Origin: Rhododendron vialii | Taxonomy: Eukaryota; Streptophyta; Magnoliopsida; Ericales; Ericaceae | Length of the DNA: 64,000 nt | Assembly (NCBI RefSeq): GCF_030253575.1 | Contig: NC_080560.1 | Coordinates: 14,236,001-14,300,000 of the forward strand | Reading direction: 5' to 3' | Part shown: positions 1 through 64,000 of the stretch, one piece after another | How the letters are laid out: each line of letters opens with the position of its first letter | Numbering within the stretch: the stretch's first letter is position 1 | Translations under genes and position numbers: made by a program | Notes under the pieces: generated by a model | What the model was told of the DNA's origin: nothing | Database searches by the model: none | The model's input: the letters and a program-made list of their open reading frames with translations, nothing else

Positions 1-826
1 GTTAAGAGATCTTGGAACTTCTTTCTAGAGGTTTAAGGACCACTCAGTGACCTGCTAGTAGATTCCAACAATCTTAACCACACGAGGCCAAGTCATATAA
101 CATAAGATGCCACTTTCCTTTACCAGATCACCATTGAACCATTGAACTGAACCGAAATAAAATGTTGATCACCCTCACCACTCATCAACAACTTTATCCA
201 CTTTATCGAGTTTTAGTGACAGAGAACTCATGTTTTCCCTATTCGTGAGCCAGAGCTAATGTGGAAGGCTATCCAAAACCAATATAGCTACCAAAGCTTC
301 ATTGCCATGAACCTTTGATTCTATTCATCGTAACATAACAAAACCAACCCGACATACTGATTGACAACACAGCTGACCATGGCATCTTTTCCTTCGTGGA
401 CGGGTTTTCGGAAGAATGATGGTTCAACTTGTCAACAACCTTATTTCATGACATGATGACATCAACTCCCAATGTCAAATCCAATCTTCCAAGACAATAA
501 ATTGAAGCACACACACCAACATCATCAAACTAGTAGTCAAATCAACAACATTGTTCCTTCCCATGATCAAAGACTGAGATACAAATCCAAAGCCCAATAT
601 TGAAGATTTAATTGATCGAACATTGACAATACAAAGAGCTAAAATTAGCACAAAAAACACATGTACTTTACACTTTTACATACAGAAGTAAATATGCAAG
701 TCAGAAAGGCAAGCACAAGAGCTTAAAAACAATATACAAGAGCACAATTAGGTAAAGCATATACAAAAGAACACATAATTATATACCGAGAACAAACGAT
801 GGTTGTGGTTGAATAAGTAACCATAC
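1..826. other. Gene-poor left edge, probably an intron of the G-patch gene
   Basis: No exon could be supported here. The G-patch gene to the right has a good donor (GTATGG) just below base 827, and its conserved C-terminal exons, which in this family follow an acidic ITEE stretch, are not found in these 826 bases. The simplest reading is that this is the large intron of that gene and that the 3' exons lie beyond the window. No repeat or TIR structure was noticed. Confidence 0.5.
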
Positions 827-1578
827 CTCTTCTGTTATCACCTCCTCCTCTTCCTCCTCTTCATCTCCACCATCCTCTTCGTCCTTCTCCTCCGCCTCCT
901 CCACCACCACCTCCTTATTCTCCAACTGCTCGAACGCCGCCTTCGCCTTGTGATAATTCACCACAACTCTCCTACTCCTCCACTGCTCCTTCTGCCGCCA
1001 CCCGAAATCCGCCATCAACTCCTCCTCCTTCCTCTTATCTCTCTCCATCATTTCCTCCTCCATCCTCCTCTTCTCCTTCCTAGGGTCCTCCCGGCCGATC
1101 CCAGCCCGGGTCCGCCTGATCTCCACCCCCACGGGCTCGGCCAGGCCGGAACCCTCCTTCCCCAGCGCGGAACCCGGGGTGTAACCCATTTGTTTCAACA
1201 GCTTAAACCCAATGTTGGATTGGGGAATAGCTGATTCTAGGTTTGCTAGGGTTTGTTTGTCCTCTTCCTCTTGCTTTTGCTCTCTCTTGAGCTTGCGTTG
1301 TTCTTGCCAGTTTAGGGTTTTGGGTTTCTTGTTTGAAGATTGGGGGACATGGGTTTTGCTGATTGAGTCCTGAAAGTAAAGAGAAATTGGGTTTTTACAT
1401 GGTTTATTAGAAACATAGTAATTACATGTCAATATATCTAGTTGTATGTAAGTTTGGAACTGACCTTTTTTGAAGATTTTGGTGGATCAGTGGTTTCTGG
1501 GGGAAGGAACAGAGAGAGGTCTCCCATGTAATCATCTTCGGCTTCATCGGTCGTCTGGTTATTTGTTGCTTCCGCCAT
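827..1578 (-). CDS. GPATCH11: G-patch domain-containing protein 11-like, 5' two exons (partial)
   Basis: Exon 1 is 1465-1578 (38 codons, MAEATNNQTTDEAEDDYMGD start); exon 2 is 827-1369 (181 codons). Both junctions are GT-AG and in phase 0. Residues about 88-130 form the G-patch: IGFKLLKQMGY, then PGSALGKEGSG, ending RRTRAGIG, the glycine pattern of an RNA-binding G-patch that in other proteins activates DEAH helicases. A lysine/glutamate-rich charged helix follows, then an acidic run of about 20 residues ending ITEE. The N-terminal DDYMGDLSLFLPPE block is typical of plant GPATCH11 homologues (CENP-Y/CCDC75 family; nuclear, probably linked to splicing). The C-terminal domain exons are outside the window, so the gene is partial because of the window edge and not because it is broken. 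The ATG at 1578 is chosen because it opens the conserved N-terminus. A longer reading frame upstream has no family support. Confidence 0.9.
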
Positions 1579-3150
1579 TGGCGGGGGGAGAGAGAGAGGG
1601 GAGAGACACCCGGGGGTGGACTGGAATCGTATTCTGAATAGTGAATTCCTTTCTCCAAGGTAACAAATTGGTTCGGTTGCTTATTTGTTCGAACATTTTT
1701 TTTCCTTTTTCCTTTGATCTACTAGTTTTTTAATTTCGGTTTTACCCAAAATAGAAGTGCATGTATGGCTGTCATCAATTGCCCCGTCACACCACTTTAC
1801 AATCTTTAAGAGACCCATCACACTTATTTTAGAGCCGAAATTAAAATTTCATTATGCATGGATGATGTTAAAAGTATATTTAGCCTCCATAAAAAGCTAT
1901 AAAGACTTGAACCTTCGACCAAATTCAAGTTCATAACTATTTAACCAATTAATTGGAGATCTATTGTTTGTTTATTATTTTCCCCGCATCATTCGTTCTG
2001 TCCAATCAAGCTCTGATACTATGGTACCACAATCTCCTTTTGTTTGGGAGGTTTTTTAATCCGTAAAATGAGAACGTAAAGAAAAAATATTTTTATCAAG
2101 AAAAATTTAAATTTTTTCCTATAAATTAAAATAATTTATTTTTGTTTCATTGAAATGGAAGGTCAACCAAAGCGAGCCAACCATATGAAGTTCCACAAAT
2201 TATGTAGGTCATATGTCTTGATATTCATACAGCACCCACCTAACTAGGGCAGACGTGGCATATTTAGCCAACCGACTCTTATTAATAAATTAAAATAACA
2301 TATTGATATTTAATAACCGCGATAAAAAGTTTAAATTTTTGTCAAAAGATAATAGTAATTATTTTAAGGATTTCGTTTTGCGAAGGCCAAGGTTTTTGGG
2401 ATGGAAGTAGTACTTACAATTGATTTCCTCTTTCGAGATGAATTCCAAAAACCAAACTTATTTTGTTATTATTACATATAAAATATCACTAAGAAGTTCA
2501 CAACAAATGGAAAGAAGAAAAAAAAAAGTGTGACAAATTGAACCAAACCAAAACAAGAGGTATATCCTTCAATTAACCATCACATTTTTAGTACTTTCAA
2601 AACTTTTCTATGCTTTCTTCACTCGAATTCACTTGCCTAATTTTCCTTTATGAGTTTGATGTGAAGATATAACAGAGGATTAATCAGCTTTTAAATCTAT
2701 GTTTTCTACGTAAAACTTTCTTTCTGACTAAAAAACAGAAGATGTGACTAGGGATGATAATCTCATCCGAATAATGGATACCCAAACTGATCCATACTGA
2801 CTGACAGTTTTTACCCCAATTTTTTAATCGTGGTTTTTGGTTTTTCTTTTGAAAAAAAGGAGTTTCGGTTTTCCATTGCTTTATCCATTCTTTCCCAGGG
2901 CCACCACCTCCCCTACACCACCACTGCAACAGCAACAGATTATATAGAGAAGCCTTTTCCGGCTGCTTGAATGAACACAAAAGATGGCTTCTGAAATGCT
3001 TATCGAGCACTAGAATTTGAGTTCTTTGATCAGTTGCTGAAAAGAGTATATTGCTAATTTGAATCTATAAGATGACGTTACACTAGCTATCTGTTGGCCG
3101 ACGATTTATGCAGTATTTTTTTTTTTCTTTTTTCTGAACAGAAAGCAAAT
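1579..3150. other. Spacer between the G-patch gene and the C53 gene
   Basis: This holds the 5' flank of the G-patch gene and the 3' flank of the C53-like gene. It is AT-rich with no supported coding sequence. Near 2390-2413 a GGGATGGAAGTAGTA end resembles the right terminus of a Stowaway (mariner-type) MITE, but no convincing left end was found, so it is treated as a remnant. A GA-rich run at about 1579-1610 lies in the likely 5' UTR of the G-patch gene. Confidence 0.45.
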
Positions 3151-3392
3151 CTATGCAGTATGACTACTGCTTAACAGAGCATTGATCTCCCCTATTATAT
3201 TGACAGGTCTTCCTTCAAACATGGTTGACAATGTACTCTCACAAAGCCTTTTCAACTCTCTGGTTTTTGCCACCACTGCTTCCTGCAATTGATAACAAAA
3301 AACATTACCTATCAAAACCTTCAACTACTGAAAGACTCAAGGCAGGGACGGATGTGTTGGTAACCGGATAATCCTCAATTTCTATGTGTGTT

Positions 3393-3462
<70 letters not shown>

Positions 3463-6400
3463 GTCAAACGTAAGCATGCACATTCATCATTTCCCACATT
3501 AGAAGATCTATTTACCGAAAATTATGGCAATTGTCAGAGAGGAATCGGGAGATGAATTAACATATGAGCTGTATTTTCATGAATGCAAAAGTGCCAGGAA
3601 CGAGTCAGATATATAGTAGAACCGGCATGTTCCATGTGAATTGTACATCAAGTAGTGCATAACTTATAAGATCCTCCAATTTAAGGTTGTGATTGGATCA
3701 TGGATCTGTGTGAGGATTTATAGAGGAAAAGGAACATGCAAACAAAAAGATCAATATCACCAAGTCAGATGACTAAATATATTAATTTAGTTTCCTCATT
3801 TTCCTTTCTCCTGGTGACTTCGTGATCCAAACAGAGTCCATGATTACTATCCCATGAATACAACAATCTTAAACAATTAGACATCCGTATCTAATTTCAC
3901 TCTGCAGGCACTGCAGGTGCTCTGGTGTTATTGGCATGATCATTCAATTAAGCAATGATGGAATAGAGAACTCACCTGCTTTGGCCACAATGATGTCAAT
4001 GAATTCTGAAGCTCCATGCGTTTCACAGCCAAGTCCTTCAAACCCTCCTTTAGCTTCACTTCATGGAGTTTCTTTTCCTCTAGCGTACTCACTAGTCTAT
4101 CTTGAAATCTGAAATTTCGATCCCATTCAAATACTTGATATTGCCACAACTCATCAGGAAAAGTAATAAGTGTGGCTATACTGAGGTCACAAAACCGGAC
4201 ACCAAAAACAATACTTTGTGTGACTAAGTGGGTAGCGGAAAAAGTCTAGTAGTTATTCAGAACCGTCAGGGTAGGAACAGAAGAACTCCTGAAATGGTCA
4301 CAACAAACACTAATTTCCTCGCAACAACCCAAACGAAGCTTGCGTCCCTATTAATATGAATAGGCATCATAGATCCTTTTTTGTCATGCAGCTCAGACAA
4401 GGGCCTTATAATCCATACAGTTTATCAGATTCATTTGTTTTGTGTGGTGATAGGAATAGGAGAGATAGGATTAGAAATGAAGACAATCGTGAGTTGGTAG
4501 CGGTAGTACCATAAATAGGCTCCAATCAACTACAATAGAAGAGTCTTGTAAGCATAATTCAATTGTCATTCGTGTGTTCTCAAGAGGACAAAATTTGAGG
4601 GTGAACAAAATGGACTAGGTATAAAGCCTGTTGAAACAAAGTTGTAGCACCTTTTTGAGTTGAGAATCATGATCAGATCCCGAGTTTTTCTATTGGTCAA
4701 TGAAGAGATGGCCGAAGAGACATCAGATAGCATTTTCTGAATTGTGTCAGAAGCATACTGCTGCAACACCAAAGGAGCAACTGCCTGGACTTGATGTTGT
4801 AAGGACAGAGTTTCGTCATTTGTCAACTCCATCAACCGTTGATACAAGAACGCTTTAATCTGGGGATAAAACATCAGAACAAAGTATCAATTCGTGTCAA
4901 CAAGCTTTGATATGCTTATCAAAAGGCAAGTGAATGAAATTACGTGCACCCAAAAGGTAATAATACACATTCCTGCTCTTTTGCACATGGAATATAAAGA
5001 CATACCTCAAATAAGTCATCGAGAACCTTATTCCTGTACTCCGTTTCCAAAAGCTGGCTCTTCTGTTGGGGAATTCCCTGGTTTTCAGTCGCTATATCTG
5101 GAATAGATGTATGATATTCTGGCACTGTGTTTGACAAGCCGGCATCTTTAATTAAATCAACTTGAGGATGTTCAACACCAATATCCCAAGATATATCCAA
5201 TACAGAAACGTCTGGCACTAGGCCATCTTCCTCTTTGTTTGTCAATGTCATATCAGATTCCACACCCTCATTTGGTGAAGAATTTGGAAAAATCTCACTG
5301 GCATTCACCATCTCATAAGGACCCAATCCATTGCCAGCATCATCTGTTTCTTCCACAGTACCAATATCCCAATCAATCTGAGAGCTGTCGACAGTAATAT
5401 CCCAATCAATAATATCAGCTGCAACATCCATGTCCCCTGTTGCATTGTTTGATTCATCAACACTGGCTTCAACTTTCATTGTATCAAGAACTTCAGAGCC
5501 CAGAGAAACACTCAGAGAAGGGGGATTTTCAAGAATGTTCCTTAGATTTGGTAAAACAGTCCTCACAGCTTTCTGCAACCACAACAAACAATCACAGTTA
5601 TTGCTGGCACACAACAAAATCGTCCCCATCTCCATTTTTCCTGACTAAAGAAAACTGCATTATGCTTCAGCAGTACATCTCTAGCAACAATGAAGTTACA
5701 AAAACTCAACCAAACCATTAGGAGTTGGCACTATTCATTTAGCAAAAAACTTACTAAACCAAAATTTCTAATGTTCTTACATCCTTTTCAGAATGCACAT
5801 CTCGGATAAAACTTGAATAAAACTCAATGGCCTGCGACACAGAATCACCGCTTAAAACTTCCAGAATCCTCTTAAATGTGTTTGGGAGAGATGTCTTTGC
5901 AGTTTCTAACAGTTCCAACCTCACATTTGTTCCCTGCTAAGAAAAACAGTTCTAATGTAAACGGTTTACTTTTGAAAGGAGTAGACATCAAACAATATTG
6001 CGGTCTCACACCTGCAATCCTAGCTCTTGACAAGCCTCCAAAAATTTAGCAGCTGAAAGTGCTGCATTTCTTTTAATATCAGCTTCCTTGCGCTCTAGTT
6101 CAGAAAGTTGCTGCTGAGTCCTTTGAACCTGCTTCTTCTGATATGGGCTTCAAGCATGAAATAAAATTGATAAATAACATAGATCACAGTAACATTAAGG
6201 ACATATTATTATGGACTTTCGGTATTAACCGAGCAGACGATCATGAGAGCCCTCACATTTCGTAATTAACATTTTGAACCATTGTCTGTGCAGCCTCCCC
6301 AAGGTAAATATGATCTTTCTCGAATGATCGCACAATCGACTCCCAAGTACCCTGCCAAAGGAGAAAAAACAGTTGATCATAATATGTAGAAAAAGTTGCA

Positions 6401-6480
<80 letters not shown>

Positions 6481-6540
6481 CTTTATAGTTCTTACAGAAG
6501 CACCTGAAAGCCGGCCAAAAATATTACGGCTTTCTGGAGC

Positions 6541-6572
<32 letters not shown>

Positions 6573-7745
6573 CTTCCAAGTAACCAATTCCTGAAAGGAT
6601 GAAGTACAAAATATCATAGAACAACAGAATAGTGTGTAATAAAGAAGAAAAATTCAGCACTACCAAGCAAGATTTCTTGAACTTCCAATCTAAAATTTCA
6701 GTGCGTCACTATGTTGCCACATCTTGACTACTAAGCATCCACAGAACTCAATATATCCATGCAACAAATACATCTCAGCATTCAAAAGTGAACTTCAAAA
6801 GTGATGTTTTCGCATTCAGCATTATCCTTTTAGTCTAACCACTCTGATGTGCAGCGTTATTCATCGAGTAAATTTGAGCATCGACATATAAGAATGACCA
6901 TAACCAATCTGTACAGAACATAACAAGAAAAAAACATAGCCAGTTAATGCATTGACTATATGTGTAGGTATATCTCTATTCAAAGTGTAGAGTGCACCAT
7001 TCAGGGACACAGGGAGAGCATGGGGAGGGAACCATGGGGCGGCCCTGCCCCCCTCCCCCAACATAATTATAGAACTCATCTTAAAACCTTATCCAAAATA
7101 CTTTCATTTCATTTTGTACTGGTTCATACATCATATTCTTTTCATCAATAGTCGTACATAATAAAAGTAAGAGCTTTATAGCTAGTGGAGATTTTAGTGT
7201 CTAAGAAATCACAATGATCAAATAAAGGATAGAAATTAAAAAATTATGAACATACCAACCTTTTTGGTATTGGATGAACATACCAACATAGATATGCTAA
7301 GCTTAAATGTAATAGCACTACATAAAAAAAGCTAGCGTGAAAACTTCAAAATTACTATGCAAAATTCTTTGTCTAATCCCGGGCCCCCAAACCAAATTCC
7401 TGACTCTGTCCATGGCACCGTCCCAACAATCAATAAGCTACCATATTTCTTAACATTCTCATTCATCTTCTGTATCAGGCCCGTACATGTTTAAACATCC
7501 AACAAATACCCTAATCTAAATTGGTATGATTTGCCCCTTGTTCTTCGTTTCCCATAGAAAAGAAATGAGATGAGGAAACAAAGAGTTTAATTTCCCGAGT
7601 GAATCATTCCAAGGTTTAGAACACTACCTCTGACACACACCACAAAAAGAAACACCTAACAAATTGTTGCAAATGAAGTGAAGCGACACAAGAGGCAAAC
7701 GTGAAAAACGGGAGACAAAGGACAAGGTTAAGAGAAAATAAAAGT

Positions 7746-7779
<34 letters not shown>

Positions 7780-7943
7780 GATATCCTTGGGGAGCGAAGA
7801 AAACGCCGCCGACACCTTAGCTCTCACTGCCGCCAGCCGTTTTCGCCAATCGGACGGTATTCTCTTCCGATCAACCAACCATTCTTCAATCATCATCACG
7901 ATTCATCAAATCAAATTACACAATTAAAATAAACCAAATCACG

Positions 7944-7982
<39 letters not shown>

Positions 7983-8046
7983 TACCTCCGAGGCGAGCGA
8001 AAGCAATGTCGATGGGGAGATTACGGATGTCGTCCTGATTGGGCAT
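3151..8046 (-). CDS. CDK5RAP3: CDK5RAP3/C53 family protein (ER-phagy receptor, UFMylation partner)
   Basis: Ten exons join without frame conflict into 571 residues: 7986-8046, 7749-7883, 6496-6590, 6257-6351, 6012-6147, 5781-5933, 5006-5572, 4651-4859, 3976-4108, 3151-3282. All introns are GT-AG. The start [16 protein letters not shown] and the end [13 protein letters not shown] match plant C53 in place and total length. In the family, C53 works at the ER with UFL1 and DDRGK1 and recruits ATG8 during ribosome-stalling stress. The central disordered stretch, coded in the long exon 7, carries three repeated cores: IDWDI (residues 280-284), IDWDI (291-295) and ISWDI (352-356). These are the shuffled ATG8-interacting motifs known in plant C53. 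N- and C-terminal parts are helical and coiled-coil-like. Introns 1, 3 and 9 hold GA microsatellites. The gene appears intact. Confidence 0.95.
3384..3460. repeat. (TG)n(AG)n compound microsatellite in C53 intron 9
   Basis: A TG tract runs straight into about 50 bases of AG repeat. It lies between the last two exons of the C53-like gene and should vary in length between individuals. Confidence 0.95.
6403..6478. repeat. (GA)n microsatellite in C53 intron 3
   Basis: About 38 uninterrupted GA units lie some 18 bases beyond the donor of exon 3 (donor at 6495). In the transcript this is a long CU repeat directly inside a short intron. Confidence 0.95.
7946..7979. repeat. (GA)n microsatellite in C53 intron 1
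   Basis: A pure GA tract of about 34 bases lies immediately beyond the exon 1 donor (7985) in the first intron. Confidence 0.95.
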
Positions 8047-8983
8047 TTTCACGGGAAAATGTTTTCTCGGGAACTTGGGGGAAAATGGTCTGTGTCTGGA
8101 ATTGAGGTTGAAGACCGGTTACCCAACAGCGGTTCTTGCTCTAGGCTTTGTTTGGAAGTTGCGGAAAGAGAAGGAAAAGGAAGGGAAAATTAAAAATTTC
8201 GCCCCTCCCTTGTTTGGATTCCCATGGAAAGATGAAAGGAAAACAACAAAATCAATACAATTTTCCTTCTATTTTCTCTCCAACTTTCTCTTTATTTTCT
8301 CTCTTAATTATTTTTCCTTTCTTTCTCTTTTTTTTCACGAGTTCCAAACATAATACTCCGTGCTAATCCTTTTCAAATATATATTTTTTAATACAGTATT
8401 TTTTTTACCCCTTTTTGGAAGGAAAATGATGCAAGCAACCATCTTTTTTCTTCCTTTGCGAACCTACGGTCTGATGTTGTGGCGCAACCGACTCGACTGT
8501 CAACGTGATCAGGCGTCACACCTTAACATGTCCGTAAACAAGTTCGAGCTCAACTTAAACGTAGGTTAGCGCTCGGCTTGTCCAAATTTCATGGGGCTTG
8601 GGCTCAAGCTCACTAAAAAATTTAACAAATAAGTCTGAGCATGCTAAAATTCGGCTCGGCACGACTTTTTTGCAACCCTAGTAAAAATGGGGAAAATCTA
8701 GTAGGATTTTTCGAAGTATTATTTTTCCTCACTCTTTCTTTTTATTTCCTCCTATATATTGTTTAGGTTATTGTTGTCTTTCTCTCATTTTCCCACAAAG
8801 CCAAACAATAAAAACGTTGTTTTTTTCCTTAGACCAAAAAACTTTTATCCTCGTAGTATCTCTATCACTTGATTTCCTAATATTGGTGGGGTAATACTTG
8901 AAAAGTAAAAGAGTTGTGTTGAACTTATACAATAAGGGCTCTGATTAAAAAAAATGAAGTATCCAAAAAAAGAACCCCTCTAT
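8047..8983. other. 5' flank of the C53 gene with MITE-like remnants
   Basis: This includes the promoter side of the C53-like gene. Around 8144-8356 a block starts with GGCTTTGTTTGGAA and ends with a reverse-complement-like GTTCCAAACATAAT. It is the purine/pyrimidine-rich kind of small TIR element common in plants, but a target duplication was not confirmed. The rest is AT-rich, with no coding sequence I can support. Confidence 0.4.
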
Positions 8984-9233
8984 GGCCACCGAGAGTGCAT
9001 AGACCAGCACGCAGGACCCACACGAATGATTCAAGTCATTTCATAATTTTAAAATATTTTTTGACATGTTAAGGACATGTCGGCTAAGGACATGTTTTGA
9101 TAATTAATACTGGATTGAGCTGATTTTTCACCGAACCACTCAAAAAATAACTATTCAAAATTATTAAACGACTCGAATCATCTGTGCAGGACCTAAAGTG
9201 GTCCCCGCGTGCCGGTCTGTGCACCATCAGTGA
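8984..9233. repeat. Imperfect foldback (inverted repeat) element, about 250 bp
   Basis: The left arm reads AGTGCATAGACCAGCACGCA and the reverse complement of the right arm reads TGGTGCACAGACCGGCACGC; the similarity continues inward through GA(A/T)GATTC-like sequence. No protein is encoded. It belongs with the other palindromic non-autonomous elements of the window. Confidence 0.6.
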
Positions 9234-9296
9234 CCTAAGCATTTTCGTAAAAAAAAAGTACGTTTTTACTAGGCAAGTTGTCAACTTGAACAAGAA

Positions 9297-9660
9297 GAGA
9301 CATCCACCCACCAAAGACCTTCAAATTGGAGCGACTTCTGTTTAACAAACTTTGTCATTGAAGCCGTTGGAAGTGATATTATGCTCAGGCTAAAATTGGA
9401 GCATTTCTATCATGATAGCAGTCCCAAAATCTTCAAGAGATGTACAACACTCCCCAGTTTTCCAGAGGACGAAAATGAGAGGAATATCATCAACCCCAAG
9501 TTCCAAATAGTTGTGCTTTACAAGAAATCTACGAAGAACCGGACGGCGGGCGCTATTGTAACACTTAAAAGTAGAGAGCATAGTCTTCCTGCATATGAAT
9601 CATGAGTACCTTGCCAACAGCCCCATGATTATGGAGTAATTGCATTAGAGCATCATATAA
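9297..9660 (-). pseudogene. Partial non-coding copy of TBCCD1 exon 4 end plus flanking intron
   Basis: This stretch aligns along its length, in the same orientation, with 21058-21400 of the TBCCD1-like gene. Shared blocks include TCATTGAAGC(A/C)GTTGGAA, GATCGCAGTCC/GATAGCAGTCC and, at the end, the exon 4 border GTACCTTGCCAACAGCCCCA. Only the last part of exon 4 is copied, and the homology fades within the exon. The copy therefore includes intron sequence, which means it arose by DNA duplication and not through a spliced RNA. The two copies are clearly diverged by small insertions and deletions and many substitutions. It cannot encode a TBCC domain. Confidence 0.8.
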
Positions 9661-10747
9661 CAACATTAACAGTGCCATTGTAATTCTCGATCGATGGGAT
9701 ATGAAGCATATTGTGATGACCGGAGACAGATCCATCGAAAAGTACCATTGAAAAGTTTTGGATACAAAGACTCATACAACTCGCCACAATCCCAACGAAC
9801 TGATTCTTAGACGCATCATCTCCCTCAAATTAAACAACCCATTGCGTACAAAAACATGAACCACCCTCAATAAAAACGCAGACCAAAAAGGGCCTGTTAG
9901 AATTTCATCTGTAAAGAAAAGAAACAAAATGCAGAAAAATAAAAAGAACTACCGAAACCACAGACTTCTGTATAGTAGAGAATTTGAGAGGTAGAGAGAG
10001 AGCTACACCTTAAGCAAGAACCATAAAAGTCCAAAAACACCCCGCCACCCCCAAAAAAGAAAAAAAAGAAAAAATGACATACATTAAGTAGACAAAAGAA
10101 GAGAGAACAAATTTACCTCATACCAGTTGAAACTCTACCAGTTCTCACTTCTAAGAACTTCAACATAAAATCCAGCAAGTTTTTTAGAAACTGAAAATTC
10201 AGGGTCTAAAGCTTCCTTGTCAAGAATAAAACTTTACCCAGGAACTGGGTGTATCTGTTCAGCCATTGAAAGAACCTTACAAGATCTTCAAAAATAGAAC
10301 TAGTTGCAACTTTCATGACCTAATAACAATAAAAATGACGGCACTTTATTTCTGCCAACGTTTACATCGTATGAACAATGTGAATAAGATTCCCGTTATA
10401 TTTTGATGTCTTGGCTTCGACACCCTCTGGTGTTTCCAAGCTTAACTGATACTTGTTGTTTGCTCGTGATTGTAGGTATCTGGTGTTGGCTCGGCTCGGC
10501 TCTTCGTGGGCTCGTCCAAAGGGCATGGCCTTGTAGAGGTTCTGTCATAAATAAATAGAACACTAGATGCCCTTCTTTGGTATATCATCAGTTCATGACT
10601 GCACAAATCAGCTGCAAGGACTTTCTCCCCCATCGTGATATGATCTCTGATATAGGACCAATTATAGTGCTCTCCACTTTGACTGAGAGTAACCTTGCAA
10701 TACAAGTATCATTTTAGTAATGTATCCAATTCACCCAAATCATTGTC
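9661..10747. other. 3' flank of the PPR gene
   Basis: No gene could be supported. Stop-bounded frames here have no family features. The part next to 10748 is probably the 3' UTR of the intronless PPR gene. Confidence 0.4.
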
Positions 10748-12562
10748 TCAAGACAAAACTTCAGCTATTGCCTTCGGGAAATAACCAACTGGCTTAAGAT
10801 GCAGACTTAAACCATCAATCACCTCATATATACTATCTGACTTTGGGTGCGATTTATCAAGTACTGTAAATTCATGAACCTGATCATCCAATTCAATTGA
10901 ACTAGCCCCTGATGGCTTCTGTGTGCCAGTGCTCTTCATGTGCGTCCTTACACTAGCAACACTATTCCAATCGCCTTCTGCTGCATATATACTCGACAAT
11001 ATGGAAAAATGACCAGCATCTGTTGGTTCCAGTTTAATCAGGTGATGAAGCACCTCCTTGGCATATTCCGAAGCGTTATGTATACGGCATGCCACTACAA
11101 GGCTGCCCCAAATAATGGCATTTGGTTCCATTGGCATGCTGCGGACAAGCCTAAATGCTTCCTCAAGACGTCCGCCCCGACCTAAAAGGTCAATCACGCA
11201 ACCATAATGCTCAATTTCTTGAAGTACTCCATATTCTGTCTCCATTGCATTAAAGTAGTGAATACCCTTATCGACAAACCCTGCATGCGTACAAGCACAT
11301 AAAACACCGATGAAGGTCACTCTATCAGGAGCAAACCCTTCTTGTTTCATTCTATAGAAAAGCTCAAGTGCTTTCTCCCCATATCCATGCATAGCCAACC
11401 CTTGAATCATGGAATTCCAAGACACCAAATCTTTGTTTGCCATCCCATTAAAGACGGTCAACGCCCTGTTCAAGCTGCCACATTTTGCATACATATCAAC
11501 GAGAGCATTACCCACATGAGTGCTGCACTTATATCCAGTCCTCTGAATTGAGGCATGAAGTCTTCTACCCAATCCAAGCAAGCCAGACTCTCCACAAGCA
11601 GCTAAAATACTAATGATAACTCCATCATCCAACTTCAATCCCGTCTCCTCCATTTTCTCAAACAAGCTAATTGCATCCTTTGCCAGCCCCTTTTCAGCGT
11701 AGCCACATATTATAGTAGTCCAACAAACTGTATTTTTTGCCGGCATATTATCAAACAAAATCCTCGCCATCTCCATCTCTCCAGCTTTGCAATAACCATA
11801 AATAACGGTCGTCCAAGACACGACATTCCTTCCGGCCATCTTTTTGAACAACTCAAACGCCGTGTCCATCTCTCCCGCCTTTGAATACCCATCTAACATC
11901 GTGTTCCAACTCACCGTATCTCTGTCCGGCATTTCATCAAACAGGCGACGGGCTTCCCTCAACTCATTAGCCTTCACCAACCCGCCAATCATGGTATTCC
12001 ACGACACAATATCTCGCTCCCCCATCACCGTAAACAACTTCCTCGCCTCACCAACACCTAACAAACCACACTTACAGTAACTATCAATCAGCGAATTGGG
12101 CACGACTACATCCGCGAGAAACCCGAGTTTCTCAATCTGGGCATGAATCATTCGCGCGAGTCCCAACTCATTCGTCCCACAACACGCCTTCAACAGAAGA
12201 GCGTAAGTGAAGTTGTCCGGCCACAGCCCGCGGTACTGCATGACGAAGAGCGCACAGAACGCCTCTGAGGGCTGAGAGTTGTGAACGTACGCCCTGATCA
12301 GAGAATTGTACAAGTGCACGTTGGGTTCCTGGACCTGTTTGAAGACGTTCACCGCCAGCGCCATTTGGCGGCAGAGGGAGAAACCGGTGATGAGCTTGGG
12401 GGCGAAGTAAAGGTCGGCCTGGAGGTCGTGTTTGTATATGACTGCTTGGAGCTGTTTCAGTTGTTTCAGGTCTGTGCACTTGAAGATATCTGACAGTTTC
12501 TGTTCCAAGAGTCTTCGTGTGGATACCCATGTCGGGGCTCGAACTGGGATGGGTATCTGCAT
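10748..12562 (-). CDS. PLS-class pentatricopeptide repeat protein, E/E+ subgroup, single exon
   Basis: An intact intronless frame of 604 residues, as usual for plant PPR genes. From residue about 60, tandem P, L and S type repeats can be read, including DIVSWNTMIGG, DTVSWNTMLDG, NVVSWTTVIYG and DLVSWNSMIQG at the start of successive motifs. E and E+ domains follow the repeats (IIWGSLVVACRIHN, then SSIELDDQVHEFTVLDKSHP). There is no DYW deaminase tail. Such proteins bind organellar RNA one repeat per base and recruit editing factors; lack of DYW implies help from a partner deaminase in trans. The sequence most resembles the Arabidopsis At3g29230-type protein, predicted mitochondrial. The N-terminus is basic and serine/threonine-containing, compatible with organelle import. 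The exact RNA target cannot be read by eye. Confidence 0.93.
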   Translation of the reverse strand: MQIPIPVRAPTWVSTRRLLEQKLSDIFKCTDLKQLKQLQAVIYKHDLQADLYFAPKLITGFSLCRQMALAVNVFKQVQEPNVHLYNSLIRAYVHNSQPSEAFCALFVMQYRGLWPDNFTYALLLKACCGTNELGLARMIHAQIEKLGFLADVVVPNSLIDSYCKCGLLGVGEARKLFTVMGERDIVSWNTMIGGLVKANELREARRLFDEMPDRDTVSWNTMLDGYSKAGEMDTAFELFKKMAGRNVVSWTTVIYGYCKAGEMEMARILFDNMPAKNTVCWTTIICGYAEKGLAKDAISLFEKMEETGLKLDDGVIISILAACGESGLLGLGRRLHASIQRTGYKCSTHVGNALVDMYAKCGSLNRALTVFNGMANKDLVSWNSMIQGLAMHGYGEKALELFYRMKQEGFAPDRVTFIGVLCACTHAGFVDKGIHYFNAMETEYGVLQEIEHYGCVIDLLGRGGRLEEAFRLVRSMPMEPNAIIWGSLVVACRIHNASEYAKEVLHHLIKLEPTDAGHFSILSSIYAAEGDWNSVASVRTHMKSTGTQKPSGASSIELDDQVHEFTVLDKSHPKSDSIYEVIDGLSLHLKPVGYFPKAIAEVLS

Positions 12563-13021
12563 CTTCTCTCAGTTAGTATTAAGGGAGGAGGAGAAGTAGT
12601 ATTAGGGCACAGAAAGACGCCATTAGAACGTAAGCTTTAAGTACGACATGGGTGTAAGAAAAGGTACACCGTTGTTTCAGTTGGCATTCGCCACAAGATT
12701 GAGAAAACCAGTGATAAGGTTTGGATCAAAGCAGAAAATTGATGGGGTATGAAAAATCCTTTCTTTTTTTTTTTTCCCTGTGGAATATATTTCTCACTTA
12801 AATTTGCTCAAATAAAAAAAAAGGTTCTATTTTTGTTTTTGTTTTTTCACTTTATTTTTAAAAAATTGAGTTTCGATACTAAGTTTTTACTTTTTGAATT
12901 TCTCTTATCGAGACAAACTGATAATCTAGTAGAAAAATTTAGGTTATGTTTGGAATTTAAGGGGAAAAAAATTTGTTTGGTTGGTTGGAAGAGAAAGAAA
13001 AAAAAAAAGTTTCAAGTTTTA

Positions 13022-14752
13022 GAGCATCAGCAGTGGAATAAGCAAATGTGAATAATCAAAGCATGCCACATCAGATTTTAATTATCCATTTAGAGGTTGC
13101 TAAAATTAACAATACCAAATACCAAATTGGTTATTTTTTGCCCATAATCAAAACCAATGGGCCCTCCAAATTTTTTCCCTTCATTTCAGGCATATTTTTT
13201 GAAAAAACGGTTTTTGAAAGAAAAAAACAGTTTTATATTATAAACAGTTCAAAAAAAAATTCAAAACAAAAAACAATTTTTCAAAAAACACACACTTTGT
13301 TCACTTAAAAACTATAAATACAATTTTGAGAAATTTTAAAAGAATTGTATTTACACAAATAATTTTGAAATTTTAAAAACTATAAATACAGTTTTTTAAA
13401 AACAGATTTTGTGTAAAAAACAATTTTCTATAAAAGAGTTTTGAAATTTCAAAAACAGTTTTTTGAAAAACACTTTATTTACTTACAGTTTTTAAAATTT
13501 TTGAATTTTTTTTTTGTAAAAAAAAAGTTTATGAAAAAAAAAACAGAAAAAAAAATCTGAAAGTTACAGTTTTTTAAAATTATTTTTTGAATACATTATT
13601 GAGAGAGAGAAAATATTTTTGTGTAATGTTGGTATACTTGATTGAAAGATAAAATTTTGTTATTGACAAAATATTGCTAATTTTGATTATTGAAGAGCCA
13701 AAATTTAATGAGTTGTTAAGAGGTTGCTAGATTTGGTTATTCCAATGTGAGCACTTTTTCTCTCTAACTTCTCTCGCCCCTGGTTTTTTTCTCAGACTAC
13801 AGTGCCTGGTTTTGGGGAGGGGGGCGCCACCACGCCTCGTCCTCCCCTCGTCCTCCCTCCTCGCCTCTCCTCTCTATCCCGTTCGTTCTCTTTCTGAGAT
13901 CCCCAATTTGGGGCGGCGGTGTTGTAGCAGCCGGCGATGGGCTATTTTAACGCAGGCCTTGGCGGCGTTTTGGGACTCCCCTGCCCGTCTTCTCAGCCGG
14001 AGTTCCCAGATCTGAAGTTCTCGAGGGGTGGCGGTGAGTACTAAGGTGTGCGGTTGGGTTGGAGTGTTTTTTTGTTTCTCTGGCTGTCTTCAGCCCTGTT
14101 TCTCTGGTTGTTTTTTCAGTCCGATTTTTGTTTTTCGGTCTGGGTTTTCCCTAGATCCGGAGGGTGCGGTGGTGGACAAATAACTTTGCATCTAGTTTTT
14201 CTGTGTCTGGTTTGGTTTGGTTGTTGCCTCTGATCAGTGGTCTGCCCGCCGTGGCTTCGGAGCTGCGTTGGACTATCAACGGTTGCCCTTCCGTGGCCAG
14301 AACTCCGCGTGCCAGCAGGAGTTTGCTCTTTGGAGTGGTGTCCTCACCGGTGAAGGAAAAGCACTTTGTGTTTTTGTTTTGCGGTTTCGCCGGCCTTTTG
14401 GCTTTGGATTACTGTATTGGGGAAGATGGATTTCTCTGTGCTGCTTTGACTACTGCGATTAGGGTTTTGATTTTCGAAGGGAATTGTTTGTTTTGTTGCA
14501 TACTCCACGTGTCCCGACCCTGCCTTTGAATATGTGGCGGTGTGAAGATGTCCCTGCTCTCAGACTTCAATTAGTCCTTCCGGTTATTCCTGTAGTACCC
14601 TTTCGTGGTTTTGATTGAAATCTGTAGATGCAGTATGGCGTTTTTAATTATGAATGACTTTCGAGCGCATAAAAAAAAATGTGAGCACTTTTTTGATCCA
14701 ACATTGCTAACTTTAACAATTTTTTATTTTGTTTATTTCACTGTGGATGCTC
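13022..14752. mobile_element. PIF/Harbinger-like MITE inserted in the outer MITE
   Basis: The left end GAGCATCAGCAGTGGAATAA pairs with the right end, whose reverse complement begins GAGCATCCACAGTGAAATA. TTA occurs on both sides (13019-13021, 14753-14755). The interior is AT-rich with no transposase, so it is non-autonomous. Related ends (GAGCATCCACAATGG or GGCCATCCACAGTGG) recur at 28.6-30.9 kb and 48.34 kb. Removing the retroposed insert leaves about 0.8 kb. Confidence 0.8.
13760..14678 (+). mobile_element. Retroposed sequence with poly-A tail and 15-bp target duplication
   Basis: The same 15 bases, ATGTGAGCACTTTTT, lie immediately before (13745-13759) and after (14679-14693) this block, and the block ends in a run of A. 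That is the mark of LINE-machinery retroposition. The 919-bp insert is GC-richer than its surroundings. It could be a copied host transcript or an unrecognised SINE/LINE part. Short frames inside do not match a family I know. A GAGTACTAAGG-like donor site remains near 14036, so it is not clearly a spliced mRNA copy. Confidence 0.8.
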
Positions 14753-15107
14753 TTATAAATAGTAAATTTTTCCTCTCATTTTCTTTCTCTTTTCTTTCCC
14801 TTTCCTTAAATTCCAAACGGAGCCTTAACGTGAAAGTAATAAATAAAAAATAAAAGAAAGATAATTTTTTTTCGGGTCAACTGATTTATTTAAGCCAAGC
14901 AAGTACCGACCCAATTGATTGAGAGACTTATAGCACTGTTTGATATGGGTTAATGCAGCAGATGAGTTTTAGTATGGACATAATTGACTAGACATTTATT
15001 CATAGATAGAAAGTATGGGTAAATATAGCATTTGAAATACAATTAATTACCCACTCTCATGCAAAAATTATCCACTAAACAAAAAGGGTGGTAATGTTCC
15101 CAAATAC

Positions 15108-15583
15108 TAGTAGTCGTCTGTTTGGCCGGTGCGGCTTCCCACTGAGCTCCACTGTTGGGCGGCTTGGTAATCGCCTAACGGTTTGGTCGAAGCCTCACAT
15201 CAGATCTAGAATGTTTTAGATTTATCGGATGTTCCTCCGGCGGTGGCCAATGGTGGCGTGTGGTGTTGTTCTTCTGGAGGTGTTGTCTGGTGTGGCGGTG
15301 TTGGTCGTTTGATTGATGATGGCGGCAGTGGCATAATCGGTGGCTGTGGGTGGAAGACGCTACAGTCGTTAGGTTTTTGATGCTGGGCCAGTTGTTTGGG
15401 CCTTTTTGTGCCTTATAATAATTTGGGTGTGTACACCTTTAGGTGTAAACTTTACTTTTGTATTTGGACTTTTAAGCCTCCAGTGTTTGGCCTTTGCCCT
15501 TTAGGTGTATATCCAATTTTTGGTTGAATTCCTCCTTCTCTTTTCCTCTTAATAAAATTTATTTTGCCGATAAAAAAAAAAAA
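15108..15583 (+). mobile_element. Retroposon (LINE/SINE-type 3' end) with poly-A tail
   Basis: The block ends TTGCCGATAAAAAAAAAAAA and is flanked by near-identical target duplications: AATGTTCCCAAATAC (15093-15107) and ATTGTTCCCAGATAC (15584-15598), 13 of 15 matching. The 3' part carries an AATAAAATTTATTTTGCCG signal typical of plant L1-type LINE tails. No reverse transcriptase frame is present, so it is a 5'-truncated LINE or a SINE. It is older than the 13.76-kb insert, judged by its diverged target duplication. Confidence 0.75.
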
Positions 15584-15598
15584 ATTGTTCCCAGATAC

Positions 15599-16475
15599 AA
15601 TTTAAGTCACTGATTTTTATCAATATGAGCTGCGTTTTCTCAAACAAAATATCGAAGTCAGATATCTTGAATTTCACAAATCCTCAAACAAAATATCAAA
15701 GTCAGATTATCTCGAATTTCACAAATCTCGACCAACCATTCCGACCCAAGTTTTTTTCACATATATAAGCATCTCCATCAAACACTTCAAATGTAAGCAG
15801 GAACTTTAAGAGTCCAAAATTGCTACTACTATGTTGGAGCTATATTAAACTCTTCGAATCTGATCCAAAAAAGAAAAAGTAGGCTCCTCGAAAATCAACT
15901 CATCTTTCAAGTACAATAAGGAAATTGGGTACTACTAGTTTTTACCTGTTACCCTTTCTGTTCTACAGCACATTCGACATCTCTTGTAATAACCAAACTC
16001 ATTGACCCACCAAAGCGACCAATAGCGGAAAAAAGAAGAAGGAGAAGAAAAGGTATAGCCCATGCTATCAATGTATTTTACATTATACATAGTTTCATTT
16101 TAGCTCGGTTCCTTGTTGGGAGATGAGTTGAGGTGGAGGGAAAGCACATCACCCTCTCAATAGCCCACTCCCACCGTACCCAATCTGCTAGGGAAACAAA
16201 ACCTAATCAGTTTGAATACAGTTTTTGAATTTCACAAATGGTGAGAACCAGGGTAAACAAACATGCTACAGATCAAAACAAAAAAGGGGCAAAGAGAAAG
16301 CGGAAAACAGAAGCAAAAGAGCGGATACAGGGAGTTAGCAAAGTAAATGGTACTGATTTCCAGCTGCCTGCAGGACCAACATGAAACGGCAGGGAGGAGC
16401 TTGTACCGGTTGAAACTAGAAGTAAAGCTCCATATTTCTCTATGCCTAAACTGTGTCACAACATTACCACGAATT
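15599..16475. other. 3' flank of the TBCCD1-like gene
   Basis: AT-rich, with a local direct repeat near 15640-15730 (TCAAACAAAATATC(G/A)AAGTCAGAT twice). The part next to 16476 is likely the 3' UTR. No further gene was seen. Confidence 0.45.
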
Positions 16476-19400
16476 TCAATCACCTTGTAGGCAGTAAAGC
16501 TGCCGGATATTTCCCGATGCTGTCAAAACATTAAGCAAAAATCAGCAGACGAGGGGGTTAAACCTTGTCATTACTGAATTCTTCAGACAACAAATTCACA
16601 AAAATACATGTCACAAACAAAATTAATTTTACCAAATAGGAGAGACTTGTTTTCTTATGCTTGGATCAGTGACATGGTATAAACTTTGAACAAAAAGCGG
16701 ATTTTGAAATTCACAGTTTTAATCTTCTATGTTGGGATGGGCGGGCAGTTGGTTGGGGGAAGAAGAACGAGGATTTCAATATCACCAACAATTTAAACGA
16801 AAGGTTTAAAGGCCGCAAACGCACAAATGAAATATATTCCATACAGACTTCATTTGGGGCAAAGTCCACTTTGACCCCATGTGGTTATCGCCATGTGCGG
16901 ATACCCTCTCATGGTTCAAAAGTGAGCACACAACCTACCTATGGTTTCAAAAAGGGGGTTCAGTGCATTCAAAAGTGAGCACACAACCTACCTATGGTTT
17001 CAAAAAGGGGGGTTCAGTGCTTATGCCGTTAACGGAAACAACAAAATGTCTAAAATGCCCTTGAATATAACTATACACAGGTTTCACTTCATCTTCCTCA
17101 AACCCAGAAGCCCACCATCGCCTCATCATCATGGCATCCTTGTTTTCTTTTTCTTGTTTTTTCCAGAAGCAACAGGCATCAAGGAGAAGGAACAACAAAA
17201 AAATTCCAAAGCTCTACCTCCACATCGGGGTCAACACCCCCAGAGCCAAGTTGATTGTCCCTGACAAACTCACCCACTACGAATTCCTCAAAAAATGCCG
17301 ACGCCGACGACTATAACAAGGGTAATAATCACTGGGTTTTGAAAGTGGGGTCCAAGATTAGAGCTACAGTTTCGATCGATATGCAGTTGAAGATGTTTGG
17401 GGACCAGAGGCGCATTGATTTTTGTCTCGAACGGGGTATGGGCGTTGAGGTTTTTCAGCGACGAAGAGTACAGGAGGTTCGCCATCTGGATTTGTGGTGA
17501 TGGTAAAGGTTCGCTGGAGACTATGGAGTTCGCCGGTAAAACTGGTGGAAACATGTGGTGGGCGGAAGAAATGGGGAAGATTATGGAGAAGAGAGAGAGT
17601 GGATTTTTGTAGACATTTGAGGGCAAAATGGTCCTAAATCTATATATTTTCACTGCCTCACACGCTTGTAAGGCGCATGTATAACACTTCACGTTAAAAT
17701 GGACGGAAAAGGGTCTATCAGCTCATTTTTACAAACCATGGGGAGGTTATGTGCTCACTTTTGAACCATGAGGGGGGTATCCGCACATGGCGATAACCAC
17801 AGGGGGTCAAAGTGGACTTTGCCCTTTCATTTGCAAATTCTCAAATTCCAAGCTGTTCTTCTCCAAAAGCCCTCTTTCCTAGTTAGAAACATTTAACTAT
17901 AATCTAGGTAAGTTCCCTGATGATATGATTCCATTATACGCAACACAAACAGTTTGAACAAAATGCAAGAAAAGAGAGTAAAAATATTTACCATATAACC
18001 AATCCTTAAAGTATACGTGAAGTGCACTTGATAATTCACGCTTCTTGCTATCTTCAAGCTGTGTTTCCCTCAAAATTTGCTTCATCTCCCCCAAGTTATT
18101 GTGCTGAAACCAAATAACTTTCTCGAATCAGTACGTGGCACACAGAACACTGATTCAGAAACACATGGAATCACTTCCAAAAGGTAAATATGGAAGTCCA
18201 TTGCAAGACACAGAAACGAAATGGCCACACAATGATCAGAATGTAACAGTGCACATACATTTCTATGCTGAGATGCCAAATAAGCATCTGGTAATTGAAA
18301 TGGATTGCCTTTTGTGGACCCAGAGGATTCACCTTCAAACCAGTTTGGAATCTGTAAACCAAAAAGAAGATCCCAACTGTTAAGAAAGACAAGGCACTAG
18401 AAAAAGGTCCAGAACTGAAGCAGTGAAGATGACACATATTAGGTAGCGACTATGTTTGGTGCAGTATACAGATTCAAACAACAAAAATGTGTTTAAGCTG
18501 AAGATTTGCCAATTTAACAAAGGAAAAAAAGGAGTGGATGAATGTGAATAGTAACCACCAATCTCGCACTAGCCAATGCAACATCAATTTATATGACACC
18601 ATCTGCAAATTTTAGTTTGCCAAAAAACATACCAAAAAGGTTGTGAACTGATCTGGATCCAGTCGGGTAGCTGATTCAGCTTGTACATCAGATACTCCGG
18701 TAGGATGAGATAATGAATCGTGTGGATCAACTACTCCCAAAGCCACAGGGTCGTCCCATCTGTTGATAGTTGCCTGAATACCAACTTGGTTCATGTGCTC
18801 CTCCAAATGTGAGTAAAATGTGTTATATGGTGCCACCTGCTCGAAATGTGCCAACAGCGTGAAAATAAATTCCAAGAGCCAATATTCAACATAGAGCATG
18901 AAGATAAGCAGCAGAAAATCTATGATTAAAAGATCAAAAGACACAAGGGTCATGCAAAAATAAGACCATTAACGGGTAAAATAAATAGTCCTACAGTTTC
19001 AAGTAAAGACGCTACTGTAGATTTCTAAAGTTCAATTATAAAGTGTGCAATCAGTTAATCAAGGGCTGAGTACAGCAACTGTTGGCACAATATACAACAA
19101 GATAGAATTTAGGATTTTAAATAGAAACATCCATGCTCAACAGAAAGATGTGATTACAGAAAGAGGACACGTGCGCGCCCACATGTGTGATGCTTGACCT
19201 CTCGACCTCCCTCTATATGTGTGTGAGAATTTTATTAGGCAAAACAAAGAGGAATGAGAAAAAGAAGGCAGTCCTTCCATTATTAGAGGGGGAAAAATCT
19301 CATCAATGCAAAACAACTCCAGTTTCTACAGATTAAACGCTGAAGGCTTGCCTGCATGAAATTTGGAAGATTTAACGGTGACATCATGCTTGATATGCTG

Positions 19401-22400
19401 CAAAAGCGAAGCTGGGGGTCTATGTAGGCCTCTAAAAGTTATTTGATTCGTTCACTGCCAGATGTAATAAACAACTGAAACCCAAGCTAGTGTTTGAGCT
19501 ATATTATGAAAGCTTGTCCCATCAAATTTACCAATTAACTTCATCCTGCCAAGAGTACTGAGGCATGCTAATGTTGCTCGGGGTAGCAACCTGCAACCGA
19601 AAAGATCTAACCAAGGGACATCAGAAGAGATGCTATCATGCTACAATTTCCCCTCTTCTTGATTGCAAAGACAAGTAGCTTGATAAGAAATCCCCATTCA
19701 AAAATTATGTTCTTTGTTAAAAGCTTACCTCTAATTTCCATCCAGAAAGTAAAACTCTGTCTAGGTATGCATTTTTAGCTGTCAGTTGACTCAGTTCAGT
19801 ACAGAAAAGTGAACAGTGAAGCAATCCCATGTAGCAGAACCATTACAATTTCAAGTTGGGAATGTGTCTCAATTCAAGTCATGGTTTACCATCATGATCA
19901 GTTTTGTAGATATGGTCGGGCCTTGTTGCTTACTAAATGGACAATCTCTCCGTCATTTTAGAGTTCAATAGAATTTACAGTGTCAATTGACTTCTAGTTA
20001 ATCTATTGTGCATTGCTATGACAGCTACAAACCTTACAGTTCTGACAGAGTTGTATTAATGCATCACTACCACTTACTTTTTTAAACAGAACAAAGTACT
20101 TCTGTCCTTTTTGACTCTATTCTTGTTCAATTCCTTAGAAGTCCATATTTTGCTGAAAGACTGCAAAAGGTAGACATACTAAGAACAATAAAACACCGAG
20201 GCACCTAGACATGTCTATATTGAGCCAACTATTCTTTTTACAAAAAATATCTAGCAAACCTTCCTGCAAGAGATATTTTATTCAATACTATTACCTCAAT
20301 AACACAGCTAAAACAGGCGCAGACAAGGAACTACAGGGCTCTATTGAATAAATCTCGTCTACCCACACAGCCCCCACAACCTGTTTGGCGTTTTATTAAC
20401 TTACAGCTCTAAACTGGAGTGGCAAGAATTATACAAAGGGCTCATATATCAGATTCAAATTATTTCAAGGTAAAACCATTGAATCAACTCAACCACATTC
20501 AGGTAAATAATTATCAAGCACTACTCATGATATACATGGAGAATACCATAGAGAATCAAAAGTAGTGCTATACAAAATAGAGAACAATGACATGTCACAA
20601 ACCTGCAGCTTATGGTTGTCACCAACAATAAGAGGTCGTTGATTTACCCCCAAGAAAAATACACACTCCCTACAATTAGCGATGCATATCCGTTTTGCTG
20701 CTGCAATGACATGAACCCGCTCACAATGTTCCACTCTTACAGCCTGTAAACAAGATTTAGACAATACACAATAATCATCTGACATGACAAGACAAAATCA
20801 AGAAGTCAACTTGAACAAGTTAATCATCTGGCATCCAAAAATTTCATGTTCTTACAAAATCAAGAAGTTAACTTGAACAAGTTAATTATCTGACATGACA
20901 AGATGCTAAGTATATCATGTACAATATCATCTTCCCAAAGGGATGAAATAGAGTATCAGTCTAAGACAAATTGTTTTCATCAAATGGGGCTAAAAGAATA
21001 TTATGTAATGCAGGGAGTCAAAACAAAAGAAGAACTAAAAGTTTGAAATGCTAGAACCAGGAAGACACATCCAGCCACTTAAAGACTTGGAAATTGGAGT
21101 GGCTTTTGTTGATACACTTGTCATTGAAGCAGTTGGAACAAACATTGTGCTCATACTTTAAAGTAATCTGGACTAGACGATTATTATGATGATCGCAGTC
21201 CTAAAATTGTCATGAGATGTAGAAAACTCCACTTCCAGATGATAACTGTAAAAGGAATATCATCACTTTCTAATAACCACCGATGCTTTAAAAAAGAACT
21301 GCAAATCTAAGAAGATCAGGACACAAAAGCAACACATCTTCATGAGTACCTTGCCAACAGCCCCAAGAACTATAGTTGCATCAGAGCATCCATAGATGGT
21401 GGCATATCTCAAAGGTGCTAAAATGTATATGACAGAATCATGACAATTTCCAACCTGCAAATATATGACACCATGTTAGAAGCAAAGATGGAGCTAAAGA
21501 AACTTCAAACAATCGAAAACATGAAATTCCACTCATACTCACAAAGCATCAGAAAGAGACACAATGAGGAAAAAAATCAACCTAGACTAGCACTGAAGGT
21601 AGAATGGTTACTCTCTTGGCACTGACTTCAGGCGAGGCTGGACTCTTTAGCCTGGTGTAGTTCTAGCATAGAGCTATTTCAAGCCCTACATTTTTATCTT
21701 GAAGACTTAACATGGGTCCTAGCCCAACCCTAGACTACTGGACTTTATCCACATAACAAGATTAATAGGAAAGCCAAATTAGTTCGTAGGCTTGCATCAG
21801 AGTAGCCAACCTGTTAAGCCAATGAGTTTGCATTTGACGCCCCATTTCTGATCATGATTTTTACAATTGAACTAATTATCTGCCAATCAACAATCAAGTA
21901 TCTTCTTAACTTTTCTAGCTAGTCAATAAACCAGCTACAACAATTGTCTAAACTAGTGTGCTATTGAAGACACCACCACAAATTAGTTTATAAGCACAAG
22001 TCAAAGTGGAGTAATACTGACCTATGAAGCATGGATACTCTATTTTGGCCTCCGTATCGCGTACCGTACGCGTATTGGATACGGATACGCTCGGAAGCGT
22101 ATCCGATACGTTTTCTAGAGTATCCTGTTTTTTATTTTATTTTTTGGTATTCGGATATGCTCCTGATACGTTTGGATACGTTTCGGATACGCGCGGGGGT
22201 AAATATGTTATTTCTTAAAATATATGGGTTAAACTGCAATTAGGGCTAGATAATTCTCATCCGTATCGATCAGGAAAAAAAAAACCGAAAGAAAAAGACA
22301 GGAAGAAAGAAGTGATTCCTCTCTGTGGTCTACTGGTCTCTATTCTCTCTCTCTCGGTCTCGCCTGTAAGTCTCTCTCTCCTCTCTCATCTCTCTCTCGC

Positions 22401-25400
22401 TCTCTTCTCTCTTGCCTCTCATCTCTGTCGCTGTATGTACAGTATATATATATTACATACTGTGTATATACAGTATACATATTACATATATATATCTCCT
22501 CTCTCTCTCTCTCTCTCGTCTGTTTTTTTTTATTTAAAAAACAGTCAGTCTGACTGAGACGGAAACCCTTATTATTTGGTTTTTTTTAAACAGTACATGA
22601 TGGATTCTATTGTTACTTTAATCATTAATTGAATTTTAAGAATGAAATTATATATATAAGCTTACTCTATATATATACATATATACAATATATATAATAT
22701 TTTTTATTTAATTTTATATTCAATGTATCCCCAATGTATCGTATCCTACTTTTTGGAAAATCCACGTATCCGTATCTTGTATCCGTATCCATGCTTCTTA
22801 GATACTGACGTATCATAAGCATACCTGTCCCACAACTGTTACTAAGGGGAAAAAAGCAATCTCTTTCTAGGTTGGGGCAGTTTTATACAAGTGACAGTGG
22901 AGCAATATTCATGCTTAATGGGGCAGTTTTACGGGCCTCCCTTCGAGCTTACTAAATTGTGACGGAATATAGATACTCCTACAATCTGCTGACAGCATAA
23001 TACAGAAAGGCCCAGACTCCTAGAGGCCAGAATACTCCAAAACTAAAAGAATAAAAGATCCCGTCTACAACACCACAAAACCCAAACACCAGCTAACACA
23101 ACTTTTCAATATTTAAACTGCAAAATGAAATGCTAAACCCAGGGAAAGTAGCCTAACCTTCACAGAAGATCCTTGCAAATCAGATGCTTGTTTTAAACAT
23201 GATGACTTTGAGATCCCCTCGATAAAACTAGAACCCCTAGCACTGGTTGAGGTCTTCGCCGAACTTGCACAGGCATCTGTCATGGGAACATCCTGATCAG
23301 AGGCACTGGGCGGCCCATTTTCTTTTGCTGAAAATCTTTCAGAAATATGTTCCAAAGCAGAGGTAATGTTCTGTAGAAGCCAATCATGAACTTCTGTCGC
23401 AGGAACAGGAGCAGCAGGCATGTCGGGATCTGAATTAGCAAAAAAAGGTGCAGCCTGGGTCAAGAAAATTCTTTCTGATCCCTTTTCACCAAAATAAATG
23501 AGGAATTCAAGGTGCTTGAACTTTTCCATTGTCAAGACCTGGAAATGAGGACAAACCAACATCAGAGCAAGGAAATAAAACACAACCTTCCACCACATAC
23601 AAATTGCAAACTAAACCATTGCAATGGAACATCGATTTATAAGTGGAAGTGAAACTTCAAAACCAACAAGTGGTCATAAAAAAAGAGCATTGATCAGGCC
23701 TAAAGGTAATAGAACTGCAATGCATTGCAAAATGGAAAGTGTTATTGACGTCAAAGCCAGTACACAGTGCCTACCAGAAAAAGTTCGTGAAATTGAATTT
23801 ATTTAAAAAAAAATTACCAATGACCTAAATACCAAAAAACAAAACAAAAAGGTATAGCAAATGTAAGCAAAAATATGACCAACCAGACATTCTTCGCTTT
23901 CTCCTTCCACAGAATCAGCCAAAAGAGAGATGATGTTGGCAAGATGCTTCTGTAAATAGGATAACTGATGAGTCTCGTCATCAGATTGTGATGGCATAAA
24001 GCGGCGGCTATTGCTACGCACAAGCTGCAAGGGATTGAAAGGTTAGCTTACAGTATGCTAAGTACCGAGGTTCTAAAACCCAATATGGTTACGAAACATA
24101 AAGGTTAAACAAAACCAGACAATTGAAATCTAGCAAATACTCTTCTTCAGGCTACAACATGTCAACATCAATTTTACTCCCTTCAACGCCGTGATCAACA
24201 AGTAGCAAAGTTCCTAAGAATGATTTTCAACTCGACTCGGCCATGACCAATATCAAATAATCCGTAGCCCACTTTGGAATAGATTGATCTCTTCAATAAT
24301 GCCTTGTTCATACATATGCAAAAAGGCCAAAAAGTAGTTCAAATAAACCTATTCAGAGGCAGAGCCAGGATTTTGTCCCGAGGAGGGCTGATCTAAGATA
24401 CATATTTTCACCTGGTTCACTGATTGTATCACATAGCTTATTTACTCTAATAAACTACATTGGGTACGGGAATTACTTTGAATCAATGCAAGAACAATTA
24501 TATGAAATACATTTTGGTAAGGCAACTAAAACACTCACGTACTTAACTTTTTTGTCGCATAGAAATTGAGAAAATGTTAACGTAAATTAACTTGACTTTT
24601 TGGCTAGATCACACCAAATTTTATTAGACTATAAGAGACTAATGTACTACTTATTATATCAATACTACTCAAAATTATCTATGCATTAAAGTTGGGTGAG
24701 GCCCCTGCCGGCCTAACACAATTGAACAACCAATCTCACACAACAATCACAGATGGATGCAGGATTCTAACCATGGGCCAAATGAATACAGGATGGTGGA
24801 ATGTACCGAAGTGACGGATACTACTTATGTGGGTGGGTGTGTGTATGTGTGTGTGTGGTGGTGGGGGGGGGGGGGGTGGGGGGGGGGGGGGTGTGCGGGG
24901 GGGATGGTCGGTTATGAATTGGGATTGACGAACATAAATAAGTAGAACCAAGTTATGAAGAACACTACTTAGTAACTTGAAACTATCTATTAAGGCTTAC
25001 AAACATAGTAATACTAGCATTTTTAAAAGTTTTGGAAAGGCAGTCCATCCATAAGAGCATCTACAGCCTTACCGTTTTTGTTTTACTTTTACTCAAAATT
25101 TAAGTAAACCCCCCTAAAATCCGCCCCACTCCTTGTCTCATACCTATAACAAACTGAGTTCTACACAAATTTATACTCAAATCAAGGGACTAGAGAGACT
25201 CAAATTTTGCAAGGCTGTTTTCCCACCCAAATGTATAACGGCGCCATTAATGAAGCTTTTACTCAAATTTGTGCTTAATTTGGGGTTGCCCATTGGAGTG
25301 TTATTCATTACAAATAAAGATTTTACTCAAATTCTTACAGGAATATGAGTAAGGCCGGAGATGCTCCAATTGGAACGCATACAACTAACCAAAAATTCCA

Positions 25401-25970
25401 ATGAGCAATTACTCCCCCTCTCAAATTCAAGAATCCATCTCATACAATTCACCACGAAATCGACAGCATTGTACTATAAAACCGATAATTAACCACCTGC
25501 AACGGCGAAAGAGCCGACAAGTACCCATCGAAAGCAGAGGTCGACGGCCACACATCGGCCACCGCGGCCGAGTCCTTATGCGTCCTCGGCAGCAGCCTCT
25601 TGTATGACTGAATATACAAAAACAATATCAAGTCATCCACGTCCGCCCCGACCGACTCGACATCGTCGCGGTCGGAGCAGAGCACGGCGGCGAGGGTGTC
25701 GAGGACGAGGCGGGCGTGGTCGAGGGAGATCTGGAGGGTCTCGGCGACGGCGGCTGAGTCGACCCGGTGAGTCTGGGAGTGAGTTTGCGTGGATCGGAGG
25801 AGGAGTTTCTGTTTGAGTGGGGCTAGGGTTTGGGTGCCGTCGGTGAAGATGAGCTTCGGGATGGGGATTAGGCCGTGCTCGAACGGCTCGCGCCGAGGGT
25901 GTACGTATAGGTGAGGCGGCGGCGGTGGTGAGGGTGGAGGTGGTGCTGGAGGTTCGGTGGAGTCGGACAT
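16476..25970 (-). CDS. TBCCD1: TBCC domain-containing protein 1-like (C-CAP/cofactor C-like)
   Basis: Nine exons give 564 residues: 25497-25970, 23884-24024, 23158-23538, 21350-21454, 20603-20743, 18633-18836, 18259-18351, 17992-18103, 16476-16519. All are GT-AG and in frame. The start is MSDSTEPPAPPPPSP, with a proline-rich lead. The TBCC/C-CAP parallel beta-helix spans roughly residues 333-440 (YATIYGCSDATIVLGAVGK, VRVEHCERVHVIAAAKRIC, NCRECVFFLGVNQRPLIVGD). The C-terminus is WLYASGNIRQLYCLQGD, identical in kind to plant homologues. Tubulin cofactor C and RP2 use an arginine finger in a QxxR-type turn; here the matching turn reads AAAKRICIANC and the finger does not seem conserved, so GAP activity is doubtful (inference). 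In animals and algae the family organises centrosomes and spindle axes; the plant role is unsettled. Introns are large and loaded with repeats. Confidence 0.93.
16857..17824. mobile_element. Pack-MULE in the last intron of TBCCD1
   Basis: The ends are long inverted repeats of about 80-100 bp starting GGGCAAAGTCCACTTTGACC; the right arm, reverse-complemented, gives the same start and continues through CGCCATGTGCGGATACC and TTCAAAAGTGAGCACA. The flanks are CTTCATTTG (16848-16856) and TTTCATTTG (17825-17833), a 9-bp target duplication with one mismatch, diagnostic of Mutator-like elements. A 54-bp piece of the left arm is duplicated in tandem near 16918-17025. No transposase is present. The interior carries a gene fragment (17209-17490). 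It lies between exons 8 and 9 of the host gene. Confidence 0.88.
17209..17490 (+). pseudogene. Captured VID27/CYPRO4-like gene fragment
   Basis: Three consecutive pieces, each in a different reading frame, match the N-terminal region of plant VID27-like (CYPRO4) proteins in the right order: KLYLHIGVNTPRAK..VPDKLT (from 17209), then HWVLKVGSKIRATVS..MQLKMFGDQRRIDF (from about 17330), then VSNGVWALRFFSDEEYRRF (to about 17490). At least two frame changes separate them, so the fragment cannot make the original protein. The family is named from remembered homologues; its function is poorly known (vacuolar import/degradation-related in yeast). The fragment runs antisense to the host TBCCD1 gene. 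The probable source is an intact VID27 gene elsewhere in this genome. Confidence 0.8.
22026..22797. repeat. TIR-bearing repeat in TBCCD1 intron 3
   Basis: The left end GAAGCATGGATAC matches the reverse complement of the right end (GTATCCATGCTTC). Inside both ends are degenerate repeats of GTATCCGATACG-type words. The middle has CT microsatellites (22336-22520) and TA-rich sequence. No target duplication was confirmed and no protein is encoded. Confidence 0.6.
24857..24907 (+). other. G-homopolymer tracts, strong G-quadruplex candidate, in TBCCD1 intron 1
   Basis: Two runs of 14 or more G separated by single T, preceded by (GT)n and GGTGG, lie on the plus strand, which is the template strand of the TBCCD1-like gene. 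Such runs are also prone to assembly and length errors. Confidence 0.85.
25055..25366. mobile_element. Small TIR element (MITE), about 312 bp, in TBCCD1 intron 1
   Basis: The left end GAGCATCTACAGCCTTAC pairs with the reverse complement of the right end, GAGCATCTCCGGCCTTAC. The ends belong to the GAGCATC family seen elsewhere here. The flanking trinucleotides (TAA and CAA) are not identical, so the target duplication is not clean. Confidence 0.65.
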
Positions 25971-25976
25971 AGCTGT

Positions 25977-25978
<2 letters not shown>

Positions 25979-26006
<28 letters not shown>
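25979..26006. repeat. (GA)n tract just upstream of the TBCCD1 start codon
   Basis: The repeat begins 8 bases upstream of the ATG and is followed by further GA-rich sequence to about 26060. It lies in the likely 5' UTR, as a CU repeat in the mRNA. Confidence 0.9.
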
Positions 26007-26010
<4 letters not shown>

Positions 26011-26286
26011 GATCGCTGAGAATGAGTGAGAGAGAGAGGGAGGGAGGAGGAGAGAGAGTGGTGAACAATGATAGGATGAGGTGGGGCTCAGGGAACTCGA
26101 CACGTGGTCAAGTGTGGTTTGCGGATCTCATGAATCTCTTTTTGTAGGCCCACCGTTAATGCTGACTTGTAGTCAACGGATATGAGAAGTTATCTCCTGC
26201 AGTTCGTGGGTTTGTTTTTGAAGCATAAGGATAAGGATGTGCCTTCAAACAAATTTTTTAAGTTGATTTAATACTCCATTAGACAC

Positions 26287-26396
26287 TGATTTTGGCACTT
26301 CACTTTTAATCAATAGCAATTCCTTTTTTTTTACTTTCACATAATTAACACACAAAGTGGAATGTCATTGATTAAAATTGGAGTGCCAAAATCAAT
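26287..26396. repeat. Short foldback element
   Basis: TGATTTTGGCACTTCACTTT at the left is the inverted counterpart of AAATTGGAGTGCCAAAATCA at the right, with a loop of about 45 bp. This is a compact inverted-repeat MITE form. Confidence 0.65.
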
Positions 26397-27365
26397 TTCC
26401 TTAGGCTTTGTTCTTTTCCCATCTTTGAGAAAAATATTTGTCTCCCTCTATGGTTCTCAATAACTTTCTCTATCTATTTCTCTCCACTTATTACATCAAA
26501 AATAATTTAATATTTTGCAAAATTTATCTTTGAAAAGAAGATATAGTAAATTGTTAAGTTGTTTGGGCTAAATTCTCTCTTTGAGAGGTTTTTTTTTTAT
26601 ATTTCATGGTCGAAATTTTTTCATTTTTAGTTTGTTATTTGGCTTTTTTATTCTCTCATCGATCCTAGCGATATTATATCAATATTTGACCTAAATCTAG
26701 TAAAAAATTTCAAAAAAACATACCAAAAAGTCCTTAAAAATTAAGCCGGCCAAAGGCTCTTTACACATAGCCCAAATATATATACTCATTTAGCGACAAA
26801 ATTAAAGTTCCTTCGCCACTTTTTCGTGACCAAATATATACTTTTTTGTAGTACAAAGATAACCTTACTTTGTGGTTGGAAGGTTCTATTAATGCCTATT
26901 TTGAGCTCTTTATTTTGATGATTAGAGAGCCATTTATGTTGTAGAGCGCTTGAAAATATTAATTATGTCAAAACTTCTATTGATCGGATATCATTTGAAC
27001 TTTGATGTATTTTCTAAACGCATGTATATTGAGAAAAATGAATTCTTAAATAGCATAGGATTTACTTTTAAAGGTCAAAACCCATTTATTTTTTGTGCAT
27101 TATAAAATCATATCAACCAATATCCAATCAAAATAAGTTTCTCTAGGCTGGGTCAATATTCTCAATGAGTTCTAAAGTACAAACGATTTCTATCATTAAA
27201 GTGTGTGAGTATATATGCTTGGAGAGGGGGCAAAAAGCTCAACTGGATCGTCCAGTCCCAAAATGAGACTAAAATATGAGTTTTACGAAAAAGTATGATT
27301 TCAACTTCATGTATATTTTTCAAAAGAAATTAAGAAAAACGTCTACCATTGTTTACATAAAGGAA

Positions 27366-27371
27366 GAGAGA

Positions 27372-27409
<38 letters not shown>

Positions 27410-27510
27410 TCTCATAATATGGCTTCAACATTCCATAAGCGAGAGAGAGAGAGAGAGAGAGAGAGCGCGCGCTCATAATATGGCTTCAACATGCATTCCA
27501 TAAGCTGGAA
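27366..27510. repeat. Duplicated unit containing (GA)n and a unique word
   Basis: The word CTCATAATATGGCTTCAACA followed by (GC)ATTCCATAAGC occurs twice, about 61 bp apart, each time preceded by a GA tract (27366-27409 and 27441-27465). This looks like a tandem duplication in which the microsatellite was part of the unit. Confidence 0.8.
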
Positions 27511-28606
27511 TAATTGGCTTATTGACTGAAATCTGTACTTAAAAAGGGAGAACGCATGATATGGCTTCTTCAACCACATCATGAGTGCTTGGTTTGAAAT
27601 TTCGTGTTACAGTAGTACTGTATCCTTTATTCAAGTGAGCATATGCATGCATGTTGGAGATCAGGGAAAAAAAATACAAAGACATATGCATGTATGAAAG
27701 ATATTATATGTGTTCAGAAATTTGCGTGAAAATTAAGGGAAATTTTCTAAATTCTTTTTTTTCATAGATATATATAGTAGCTTGGTCCTAGTTTTAAACT
27801 TATTTTGCATCTGAAAATACATAAGAAGGGTCAAATCTCTAATCCAAATTCATTATATATAGCATAACGTTTCCTTCAACCCACGAAAATATACGCCATT
27901 TTTACTGCATAGATAACACATTAACTAACGAATAAGCAATGCAGAATAGCATAACAAATCATATATATGCTGCTATTACACTTTAAATTAACCAAATTTT
28001 GTTAGAGTCGAGAATGCATGTGTTACTCTTTTGCGAATGCACGAGCGCGCAAGTGATTGCAGACGAAATTTTGAAACTCTTGCTAATGTGCTCATGTGAA
28101 ATCGAAAAATTTACTACATGCAAGAGCTTTGTTTGGTTGAGAGTTTAGTTTAGTTTAGTTTAGTTTAGTTTTAGTAGTGGGTGGAGAGAGAAATAGGGTA
28201 ATGATTGAAGAGAGATGTAATGATTGGAGAGAGATAGAGAGAGATAAAAAAGTAATAATTGGAGAAATAGGGTAATGATTGGAGAAAGAAGTAAGGTAAT
28301 GATTGGAAAACAAAACTAACCCAAGAACCGAACACAAAAATCTTTTTGACGCATCGTACGTAGTTGTGTGACGTGCGAAAAAAACTCCATTTTATTTTCG
28401 TGTTTGCAATTTTGGCCATATTTTATTTGGGGAGTTGATTTTCCCACTCATGTTTTTTGATATCCACGCTCTTTTATTTTTTATTTTTTAGTGTTGAAAG
28501 TGTGTGTATTTGTTTTTGCTAAAAAAAAAAAATGGAGTGTGAATACAATAAAGGGGAGTGTGAAAATCAGTTCCCTTTATTTGTTTCAAATGTATTACGC
28601 GCTTGT

Positions 28607-29342
28607 ATGGGTCCACAGTGATATAATCAAATTAAAAATGGATAACCAAAAGTTGACACATCAGCTTTTGATTATTCATTTAAGAGGTTGCTAAACTTAC
28701 CAATATTGAAGTTCACAATGGTCACTTTTAGTCTATAACCAAAATAAGGGGTCCACAACAATTTCACTCTCTCTCTCTCCCCCTCTGTTTCCTGCCATTC
28801 ACTTCTCTTCATTTACGTTTTTTTTGGGGCAAAAATATATCGATTCCCTCCCTTAATTTTGGGGAAATTAAAATCGGTGACTTCCTTCCCTCCTAGTATG
28901 ATTTTTTTTTTTGGGGGGAGGGAGATTAGAAACGGGAAGAATAATGAAATACCTTAATCCAGCGAATGAAATACCTTAATCCGGCGACGATAGATTGAAT
29001 GGAAGATGATCGAAAGATATGAACTTCACTTTTGGAGAGGAAAGAAAGAGAAATAGTTTGTGGGTAAAGTGGAGAAGATATAGAGTTAACGAAGAAGACT
29101 ATAAGAAAATATCAATTGAAACATGCATGTATACAAATTTTGGAACTAGTTAACTTATGTGATGTGGGGTCGACAAATTTTGATTATTGAAAAATGTTGC
29201 TAGTTTTGGTTATCCAAAGCCTAAAATTTAATTATTTCTAAAAATGTTGCTAAATTTGTTTATACTATTGTGAGCCATATTTTGCACAAACATTGTTAAC
29301 TTTAAAAACAATTGGCTTTTGATTATACCACTGTGGATGGCC
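28607..29342. mobile_element. PIF/Harbinger-like MITE (left neighbour)
   Basis: The right end, reverse-complemented, reads GGCCATCCACAGTGGTATAA. The left end GGTCCACAGTGATATAATCA is a diverged version of it. The interior is related, in inverted orientation, to the element at 29425-30511 (shared sequence near 28980-29160). TAA follows the right end. No transposase is present. Confidence 0.7.
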
Positions 29343-29352
29343 TAATAACTAA

Positions 29353-30943
29353 GAGTATCCGCAATGTAATAATCAAAATCAAAAGATTGTTAAAGTTAAC
29401 AATGTTTGTTCAAAAAAGTGCTTAGGCCATCCACAGTGGTATAATCAAAAGTCAATTATTGTTAAAGTTAACAATATTGGTACAAAAAATGGCTCACAAT
29501 GGTATAATCAAACTTAACAACATCCTTAGAAATAATCAAATTTTGGGCTTTGGATAACCAAAACTAGCAACTTTTTTCAATAATCAAAATTTGTGAACCC
29601 CACACCACATAAGTTAACTGGTTCCAAAATTATATACACGCGTATTTCAATTAGTATTTTCTTCTTCTTCTCTTCTTCACCTGTTTTATATTTTCTTCAC
29701 TTCAACCACAAACGTTTCTCTTTTTTTTTCCTCCAAAAGTGAAACTCATATTTCTCGATCATCTACAATTTAACCCATCGTTGTTGGATTAATGTATTTC
29801 ACTCTTCTTTTTCGTTTCTATTTTAGGCTGCATTCTTATGAACTTAACTTAAACTTAACTTAAATATGAAAATTGTCTTTATTTGAATTTTTTTAGCATT
29901 TGTTAGTTTTGCATCAAATTTTTATGGGTTATTAATTCGTCTTGACAAAAGAAATCGGAAAAGTAATTTTTTTTTTTTACTTTTACCCAATTATTTTGAG
30001 AAATAATCACTTTTTAGCAACAAAAAAAAATGATTTTTTCGACTAAAAAGTAGTTATTCTTTTTTTGTTCCTTCACCTATGGTTGAGTAAATGAAGAACT
30101 TTGCAAAAACAAAAGGAAGAATCTTGCCTTCTTTTCCAAATTCAAGAACACATCTGATTTTTTTAAAAGATTAAGAGAGTGGTGGATTTGTGATATAGGC
30201 TACATGAATAGGAAGAAAAAAAAAAGTTTTGGTGTTGTTTTGATAGATAACACTAGGAAGAACACCACATGTTTGATATATTTTTTCCCAAAAAAAAAAA
30301 ATTTAATGGAAGGAAGTGATAACGGAAAACAGAGGAGAAGAGAGAGATTGTGTGAAATTGTAGTAGACCTCTTATATATTTTGGTTATGGATTAGAAGTG
30401 ACCATTGTGAACCTCAACATTGTTAAGCTTAGCAACCTCTTAAGTGAATAATCAAAAGCTGATATGTCAACTTTTGATTATCCATTTTTGATTATACCAC
30501 TGTGGATGGCCTTACATTGTCATAACCAAACTTAGCAAAATCTTAACAACTCATCAAATTTTGAATAATCAAAACTAACTATCTTTTATCAATAATCAAA
30601 TCTATTAGTCCCCACATTTTCTTAATCAAGTACACCCATCATTAAACAAAACCTTCTCTCTCTTCTCTTCTCTCTCCCAAAAATGTTTTCAAAAAATAAT
30701 TTTTAAAAACTATTTTTTTTAGAAACTTAAAAAAAATGTTTTTCACTAAACTGTTTTTTTTTAAATTATTATTTTTCAAAAAAAACTATTCAAATTATTA
30801 TCACAGTTTTTTTTTTTTAGAATTTTGTCGTTTGAAAAGGTGATATGGTAAGTTTTAATTATCTAATTTTGATAAATGGATAACCAAATGGTGATATGAC
30901 AACTTTTGGTTATCTAATTTTAATTATTACATTGTGGATGCTC
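29353..30943. mobile_element. PIF/Harbinger-like MITE, outer host of a nested pair
   Basis: The left end GAGTATCCGCAATGTAATAA pairs with the reverse complement of the right end, GAGCATCCACAATGTAATAA. TAA lies on both sides (29350-29352 and 30944-30946), a clean 3-bp duplication. Its middle is interrupted by the element at 29425-30511, so the original length was about 500 bp. Confidence 0.78.
29425..30511. mobile_element. PIF/Harbinger-like MITE, inner insert
   Basis: Terminal inverted repeats of about 25 bp start GGCCATCCACAGTGGTATAA at the left and match perfectly at the right. TTA duplicates flank it (29422-29424, 30512-30514). At 1087 bp it is longer than a usual MITE but has no recognisable transposase. 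The near-perfect ends suggest it is the youngest of the three here. Confidence 0.85.
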
Positions 30944-30997
30944 TAATAATGACTTGTTTTTATCTTTCTTTTCTCGACGAACCTTTCTGTGAGAATA

Positions 30998-31573
30998 TGA
31001 CGCAGCGGAATTAACAAAGAGAGTAGTTGCGTACTAATCAAACGAATGATAGGTACTCGTAGCCACGAGCAGTTCTTGAATCTTCAAGAGAAAAAGACAA
31101 AATCTGAATATTATTGATAATAAGCTGCATAAACTCTAGGTTACAAACCCTTATATAGGCTGAAACCCTAGAAACCCTAAAAATAAACTTGGAAAATAAA
31201 AAGTCCCAGAATTTGGGGCTTTTCCTAAAATTGAAAACGGGAAAGAAAAACAAGACTTTCCTAAAAAGAATCAACTTAAAAGGAATTACAGTCTAAGAGT
31301 TATTAACGAAACAAATCTTTCCTAAAACAGCAAAATAACGCAATTGAATGCCTAAACGAATGAATTAGGCCGAAAAGCACCATCGATCATCAACTTAGGG
31401 TTATGAGTATTGATCGGAGCGTGAAAATAAGTCAGCCCACCAAGTTTGGGCCTATTCCGAGCTCGTCTGAATTTAACCAATTTGGGTAATCTGAAATTAA
31501 ACACCGTTTGGACTTTCGGAGCTTGGCTCGGTCCAGCTGATCATGGAATTGGGCCTCCACGTGTTCTACATCA
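30998..31573 (-). mobile_element. Solo LTR-type fossil
   Basis: A 576-bp block starts TG and ends CA, flanked by the 5-bp duplication GAATA (30993-30997 and 31574-31578). Copy B of the surrounding duplication lacks it. Read on the minus strand, the 3' end TTAATTCCGCTGCGTCA resembles Copia-type LTR ends. No internal retroelement region is next to it, so it is probably a solo LTR. Identical target duplications suggest a moderate or young age. Confidence 0.72.
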
Positions 31574-32395
31574 GAATATCTCTTCAGGATAAACCTTTCT
31601 GTGTGTGGATGGTACATATGTGGATTTGTTGAATTTGTCTTCGCGAATATTTTTATGAGAGTGCTTCTAACAGCATAAGTTACCAAAAGATCGAAGAAGA
31701 TCAGACTATTTTCGGAATTGTCTTCTGGGAAGCATTTTCTTGCATTCTAGTAGTATCAGGTTGGTTGGTACATCATTTTTAAACCAAAACAACGAAAACA
31801 TGGTCCACGTGACCAGTGTGGTTAATTAGGGCTTTTAATTCAACGACTTATGCCCGTTAAATTGCACGGAAAGAATAAGACAATTTACTTTTCCGTAAAT
31901 TTACGTGTATTCAGTTACCAAGAAAGTTATTAGACTCACTACTTGATCAGCTTCTCTACTGAAAAACACTTTCCTGCAAATTAGATTCTGCCAAGAGGGA
32001 GAAGGGAGGAATTTTTTCAATAATCATATTTTTAAATTTTAAGGTGAAAATTGGGTTATCACACAAGTATGGGTTCATAGTCAAATCCTTGGGGGTTTTA
32101 AGGGTTTTGTACAATAGTATCAAGAGCAAAATCTGCTCCAACCTCACCCTCTCATATTTCGGCACTCACACACTAGGGTTCTAGATTTATTCTTTCTAGT
32201 CTTAGGTTTTAATGCAAGAATCAAATAGTACAATAAGATCTAGGATTTTAATCTAGGTTTAGGTTTTCTTGGAGGAAAAGAATTTGTACTACAAATCTTA
32301 GTATTAACTACAAGATCAATTTCTAGATTTCTCTCCTTATTTACATGTACGTACTTGACATATCTCTCCCAAATCTCTCCTAGATTTCTCAAATC

Positions 32396-32447
<52 letters not shown>

Positions 32448-32806
32448 CAGTCCGGATCCAATGAGGGATCCCTCACGGTGCTACCGTGCGGGACTCCCCT
32501 GTCCCAATCTAATTGTGATGATCCAAGCCACTCAAAGTGATCAAAACGTGATTTTAAAGGTACCCGCTAGAAATCAGCAAAAAAAATGATCGGGAAGGGC
32601 TTGATACGAACAGTTTTTAATTGAACGGTTCAATAAAAAACTGCTCGGATCAAGCCCTTTCAGATCATTTTTTTTGCTGATTTCTCGCGGGTACCCTTAA
32701 AATCACGTTCTGCACACTTTGAGCGGCTCGGATCGTCGCAATTTGATTGGGAAAGGGGAGTCCCGCACCATAAGGCCGTGAGGAATCCCTCATTGGATCC
32801 AGACTG
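32448..32806. repeat. Long palindromic foldback element inside a TA microsatellite
   Basis: The arms are about 170 bp each. The left begins CAGTCCGGATCCAATGAGGG and the reverse complement of the right begins CAGTCTGGATCCAATGAGGG. Later shared blocks include GTGCGGGACTCCCCT and GGGCTTGAT(A/C)CGA. It sits between (TA)n tracts on both sides, consistent with insertion at TA. Transcribed, it would give a long hairpin RNA. Confidence 0.85.
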
Positions 32807-32918
32807 TGTATATATATATATATCAAGATCTCTCCTAGATTCACCCATATCCTTCCTGGATTTTTAGGATCATGAACCTAAGGCTAGGGTTCTATAATAG
32901 TTGAGTACAAGGATATTA

Positions 32919-33331
32919 GGCCCCGTTTAATAAACGGATTGGAGGTTGGGATTAGATTACTAAGGTGATGGTATTAGTAATTCTTTGTTTGGTTTCCAAA
33001 ATTGGTCCGAATTGGTAGTTCCATGGGATGAACAATCCGGCCCATAGGGGGTATTAGCAATACCCCTTGGGACTTGGTATTCGTTGTCCAATCCCAACCT
33101 CTTCTCATTACCAATCCCTTCTCATTACTAATTTCTTCTATCAATCCAATCCCATCCTCTAATCACATCTCAAACAAACATGATATTAATAATTCCATCA
33201 TCTAATCTCATCCCAAACAAACATACTCATTATCAATTCCTTCTCATTAACAATCCCTTCTCATTACCAATCACAATCCTAATTCCATCTCCTTACGAAT
33301 CTCATTCATCTATCACTGTTATCAAACGGGG
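32919..33331. mobile_element. TIR element with TTA target duplication, 413 bp
   Basis: The left end GGCCCCGTTTAATAAACGG and right end TTATCAAACGGGG are inverted partners. TTA lies on both sides (32916-32918, 33332-33334). The interior is repetitive CATTACCAATCCC-type sequence and non-coding. It fits a Tourist/Harbinger-like MITE. Confidence 0.7.
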
Positions 33332-33515
33332 TTAAGGTTCAAGATATGAAAAAATCCTATGATATCAAAGGGTTTTTAATGGCTAACTCGTAAAGTTAAA
33401 TTATAATAATACAATCACTTTAATAAATGATAAAATAATTTTTAGTAAAAGAATTATAATAAAATGTTTAATTTTATTCAAAAAAAAATTGACGTTAAAA
33501 TTTGGGTTGTTACAG

Positions 33516-34305
33516 AAAGTGTGTGTATTTGTTTTTGCTAAAAGACAAAAAATGGAGTGTGGATACAATAAAGAAGAGTGTGAAAATCAATTCTCTTTAT
33601 TTGTATCAAATGTATTACGCGTTAGTATCTACATAATAAGGGAAAACGGTTTTTGAATCTTATCTCTCTATAAATCCTAACCATTGATTTGCTTCATAAA
33701 TCCTACGGCTCTCTCTCTCTCTCAAACAATATTAATTGCACAATTGCCACTAATTAGATGTCACGTTGAGCCGTGCTTTCAGGCACGAGCAAACCCTATT
33801 GGGCTTATAACTAATGACTAGTTTTTATCTTTCTTTTCTCGACAAACCTTTCTGTGAGAGTATCTCTTGGGGACAAACCTTTCTATGTGTGATGGTACAT
33901 ATGTGGATTTGTTGAGTTTGCCTTCGCGAATATTTTTATGAGAGTGCTTCTAACAGCATAAGTTACCAAAAGATCGAAGAAGATAAGACTATTTTCGGAA
34001 TTGTCTTCTCGGAAGCATTTTCTTGCATTTTAGTATATCAGGTTGGTTGGTACATCATTTTTAAACCAAAACAACGAAAACATGGTCCAATTGACCAGTG
34101 TGGTTAATTAGGGCTTTTAATTCAACGATTTATGCCCATTAAGTTGCACGGAAAGAATGGGACAATTTACTTTTCCGTAAATTTACATGTATTCAGTTAC
34201 CAAGAAAGTTATTAGACTCACAACTTGATCAGCTTCTCTTCTGAAAAACACGTTTCTGCAAAATAGATCCTGCCTGCCAAGAGGGAGAAGGGAGGAATTT
34301 TAGTT
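33516..34305. repeat. Copy B of the local segmental duplication (cleaner copy)
   Basis: Collinear with copy A (28490-32015) but without the inserted MITEs and LTR. It carries about 200 bp of its own at 33616-33812. The two copies differ by scattered substitutions and a few small gaps (by eye roughly 5-8 percent). No gene was recognised in it. Confidence 0.85.
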
Positions 34306-35306
34306 TTCCTACAACTTGTCAAGAGAACTTTCACGTTACTTCGCATTACTTTACATTTTCTAGAAACCTATTCCTCATGCAACAATTCCGACAACTGAAC
34401 GGAGCAAAAGGGAGTGGAAGAGAACGTGATAACAACGATGAGAAGGGATAGGGTGGTGGTTGGAGGTAGATTTTTGATGTCTGAATTTTGACCTGTGAGT
34501 GAATAAAGAAAAGTGGATTCGGGTAAGAAGCCAAAATTGTCCTTCTTTTTCTCCTTTCGAATTTCTTTGCATGTCCATGATGGATGGGAGCATGATACCG
34601 AACAAGTTTCTTTTTTGAACTTTGATTTTTACTGTCAGCAAAAAAAAAAATTGGTCGATTACAGTGTTTACTGCAGAGAGAGATATGGCGTGGGGGACAA
34701 GAAGAAGAAGATATACTGTTGAAACATAAAACAACAGTAAATTTGGGTAAAAGTTTATTTTGCCATTGGAGTGGGCTTGTCCCAAAATGAGTATTTACCC
34801 AAGTTTAGGTGAAATTTTGGGTTAAGACTGAAGATGCTCTAAAGGATATCCCAATCCATCCAATTTCCAACATAGACTGCAAGTATGATTTTTCTTTCAT
34901 TGAAATAAGGCGTCGGCATGGACGGAAATTTTGAGAGCAGTCTCGAGGAAAAGAGGGAGGAGTCTTGATGACTTGATGTGAAGCGGAATTTTGAACGGAG
35001 TTCTATCTCGATCTTGTGTTTTGAATATATATATATATATATACTCTTGTGAAAAAATTAAAATAAATTATGTAAGTAAACCCCAAAACATAATGAGTAT
35101 GAAAAGATTTTTTTTTATTTATTTATTTACCCGTGTTTACGAACTTAATCGAGTCGAATATTGTCATAATTTACCTCAATTATTGAAAGAGTTTAAAATG
35201 GAGGCTCAAATTTGAATGTATACAAACGAATTAAATTCAAATGAGCATTTATTGAGCCGAGTCACGAACAACTTGAGAATAAAGTTCAATCGAGTCCGAC
35301 TACGGA
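34306..35306. other. AT-rich spacer
   Basis: No gene or complete element is supported. A fragment near 34740-34842 ends GAAGATGCTCTAAAG, reminiscent of a GAGCATC-type MITE end. Around 35110-35300 there are GAGCCGAGT/CGAGTC-type words of unknown origin. Confidence 0.35.
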
Positions 35307-35690
35307 TACACCATTTGGTGTACGCCAAATATACATCGGGTTGTGTGAAATCTCAGGGATCCACACAAATAATTAGAGTTGCTTAGTTTATTTAAAAACA
35401 CAAATAATCAGAGTTGCTAAGTTTATTTAAGATATTTTTTAAGGATTTCTGTAAAAATCTTCTCAGTCGGATATCGATAAGAGCTTGATTCGTTATTGCT
35501 CAATTTCCTATTAAACAAAATTGAGTGAAGAATTGATCAAACCTTATCGATATCTGACTGAGCTGATTTTTTCTTACAAAGAACCTTGAAAAATGTTTAA
35601 ACTCGTTGAACAGCTCCAATCATTTGTATAGAACCCTGAAGTGGGTCTCAAATAACGCGTTGTGTATTTGGTGTCCACCAAATGGTCTAC
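35307..35690. repeat. Foldback element, about 385 bp
   Basis: The left ACACCATTTGGTGTACGCCA is mirrored at the right by a sequence whose reverse complement is AGACCATTTGGTGGACACCA. Inner arms also pair (GATATCGATAAGAGCTTGAT with the inverted CTTATCGATATC). TA-like flanks are present. It is non-coding. Confidence 0.7.
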
Positions 35691-35775
35691 TCATGGTTTT
35701 AGATATAGTGATTTTCACAGTACCATTTTTGAAAGCCACTCTTCTTTTTCCGTCTTCTTATATCAATATTTAGTA

Positions 35776-35992
35776 CTCCCTCTGTTCCATAATGTTTGTC
35801 TTGTCCTCAAAATGAGAACATAAAAATAATACAATTTTTGAAAATTTTTTTTTAAATATTTTCAACAATTCACTAAATATTGATGAGTTCTTATATAATT
35901 TATAAAAAAAGTTTGAATTTTTTTTTGAAAGAAATGTATTATTTTTTAGTCCTCGTTTTACTGATCAGACAAATATTGTGGGACGGAAGTAG
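35776..35992. mobile_element. Stowaway (Tc1/mariner) MITE
   Basis: The left end CTCCCTCTGTTCCATAATGT and the right end, reverse-complemented as CTACTTCCGTCCCACAATAT, fit the Stowaway consensus. TA flanks both ends (35774-35775, 35993-35994). It is 217 bp and AT-rich inside. Confidence 0.85.
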
Positions 35993-36093
35993 TACATGAT
36001 TAGCTTCTCACGAGTAGATTTGACTGCACTTGGAAGGGTAATATTGTACATGCAAATGACAAGATGACAAAAAAGAGGGTGCAATTATCAAAA

Positions 36094-37634
36094 GAGAGGC
36101 TCTTTTCGCACCCCCCGACAACCCCCTCCTCTGGGCCCCACCATCTTCACCCCCCTCCCCTTTTCCCGGCTTGCCCCCCGTTTTAAGTTTTTTTTTAGTT
36201 TTACTTTTAGAAGACTTTAAATATTATTTTTTTTACTTTCACTATTTTTTTTACTAAGACTTTAATTACTGTTTTATTTTTTATTTTTACTTTAATTACT
36301 TTTTAAAATTTTAATCCGTTTGAATCAGTGGAAAGATTTTAGTTTTCTGATCATTTTATCCTAAATGGTCATAATTAAATTTTAACTCTAGTGCTATCGT
36401 TGATTAGCCCTAAGAGATATTTAATTCTATAACTTTTTTAGGGTTAATCAACGAGAGTCTTAGAGTCAAAATTTAATTATGACCTTTTAGGATAAAATGA
36501 TCAGAAAACTAAAATCTTTCTATTGGTTTAGACGGATTGAAATTTGAAAAACTTAATTTTTTTAACTTCTTTATACTGTTTATATATTAAAAAAATATGG
36601 TTAAAAAATTAAGTGTTTCAAATTTCAATCCGTTTGAACCGATGGAAAGATTTTAGTTTTCTGATCATTTTATTCTAAATGGTCATAATTAAATTTTGAC
36701 TCTAACTTTCGTTAATTAGCCCTAAGAAAGTTTTAGAATCAAATACTCTAAGGGCTAATCAACGAGAGTCCTAAAGTCAAAATTCAATTATGACCATTTA
36801 GGATAAAATGATCAAAAAATTAAAATCTTTTCACCCATTCAAACGGATTGAAATTTGGAAAACTTAATTTTTTTAACATCTTTATACCGTTTATATATTA
36901 AAAAATATAGTTAAAAATTAAGTGTTTCAAATTTCAATCCGTTTGAACCGGTGAAAAGATTTTAGTTTTCTGATCATTTTATCCTAAATGGTCATAATTG
37001 AATTTTGCCTCTAGGACTCTCGTTAATTAGCTCTAAGAAAATTGTATAATCAAATATCTCTTAGGGCTAATCAACGAGAGTTTTAGAGTCAAAATTTAAT
37101 TATGACCATTTAGGATAAAATGATCTGAAAACTAAAATCTTTTCACCGGTTCAAACGGATTAAAATTTGGAACACTTAATTTTTTAACCATATTTTTTAA
37201 TAAACAGTCTAAAGAGGCTAAAAAATTAAGTGTTCCAAATTTCAATCCGTTTGAATCGGTGGAAAGATTTTAGTTTTTTGATCATTTTATCCTAAATGGC
37301 CATAGTTAAATTTTATTTCTAAGACTCTCGTTGATTAGTCCTAAGAGATATTTAATTCTACAACTTTCTTAATGCCAAAAATTCATTATAACTATCGAAG
37401 ATAAAATGATAAAAAAATTCTACCGACTCAACCGGATTGAAAATTGGAATACTAAAATAATATTAAATAAATAAAAGAGAAAAAAGATACAGATTACATA
37501 GTATAAACATTGTATGTAAATAAATAAAAAAAGAGAAAATGGATTCGATATTTCTGGGATGCGTGGGAGTATTTTCGGAAGAGGGGAGGTGGGGTCGGGA
37601 GGTGCGTGTGTCAGGGGGGTGGGAGAAGAGATTT
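36094..37634. mobile_element. Element built of four tandem palindromes (about 310-bp period)
   Basis: The word AATCCGTTTGAA(T/C)C starts at about 36313, 36627, 36936 and 37244 (spacings 314, 309, 308). Each time it is followed by GATTTTAGTTTTCTGATCAT and then by the same sequence inverted (ATGATCAGAAAACTAAAATC), ending in AACGGATTGAAATTT. Each unit is therefore a palindrome of about 250 bp and the units are joined head to tail. The block ends in C-rich inverted termini: GAGGCTCTTTTCGCACCCCC at the left and the reverse complement of GGGGGGTGGGAGAAGAGATT at the right. It encodes no protein. The fourth unit is the most decayed. Confidence 0.75.
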
Positions 37635-37709
37635 ACTTATGAAAAACAGCGTGCGAGAGTACCAAGTTTTATTGAGTCCAATTTCGGGTAGCTTTGGACA
37701 AGGTTTCGG

Positions 37710-38149
37710 TAGAGCTGGGCAACGGACACGAGACACGATAACACGATACGAATCGGACACGAAATTAGCGGGTTAGGGTTGAACATTTTTGACACGAAAC
37801 ACGAAAATGACACGACTCGAGAACACGAATTCTAAATGGGTTGGGTTCGGATTGAACACGCGAGACACGAAATTGACACGATTAACACGGTTATTAATCT
37901 GTGTCACCCATTAACACGAACGTATATACATAATATATGATATATCTGTAATTCTATATAGAGTTGGGCAACAGACACGATAACACGACACGAATCGGAC
38001 ACGAAGTTAACGGGTTAGGGTTGAGCATTTCTGACACGAAAATGACACGACTCGAGAAACACGAATTCTAAATGGGTTGGGTTCGGGTTGGGTGATTTGA
38101 GACACGACCCCGACTAACACGACCCGACCCGACCTGTTACCCAGGTCTA
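37710..38149. mobile_element. hAT-like non-autonomous element with an internal direct repeat
   Basis: The ends TAGAGCTGGGCAAC and (reverse complement) TAGACCTGGGTAAC pair. The flanks GGTTTCGG (37702-37709) and CGTTTCGG (38150-38157) form an 8-bp duplication with one mismatch, as for hAT transposons. The interior is a degenerate ACACGA repeat, and a unit of about 150 bp is present twice (from about 37714 and 37965; shared GGGTTAGGGTTGA, GACACGACTCGAGAA). Confidence 0.78.
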
Positions 38150-38157
38150 CGTTTCGG

Positions 38158-41100
38158 CAAAGCAAACGACACCGTCGTAAGTCGGGCCCATTGGGCTTTG
38201 GATTCTTTCCTTATCTGCGAAGAAGCTGGAGAGGCTGCACGGAGGTGGGGCCCCACGAGAATTTTAACAACGCTGACACCTGTAAAGCAACGTGACGAAA
38301 ACCCTTTTGTCGTCTTCGGGAAAGGAAGGCTAGAGTTACGCCCACGGTCACAGAAGCAATCGTCGAAAATGGCGTTCGAGGACATGTGTAATCCATCGGT
38401 TGGCATAGCACGCTTCTTCCGATTTACACAGTAAAATTCGCATGTGTCGGATTGGAAGCTCGAGCGCATCAGAAAGCACGTTACGTAGGGCCCGTGACAA
38501 ACAAGTTTATAACAGAAAGGTCCCCCGGATTTTGACAGTAACATTATGATATTGAGGGGCTTAGGCCCGTTTTCACTGACAAAAAAATTAAAAATCTAAC
38601 GCATTTTGTCATATCATTTTTATTAATAAAAAAATTTAAGTATTTTATCATTTCGTTTTTGCTATCAAAAAATTTATCGATAAAAATTATTTTTGCTATA
38701 GTAATTCTACTTACAAACCCATAACAACTTATTCACTACCGAAAACACCTAATAATTTTTCAACCGCGAATAAAAATCTACAAATTTTTCTCTACCAGAA
38801 ACACCCCCTTAATTAGTTTCTTAGGCCATGTTCGGTTTGAGTTCTGAGGGAGATTTTTGAGAGCAAATAAGTGAAGAAAAACAAATAGAGAAAATTTATT
38901 AGAGACCGTGTACTTGAGTAATGAGTGGTAGGTTAGTGAATTTTTCATAAGTTTTTTTTTTTACCTAATTTTTTATTAGATTTGTGTCAAATTTTATGCC
39001 ACATCGTTCATCTCGATGAGAACAATCGTAAAAGTATAAAAATATAGACGAGAGTTGAAGACATTTTCAACAATGAAAAAGTCTCAATTCGTCATTTTTA
39101 TCTTAACTTTTTTTCTTTCAAATTTCAACAATTTTTAATGAAGAAAATATATAGCGGGTGTACCAAAAAAAGAAGAAAATGTATAGTGGAGTAGTGCAAA
39201 AATACTTTAAAGAGCGAAAACTAAAAAGCTATTTTGAGCTAGACTTGAAAGGAGATCTTACCCGGTATCCACTATTACAGTGTTTATCGAAGCGTTCAAA
39301 TTTAAAATTGTTGACATTTTTGGGTGTGTGTACAAGGCGATAAATCTAATCTAATCTAATCTATTCAAAGGAATTGGGGATGGGTTAACTTAGATTTGAA
39401 TCTTCATTATGATTATTCAGAATTGAGTAATGACTTGTTCCTTTTGGGTATCCAAAACCCCTGCGCACAGTTTTTATTAATTTTTCTCTCTGTCTCTTTC
39501 CACTTGTTACTCTCAAAAACCTCCTCCAAAATTCAAAACGAACAAGATCGAGTAATGATAAGCTAGCACTAAGTTTCGTTGAAAAATAATTCTCTTGGCA
39601 ATAGTTTATCGAATGTAAAATGGTTTAAAAGATACTACTAAAGAAAAATATTACACTCATGCAATAAGGGTGGTACGGAAAAATGGCATCATCAAGAAAA
39701 CAAAAAAGTTATTTGCAGCGTAATTTACGTTGCACTTTTTGTGCTTGGAGTCTTATCTTTATTTTCTAGCCGGTTCCAAGTCCGGATAAAGAAGGAGGTT
39801 GTGCGTTAAGTAGCTGATAGCCAGCACGTAAAAAAAACCCGTCAGATTTTTATGACATGAATCCAAATATGATTACGAGAGCCCTTGACAAAGCTCAATG
39901 GAGAAAACAGATTCATATAGCCGACCTCAAATGATTGAGACGTAAGACTCTTTTTTGTTTGGTTAAGTCACGTTGCACTTTTTGTGAATCATGTTTTCCG
40001 GGAAGCTGATATTTGTGCGGATATGTTAGCAAGCTAGTTATTTTTAATTCTATGCCCAACTGTTTTAGGGCAAGCTTTGTATGAGGATTCGATAGGGAGT
40101 AAATTCCCTAGAACTCGGTTTATGGTTTAAGTTTTTATTATGCAGTTACATTTTCACCAATGAAAAAGTCACGTAGCACTATTGGAAAGTTACATTAAAA
40201 AGGTATTGAAAAACAAGATTTGTAGAATCAATTAGTACTAATATTATATGGTTGGATTTTTTTTTTTTTTTTGGGGCTACAAATCGATAATGTGATTTAC
40301 TTTATTTGAAATCAAAGTTATAAATGCCATATGAGGATAAGTATCTAAATATTTATTATTTAGGATTATTATCTTGAGAAATGATAATGCTAAAATTATA
40401 GTTTTTGTTAAAAAACAGTTTTAGCATTACCAAATACCCTATTATCTTACATTTGTTCATTTTATTTGTATCTGAGTTAATATCACGTGGCCTATAAAGT
40501 AGCAAATATATGCCATAACTAGTGTGTATAATATCCGGTGTGGTTTTTGTATTCAAATTTGGTTATGCGAGCAGTTGATAGGAAAAAAAACTAGCTTGGA
40601 TATGTGAGCATGGCAATATGAATGCAACAAAAATCACTTGGAACCACAAGAGATTTGCGTCTTTTGTAATTGCGAAATTCTAGAATTTGCTAAGGTGTGC
40701 GTAAAGTAACTGGTAGGTCCAGCACCCACCTAATTTTTTACAAAAAAAATCTGTATATTATTTCTTAAATAAAAAATAATTATGGATTACCGATGCAAAT
40801 CGTTGAACGAAGTTACTCATAGTTGTTTCCCAAATTAATAAAGCGATTTTAGTTGTTGACTTATTTTTTATTCGTTGCGAATCGTTGAACACAGTTACGT
40901 ATAGTGGCTGGCTAATTTTTCGTTGTTGAATATGTTAGTTGCGTCAAAATTTTGTGAATTATTGTTTCGTCTTGATGTGAGGAATCAAATAAGTTAAAAA
41001 ATATGATCCAACGCCAATTTTTTTTTTAATTAAGACAAAAATAAACCGAAAAGATAAATTTGTCTCCATTCAAAAAATGATGAATTTGTATCATAATTTT

Positions 41101-41880
41101 TATTTTTATTTTTTGATTTCTCTTGACAGGACAAATCACTAATTCACAAAATTTTGCTGCAAAATTAAAAAATGCAAAAAATTGAATAAAGACAAACTAA
41201 TAAGCCATGAGGCTTTTTTTTTTGCCAAACCAACCTTTAGTTTTTACTGGTTACGGGACTGGTTAAATAGATGTCTACAGATGAGATAATGATTTTTTTT
41301 TGGCTCAGCGATGAGATATAAATACTTCAATGTTGTGGTTTTCGAAAGTTTCTACACTAGAAAAGAAAAAAGAAAAAAAATGCAAAGTAACTATTCCCAA
41401 ACAATAAACAGTCTTTTGGGCGTTGTTTTTGGGGTCTTATATGAACATTTTCAATTTCGATCTATATTTTTTTGATTCCCTTTGTCTAGAATGAATGATG
41501 TAACGTAAAGATCATACCCAAATGTAATAAAAATTAAAAAAACAAAAAAAAAATCAACAAAAAAAGATCTTGCAAAAAAATTAGAAAAAAAAATTGACAA
41601 TGGTTGTAGCAATATTAGAGGTGAGAGAAAAAAACTGATCAACGGCGAATTTAGTCCAAACCAATCCAAAGCAAATAGTTTGGTTCGGTTTTTTAATGGC
41701 ATGGTCTGGTCCTTGTTCTAAGAAATTTAATCCAAGTTAAATAATTTGATCTCTTCAATTTTTTGTAATTAAAATACTAACTCATTGATCATTTATCAAT
41801 TTTAAACGAATCACTGTTCAAAATCGAAATCAAAACCGTATTTAATAGTTTGATTCTATGAATTTACAAGAATTTTAGAA
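38158..41880. other. Long AT-rich spacer upstream of the MCTP3/4-like gene
   Basis: About 3.7 kb was read on both strands. Open frames are short, low in complexity and match no family I know. A slightly GC-richer patch at 38160-38540 has an open frame but no recognisable domain. Nothing further is supported. Confidence 0.4.
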
Positions 41881-42294
41881 TTTGAATGAGTTGTGTAATT
41901 TCATAATCCATAGGTATAAATTTTGTTCTTGGTTTACTAGAGAATCAAACCAACATCGGGCTATACTCGGCCCGGCCCTAAGCGATATTACGAGAAACTT
42001 CAGAAGCGATATTACGAGAAACTTCAGGGCGCGGAGTTTTACTCCAACACGAACCTGGAATTACGGTCTCTGCACGTGCTGGATTCCGACCGTAGTTCTC
42101 ACACGCGTGAACCGCGGTCAAGGCAAACAGCCAACCCAGAACAAAGCGTCAAAAAAACCAAAAAAATAAAGCTAGAGAGAGTGGGGGAGAGAGAAAAAGA
42201 GCGACGTTCGGTGTATTCTCACACAGATTCATCAGATTCCCACAATCGAACCCCTCCACCACCGCTTTTCCTCTCTCCAAAACATAAACCCTTC

Positions 42295-42331
<37 letters not shown>

Positions 42332-43075
42332 ACGCCGCTCTCATCATCTGATACCCCTTTGTCTGTTGTTACCCACAGAAAAAGCAACCTCCATTGCACC
42401 AATCTCTTCAACCTTATCTTCAACAACAAAAAGAAAAAGAAAAACCCATCTGCCGTCTCGATGTATCTATCCCGATGAATCTCCATTACTCCATCAGGTA
42501 TATCTCTCCACAACACCCTGTACACACGTGTCTGCTCAAGTTTGTATCACAGCATATACGTCACTAACTAAGTTCGTGTAGAGCTACATTTCGGTTTTGT
42601 TTTGTTTTTTTTTTCCTTAGATTTTTGTGGAAGGTTCATCAAACGGTTGTGAAGAAATCACGCGTACATTGTTCCGGGTCTTTTTCCCTTTGTTTTTTAA
42701 CTTGGAGATTTTTGTTACGTGGGTTTTGTTTTTCAGGCCTTGGGCATTCAGATCTGAAGCTGTGAAGTATGGTGACGGTCCATGAGGTCATTTTTCACTT
42801 TTGACCTTCTGGGTTCTCTTATTTACTGAAGATCTGGGTTTTTTTTACTGCCTTTTCGCTTGCTATCTATCCACATCTTGAGTTTTCATCTATCTATCTG
42901 CTCTGTTCTGCTAAATTTCCGAAGATTTTGGAGGGTTTTGTTTGATTTTTGAGTTATTTACGGCTGGGTAAAAATCTAACTCCGGTCCCTCAGGGTTTTT
43001 GGGTAATTTTTGCTAGTTGGTTAAACTGCTACTTGGTTCCTGTGAATTGGGTCGGTCCTGTTTGAAACCCACAAA
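41881..43075 (+). promoter_or_regulatory. Promoter and spliced 5' leader of the MCTP3/4-like gene
   Basis: A 23-bp unit (AGCGATATTACGAGAAACTT core) is tandemly duplicated at about 41980-42027. A CT microsatellite lies at 42298-42328 in the probable leader. A leader intron is likely from 42498 (CAG|GTATAT) to 42736 (TTTTTCAG). A minimal upstream ORF of 11 codons, MVTVHEVIFHF, starts at 42769 and stops at 42804, 272 bases before the main ATG. No start site was determined. Confidence 0.5.
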
Positions 43076-45403
43076 ATGCAGAGACCTCCAATGGAAGATT
43101 TTACCCTAAAGGAGACCAAACCCCACCTTGGTGGTGGGAAGGTCACCGGCGATAAGCTCACGAGCACCTATGACCTAGTGGAGCAGATGCAATACCTCTA
43201 TGTTCGTGTTGTGAAAGCAAAGGATTTACCTGCAAAAGACGTTACGGGTAGTTGTGACCCTTATGCTGAGGTTAAACTTGGGAACTATAAGGGTACAACT
43301 CGTCATTTCGAGAAGAAAACAAATCCCGAATGGAACCAGGTGTTTGCTTTTTCAAAGGATCGGCTTCAAGCTTCGATGCTTGAGGTTACTGTCAAGGATA
43401 AGGATGTTGTGAAGGATGATTTCATAGGTCGGGTTTGGTTCGATCTCAATGAGGTCCCGAAACGTGTCCCGCCGGATAGTCCCCTGGCACCGCAGTGGTA
43501 TAGGTTGGAAGATAGACATGGGAATAAGGTTAAAGGAGAGCTCATGTTGGCCGTTTGGATGGGTACTCAAGCCGATGAAGCCTTCCCTGAAGCTTGGCAT
43601 TCGGATGCTGCAGCAGTTAGTGGTGCTGATGGTCTTGCAAATATTCGGTCAAAGGTGTATCTATCGCCTAAGTTATGGTACTTAAGGGTTAATGTGATTG
43701 AAGCTCAGGACTTGATGCCCGGGGATAAAACCAGGTTCCCGGAAGTCTTTGTAAAGGCTATTTTGGGGAATCAGGTTTTGAGAACTAGAATTTCTATGAG
43801 CAAGAGTATTAATCCGATGTGGAATGAGGATTTGATGTTTGTTGCTGCAGAACCGTTTGAAGAGCCCTTGATTTTGAGTGTGGAAGATAGAGTTGCGCCC
43901 AACAAGGAAGAAGTTCTGGGGAGGTGTGGGATTCCTTTACAGTATGTGGACAGGAGGTTAGATCACAAACCTATTAACTCTAGGTGGTATAATCTTGAGA
44001 AGCATATTATTGTTGATGGGGAAAAGAAGAAAGAAATTAAGTTTGCCAGCAGGCTTCATATGAGGGTCTGTTTGGAAGGTGGGTATCATGTCCTTGATGA
44101 GTCAACTCACTACAGCAGTGATCTCAGACCTACAGCCAAACAGTTGTGGAAATCCAGCATTGGGGTTTTGGAACTGGGGATTCTCAGTGCTCAGGGGCTG
44201 TCACCTATGAAAACTAAAGACGGACGGGCGACAACTGATGCTTATTGTGTGGCCAAATACGGGCAGAAGTGGGTCCGGACAAGGACAATTATTGATAGCT
44301 TTACTCCCAAATGGAATGAACAATACACTTGGGAGGTTTTCGATCCATGCACTGTCATCACGATTGGGGTATATGACAACTGTCACTTGCATGGTGGTGG
44401 TGATAAGAACGGAGGAGCGAAGGATTCAAGGATTGGGAAGGTCAGAATCCGTCTTTCTACGCTTGAAACTGATCGGGTTTACACTCACTCGTATCCTCTT
44501 TTGGTCTTGGGTCCAAATGGAGTGAAGAAGATGGGCGAAATCCATTTGGCTGTGAGGTTTACTTGCTCTTCTCTGCTCAATATGATGCATATGTACTCTC
44601 AACCACTTTTACCAAAAATGCACTACATTCATCCACTTACTGTGACTCAGCTTGATAGCTTGAGGCACCAGGCCACTCAGATTGTGTCCATGAGGCTGAG
44701 TCGTGCGGAGCCACCGTTGAGAAAAGAGGTGGTGGAGTACATGCTGGATGTTGGGTCCCACATGTGGAGCATGAGGAGAAGCAAGGCCAATTTTTTCCGA
44801 ATCATGGGAGTTCTCAGTGGTTTGATTGCCGTGGGAAAATGGTTTGATCAGATATGCAACTGGAAAAACCCCATCACCACAGTTCTGATCCACATCCTGT
44901 TCTTGATCCTGGTTTTGTATCCAGAGCTGATCCTACCCACCATTTTCCTCTACCTCTTCTTGATTGGAGTGTGGTATTACAGATGGAGGCCACGCCATCC
45001 CCCGCACATGGACACTCGTCTCTCTTGTGCTGACAATGTTCATCCTGATGAGCTGGACGAAGAATTCGATACGTTTCCAACTTCCCGCCCGAACGATACA
45101 GTGCGTATGAGGTATGATCGTCTGAGGAGCATTGCTGGGAGGATTCAGACTGTGGTGGGCGATCTCGCGACACAAGGGGAGAGGCTGCAGTCGTTGCTGA
45201 GCTGGCGGGACCCAAGGGCTACTGCTCTGTTTGTTATTTTCTGCTTGGTTGCAGCGATAGTTCTGTATGTTACGCCGTTCCAAGTTGTGGCGCTTCTAGC
45301 AGGTTTTTATGTGCTGAGACACCCCAGGTTCCGTCATAAGCTTCCTTCTGTGCCGCTCAATTTCTTCAGGAGGCTGCCTGCAAGAACTGATTGCATGTTG
45401 TGA
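43076..45403 (+). CDS. Multiple C2 domain and transmembrane region protein, MCTP3/MCTP4 type
   Basis: An intact single-exon frame of 775 residues, the usual size. It opens with MQRPPMEDFTLKETKPHLGG, nearly the same opening as Arabidopsis MCTP3/MCTP4. Three C2 domains lie at roughly 38-145 (DVTGSCDPYAEVKLGN, with calcium-type aspartates), 200-308 and 362-482 (TTDAYCVAKYGQKWVRTRT). The C-terminal PRT_C region spans about 550-775 with a hydrophobic hairpin at about 602-636 and 716-746, and ends RRLPARTDCML. Family knowledge: the transmembrane region sits in the ER and the C2 domains bind plasma-membrane lipids, tethering the two membranes inside plasmodesmata; MCTP3/4 also affect trafficking of shoot-meristem regulators. 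It is convergent with the FTIP1-type paralogue 12 kb downstream. Confidence 0.95.
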   Translation: MQRPPMEDFTLKETKPHLGGGKVTGDKLTSTYDLVEQMQYLYVRVVKAKDLPAKDVTGSCDPYAEVKLGNYKGTTRHFEKKTNPEWNQVFAFSKDRLQASMLEVTVKDKDVVKDDFIGRVWFDLNEVPKRVPPDSPLAPQWYRLEDRHGNKVKGELMLAVWMGTQADEAFPEAWHSDAAAVSGADGLANIRSKVYLSPKLWYLRVNVIEAQDLMPGDKTRFPEVFVKAILGNQVLRTRISMSKSINPMWNEDLMFVAAEPFEEPLILSVEDRVAPNKEEVLGRCGIPLQYVDRRLDHKPINSRWYNLEKHIIVDGEKKKEIKFASRLHMRVCLEGGYHVLDESTHYSSDLRPTAKQLWKSSIGVLELGILSAQGLSPMKTKDGRATTDAYCVAKYGQKWVRTRTIIDSFTPKWNEQYTWEVFDPCTVITIGVYDNCHLHGGGDKNGGAKDSRIGKVRIRLSTLETDRVYTHSYPLLVLGPNGVKKMGEIHLAVRFTCSSLLNMMHMYSQPLLPKMHYIHPLTVTQLDSLRHQATQIVSMRLSRAEPPLRKEVVEYMLDVGSHMWSMRRSKANFFRIMGVLSGLIAVGKWFDQICNWKNPITTVLIHILFLILVLYPELILPTIFLYLFLIGVWYYRWRPRHPPHMDTRLSCADNVHPDELDEEFDTFPTSRPNDTVRMRYDRLRSIAGRIQTVVGDLATQGERLQSLLSWRDPRATALFVIFCLVAAIVLYVTPFQVVALLAGFYVLRHPRFRHKLPSVPLNFFRRLPARTDCML

Positions 45404-46305
45404 GCAAAAGCAAGTTTTTGCTTCCGAATGGTCTCACATATGGGTTTCTCCTCCTCTTTCCAATTGGAGAAGACGACGCAGAGACCAATGGAGATTGCTT
45501 GCTTCCTTTCACCTACCGGTGAATGCTGGGTCCTGGTATGATTTGTAGTATGGTCGTCCATTTCGCTAGTAGTTCCTGTGATTTTTATTCGCATTTCTAT
45601 GTCATCTGTAGGGTTTCTGTTTTGATGTTGACTGGGGTTATCCCATGAATGTTGTTTCGTAATTTTGTAGGTTGTGATTTACATTTGTTTGTGGTGGACA
45701 ATTTTAAATGCTTATGTTATTCTTGGTTTGGTTGCTTTGATGGGTTGAATTGCAAAGTCAAGTCTTGATCTTTACCCAAATAACACACAATCACACACCA
45801 TAACACTGAAGCTGCCAAATTCCAATTTGTTGTCTATTGTATATCTGGTATGTTACATGGAGGGTTCCGATCATTGTTGTGGACCCGGGAAGGCCCACAA
45901 ATGGTCCAAACTGGACTGGACTGGTTGGGAAAGCAAACTGGAAGTTACCGGTCCCTATTGGGTGCATGTATGTTTAGTTTGGAGTATGTTTTAATGTATT
46001 TCTTCCAGTTTGTTATGTATTATTTGCATAATGTGAATATTTTAGGTGCTGAGTAGTCTTTTGCCCCAACGGCATTAGGAGTGCACGTATGTGTTAAAGG
46101 GTAAGGATGTTAGGAGTTCAATTCCTCTTCAAAGGCGTAAATCTAACAATGATAATGACTTTTGCCGATTTTTTTTTTTAAAAAGTGAATGTTTTGGGTA
46201 TATCCCACTCTTATGGGAGCAAAACTCTCCTTCACACCCCATCCCTCTCATACCCCTAGGATTATATGAGCCAGAAAGTCTACCCACACATATAATCTGT
46301 GCACA
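45404..46305. other. 3' flank of the MCTP3/4-like gene
   Basis: The first few hundred bases are likely 3' UTR (TG-rich, TTGTAGGTTGTGATTT region). Around 46070-46130 a word GGAGTTCAATTCCTCTTC resembles a tRNA B box and could be an old SINE, but no A box or target duplication was found. No gene was seen. Confidence 0.4.
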
Positions 46306-46594
46306 GATTTCATTGTGGGGCTCACCACGGGTTCCACACAAATCATCCGAGCCGTGTAAAACATTTTTTCAAGGGTCCCCGTAAAAGATAATCTCAATCC
46401 GATACCTATAGGTACTTGATCCAATCATATAACTTTTCATCATCCGAAAATCTAAATGAAAAGTTAGATGGCTGGATGAAGCACCTTATTGGATTGAGCT
46501 TATTTTTTACGGGAACCCTTGAAAAAATATCTTATATTTAATGAACGGCTCGGATGATTTGTGTGAAACCCGTGGTGGGCTCCACAACGAAATC
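46306..46594. repeat. Foldback element, about 290 bp
   Basis: The left arm GATTTCATTGTGGGGCTCAC pairs with the reverse complement of the right arm, GATTTCGTTGTGGAGCCCAC. Pairing continues through CACACAAATCATCCGAGCCG. The loop is about 130 bp. It is non-coding. Confidence 0.8.
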
Positions 46595-46851
46595 TTAGCA
46601 GGACTGTTTATGAGCTATCCCGGATTTGCAAACACGAACTCGTTCATCCGGAAAGAAGGATGTGCTTGCAAAAAAGGAGTATCTTTTTTAAATCGGAAGT
46701 ATATATTATGTTTGTCATCCATTTTATCGGACAAAAAATTATCGAGGGATATGGATGAATAGAGTATTGAGAGGAGGTAAATCCCAGGTCCAAGAATTGA
46801 GTTTCAGATTTCGGTACTTCACAGAGGAGTCCTTATTTTCATACTTGCAGT

Positions 46852-47189
46852 AGCATCTCCCATTGGAGATGTTAATTCCTACGTGGACATCTTAACGGCA
46901 AAAATTGACACCAAGATTCAGTCCAACTTAACAACCTTCTTTGATGCCAAATACGACGTGGATTTGAAGGCAATCCTTCTCATGTTAACTTTGATAGCCA
47001 CCTTTCTCCATGCCAAATTTCAAAAAATGACCATTTGTATTTGATTTAAGGGTTTGAGAGGGATAATTTGATGTCAAATTCTAGGGTTGGAGAGAAGATT
47101 TTGATGTCAAATTGAAAATGTCAAAATGTCACATCAGCCTTCAAAAAAAAATTGACATCCCCAATTTAATGTCAAGGGTTGGAGATGCT
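46852..47189. mobile_element. Small TIR element, 338 bp
   Basis: Ends AGCATCTCCCATTGG and (reverse complement) AGCATCTCCAACCC; the interior is rich in TTGACATC/ATGTCAA words. The short ends belong to the same broad GAGCATCTCC class as 25055-25366. A clear target duplication was not seen. Confidence 0.55.
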
Positions 47190-47230
47190 GACTTCAATCC
47201 AATGGAACATCTAATCTTTATATGTGGATT

Positions 47231-47484
47231 GGCTTTGTTCACTTGGGGGTTCCCAGAACCGACCCCTCTCTCTCAGTATGGTTTTTAATAAATTTTCTAT
47301 CCACTTATTATTTTCATCTCTACCAATCTTTCTCCATTTATTATCCAAAAAACCTCATTCTAAACCTTTACCCAATAACTCCGGGTTTAGATGGAGGTTG
47401 TTAGGACAATAAATTAAGAGAAAACTTATTGGGAAAGTGCTGATAGAATTTGGTCAGTTCTCGAAACCCCAAGTGAACAAAGCC
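47231..47484. mobile_element. Small TIR element, 254 bp
   Basis: The left end GGCTTTGTTCACTTGGGGGT pairs with the reverse complement of the right end, GGCTTTGTTCACTTGGGGTT, nearly perfectly over about 22 bp. The interior is AT-rich. A related single end, GGCTTTGTTCTTTTCCC, occurs at 26404. Confidence 0.7.
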
Positions 47485-48336
47485 GATCGTGATTCAGCTG
47501 CAGCTCATCAAATTGTAGAGTTTTGTTGGATTTGGTGATATTTTTCAAACTTTGAATCCCTTGCCGCAGTGTGTTATTGAAGCAATTCCTTTCTCATCCT
47601 CTTCTTGAAGTAAAGTTGGTTAAAATCAGATCCATTACCAAAGAAAATTAAAGCTACAAGGAATATTTGATGATTGTGTTGTCACCAAACCAAGGTGGTG
47701 CAGAGTAGCTATTTTCCCTTTTGGTGGAAATTGTGCAAACCTAAATCCATGGGAAGGAAAAGTACACATGAGTTGGATCAACACAGAGAAATTGCAACCA
47801 TCAAATATAGCAATGGCTTGACTTTACTGTGTTATGGGGACCCATGTACAACAATGCTAGCTATTTTTATTTTTTTGATCGGCCAATGCTAGGTAATTTA
47901 ACTAGTTAAAAATGTATTTTCAAAACTCTAACGAGATATTATTCGATTGGACGAGACTTGCCAGCAAAATCGGGTTTGTTCATATCGTAGATATTGTCCA
48001 AAATCTCAAGAAAAATAAAATTATGTTAATTTCATACAAATTAATATGTGGTCAGATTACAAACAAATAAAAATTGGGTTATGCACACACTGGATTGGAA
48101 CCATCAAAATTCAGTGCTGACTTGTTTTTGTGTTCCAATCACATGTTATTGATATTCAATTACGCATTTCGATGAGATTTACACAACTGATTTTTCAAGC
48201 TAGTCAAAAAAACCCTTTTTTTTTAGTTCAACCAGTCACATTCTCTCTCAAAATTTTAAAAAAAGTACTATCTACTTCACTTATCCTCTATGCATAAAAA
48301 ACAAGTGTAGATTGAATCGGTGTGCAGTAAATACTA
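47485..48336. other. Spacer without recognised gene
   Basis: Short open frames only; none matches a family I know. No repeat structure was noticed. Confidence 0.35.
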
Positions 48337-48990
48337 AGAGCATCCACAATGGCATAATCAAAAGCAACATGTTTACAAAGTTAGCAATGTTATCCTAAAA
48401 AATGACTCAAAATAACTTTATCCAGTAGTATGTTTAAAGAAGAGAAGTGAGAAAGAGTATAAGAGGAGCTTTTTGACTTTTGGTTAGAGAGATGCTTTTC
48501 CCCACTGACAAAAATAAGTTACTTAACTTTTCAATTCAAACCCACCCTTATTTATTTAACTAAATTCTTTTTTTATTAGTTTCCTAATTCTTTTATATTA
48601 TTTATTGAATATTCTTGAATGTAGGAATAAGGATGGGTGGAACTGGAGATTGAGTATGGGTCGGTTGAGTGTTGCGATCCCCCGACTCCCTCCCACGTCT
48701 CTCTCTCCCTCTCACTCGCGATGTTGGAATCGGTTGAGCTACCGGTACATTTGAAGTTGATATAGATGCAACCTTAGATTCTAAAATGGATGCTTAATTG
48801 AAGAAAAGAATATTAAATAAATAAAAGAGAAAAAAAAGATAAAGAAAAAGCGATCAATAAATAATTAAATAAATAAGATAAAAAATTAAGAAATTAAATA
48901 AAAATAAAATTTAGCTAAAAGGGTGGGGTTGGGGGTACTTCGGACATTTTGGCAAAAAGGTGGGAGGGGGAAAAATCAATTTGCTTTTGG
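48337..48990. repeat. Fragments of two repeat families
   Basis: A GAGCATCCACAATGGCATAA end at about 48340 is the Harbinger-like terminus seen at 13.0 and 29-31 kb, here without a partner. At about 48600-48985 there is sequence related to the right part of the palindrome-array element: GAATATTAAATAAATAAAAG (also near 37465) and a GGGTGGGG-rich end. Confidence 0.5.
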
Positions 48991-49153
48991 TTAACATAAA
49001 GACATATAAAATGTATTCTGCACATATTTCTCAAATACTACTCTTGTTCTAAAATACATTTTGCACAAATGTCTCAAACACTCCACCAAACTCAAAACAC
49101 ATTTTGACCATAGTACGAAAAGCCAAAAAATCAATAAGCAAAAGCCTAGAACG

Positions 49154-49240
49154 GAAAAAATTTCAGTGCCGGGTGGGTACCATGTGGTGCCCGCTCGGCG
49201 TATCTAAGTTGTCCATTGCGTTTTTGGATGGCTCGAATTT

Positions 49241-49280
<40 letters not shown>

Positions 49281-49389
49281 TTTTGGGGTGAGGAGAGAGA
49301 GAGAGTTTCAATCCGAATTGTCCAAAAGTGTATTGGACGGGGCCAGATGTGCCGAGCGGATACAACGTGGGATATACCGAAAAATTTCT
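49154..49389. repeat. Foldback element with an internal (GA)n tract
   Basis: The arms contain CCCGCTCGGCGTATCTAAGT at the left and, inverted, CCGCTCGGCACATCTGG at the right; the outer ends AAAAAATTTC and its inverse also pair. A GA microsatellite (49240-49278) lies in the loop. Confidence 0.6.
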
Positions 49390-49426
49390 CCTCCCAAACA
49401 CCCTGACCTCAAAAATGGCAGCCAAG

Positions 49427-49613
49427 CTCACCAACCTCAAGTTTTTTCTACATAAATATGCTTGTGTGTTTGTCATTGTCAAGTATATATTGACTTGTCT
49501 AGATTCTAGATTTCCATTTGATGTTGATATTTCTAAATATCTTAACTTAGTCCTTATAATTACACATGTTTTAATTTGATCCTTTTAGGTTTAAATACTC
49601 AATTTCATCCTTA
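49427..49613 (+). repeat. Copy 1 of a roughly 190-bp dispersed module
   Basis: Shares ATGCTTGTGTGTTTGTCATT, GATTTC(C/A)ATTTGATGTT and ATCTTAACTTAGTCCTTAT with copies at 50521-50721 and 54033-54221, all in the same orientation. It is non-coding. Confidence 0.8.
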
Positions 49614-49712
49614 ACGTGTCTGGTTAGTTTCAAACTTTTTTTTTTTCTAACTTCAAAGTTGTCCTACATATATATTTGTATAATCATATATTATGCCTGT
49701 AAACTTCGTATA

Positions 49713-50493
49713 ATAGAGCAATGTTTGTCAACTTGATTCCACATCTAGATATTTTCCACTCTTCAAAAGGCTAATATATTCTGATAAGTTTGCGTCCTAG
49801 ATCTGTTTATAAGCATTTGTTAAAGACCGTCTTTCATCTGTCTTATTTTCAAGAATGAATGAATTGAATTCCTTGTTCACTTCAACGACGCATTCGCTCT
49901 GTTTCTCCCCTTCCCTTTCTCTGAATATTTATGGATTTCATGATTTCTATTATCCGTCACACTCTTATTTGTTTTGGAATTCCTAGGAAATCGTTCCATT
50001 ACGCGATTCAAACTATACGGGAGTTGAGCATGCTGGATAGCTTCACAATACAAGCAGCATGGATTAGATACGTTGTTTGTGAAGCTAAATTGCTACTAGA
50101 CTTGGTATAGGGCTATAGGCCCCTAAACCCAATATCATATTGTTCTCAGAATGCAGTTTTTTTCCTTCCTGACCAGCAGGCATGGTCTGTGGAAGACCTT
50201 ACCATGGTTTTAATTTAATTAGCTTGCTCGTGTAAAGTTTTTAGTTCCCTGCAGACTATTGAGCTTTGTACTGTTGTATAGACTTCTTTTTTTTTGCTAA
50301 GGAAAAGGGAATGGAGATGGCGACAAGGTGTGGCAACCTGCCCCTGGGCGTGACCATAGAGCCTTCAGCTCGTGGCGATATCCTCCTGCTCGTTATCCTC
50401 TCTTATCTCTCCAGTCTTTTGTGCAAACCTGCAAGTTTATACTAGGAATTCACCGTTTATTAGGCACCTGATGAAGGAAAATAGATCAACGGT
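49713..50493 (+). repeat. Segmental duplication, copy 1 (partner 55908-56765)
   Basis: Collinear with 55908-56765 over nearly its whole length: ATAGAGCAATGTTTGTCA at the start, GTTGAGCATGCTGGATAGC in the middle, GGAAAAGGGAATGGAG and TTATTAGGCACC near the end. Differences are substitutions and small indels, plus about 80 bp extra in copy 2 (around 56390-56460). No intact gene is inside. Confidence 0.88.
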
Positions 50494-50520
50494 GCCGCGT
50501 TTTTACAAAAATGCTAAAAG

Positions 50521-50721
50521 TTCACCTTCACCAACCCCAGTTTCAACATACATATGCTTGTGTGTTTTGTCATTGTCAAAATAAAATATAGACTTTATCT
50601 AGATTCTTGATTTCAATTTGATGTTTATATATATTTAAATATCTTAACTTAGTCCTTATTATTACACACAAGTTATAATTTGATCCTTATAAATGTTTAA
50701 ATAAATACTTTAATTTAGTCC
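50521..50721 (+). repeat. Copy 2 of the 190-bp dispersed module
   Basis: Follows copy 1 of the 0.8-kb duplication directly. It is closest to the copy at 54033-54221 (both read CCCAGTTTCAACATACATAT). Confidence 0.8.
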
Positions 50722-50839
50722 ACAGATCACTAGCTACCCCTCGCACACTCGTTAGGTATATAACCCACCAGAATCCGGTTCTCCTGGATTATTAATTGTC
50801 CGCTGATAGAGCATTACTTGTTCCGATTAGATAACAACC

Positions 50840-51590
50840 ATGGCTTTGATGACTACGTATGCAGAACACGAGTCCCCATCCAAGAGCCCGAGTTCTCGGT
50901 TCCATATCCTTGGTAGCTGTAACGGGTTGCTCTGTCTCTATGGTTGTATAGCTAGTGGAAAAATATATCTTTGCCTCTATTACTTTTATGGAACCCATTG
51001 GTCGGGAAGAGCGTGGCTGTTCCAAGACCAGGAGACAGTGGCTGTGTCTGGTTTCAGACTTTTGGATTTGGATTTGGTGAGTTGAGAAACGATTGATCAC
51101 AAGTTGGTTGTGATTAACGCGCTAGCTAGCTAGGCATCCAAGGATTTCAGCCCCTGGTTGAGATTTACTCTTTCAACTCTGGCGTACGTGTGGCGAGAGT
51201 TTAGTCATGAGGCCCTTCGATCTCCTATCCCCTTTAAATTACCGCAGGCCTATTTAAATGGGGTTGCACATTGGGTTGCAACCGATCCTAGAACATCAAG
51301 CAGCCACGCCAAACATTCCTGCATTGTGACGTTCAGATTTAAGGATGAGGTGTTTGGTGAGATGAAGAAGTAACCGGAGACGGGAAGTATGCTATCGGAT
51401 ATCATTTTCTTTTATCAATATCGCTAACGACTTGGGAGAAGGCGAGCATCCCAGTTGTTGGGTTTGGGTGATGAAAAAGTACGGTGTGAGAAAGAGTCTT
51501 GAATTTTACTGTTCCATTTACAAGCAATGCGAGACTATATTTCCTTAACATAATACTGATACTATAGAAAAAACAAGACTTTGAAAAAGA
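50840..51590 (+). pseudogene. F-box-associated (FBA/kelch-type) gene remnant
   Basis: Pieces in order: FHILGSCNGLLCLYG (about 50900-50945), the signature that follows the F-box in FBA proteins; LPQAYLNGVAHWVATD and SCIVTFRFKDEVFGEM (about 51240-51365), the central FBA strands; then VWVMKKYGVRKS (about 51467-51500), the conserved WVM-(K/E)-YG block. A stop follows DEVFGEMKK, the pieces lie in different frames, and the N-terminal F-box is absent. It is therefore a broken host gene. Intact members are SCF ubiquitin-ligase substrate adaptors and form large, fast-turnover families. Confidence 0.8.
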
Positions 51591-52333
51591 CGACATTGCA
51601 AAAAGTCATGACTCGGTCAAACTTTTGTTAACAAGAATACGCACATGAGTCAGCATATACTTGGATATTTCCTAATCCCTGTTTAACTTGGTATTAGCCC
51701 ATGTTTCCTTTTACTGAAAGGAAATTATATAGTATATATTAATTAAGCAAGCCGGTTCCTAGTTGAACAACGATAAATTGCTCATCTTCTCTTGCTATTA
51801 ATTAAAATAATAGTCATTATAGCATTGTAATTGAGAACGATTTGAGACGACTAAAAAACTAAACCATCCCACTATCCTCACATGTCGTTTGATCGTCGAG
51901 GTACGTTCTTTGGTGAATTTGTGATATCTTTCTTCTTTTTGTTTTGGAGTTTTTTTTTCTGTTTTCACCAAGATCTACTGAATTAGAATACGGTAGAAAT
52001 TGAAGTCGATAGTGGATTTTTTTAATGTTCTTTATGTGCTGTTCTTTTACGTTGAGAGATAAGCATATATGGTTTTAATTTTAAATAGTTGTATCGTCAC
52101 GGTCACAATTTGATTGATGAATACGATCGAAGTATGGAATTATTATCCCTCTATTCAATTATTACCATATTTCTCTCTCCACTCACTACCAAAACTAAAT
52201 TAAACTAAACTTCCAACCAAACAAAGAAAGCCAAATTTCAAAGAAAGATGAGCAATTTTATATATATAATCTGGCCGGAAGATACTAAACATCCTTTTAA
52301 TTTATTTGTTTTTTATATTTGTTTTTCTTAGCC

Positions 52334-53152
52334 ATGGAATTCAACATAGGATTTGATCAATCGTGGTTGGAGCCCTTGTTGAAAGCGGACTTTATGAATG
52401 CCAGTACTTGTGAGTTGCACACAAAAGGATGTTGTCACTTCTGTATTGACTGCACGGGAATTCCTTTTTGTGAACAATGCAACATGATCAAACTACATGA
52501 AGATCACCGCACTCTTCGCGTAAGTACTCCTTTCATATTATATATATATACGTGAACAAAGTAATCCTTTTTTTTAAAGAGTTGTTTTCTTCTTTTATTC
52601 CATATGTTTAATTACTAATAATAATTTCTTCTAGAGAGATTTTTTGTAATTGTAACTAGTCCTATTTTCTTGTATCATCAGATATATGCAGCTTCTCGTT
52701 CTACTGCACTTCGTATCGCAGACATACGAAAACTACTGGATGTTTCTAATATTCATCCTTTTGTTGTCAACAACCACCCCATTGTGTATCTCAATTCAAG
52801 ATCCCGAGGACACCGCCAAGAATCCCCCGCGCGGCCGCCGAGCAATGCAGTGTGCAAAAAATGCGTGATGTGCCGGTGGCCTTTAGAATCGGGGAATAAG
52901 TTTTGTTCCATTGGCTGCAAGGTAAGGATATTATTTTACTTGGTTGCCGTTCAAAAAAACAAAAAAACATTTGCCAGACGGAAAAAAAATTAGCCATTTT
53001 CACGTCAGGAATTGCTTCCCAAGTCATAAATTCTTTTAATTGTCTTTGTCTTTTTATAGGTTCAGATGATCGAAAAAACAAAGAAAAAAGCACAAGCTTC
53101 CCACAGAAGGAGAAGAAGAAAAGGAATACCGATACAATCCCCTTTATTTTAA
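52334..53152 (+). CDS. PLATZ zinc-binding transcription factor family protein
   Basis: Three exons: 52334-52519, 52682-52921, 53060-53152; GT-AG, phase 0 throughout; 172 residues. Residues 11-20 (WLEPLLKADF) are the conserved PLATZ opening. Cysteine/histidine ligands follow: C26, H29, C33/C34, C37, C40, C46, C49, H55, H58. The second half has IRKLLDVSNIHPFVVNNHPI (a D-CS-IQ-like block) and C120, C123, C126, then FCSIGCK at 136-142. A short basic tail (SHRRRRRKG) ends the protein and looks like a nuclear signal. PLATZ proteins bind AT-rich DNA or work with RNA polymerase III in plants. The ATG at 52334 follows a TATA-like run at about 52260-52268. It is shorter than many PLATZ proteins (about 200-250 residues). 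Confidence 0.9.
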
Positions 53153-55907
53153 CTCTTTCCTTTTTCATGCTTCATATATTGTTTATATCCAGAAAAGAGA
53201 AACTAAAATATATGCTAACAATTTTTAATCTGGAGTTTAGTAGATTAATTTGGATAAGATTTGTGTTGAATTTTATTAGCCCAGCCGTTCGGATGCTTTT
53301 GCGTGAGTGAATTTACATTGCTTCTTTTTTTTTTTTTTTGGATAATAGGTTAAGTTCTTGCGAGAAGAAGTTGCTCAATGCATTTCTTTTCCTACTCTAT
53401 TATGCTGATTTCATTTTGTATATTTCGGGATGAATGAAATTAATTTTGTCTATAAAAAAAAAAGAAGAAGATTAAGCAATGTATATAAATGGAACTAATT
53501 TCTTTTGTGTGTGTGTGTGTGTGTGTTGATACATTGCTTCTTTTTATTCGAAAATGCTAGGCTACTTAATTTGCTGTGTATGATTAATTATCTGGTCAAT
53601 AATTACTGATGAAAAAAACAAGTTTCCATGACACATGATGTTTTCATATCTTTCTTGGCTGTAAATTCAATAATGACAACATAATATCTTACTATTTAAA
53701 ACCTTTGATATGTTTCCGTATATTTTATTCCACACTATTTAATTTGCTTCTTATATATTCTGGTTGGTTAATGGGGATGTAAATTATTCAGTGTTGCTCT
53801 AGGTGGAATAATCTCTTTAATAGAGTGACCTTTGGGTTTAGCCCGTCAAACAAATTACTGTTTTTTTTTTTTGTTTTTTGTTTTTTTATAACTGGATGTT
53901 TAGATCAGCTTACGCACACCTCGACTAATTTCGAGACCTTGAAGTTAATCAAACAATTTACTTCAACTTCTAAAATAATCCCCAAACGAAAACGGTGCCG
54001 CATTTAAAAAATAAATAAAAAATGCCAGCTAAGCTCAACAACCCCAGTTTCAACATACATATGCTTGTGTGTTTGTCATTGTCAAGTAATAAAATATAGA
54101 CTTATCAAAATTCTTGATTTCAATTTGATGTTTATATATTTAAATATCTTAACTTAGTCCTTATTATTACACACAAGTTTTAATTTCATCCTAGTATGTT
54201 TAAATACTTAATTTAGTCCTTAATGGTGGCCCTCATGCGAAGGTAAAGCATTGCCAAATTTTGTGCCATCCTACCCCGTATTCTTTTCGTATAAAATCCG
54301 ACGATAACGATACGATGATATATGCTACGATACACGTGTATCCTGATTCGGAATGTATGTTATGATTACTTTATTGAACAGGAGTTATATTTTATTTTAA
54401 GAAGCAGAACTCCAAATGCATTCTAAATCCTTTGATCTAATTGTGTCGATAATGAAACCATTTATTAAAAAAAAACACCCAAAACTCAGTCCATTAGAGC
54501 TCGAATACAAGAAAGTATGTACGCTGAAATGTTTTGCATATATCAGATAAGGGCTCTTCTTCTCTTCCCTTGACTAAGGCACTCAAAAGCCTCAATGTGA
54601 TAGACCCCCACTGGGAAGACTTGGAATTTCTTAACCTAAAAACTTATATATCTTCTTTATAAGAAAACACTTATTTTTCATGCATACAACAGATCTTTGG
54701 GTAATTAATAGGTATAAAGATCAATTGTATATTAGCTTTTGTTAACGTATCTTAGGACGTATTCCGATAACACGAATATGCATCCCAATTTGAAAAAAAC
54801 ACACTGCGATCCCAATTTAGCACAAAGTTGGGCAATGTTTCGATATTGACTAAACTCGCTCTCTATTGATATGGCGGAAGAAAGGACCCACAAGCATCAC
54901 TTATACTTTTGCAATTTTTGTAGCAGTACAAGAATGGCATTGCCGCATTTGCACCACTGGGGCTAGATTGCCAAATTATACATAGCATTTTGCCGATGTA
55001 GCACCCAAATTTTCGCTTTGGCATCGACCGTTGAGGATTGTTCAATAATGGTGCGCAATCCGAGCTTAGTCTTGTTATTCATGGGGTATGCCCCTTGGTT
55101 TCATGTCAATTGTTATCTTCTGTTTTTTTTTTTTCCTTTTCTAAATGCTTGATCTCCGCGCCATGACAGGCACGTTTACTGAGACGTGCGAACCAGCATC
55201 GTGTCATTGCAACATCCACCTAAGAGAAAATTACATGGGTGAATTTTGAAATGTTTTCATGGCAGTTGCATTGCATTAGAGACAGAAAAAGGAGAAGAGA
55301 ACGAGGGAGGAGTATTCTTGACTCTTGAGGCAGCAAAAGAGGTTAGCTTTTCCCTCTTTTGTCACAGACATCATTTCCATCAGAAGATTTTTGTTATCCT
55401 TACAGATGTTTTTTTTTTTTTTTGGTATATAAGTATCCTTGCAGATGTTATATGTGATCTCTGTAGTTTTCACTTGCAAATTGCAGGAAAAGACTCTTCC
55501 CATGGAGAAGAAAGACGGTCACTCTTGTTAAAATCCACTTGAATGCAATATTTCCCTCAAGCCTGGCATGAAAGCTAGTCTTGTCTTGTTAAGGGAAAAG
55601 ATTGGTTCTTAATGCCGAACTGGGCTCAGTGGCATTAGTCTGAGTTTCTGATTTTAATGCACATAAATTTAGCATCGACCCTTTTTGCCGTTATAGAAGA
55701 GTATCTATTTTTTGTCGCCATGAATAGTTGAAAGAAATTCTACGAAGAGACTATGAAATGATTGTGTCGGGATTACTAGTAGGCACATGAGATCTCATGT
55801 GTCTCTTTGGCTTTTGGAAACTATGATTACATTGATTCGCTTTCTTCTCCATGCTAATATTGCTGGTTGCTGATGATTTCAGCTTAAGCATTTTGGTGTT
55901 GCCCAAA
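53153..55907. other. Spacer between PLATZ and the second duplication copy
   Basis: Holds the PLATZ 3' flank (with a poly-A-tailed piece near 53400-53465), a TG microsatellite at about 53507-53526, the third copy of the 190-bp module (54033-54221), and AT-rich sequence. No gene was recognised. Confidence 0.4.
54033..54221 (+). repeat. Copy 3 of the 190-bp dispersed module
   Basis: Reads CCCAGTTTCAACATACATAT then TTTGTCATTGTCAAGTAA and CTTAACTTAGTCCTTATTAT, as in the copies at 49.4 and 50.5 kb. It is preceded by GGTGCCGCATTT, matching GGTGCCGCGTTT before copy 2, so the repeated unit extends a little further left. Confidence 0.8.
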
Positions 55908-56765
55908 ATAGAGCAATGTTTGTCACCTTGATTCCACAACTAGATGTTTTCCGCTCCGCAAAACGCTAATACATTTTGGTAAGTTTGCGTCCTTTATAGA
56001 TCTGTTTATAAGCCTTTGTTAAAGACTGTCTCTTCGATAATCTGTCTTATTTTCTAGAATGAATGAATTGAATTTCTTGTTCACTTCAACGACGCATTCA
56101 CTCTTTTTCTCCCCTTCCCTTTCTCAATATATATTGTTGAATATTTATGGATTTCATGATTTCTATTATCTGTCATACTCATATTTGTTTTGGAATTCCT
56201 AGGAAATTGTTCCATTACGTGATTCAAACTATACCGAAGTTGAGCATGCTGGATAGCTTCACAATACAAGCAACATGGATTAGATATGTTGTTTGCGAAG
56301 CTAAATTGCTACAAGTAGGTATAGGACTATAGGCCTCAGAATGCAGTTTTTTTCTTCCTGAACAGCAGGTATGGTCTGTGGAAGACCTTATTTGTTCATA
56401 TCCTTTTGGCCATGATACCCGTATGCAATGGGAATGTCATTTTTATTGTCTTACCATGGTTTGAATTTAATTAGCTTGCTCATGTAAAGTGTTTAGTTTC
56501 TGCATGCAGAGTGCAGACTATTGAGCTTTGTACTGTTGTATAGACTTTGTTTTTTTGCTAAGGAAAAGGGAATGGAGGGGGCGACCAGGCGTGGCGATCT
56601 GCCCCTAGGCGTGACCATAGAGACTTTAGCTTGTGGCGATATCCTCCCGCTCGTTATCCTCTCTTCTCTCTCCAGTCTTTTGTGCAAACCTGCAAGACCT
56701 GCAAGTTTATACTTGGAATTCTCAGTTTATTAGGCACCCGACGAAGGAAAATAGATCAACTGTGC
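55908..56765 (+). repeat. Segmental duplication, copy 2 (partner 49713-50493)
   Basis: See the partner. This copy lies about 6.2 kb downstream in direct orientation, near the 3' end of the FTIP1-type gene. It keeps the AATGGATTTCATGATTTC and CAAGCAACATGGATTAG words. Confidence 0.88.
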
Positions 56766-57283
56766 TTCTATCAAAGGTAAAAAAACACCAAAAACAGTTG
56801 CATGTACTGTCTTTCTGTCTCATACAATTGTCTCTCAATTGTTAGGGATTTCAACTATTCTAGGGTGAGGGAACTCTCCCTATGTTGGTTTTTTGTTATT
56901 TTACAAGTAGACCGGGAGTTCAAGCAGATGTCGAATTAGGCGAGGTTTACCATCCTAGTCTACATAGCTACTCAAAATCCAAAGTATCGATTGTCCTGTG
57001 AGTCTCTTACCATTGTGTAGCTGCTGTTCAGGTTACATAAGTGCCCGCGAAAAGTTTCCATAAGGAGATGCAATGTGGAACGATCGAGCTGTTACTATTG
57101 GAATTTTGGAAGCATTTAGCCATGGGAGTCTGGTGCTTGAAATATTAATACAGTGCAAACAAACTCTGGAAATTAATACCAGTAAAGCCAGATGAATACA
57201 ATAAGGACTAGATGTTCGAAGATACAGAATTATAAACGGTATTCAGAACAAGAAGGAAACCGCTTTTTATGTTATATACCCTC
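56766..57283. other. 3' flank of the FTIP1-type gene
   Basis: Likely includes its 3' UTR. No gene or element is supported. Confidence 0.4.
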
Positions 57284-59656
57284 TCAAAGCATGCTATCAG
57301 CTCGAGCCGGCAATCTCCTGAAGAAGTTGCTGGGGACTGATGGCAATTTGCTTCGAAACCTGGGGTGCCGTAGAAAAAACAAACCCGCGACCAAAACCAC
57401 GATCTTAAACGGTGTCACGTAGAGCGCCACTGCCACGATAAGGCACAAAATTACGAACAGACTGGTTGCTCTAGGGTCTCTCCAGCTAAGGAGAGACTGA
57501 AATCTCTCCCCCTGTGTTGCCATGTCTCCCACCACCGTCTGAATCCTTCCAGCAACGCTTCGAATCCTATCATACCTCATCCGCACTATATCTTGTTGTT
57601 TTGACGTGGGGAACGTGTCAAACTCTTCATCCAGTTCGTCCGGGTGAACTGCTTCTGCCCATGAGAGTTTAGTATCCATATGTGGAGGATGTCTTGGCCT
57701 GAACCGAAAATTCCACAGTCCTATTATAAACATGTAAAGGAAGACCGTCGGGAGTATCAATTCTGGGTAGCAGATCAAAATGAAAAGTAGGACATGGACT
57801 AGAACTGAAGTGACCGGATTCTTCCAATGGGACACTTCACCTAGCCATCTGCTCATAGACATTATTCCCGAAAACAGCGAAACGATCCGGAAAAAGTTGG
57901 CCTTGCTTCTTCTCATGCTCCACATGTGAGAATCCACATCCAACATGTATTCCACAACTTCTTTCGTCAGAGGAGGCTCTGCTCGGCCAAGCCTCGCCCC
58001 CACAATGATCATCGCCTGATACCTCAAAGTGTCTAACTGGCTCACAGTGAAAGGATGGAGATAGTGCATTTTGGGGAGCAAGGGGTGCCCATAGAGATAT
58101 ATTATGTTTGCCAGAGACAAGCAAGTGAACCGGAAGGCTAATTGGAGTTCGCCCATCTTCTTCAGTCCGGACGTTTGTAGGACAATAAGTGGGTAAGAGT
58201 GAGTGTATATCCGATCCGTTTCCAAGGTTGAAAGCCGGATTCTTACCTTTCCGATTCTCGAGTCCTTTGCAGCTGCAGATCTCTCAGCTCCTCCCAAGTG
58301 ACGGTTATCGAAAACTCCCAAAGTGATCACTGTGCAAGGATCATAAACCTCCCATGTGTACTGCTCGTTCCACTTTGGATTGAAGCTGTCGAGAATAGTT
58401 CTGGTTCTCACCCACTTCAACCCATATTTCGCCACACAGTAAGCGTCCGTAGTTCTGTCCTTTGTCTTCATCGGCAGAAGTCCCTGCGCGCTCAAGATGC
58501 CTACTTCAAGGATTCCTATGGGCTGCTTCCACAGCTGCCGAGCAGTGGGCCGGGTGTCACTTACGTACATAGTGGATTCGTCTAGTACATGGTAAGCGCC
58601 CTCGAGACAGGCTCTGAGATGAATCCTGGTTGCAAACTTGAGCTCATGCCTCCTGTCTCCCTCCAACGCGCCGAATCCAAATCTTTCGAGGTTGAACCAC
58701 CGAGAATGAACCGGTCGGTGGTCCAATCGCTTCTCGAACGTGGTCAGTGGCAAGCTCACCCTCCCCACCAGCTCATCTTTGGACAGGCTCGCTTTGTTTT
58801 CAACCGTGAGCACCAGCTGCTCTTCGAAAGGCTCTGCTGCAACAAAGATTAGATCCTCGTTCCAGAAAGGACTGGTTGTTCTGGTTGGACACAACTTGGT
58901 TTTCAGTATCTGGTTTCCGACTTGAGCCTTGACGAAGACCTGCGGGAGCTGGGTTTTGTCCGGTGTTTCCACGTCTTGTGCTTCGATTACGTTGACTCTG
59001 AGGTACCAAAGTTTAGGCGAAACGTAAACCTTCGATCTGACGCTGAAAACGCCTTCTCCTTGGACTGAAGCGGCGTCCGAATGCCATGCCTCCGGGAAGG
59101 CTTCATCTGCTTGTGTACCCATCCAAACTGCAAGCATGATGTCTCCTCTCACCTTGCTTTGCCCTTGTCGGTCCTCTAGTCTATACCATTGAGGTGCCAG
59201 GGGGCTATCCGGCGGGACCCTAGTAGGCACCTCGTTCATGTCGAACACCACCTTCCCGACGTAATCATCTCTCCCCACCATCTCCCTGTCTCTGAGGTAA
59301 ACTTCCAGAACCGAAGACTGAATCTTGTCTTTTGAGAAGGCGAAAACCTGGTTCCATTCAGGATTCGTTCTCTTCTCAAAGTGTTTAGTTTTCCCTCTGT
59401 AGTTCCCCAGCTTCACTTCTACGTAGGGGTCGCAGCTTCCGGTTACTGGGTTTACCGGAAGATCTTTGCCTTTAACAACTCTGACATAAAGATAGTACAT
59501 CTGTTCGACGAGATCATAGGTGCTTGTCGCCCTGTCGCTACTAATCCACCCGCCTCCGCCCCGGATACCTCCATGTGGCCACCGCTCCCCGAGCTTGGGG
59601 TGGGTGTCCTTCAGTTTGAAGTCATCTTGGTGGTTTGGTGTTGCTTGTGGATGCAT
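57284..59656 (-). CDS. FTIP1: FT-interacting protein 1-type MCTP (three C2 domains, ER-anchored)
   Basis: Single coding exon, 790 residues from the ATG at 59656. The start MHPQATPNHQDDFKLKDTHP fits FTIP1, whose homologues begin with a short lead then DYKLKDTKPQLGERWPHGG. The frame stays open for 58 more codons upstream (to 59830), but that part does not look conserved and contains splice-acceptor-like CAG sites, so it is probably a leader. C2 domains lie at roughly 53-160 (GSCDPYVEVKLGNYRGKTKH), 217-325 and 378-500. The PRT_C membrane region covers the last 230 residues and ends RRLPARADSML. In Arabidopsis, FTIP1 helps move florigen FT from companion cells to sieve elements. WSMRRSKANFFRI and HPDELDEEFDTFPTSK are family hallmarks. 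Compared with the paralogue at 43 kb it has the extra GERWPHGGIRGGGGW stretch. Confidence 0.94.
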   Translation of the reverse strand: MHPQATPNHQDDFKLKDTHPKLGERWPHGGIRGGGGWISSDRATSTYDLVEQMYYLYVRVVKGKDLPVNPVTGSCDPYVEVKLGNYRGKTKHFEKRTNPEWNQVFAFSKDKIQSSVLEVYLRDREMVGRDDYVGKVVFDMNEVPTRVPPDSPLAPQWYRLEDRQGQSKVRGDIMLAVWMGTQADEAFPEAWHSDAASVQGEGVFSVRSKVYVSPKLWYLRVNVIEAQDVETPDKTQLPQVFVKAQVGNQILKTKLCPTRTTSPFWNEDLIFVAAEPFEEQLVLTVENKASLSKDELVGRVSLPLTTFEKRLDHRPVHSRWFNLERFGFGALEGDRRHELKFATRIHLRACLEGAYHVLDESTMYVSDTRPTARQLWKQPIGILEVGILSAQGLLPMKTKDRTTDAYCVAKYGLKWVRTRTILDSFNPKWNEQYTWEVYDPCTVITLGVFDNRHLGGAERSAAAKDSRIGKVRIRLSTLETDRIYTHSYPLIVLQTSGLKKMGELQLAFRFTCLSLANIIYLYGHPLLPKMHYLHPFTVSQLDTLRYQAMIIVGARLGRAEPPLTKEVVEYMLDVDSHMWSMRRSKANFFRIVSLFSGIMSMSRWLGEVSHWKNPVTSVLVHVLLFILICYPELILPTVFLYMFIIGLWNFRFRPRHPPHMDTKLSWAEAVHPDELDEEFDTFPTSKQQDIVRMRYDRIRSVAGRIQTVVGDMATQGERFQSLLSWRDPRATSLFVILCLIVAVALYVTPFKIVVLVAGLFFLRHPRFRSKLPSVPSNFFRRLPARADSML

Positions 59657-61112
59657 GGTTGGGTGGGTGGTATATGCACTTGTTTTTGGCCTCCTTTCTA
59701 AGAACTCTGCTATCTGTGGAAATGCAGTTTGAGCTACTGCAGGAACATGAGAAGCTAGATTATCTGCACCTAACAAATTAATTTCACAAAATGTGGTGGG
59801 GTGAGGTAATAGACTGTCAAGACCATTCACTCATGACAACATATGGAAGGAAAGAATCAAAGAAACTTAGTACTTTACAAGTAAAACCTTTCTTTTTCAT
59901 AATCACTCTTTTTTGGTTGACTATGTAAGGGCCATGAACTCTTTACCTTTATCTTTTGTGATTATGAAGTCTCACTCCGGTGCCCACTTTCTTCGATGCT
60001 CTTGCAATTTCGAGGCTGGTTAAGACGGGCTTCTGGTTTTTGTGGACTGTTAAAAATGGATTCGTCAAGAAAGCTCGGATGAAATTATCTCCCCAGTGCT
60101 TGGCACAAGGATGCCGACACATATTCGTTCACAGGCTTCAGGTACCGTTCCATTTTCTGTTGCTGCAATAATATTTAATCATCAAAACAAGTGGATGCTG
60201 AAGATTTTAAGTGGCAAGATGGAATTGCGATAACTACCGGAAAGCGTCTAGAAGGAAAAGTGATTTGCTTTGTTTATACGCGTTAAGCATAGAAGAACAA
60301 ACAAGTGGCTTAGTTCCCAAAAAAATACCAGTTTTCAGTACAAGATGCCCGATGCCCCACTCTGTAGGACAAAAGTAGTCTTTTCGACCATCGAAATTTC
60401 TCTGCGTTTCGGCTTTCCCAGATTCTTCCCTCTTTCTGGGTTATATTTTATTTTGGCAAAAGGGTTATCTTGTCATTATATTTGAACTTCAGCACTTGTT
60501 TTTGCCCAGTTGTGACCATTTAGTTACCTTTAACAAGCAGAGGTTATGTGAAGGGAAGAAGGTGATGTTGAAAGACAGAACTTTGAAGAGCAAAAGCACT
60601 ACAGTGGAGCTCAAAGAAAAGCAAAAGCTAATACAGAGAAAAGCTTGGTAGAGCATATGACAATACATGATGCCTGTAAAGATGCTTTTGTCCTTTATTC
60701 TCCTTCTTTATTCTCTTTTTAATTTTTTATTTTCCATCTACCATTTCTGCTTTCTGCTTCCAAAAATGAACTTTATTGACATGGGCTTTGGAGATTGAAT
60801 TAGGCTTCTCAGCGGTCTGTGTAATCTTAGCCGTCCAAAAGTGTTTTTAATGATTAGATTGTTCCTTCCAAGATGTCTTTTAAAATCCGGCCCATTAATT
60901 GCTAAGATGAACGATCGAAATGGGACTACAAGGCCTCTATGCAGTTACATTGTAGAGAATCCGGATCCTTGGAAATTAGCTAACTTCAGAGTCCAAGGCA
61001 CATTAGCAGCTGTTAGATTCTCATGGATAAGAGTTGTGTTCAAAATTTCCATCACATTGCTCATCTCTTGATACTTTCTCCAGACGTAACTCAGAAAACT
61101 AGGGATTGGAAT
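59657..61112. other. FTIP1 promoter side and spacer
   Basis: The first 100-200 bases are probably the 5' leader, perhaps spliced (CAG sites near 59705 and 59735). An exon-like frame on the plus strand at about 59980-60139 ending at CAG|GTACC was noted but has no family match. Nothing else is supported. Confidence 0.4.
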
Positions 61113-62092
61113 GTGAATTTTGTTTGAAATCCGAGTATTATGTTTGCCGGGTGCACCCGCCTTGTTCGGTAAGGTTTCGTTTGATAACCTGTCTAGAAAT
61201 GGTCCCAGGGATTACAAATCCATAGATTTCATCCAAACCAGCGTTTAGGACTATGCCCCGTCCAATTGTGCATACCGATGCTCTAGACTATCAATGAAGG
61301 AAGAATGGTAATGTGCACATAAATTGAATTGGGTCTCTAGGCCTGCCCTCTCTGATGCCATTTGGCTTTGATTTGGGGGCTGCAGCACCATTGTTTCAGT
61401 GGTATTCTGAAAGCAGCCACTTTGTACATATTGCCAAAGGTTAGGTCTGTCTCCAATCCTCTCCCGCCTATACCCCCGATGATTGGGAACTACATAAATT
61501 CTGTTATTGTTGTTGTTGTAGGACTATGCCCTGTCCAACTGGCTCTGTAGTCCGACCCTCTTCACAGGTGGAGAGGTTCATCAAATGGCGGCCAATTGAA
61601 ATGGGAAACTGCGCTAGTGCCCATGTGGTTTTACCCAAAGACTCGAGTCTCCCTCCGATCTGAAGCCGTCTATAAGTGCTCATATGACCTTACAAGAAAT
61701 CCAGTGTTAAGTTTGAAATCCAATATTGTGTTTGCCGGGTGCACCAGCCTTTGTTCGGTAAGGTCCCATTTAATAACCTGCCTAGAAACGGTGGGATTAA
61801 TAAGACGGTGGAATTAGGATAGGATTGATAACGATAGGGGGTAACAAGTCCATAGTCTTCATTCAAAGTTTCAAACCATCGTTTGTTTTGTTCAGGATTA
61901 TGCCCAGTCTAATGGAGTCATAGTCCGACCCTCTACACCCATGAGCTTGCTAATCCTATCCCATGGATGAAGAGGGTTATCAAACTGGACCGAATTGAAA
62001 CGGGAAACTACACTATAGCCCCACGTGATTTTACCCAAAGACTCAAGTCTCCCTCTGATCTGAAGCAGTCTAAAAGTGAACTCATAAACCAT
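61113..62092. repeat. Tandemly duplicated non-coding block (A-B, A'-B')
   Basis: Segment A (61113-61272) and A' (61709-61915) share TTTGCCGGGTGCACC, TTGTTCGGTAAGGT and TAGAAA(T/C)GGT. Segment B (61520-61693) and B' (61905-62092) share TAGTCCGACCCTCT, TTTTACCCAAAGACTC and AGTCTCCCTC(C/T)GATCTGAAG. The order A-B-A'-B' shows a tandem duplication with later insertions. It is non-coding. Confidence 0.75.
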
Positions 62093-62146
62093 GGTCGTTC
62101 AGAGTTACCAGCAAATTGAATTGGACAGAGCATTATAGACGTTATG

Positions 62147-62150
<4 letters not shown>

Positions 62151-62208
<58 letters not shown>
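62151..62208. repeat. (CT)n microsatellite
   Basis: A pure CT tract of about 58 bases directly after the B' segment. Confidence 0.95.
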
Positions 62209-62214
<6 letters not shown>

Positions 62215-62497
62215 TGTTTTGGTTTCCATTCTTTTTGTTGCTACATTATGCTATAGTTAATTTTCTTATAGTACAGTGATTGAAGTGTGAGCAAAGGGCC
62301 CTGCTAACAAAAACCAACTACAACCTGACTGGTAAAAAAACCCACATCAGTAAATTTGGTAATCCGTACAAGAGCTATCAACTTATCTTCTGCTAAGCCC
62401 AAGAAGGCTGGAGGAGGCAACCAGCATGTGACAATCCTCTTTAGCCGTAACCAAAATGTCCTTCTCCGTTGGGGAGCCGGACAAGAGGCAGCACGGA

Positions 62498-62986
62498 CAT
62501 GGCCGGCTCTAGGCTAAGGCCCATGAGGCGCAAGCCTTAAGCCTCCTACAAATCTCCAAAAACTAGGGTTTACACTTGTTTTTAGTACCCAGTATATATG
62601 TGTTGCTATAGGGCCCATTTTTAAACCTATGAATATATTTTACATAAGGCCTAGTAAAAATAGAATGGAGGAAAAAAAAAAAAACGAAAATACAGTTGGA
62701 TCACGGGACATCGGGATCTCTAATCTCTAGGAAAATTATTCGGTGTGGTGAGTGCATCATTAACATGGATGCATCTTTTGTCGGGATCGCTAATCTCTGG
62801 GAAAATTATTCGATGTAATGAGTGCATCATTAACATGGATGCATCTTTTCCCCTTAAACGATAATTCCCATTGCAAACAAACCCAACGAACTGACGAAAA
62901 AGGAATTACACGTTTAAGTGATATGATATTAAAGGCCTCATTTTCAAAGATCGTCTTCGGCCTCCAAAATCTCAGAGCCGGCCTTG
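62498..62986. mobile_element. hAT-like non-autonomous element with internal tandem repeat
   Basis: The ends CATGGCCGGCTCT and (reverse complement) CAAGGCCGGCTCT pair. The flanks AGCACGGA (62490-62497) and AGCACGGG (62987-62994) form an 8-bp duplication with one mismatch. Inside, a unit of about 70-75 bp (GGGATC(T/G)CTAATCTCT to GGATGCATCTTTT) occurs twice between 62709 and 62850. There is no transposase. Confidence 0.8.
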
Positions 62987-62994
62987 AGCACGGG

Positions 62995-63729
62995 GGCTGC
63001 ACATGAGAATCTGGCCCATATCAAGATGGGCTTGAGCCATGACTTAATTCTAAACCTAATTGTTAACCAATTGGGTTGTGTCCCATTTGGCCAAGATTAA
63101 TGGGTTTTCATCTCAACTGGCAGACCAATGGTTAATAATTTCGACGCAGGTAGACACACCAATATTTTCTCCAAAACCGTAGTCCATAGATAAGCTAAAA
63201 ATAAAATAACACAGAACAAAAGATGTGGTGTTAAAAACTTCAGCAATTTATGGGTTAAACAAATTAGTGTACATTCTTCCCCAAAAGTTGAGAAAAGTTT
63301 GAATCAGTAACACATAAATGAGGTAAACAAGGATATAAGCTCCCCTTTTGTTTCTAACCTTCGTGTGGTGTTTCACGTACATCAGTATTAGTCCCACCGC
63401 ACAGGTCTAATGAGGATTTGAAATGAAGAAAAATACCAACAATTTACGACAGAGGCGGGCGATTATCCCCAGCTCCAGGGTCTGCCTCCTTATCTGCAAA
63501 TCCAACGAATCCATGCGTGACATCCTGGAAGATTACACTATAAGCAAGAAAGTTGTTGCTAGCATTACATGGAATCAATCTCTAATCGAGTAAGGCCAAT
63601 TCCTTTGCAGATGCCAGGTTCAATAATGATAGTACGATCACTCATGCTTCTTACAGTACAATCCCTCGGGGTGTTTAGCATGGAGTCCTTTGCAGAAAAG
63701 GAGCGTCTCCCATTCAAGTGTTGTGCCCA
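62995..63729. other. 3' flank of the ABHD18-like gene
   Basis: Likely 3' UTR near 63730. At 63457-63536 the minus strand has an exon-like stretch (acceptor TTCCAG, then DVTHGFVGFADKEADPG up to a stop), possibly an alternative terminal exon or UTR; it matches nothing I know well. Confidence 0.4.
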
Positions 63730-63906
63730 TCACAAAGAAGACTCCTTCCACTGTAATCTGTTGAGACCATCAACAATTGCTTTTCTGAACTCACCGTTGC
63801 GAAGAAGGAAGGACGAGACATGCCCACCGTTAACCCATCTCACTTCTGAGCCAGGCCAAGCTCTTTGAAGCTCCAACACCGAGTGTTTTGGGATGTACCC
63901 GTCATC
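63730..63906 (-). CDS. ABHD18/DUF2048 alpha/beta-hydrolase, last exon (partial)
   Basis: An acceptor (TTCCAG at 63907-63908) opens a frame that starts DDGYIPKHSVLELQRAWPGS, continues EVRWVNGGHVSSFLLRNGEF and ends LNRLQWKESSL at a TGA. This is the conserved C-terminal segment of plant DUF2048 hydrolases. The aspartate of DDGYIP and the histidine of GGHVSSF sit where the acid and base of the catalytic triad are expected (inference from the fold). The substrate is unknown. The upstream exons, including the nucleophile elbow, lie beyond the right edge. Confidence 0.85.
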   Translation of the reverse strand, partial: DDGYIPKHSVLELQRAWPGSEVRWVNGGHVSSFLLRNGEFRKAIVDGLNRLQWKESSL

Positions 63907-64000
63907 CTGGAATGAAAAGAAGAAACATCAGAGTTCAATTGGTTAGAAATATAAAGAAATGCCAAATCTAGTAGAGAATTGATGATAAATGGCTGGAAGC

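Follow-up and report, generated by a model that had tools for sequence, protein, structure and literature searches.

The 64-kb stretch of Rhododendron vialii DNA analysed here (the window) contains a TBCC-domain gene whose probable last coding intron is occupied by a 968-bp insertion (16857-17824; C4:14252857-14253824) carrying a piece of a second gene, DEM/VID27. The locus thus raises the question of what the insertion is, how it came by the gene piece and whether it matters to either gene. The reading we favor, with a probability of roughly 0.87, is that it is a non-autonomous Pack-MULE, whose ancestor copied a DEM/VID27 piece, probably that of the gene on C11, and a copy of which entered the last TBCCD1 intron, where it is most likely a near-neutral passenger. 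The features of the locus are collected in Table 1.

Table 1. Features of the host intron and the inserted element (window coordinates)
Feature	Position	Strand	Basis
TBCC-domain exon, open frame	20528-20797	-	PF07986, E 6.7e-12
Probable penultimate coding exon of TBCCD1	17992-18103	-	Read from sequence
Intron holding the element, probably the last coding one of TBCCD1; GT-AG, 1472 bp	16520-17991	-	Read from sequence
Probable last coding exon of TBCCD1, ASGNIRQLYCLQGD plus stop	16476-16519	-	Read from sequence
Presumed target sequence of the TBCCD1 insertion, expected as one copy at an empty site: TTCATTTG			
Left target-site duplication, CTTCATTTG	16848-16856	.	8/9 against right copy
Left terminal inverted repeat, 97 nt	16857-16953	+	92% alike with right arm (97/98 nt)
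53-bp tandem unit, duplicates inner part of left terminal inverted repeat	16915-17020	+	Identical 44-nt copies at a spacing of 53; 98% over 53 columns
Second copy of tandem unit and MULE left subterminal sequence, common to the family	16968-17079	+	Element positions 112-223 match relatives
Stretch without traced origin; no second copy found in the genome	17080-17208	+	Query 17070-17215 matches itself alone
Putatively captured piece of DEM/VID27 (within DUF7135), in antisense relative to host	17209-17479	+	87.8% over 271 nt to C11:35957661-35957929
MULE right subterminal sequence	17480-17726	+	Element positions 625-705 and 672-968 in relatives; no VID27 DNA found there
Right terminal inverted repeat, 98 nt	17727-17824	-	Paired with left arm
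Right target-site duplication, TTTCATTTG	17825-17833	.	8/9 against left copy

The TBCC domain is the part of the host gene that was found by search. We take the gene to be TBCCD1, and exons 17992-18103 and 16476-16519 to be its last ones, from the original prediction and the end of the plant protein; both assignments are probable as judged from the sequence. The intron between these exons begins with GT, ends with AG and separates a frame ending in WLY from the short terminal frame and its stop codon. By arithmetic, it would measure 495 bp without the element and one copy of the duplication. The GT-AG intron, the minus-strand TBCC-domain gene and the plus-strand DEM piece fit the claim that the element lies in the last TBCCD1 intron with its gene piece antisense to the host. 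Elsewhere in the window, a 606-codon open frame (10748-12568, minus strand) resembles a pentatricopeptide-repeat gene by eye.

In pairwise alignment, the two arms of the terminal inverted repeats (TIRs) are 92% alike, with a complementarity of 98% over the outer 50 nt and 88% over the following 50 nt. The 22-nt terminus, with up to three mismatches allowed, occurs twice in the 64 kb, both times as an end of the element, and not once in 100 shuffles. The flanking target duplication differs at a single place, and agreement at eight of nine positions arises among random 9-mers from the window with a frequency of 0.0003. A target duplication of 9 bp is the size made by MULEs. Among the nine interior frames scanned against Pfam (the longer frames, both strands), none matched a transposase model and six matched no family at E 0.01. 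An Rfam scan of 16500-18200 gave nothing reaching the gathering score, and a plasmid collection searched with the element gave no match. The original prediction had described TIRs of 80-100 bp, a near-perfect 9-bp duplication and the lack of a transposase, all of which agree with these observations.

The ends of the element are widespread in the genome (533 Mb, 13 contigs), where the 20-nt terminus with at most one mismatch is present in 143 + 145 = 288 copies, against none for a backward control. Relatives were fetched from the best genome matches and then examined for paired ends, which were found in 7 of 23, 16 of 20 and, among longer stretches, 7 of 13 loci; the first 23 include five DUF7135 loci that are not TIR loci (L011 and L014-L017), and the set of 20 includes the C6 VID27 gene (L058). 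The prediction would have been undone by TIRs absent from other loci with 9-bp duplications; instead, 25 of the 30 relatives with paired ends, a count that leaves aside unpaired loci, have duplications of 8/9 or 9/9, and the remaining five of 6/9 or below (L020, 4/9; L031, 5/9; L040, 6/9; L059 and L069, less than 6/9). Shorter relatives of 602-641 bp share the same TIRs and have duplications of 8/9 or 9/9 in 15 of 16 cases; their interiors gave no match to the C11 DEM gene, the sole host gene compared. One family member, L021 372-1640 (C6:34313771-34315039), has a nested insertion with ends GGCTCTGTTTGGAAC and GTTCCAAACAAAGCC, apparently a miniature element as judged by eye.

Larger family members encode MuDR-type transposase domains. 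The clearest carrier, L059, matches PF03108 (DBD_Tnp_Mut, E 1e-12) and, in two pieces, the MULE transposase family PF10551 between family ends 6180 bp apart; it has no recognizable target duplication. In L060 (7239 bp, 8/9 duplication), a SWIM finger (E 7e-8) was found in a frame whose start is nearly that of the L059 frame, and L069 gave a MULE match below threshold only. The length of the target duplication, the ends and a relative with transposase domains together identify the window element as a MULE. Another relative with a 9/9 duplication, L030 384-1500 (C6:31492183-31493299), is a second Pack-MULE and contains a leucine-rich-repeat gene fragment, whose best source match (C2:21753136-21753439, 91%) belongs to a gene with a 765-residue frame full of such repeats. 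At least two host genes are thus represented by fragments in this family.

As to the gene piece itself, the original prediction had placed three ordered VID27-like blocks in 17080-17650. Pfam does find DUF7135 (PF23581) in three ordered plus-strand pieces (E 5e-10, 2e-15 and 2e-5, the third scoring 25 bits against a curated cut-off of 27), which cover only positions 29-140 of the 166-position profile. The other outcome that would have undone the prediction, a lack of any VID27 match, therefore did not occur. DNA comparison, however, narrows the VID27-derived DNA to the fragment listed in Table 1. Homology to VID27 ends at 17479 and MULE family sequence begins at about 17480; since the sequence from there on is shared with MULE relatives that yielded no VID27 DNA, the end of the third block belongs to the element, and the idea that this block is VID27 throughout was rejected.

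The source gene that a genome search was expected to reveal has a good candidate on C11, 88% identical to the fragment, with an uninterrupted 550-residue frame that holds both DUF7135 and most of the VID27 C-terminal domain (profile positions 41-253 of 356). The genome has at least two VID27 genes, on C11 and C6, and the C-terminal domain was found only at these. Because DUF7135 is partial in the window and the C-terminal domain is confined to those two genes, what the window holds is a VID27/DEM fragment, not a gene. Relative to the C11 gene, it has acquired one-base insertions in an A run (17290-17295) and a T run (17419-17423), so that, with truncation at both ends, the DEM domain can not be encoded in one frame. 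No MULE ends were found in 7 kb around the C11 gene (L035), and the 271-nt gene match was the only one there at E 1e-6 or better. The GC content is 0.48 in the fragment versus 0.34 in the remaining intron. A DUF7135 stretch is also carried by a different repeat family (L014, L015 and L016, at C5:40678337, C8:15705083 and C1:42757158), a 451-bp piece of which has eight full-length matches, query included, at 91-100%; this stretch is closer to the C6 DEM gene (75% DNA identity, 161 query bases).

A second copy of the MULE-DEM combination lies on C5 (C5:15295796-15296087). It consists of a partial MULE subterminal region and a partial DEM piece, 90 and 92% identical to the window copy, and no MULE end was found at it. 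The copy is flanked by hAT-like ends AGGGGTGACAAATGGG (18 nt, 89%; L071 4395-5584 = C5:15295394-15296583), which have no clear target duplication, the best being 6/8 by eye with ends unequal in length. Five further places carry the sequence left of the insert, at 86-92% identity over nearly its whole length. On C13, a different interior is flanked by this left stretch (89% over 407 columns) and by sequence from the right of the insert (98% over 91 columns), and no right end was seen there. What was inserted at C5 already combined MULE and DEM DNA. Sequence comparison suggests that it is probably a second, serial capture by another, hAT-like type of element; a nested insertion whose MULE ends were later lost is a possible alternative.

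Divergence from the C11 gene bears on the history of the fragment. The two differ at 31 places, a few of which adjoin the first insertion and vary with how the sequences are aligned, and 18 of the 31 are synonymous (26% expected, P 0.0002); among differences assigned to the window lineage, nine of 19 are (P 0.04). This skew speaks against simple drift from C11 and is only partly explained. The synonymous excess means that some of the differences accumulated while the sequence belonged to a selected gene, either the C11 gene after capture or a donor differing from the present C11 gene. Since the window copy is frameshifted twice, we do not take its skew as constraint. Within the 150-bp overlap with the C5 copy, all five window-only changes are synonymous, three of them at CpG. 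Over the whole fragment, CpG decay as a sign of silencing was not significant (7 of 46 CpG versus 8 of 98 other C/G sites, P 0.24). In the same overlap, the C5 and window copies have eight differences from C11 in common, so both probably go back to a single capture, barring a third donor gene. Six of these eight shared sites change the amino acid, as is expected without coding constraint.

Such a donor, a DEM gene additional to the two found and since lost or absent from the assembly, would account for both the synonymous excess and the eight shared differences. Only two VID27 genes were found, however, itself a lower bound, and the predominance of non-synonymous changes among the shared sites fits drift after capture better than descent from a working donor; we consider this origin unlikely. 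The probability falls further for a history with no capture at all, in which a piece of a DEM pseudogene entered a MULE-derived miniature element by itself. The roughly 130 bp of untraced origin ahead of the DEM piece, for which a search that passes over simple repeats and high-frequency words returned one genome match, itself, could be read in its favor. But neither a poly(A) tail nor a direct repeat was seen bounding 17209-17479, the right junction leads directly into MULE family sequence, and the family member L030 carries a different host fragment, so that we hold this nested origin to be very unlikely. A chance resemblance of both the inverted repeats and the protein matches has a vanishing probability given the E-values, the shuffles and the 288 termini against none in the control; for the inverted repeats, the latter two rule chance out.

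The remaining alternatives concern effect rather than origin. In the predicted fold of the intron RNA, 92 of 98 end nucleotides pair, and the fragment shares runs of 39, 32 and 20 identical nt with the DEM gene; the predicted pairing and these runs make an RNA effect possible, be it antisense or small-RNA action on DEM. The antisense or read-through RNA against both TBCCD1 and the source VID27 gene that the original prediction proposed is likewise no more than a possibility. In its fuller form, the element would act as an RNA regulator, with the TBCCD1 pre-mRNA forming a TIR stem of about 98 bp and a DEM-antisense loop, and small RNAs lowering DEM mRNA or silencing TBCCD1. MULE ends and interiors in rice do bear 24-nt small RNAs, according to excerpts of PMC4858842. 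Yet the DEM piece would lie in the loop, outside the stem, any long intronic TIR pair would fold likewise, and identity to the DEM gene is just 88% across the piece. Such regulation seems to us distinctly improbable. Still more doubtful is the combined scenario of serial capture from a MULE to a hAT-like element on C5 together with a window copy that makes the TBCCD1 pre-mRNA a source of antisense RNA against DEM, an essential cell-division gene. Were small RNAs found, an intron of TBCCD1 would link two unrelated cell-biology genes.

The Pack-MULE passenger reading would proceed as follows. An ancestral element would have copied roughly 270 bp from the DUF7135 region of DEM/VID27, probably from the C11 gene; the homology is observed, and the copying may have occurred during repair or template switching, as in the models outlined in the consulted part of PMC8277862. 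The piece would then have drifted. Given the shared ends, a MuDR-type transposase supplied in trans by larger relatives most likely mobilized the element. The window copy would have inserted into the last TBCCD1 intron in the orientation that places its DEM piece antisense to TBCCD1, and since the element would be spliced out along with the intron, its effect is most likely none or slight. The value of the locus is that one genome contains a Pack-MULE together with its family, the source gene to which its piece was traced, a likely source of transposase and a second captured gene. Should the C5 copy represent a genuine second capture, gene pieces would pass between transposon superfamilies, which would bear on the spread of chimeric gene parts.

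None of the papers searched pairs a Pack-MULE with VID27, TBCCD1, DEFECTIVE EMBRYO AND MERISTEMS or Rhododendron. The window element is nevertheless of a known kind, an assignment as a Pack-MULE that its sequence supports well. It has the same ends as its shorter MULE relatives of 602-641 bp in this genome. Like the Pack-MULEs described in the excerpts of PMC4858842 and PMC8903248, it combines long TIRs and a 9-bp duplication with no transposase found, and carries a partial, disrupted piece of a host gene from another chromosome that is GC-richer than its surroundings. Capture of GC-rich sequence by MULEs is reported in the consulted part of PMC4858842, and the GC contents given above are in line with it. 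What sets the element apart from known Pack-MULEs is the gene that it captured, DEM/VID27, and its position in an intron of a TBCC-domain gene. The C5 copy, between hAT-like ends, resembles instead the Pack-TYPE elements Pack-hAT and Pack-CACTA as presented in the excerpts of PMC8903248, and differs from them in that its insert was already a chimera of MULE and DEM DNA.
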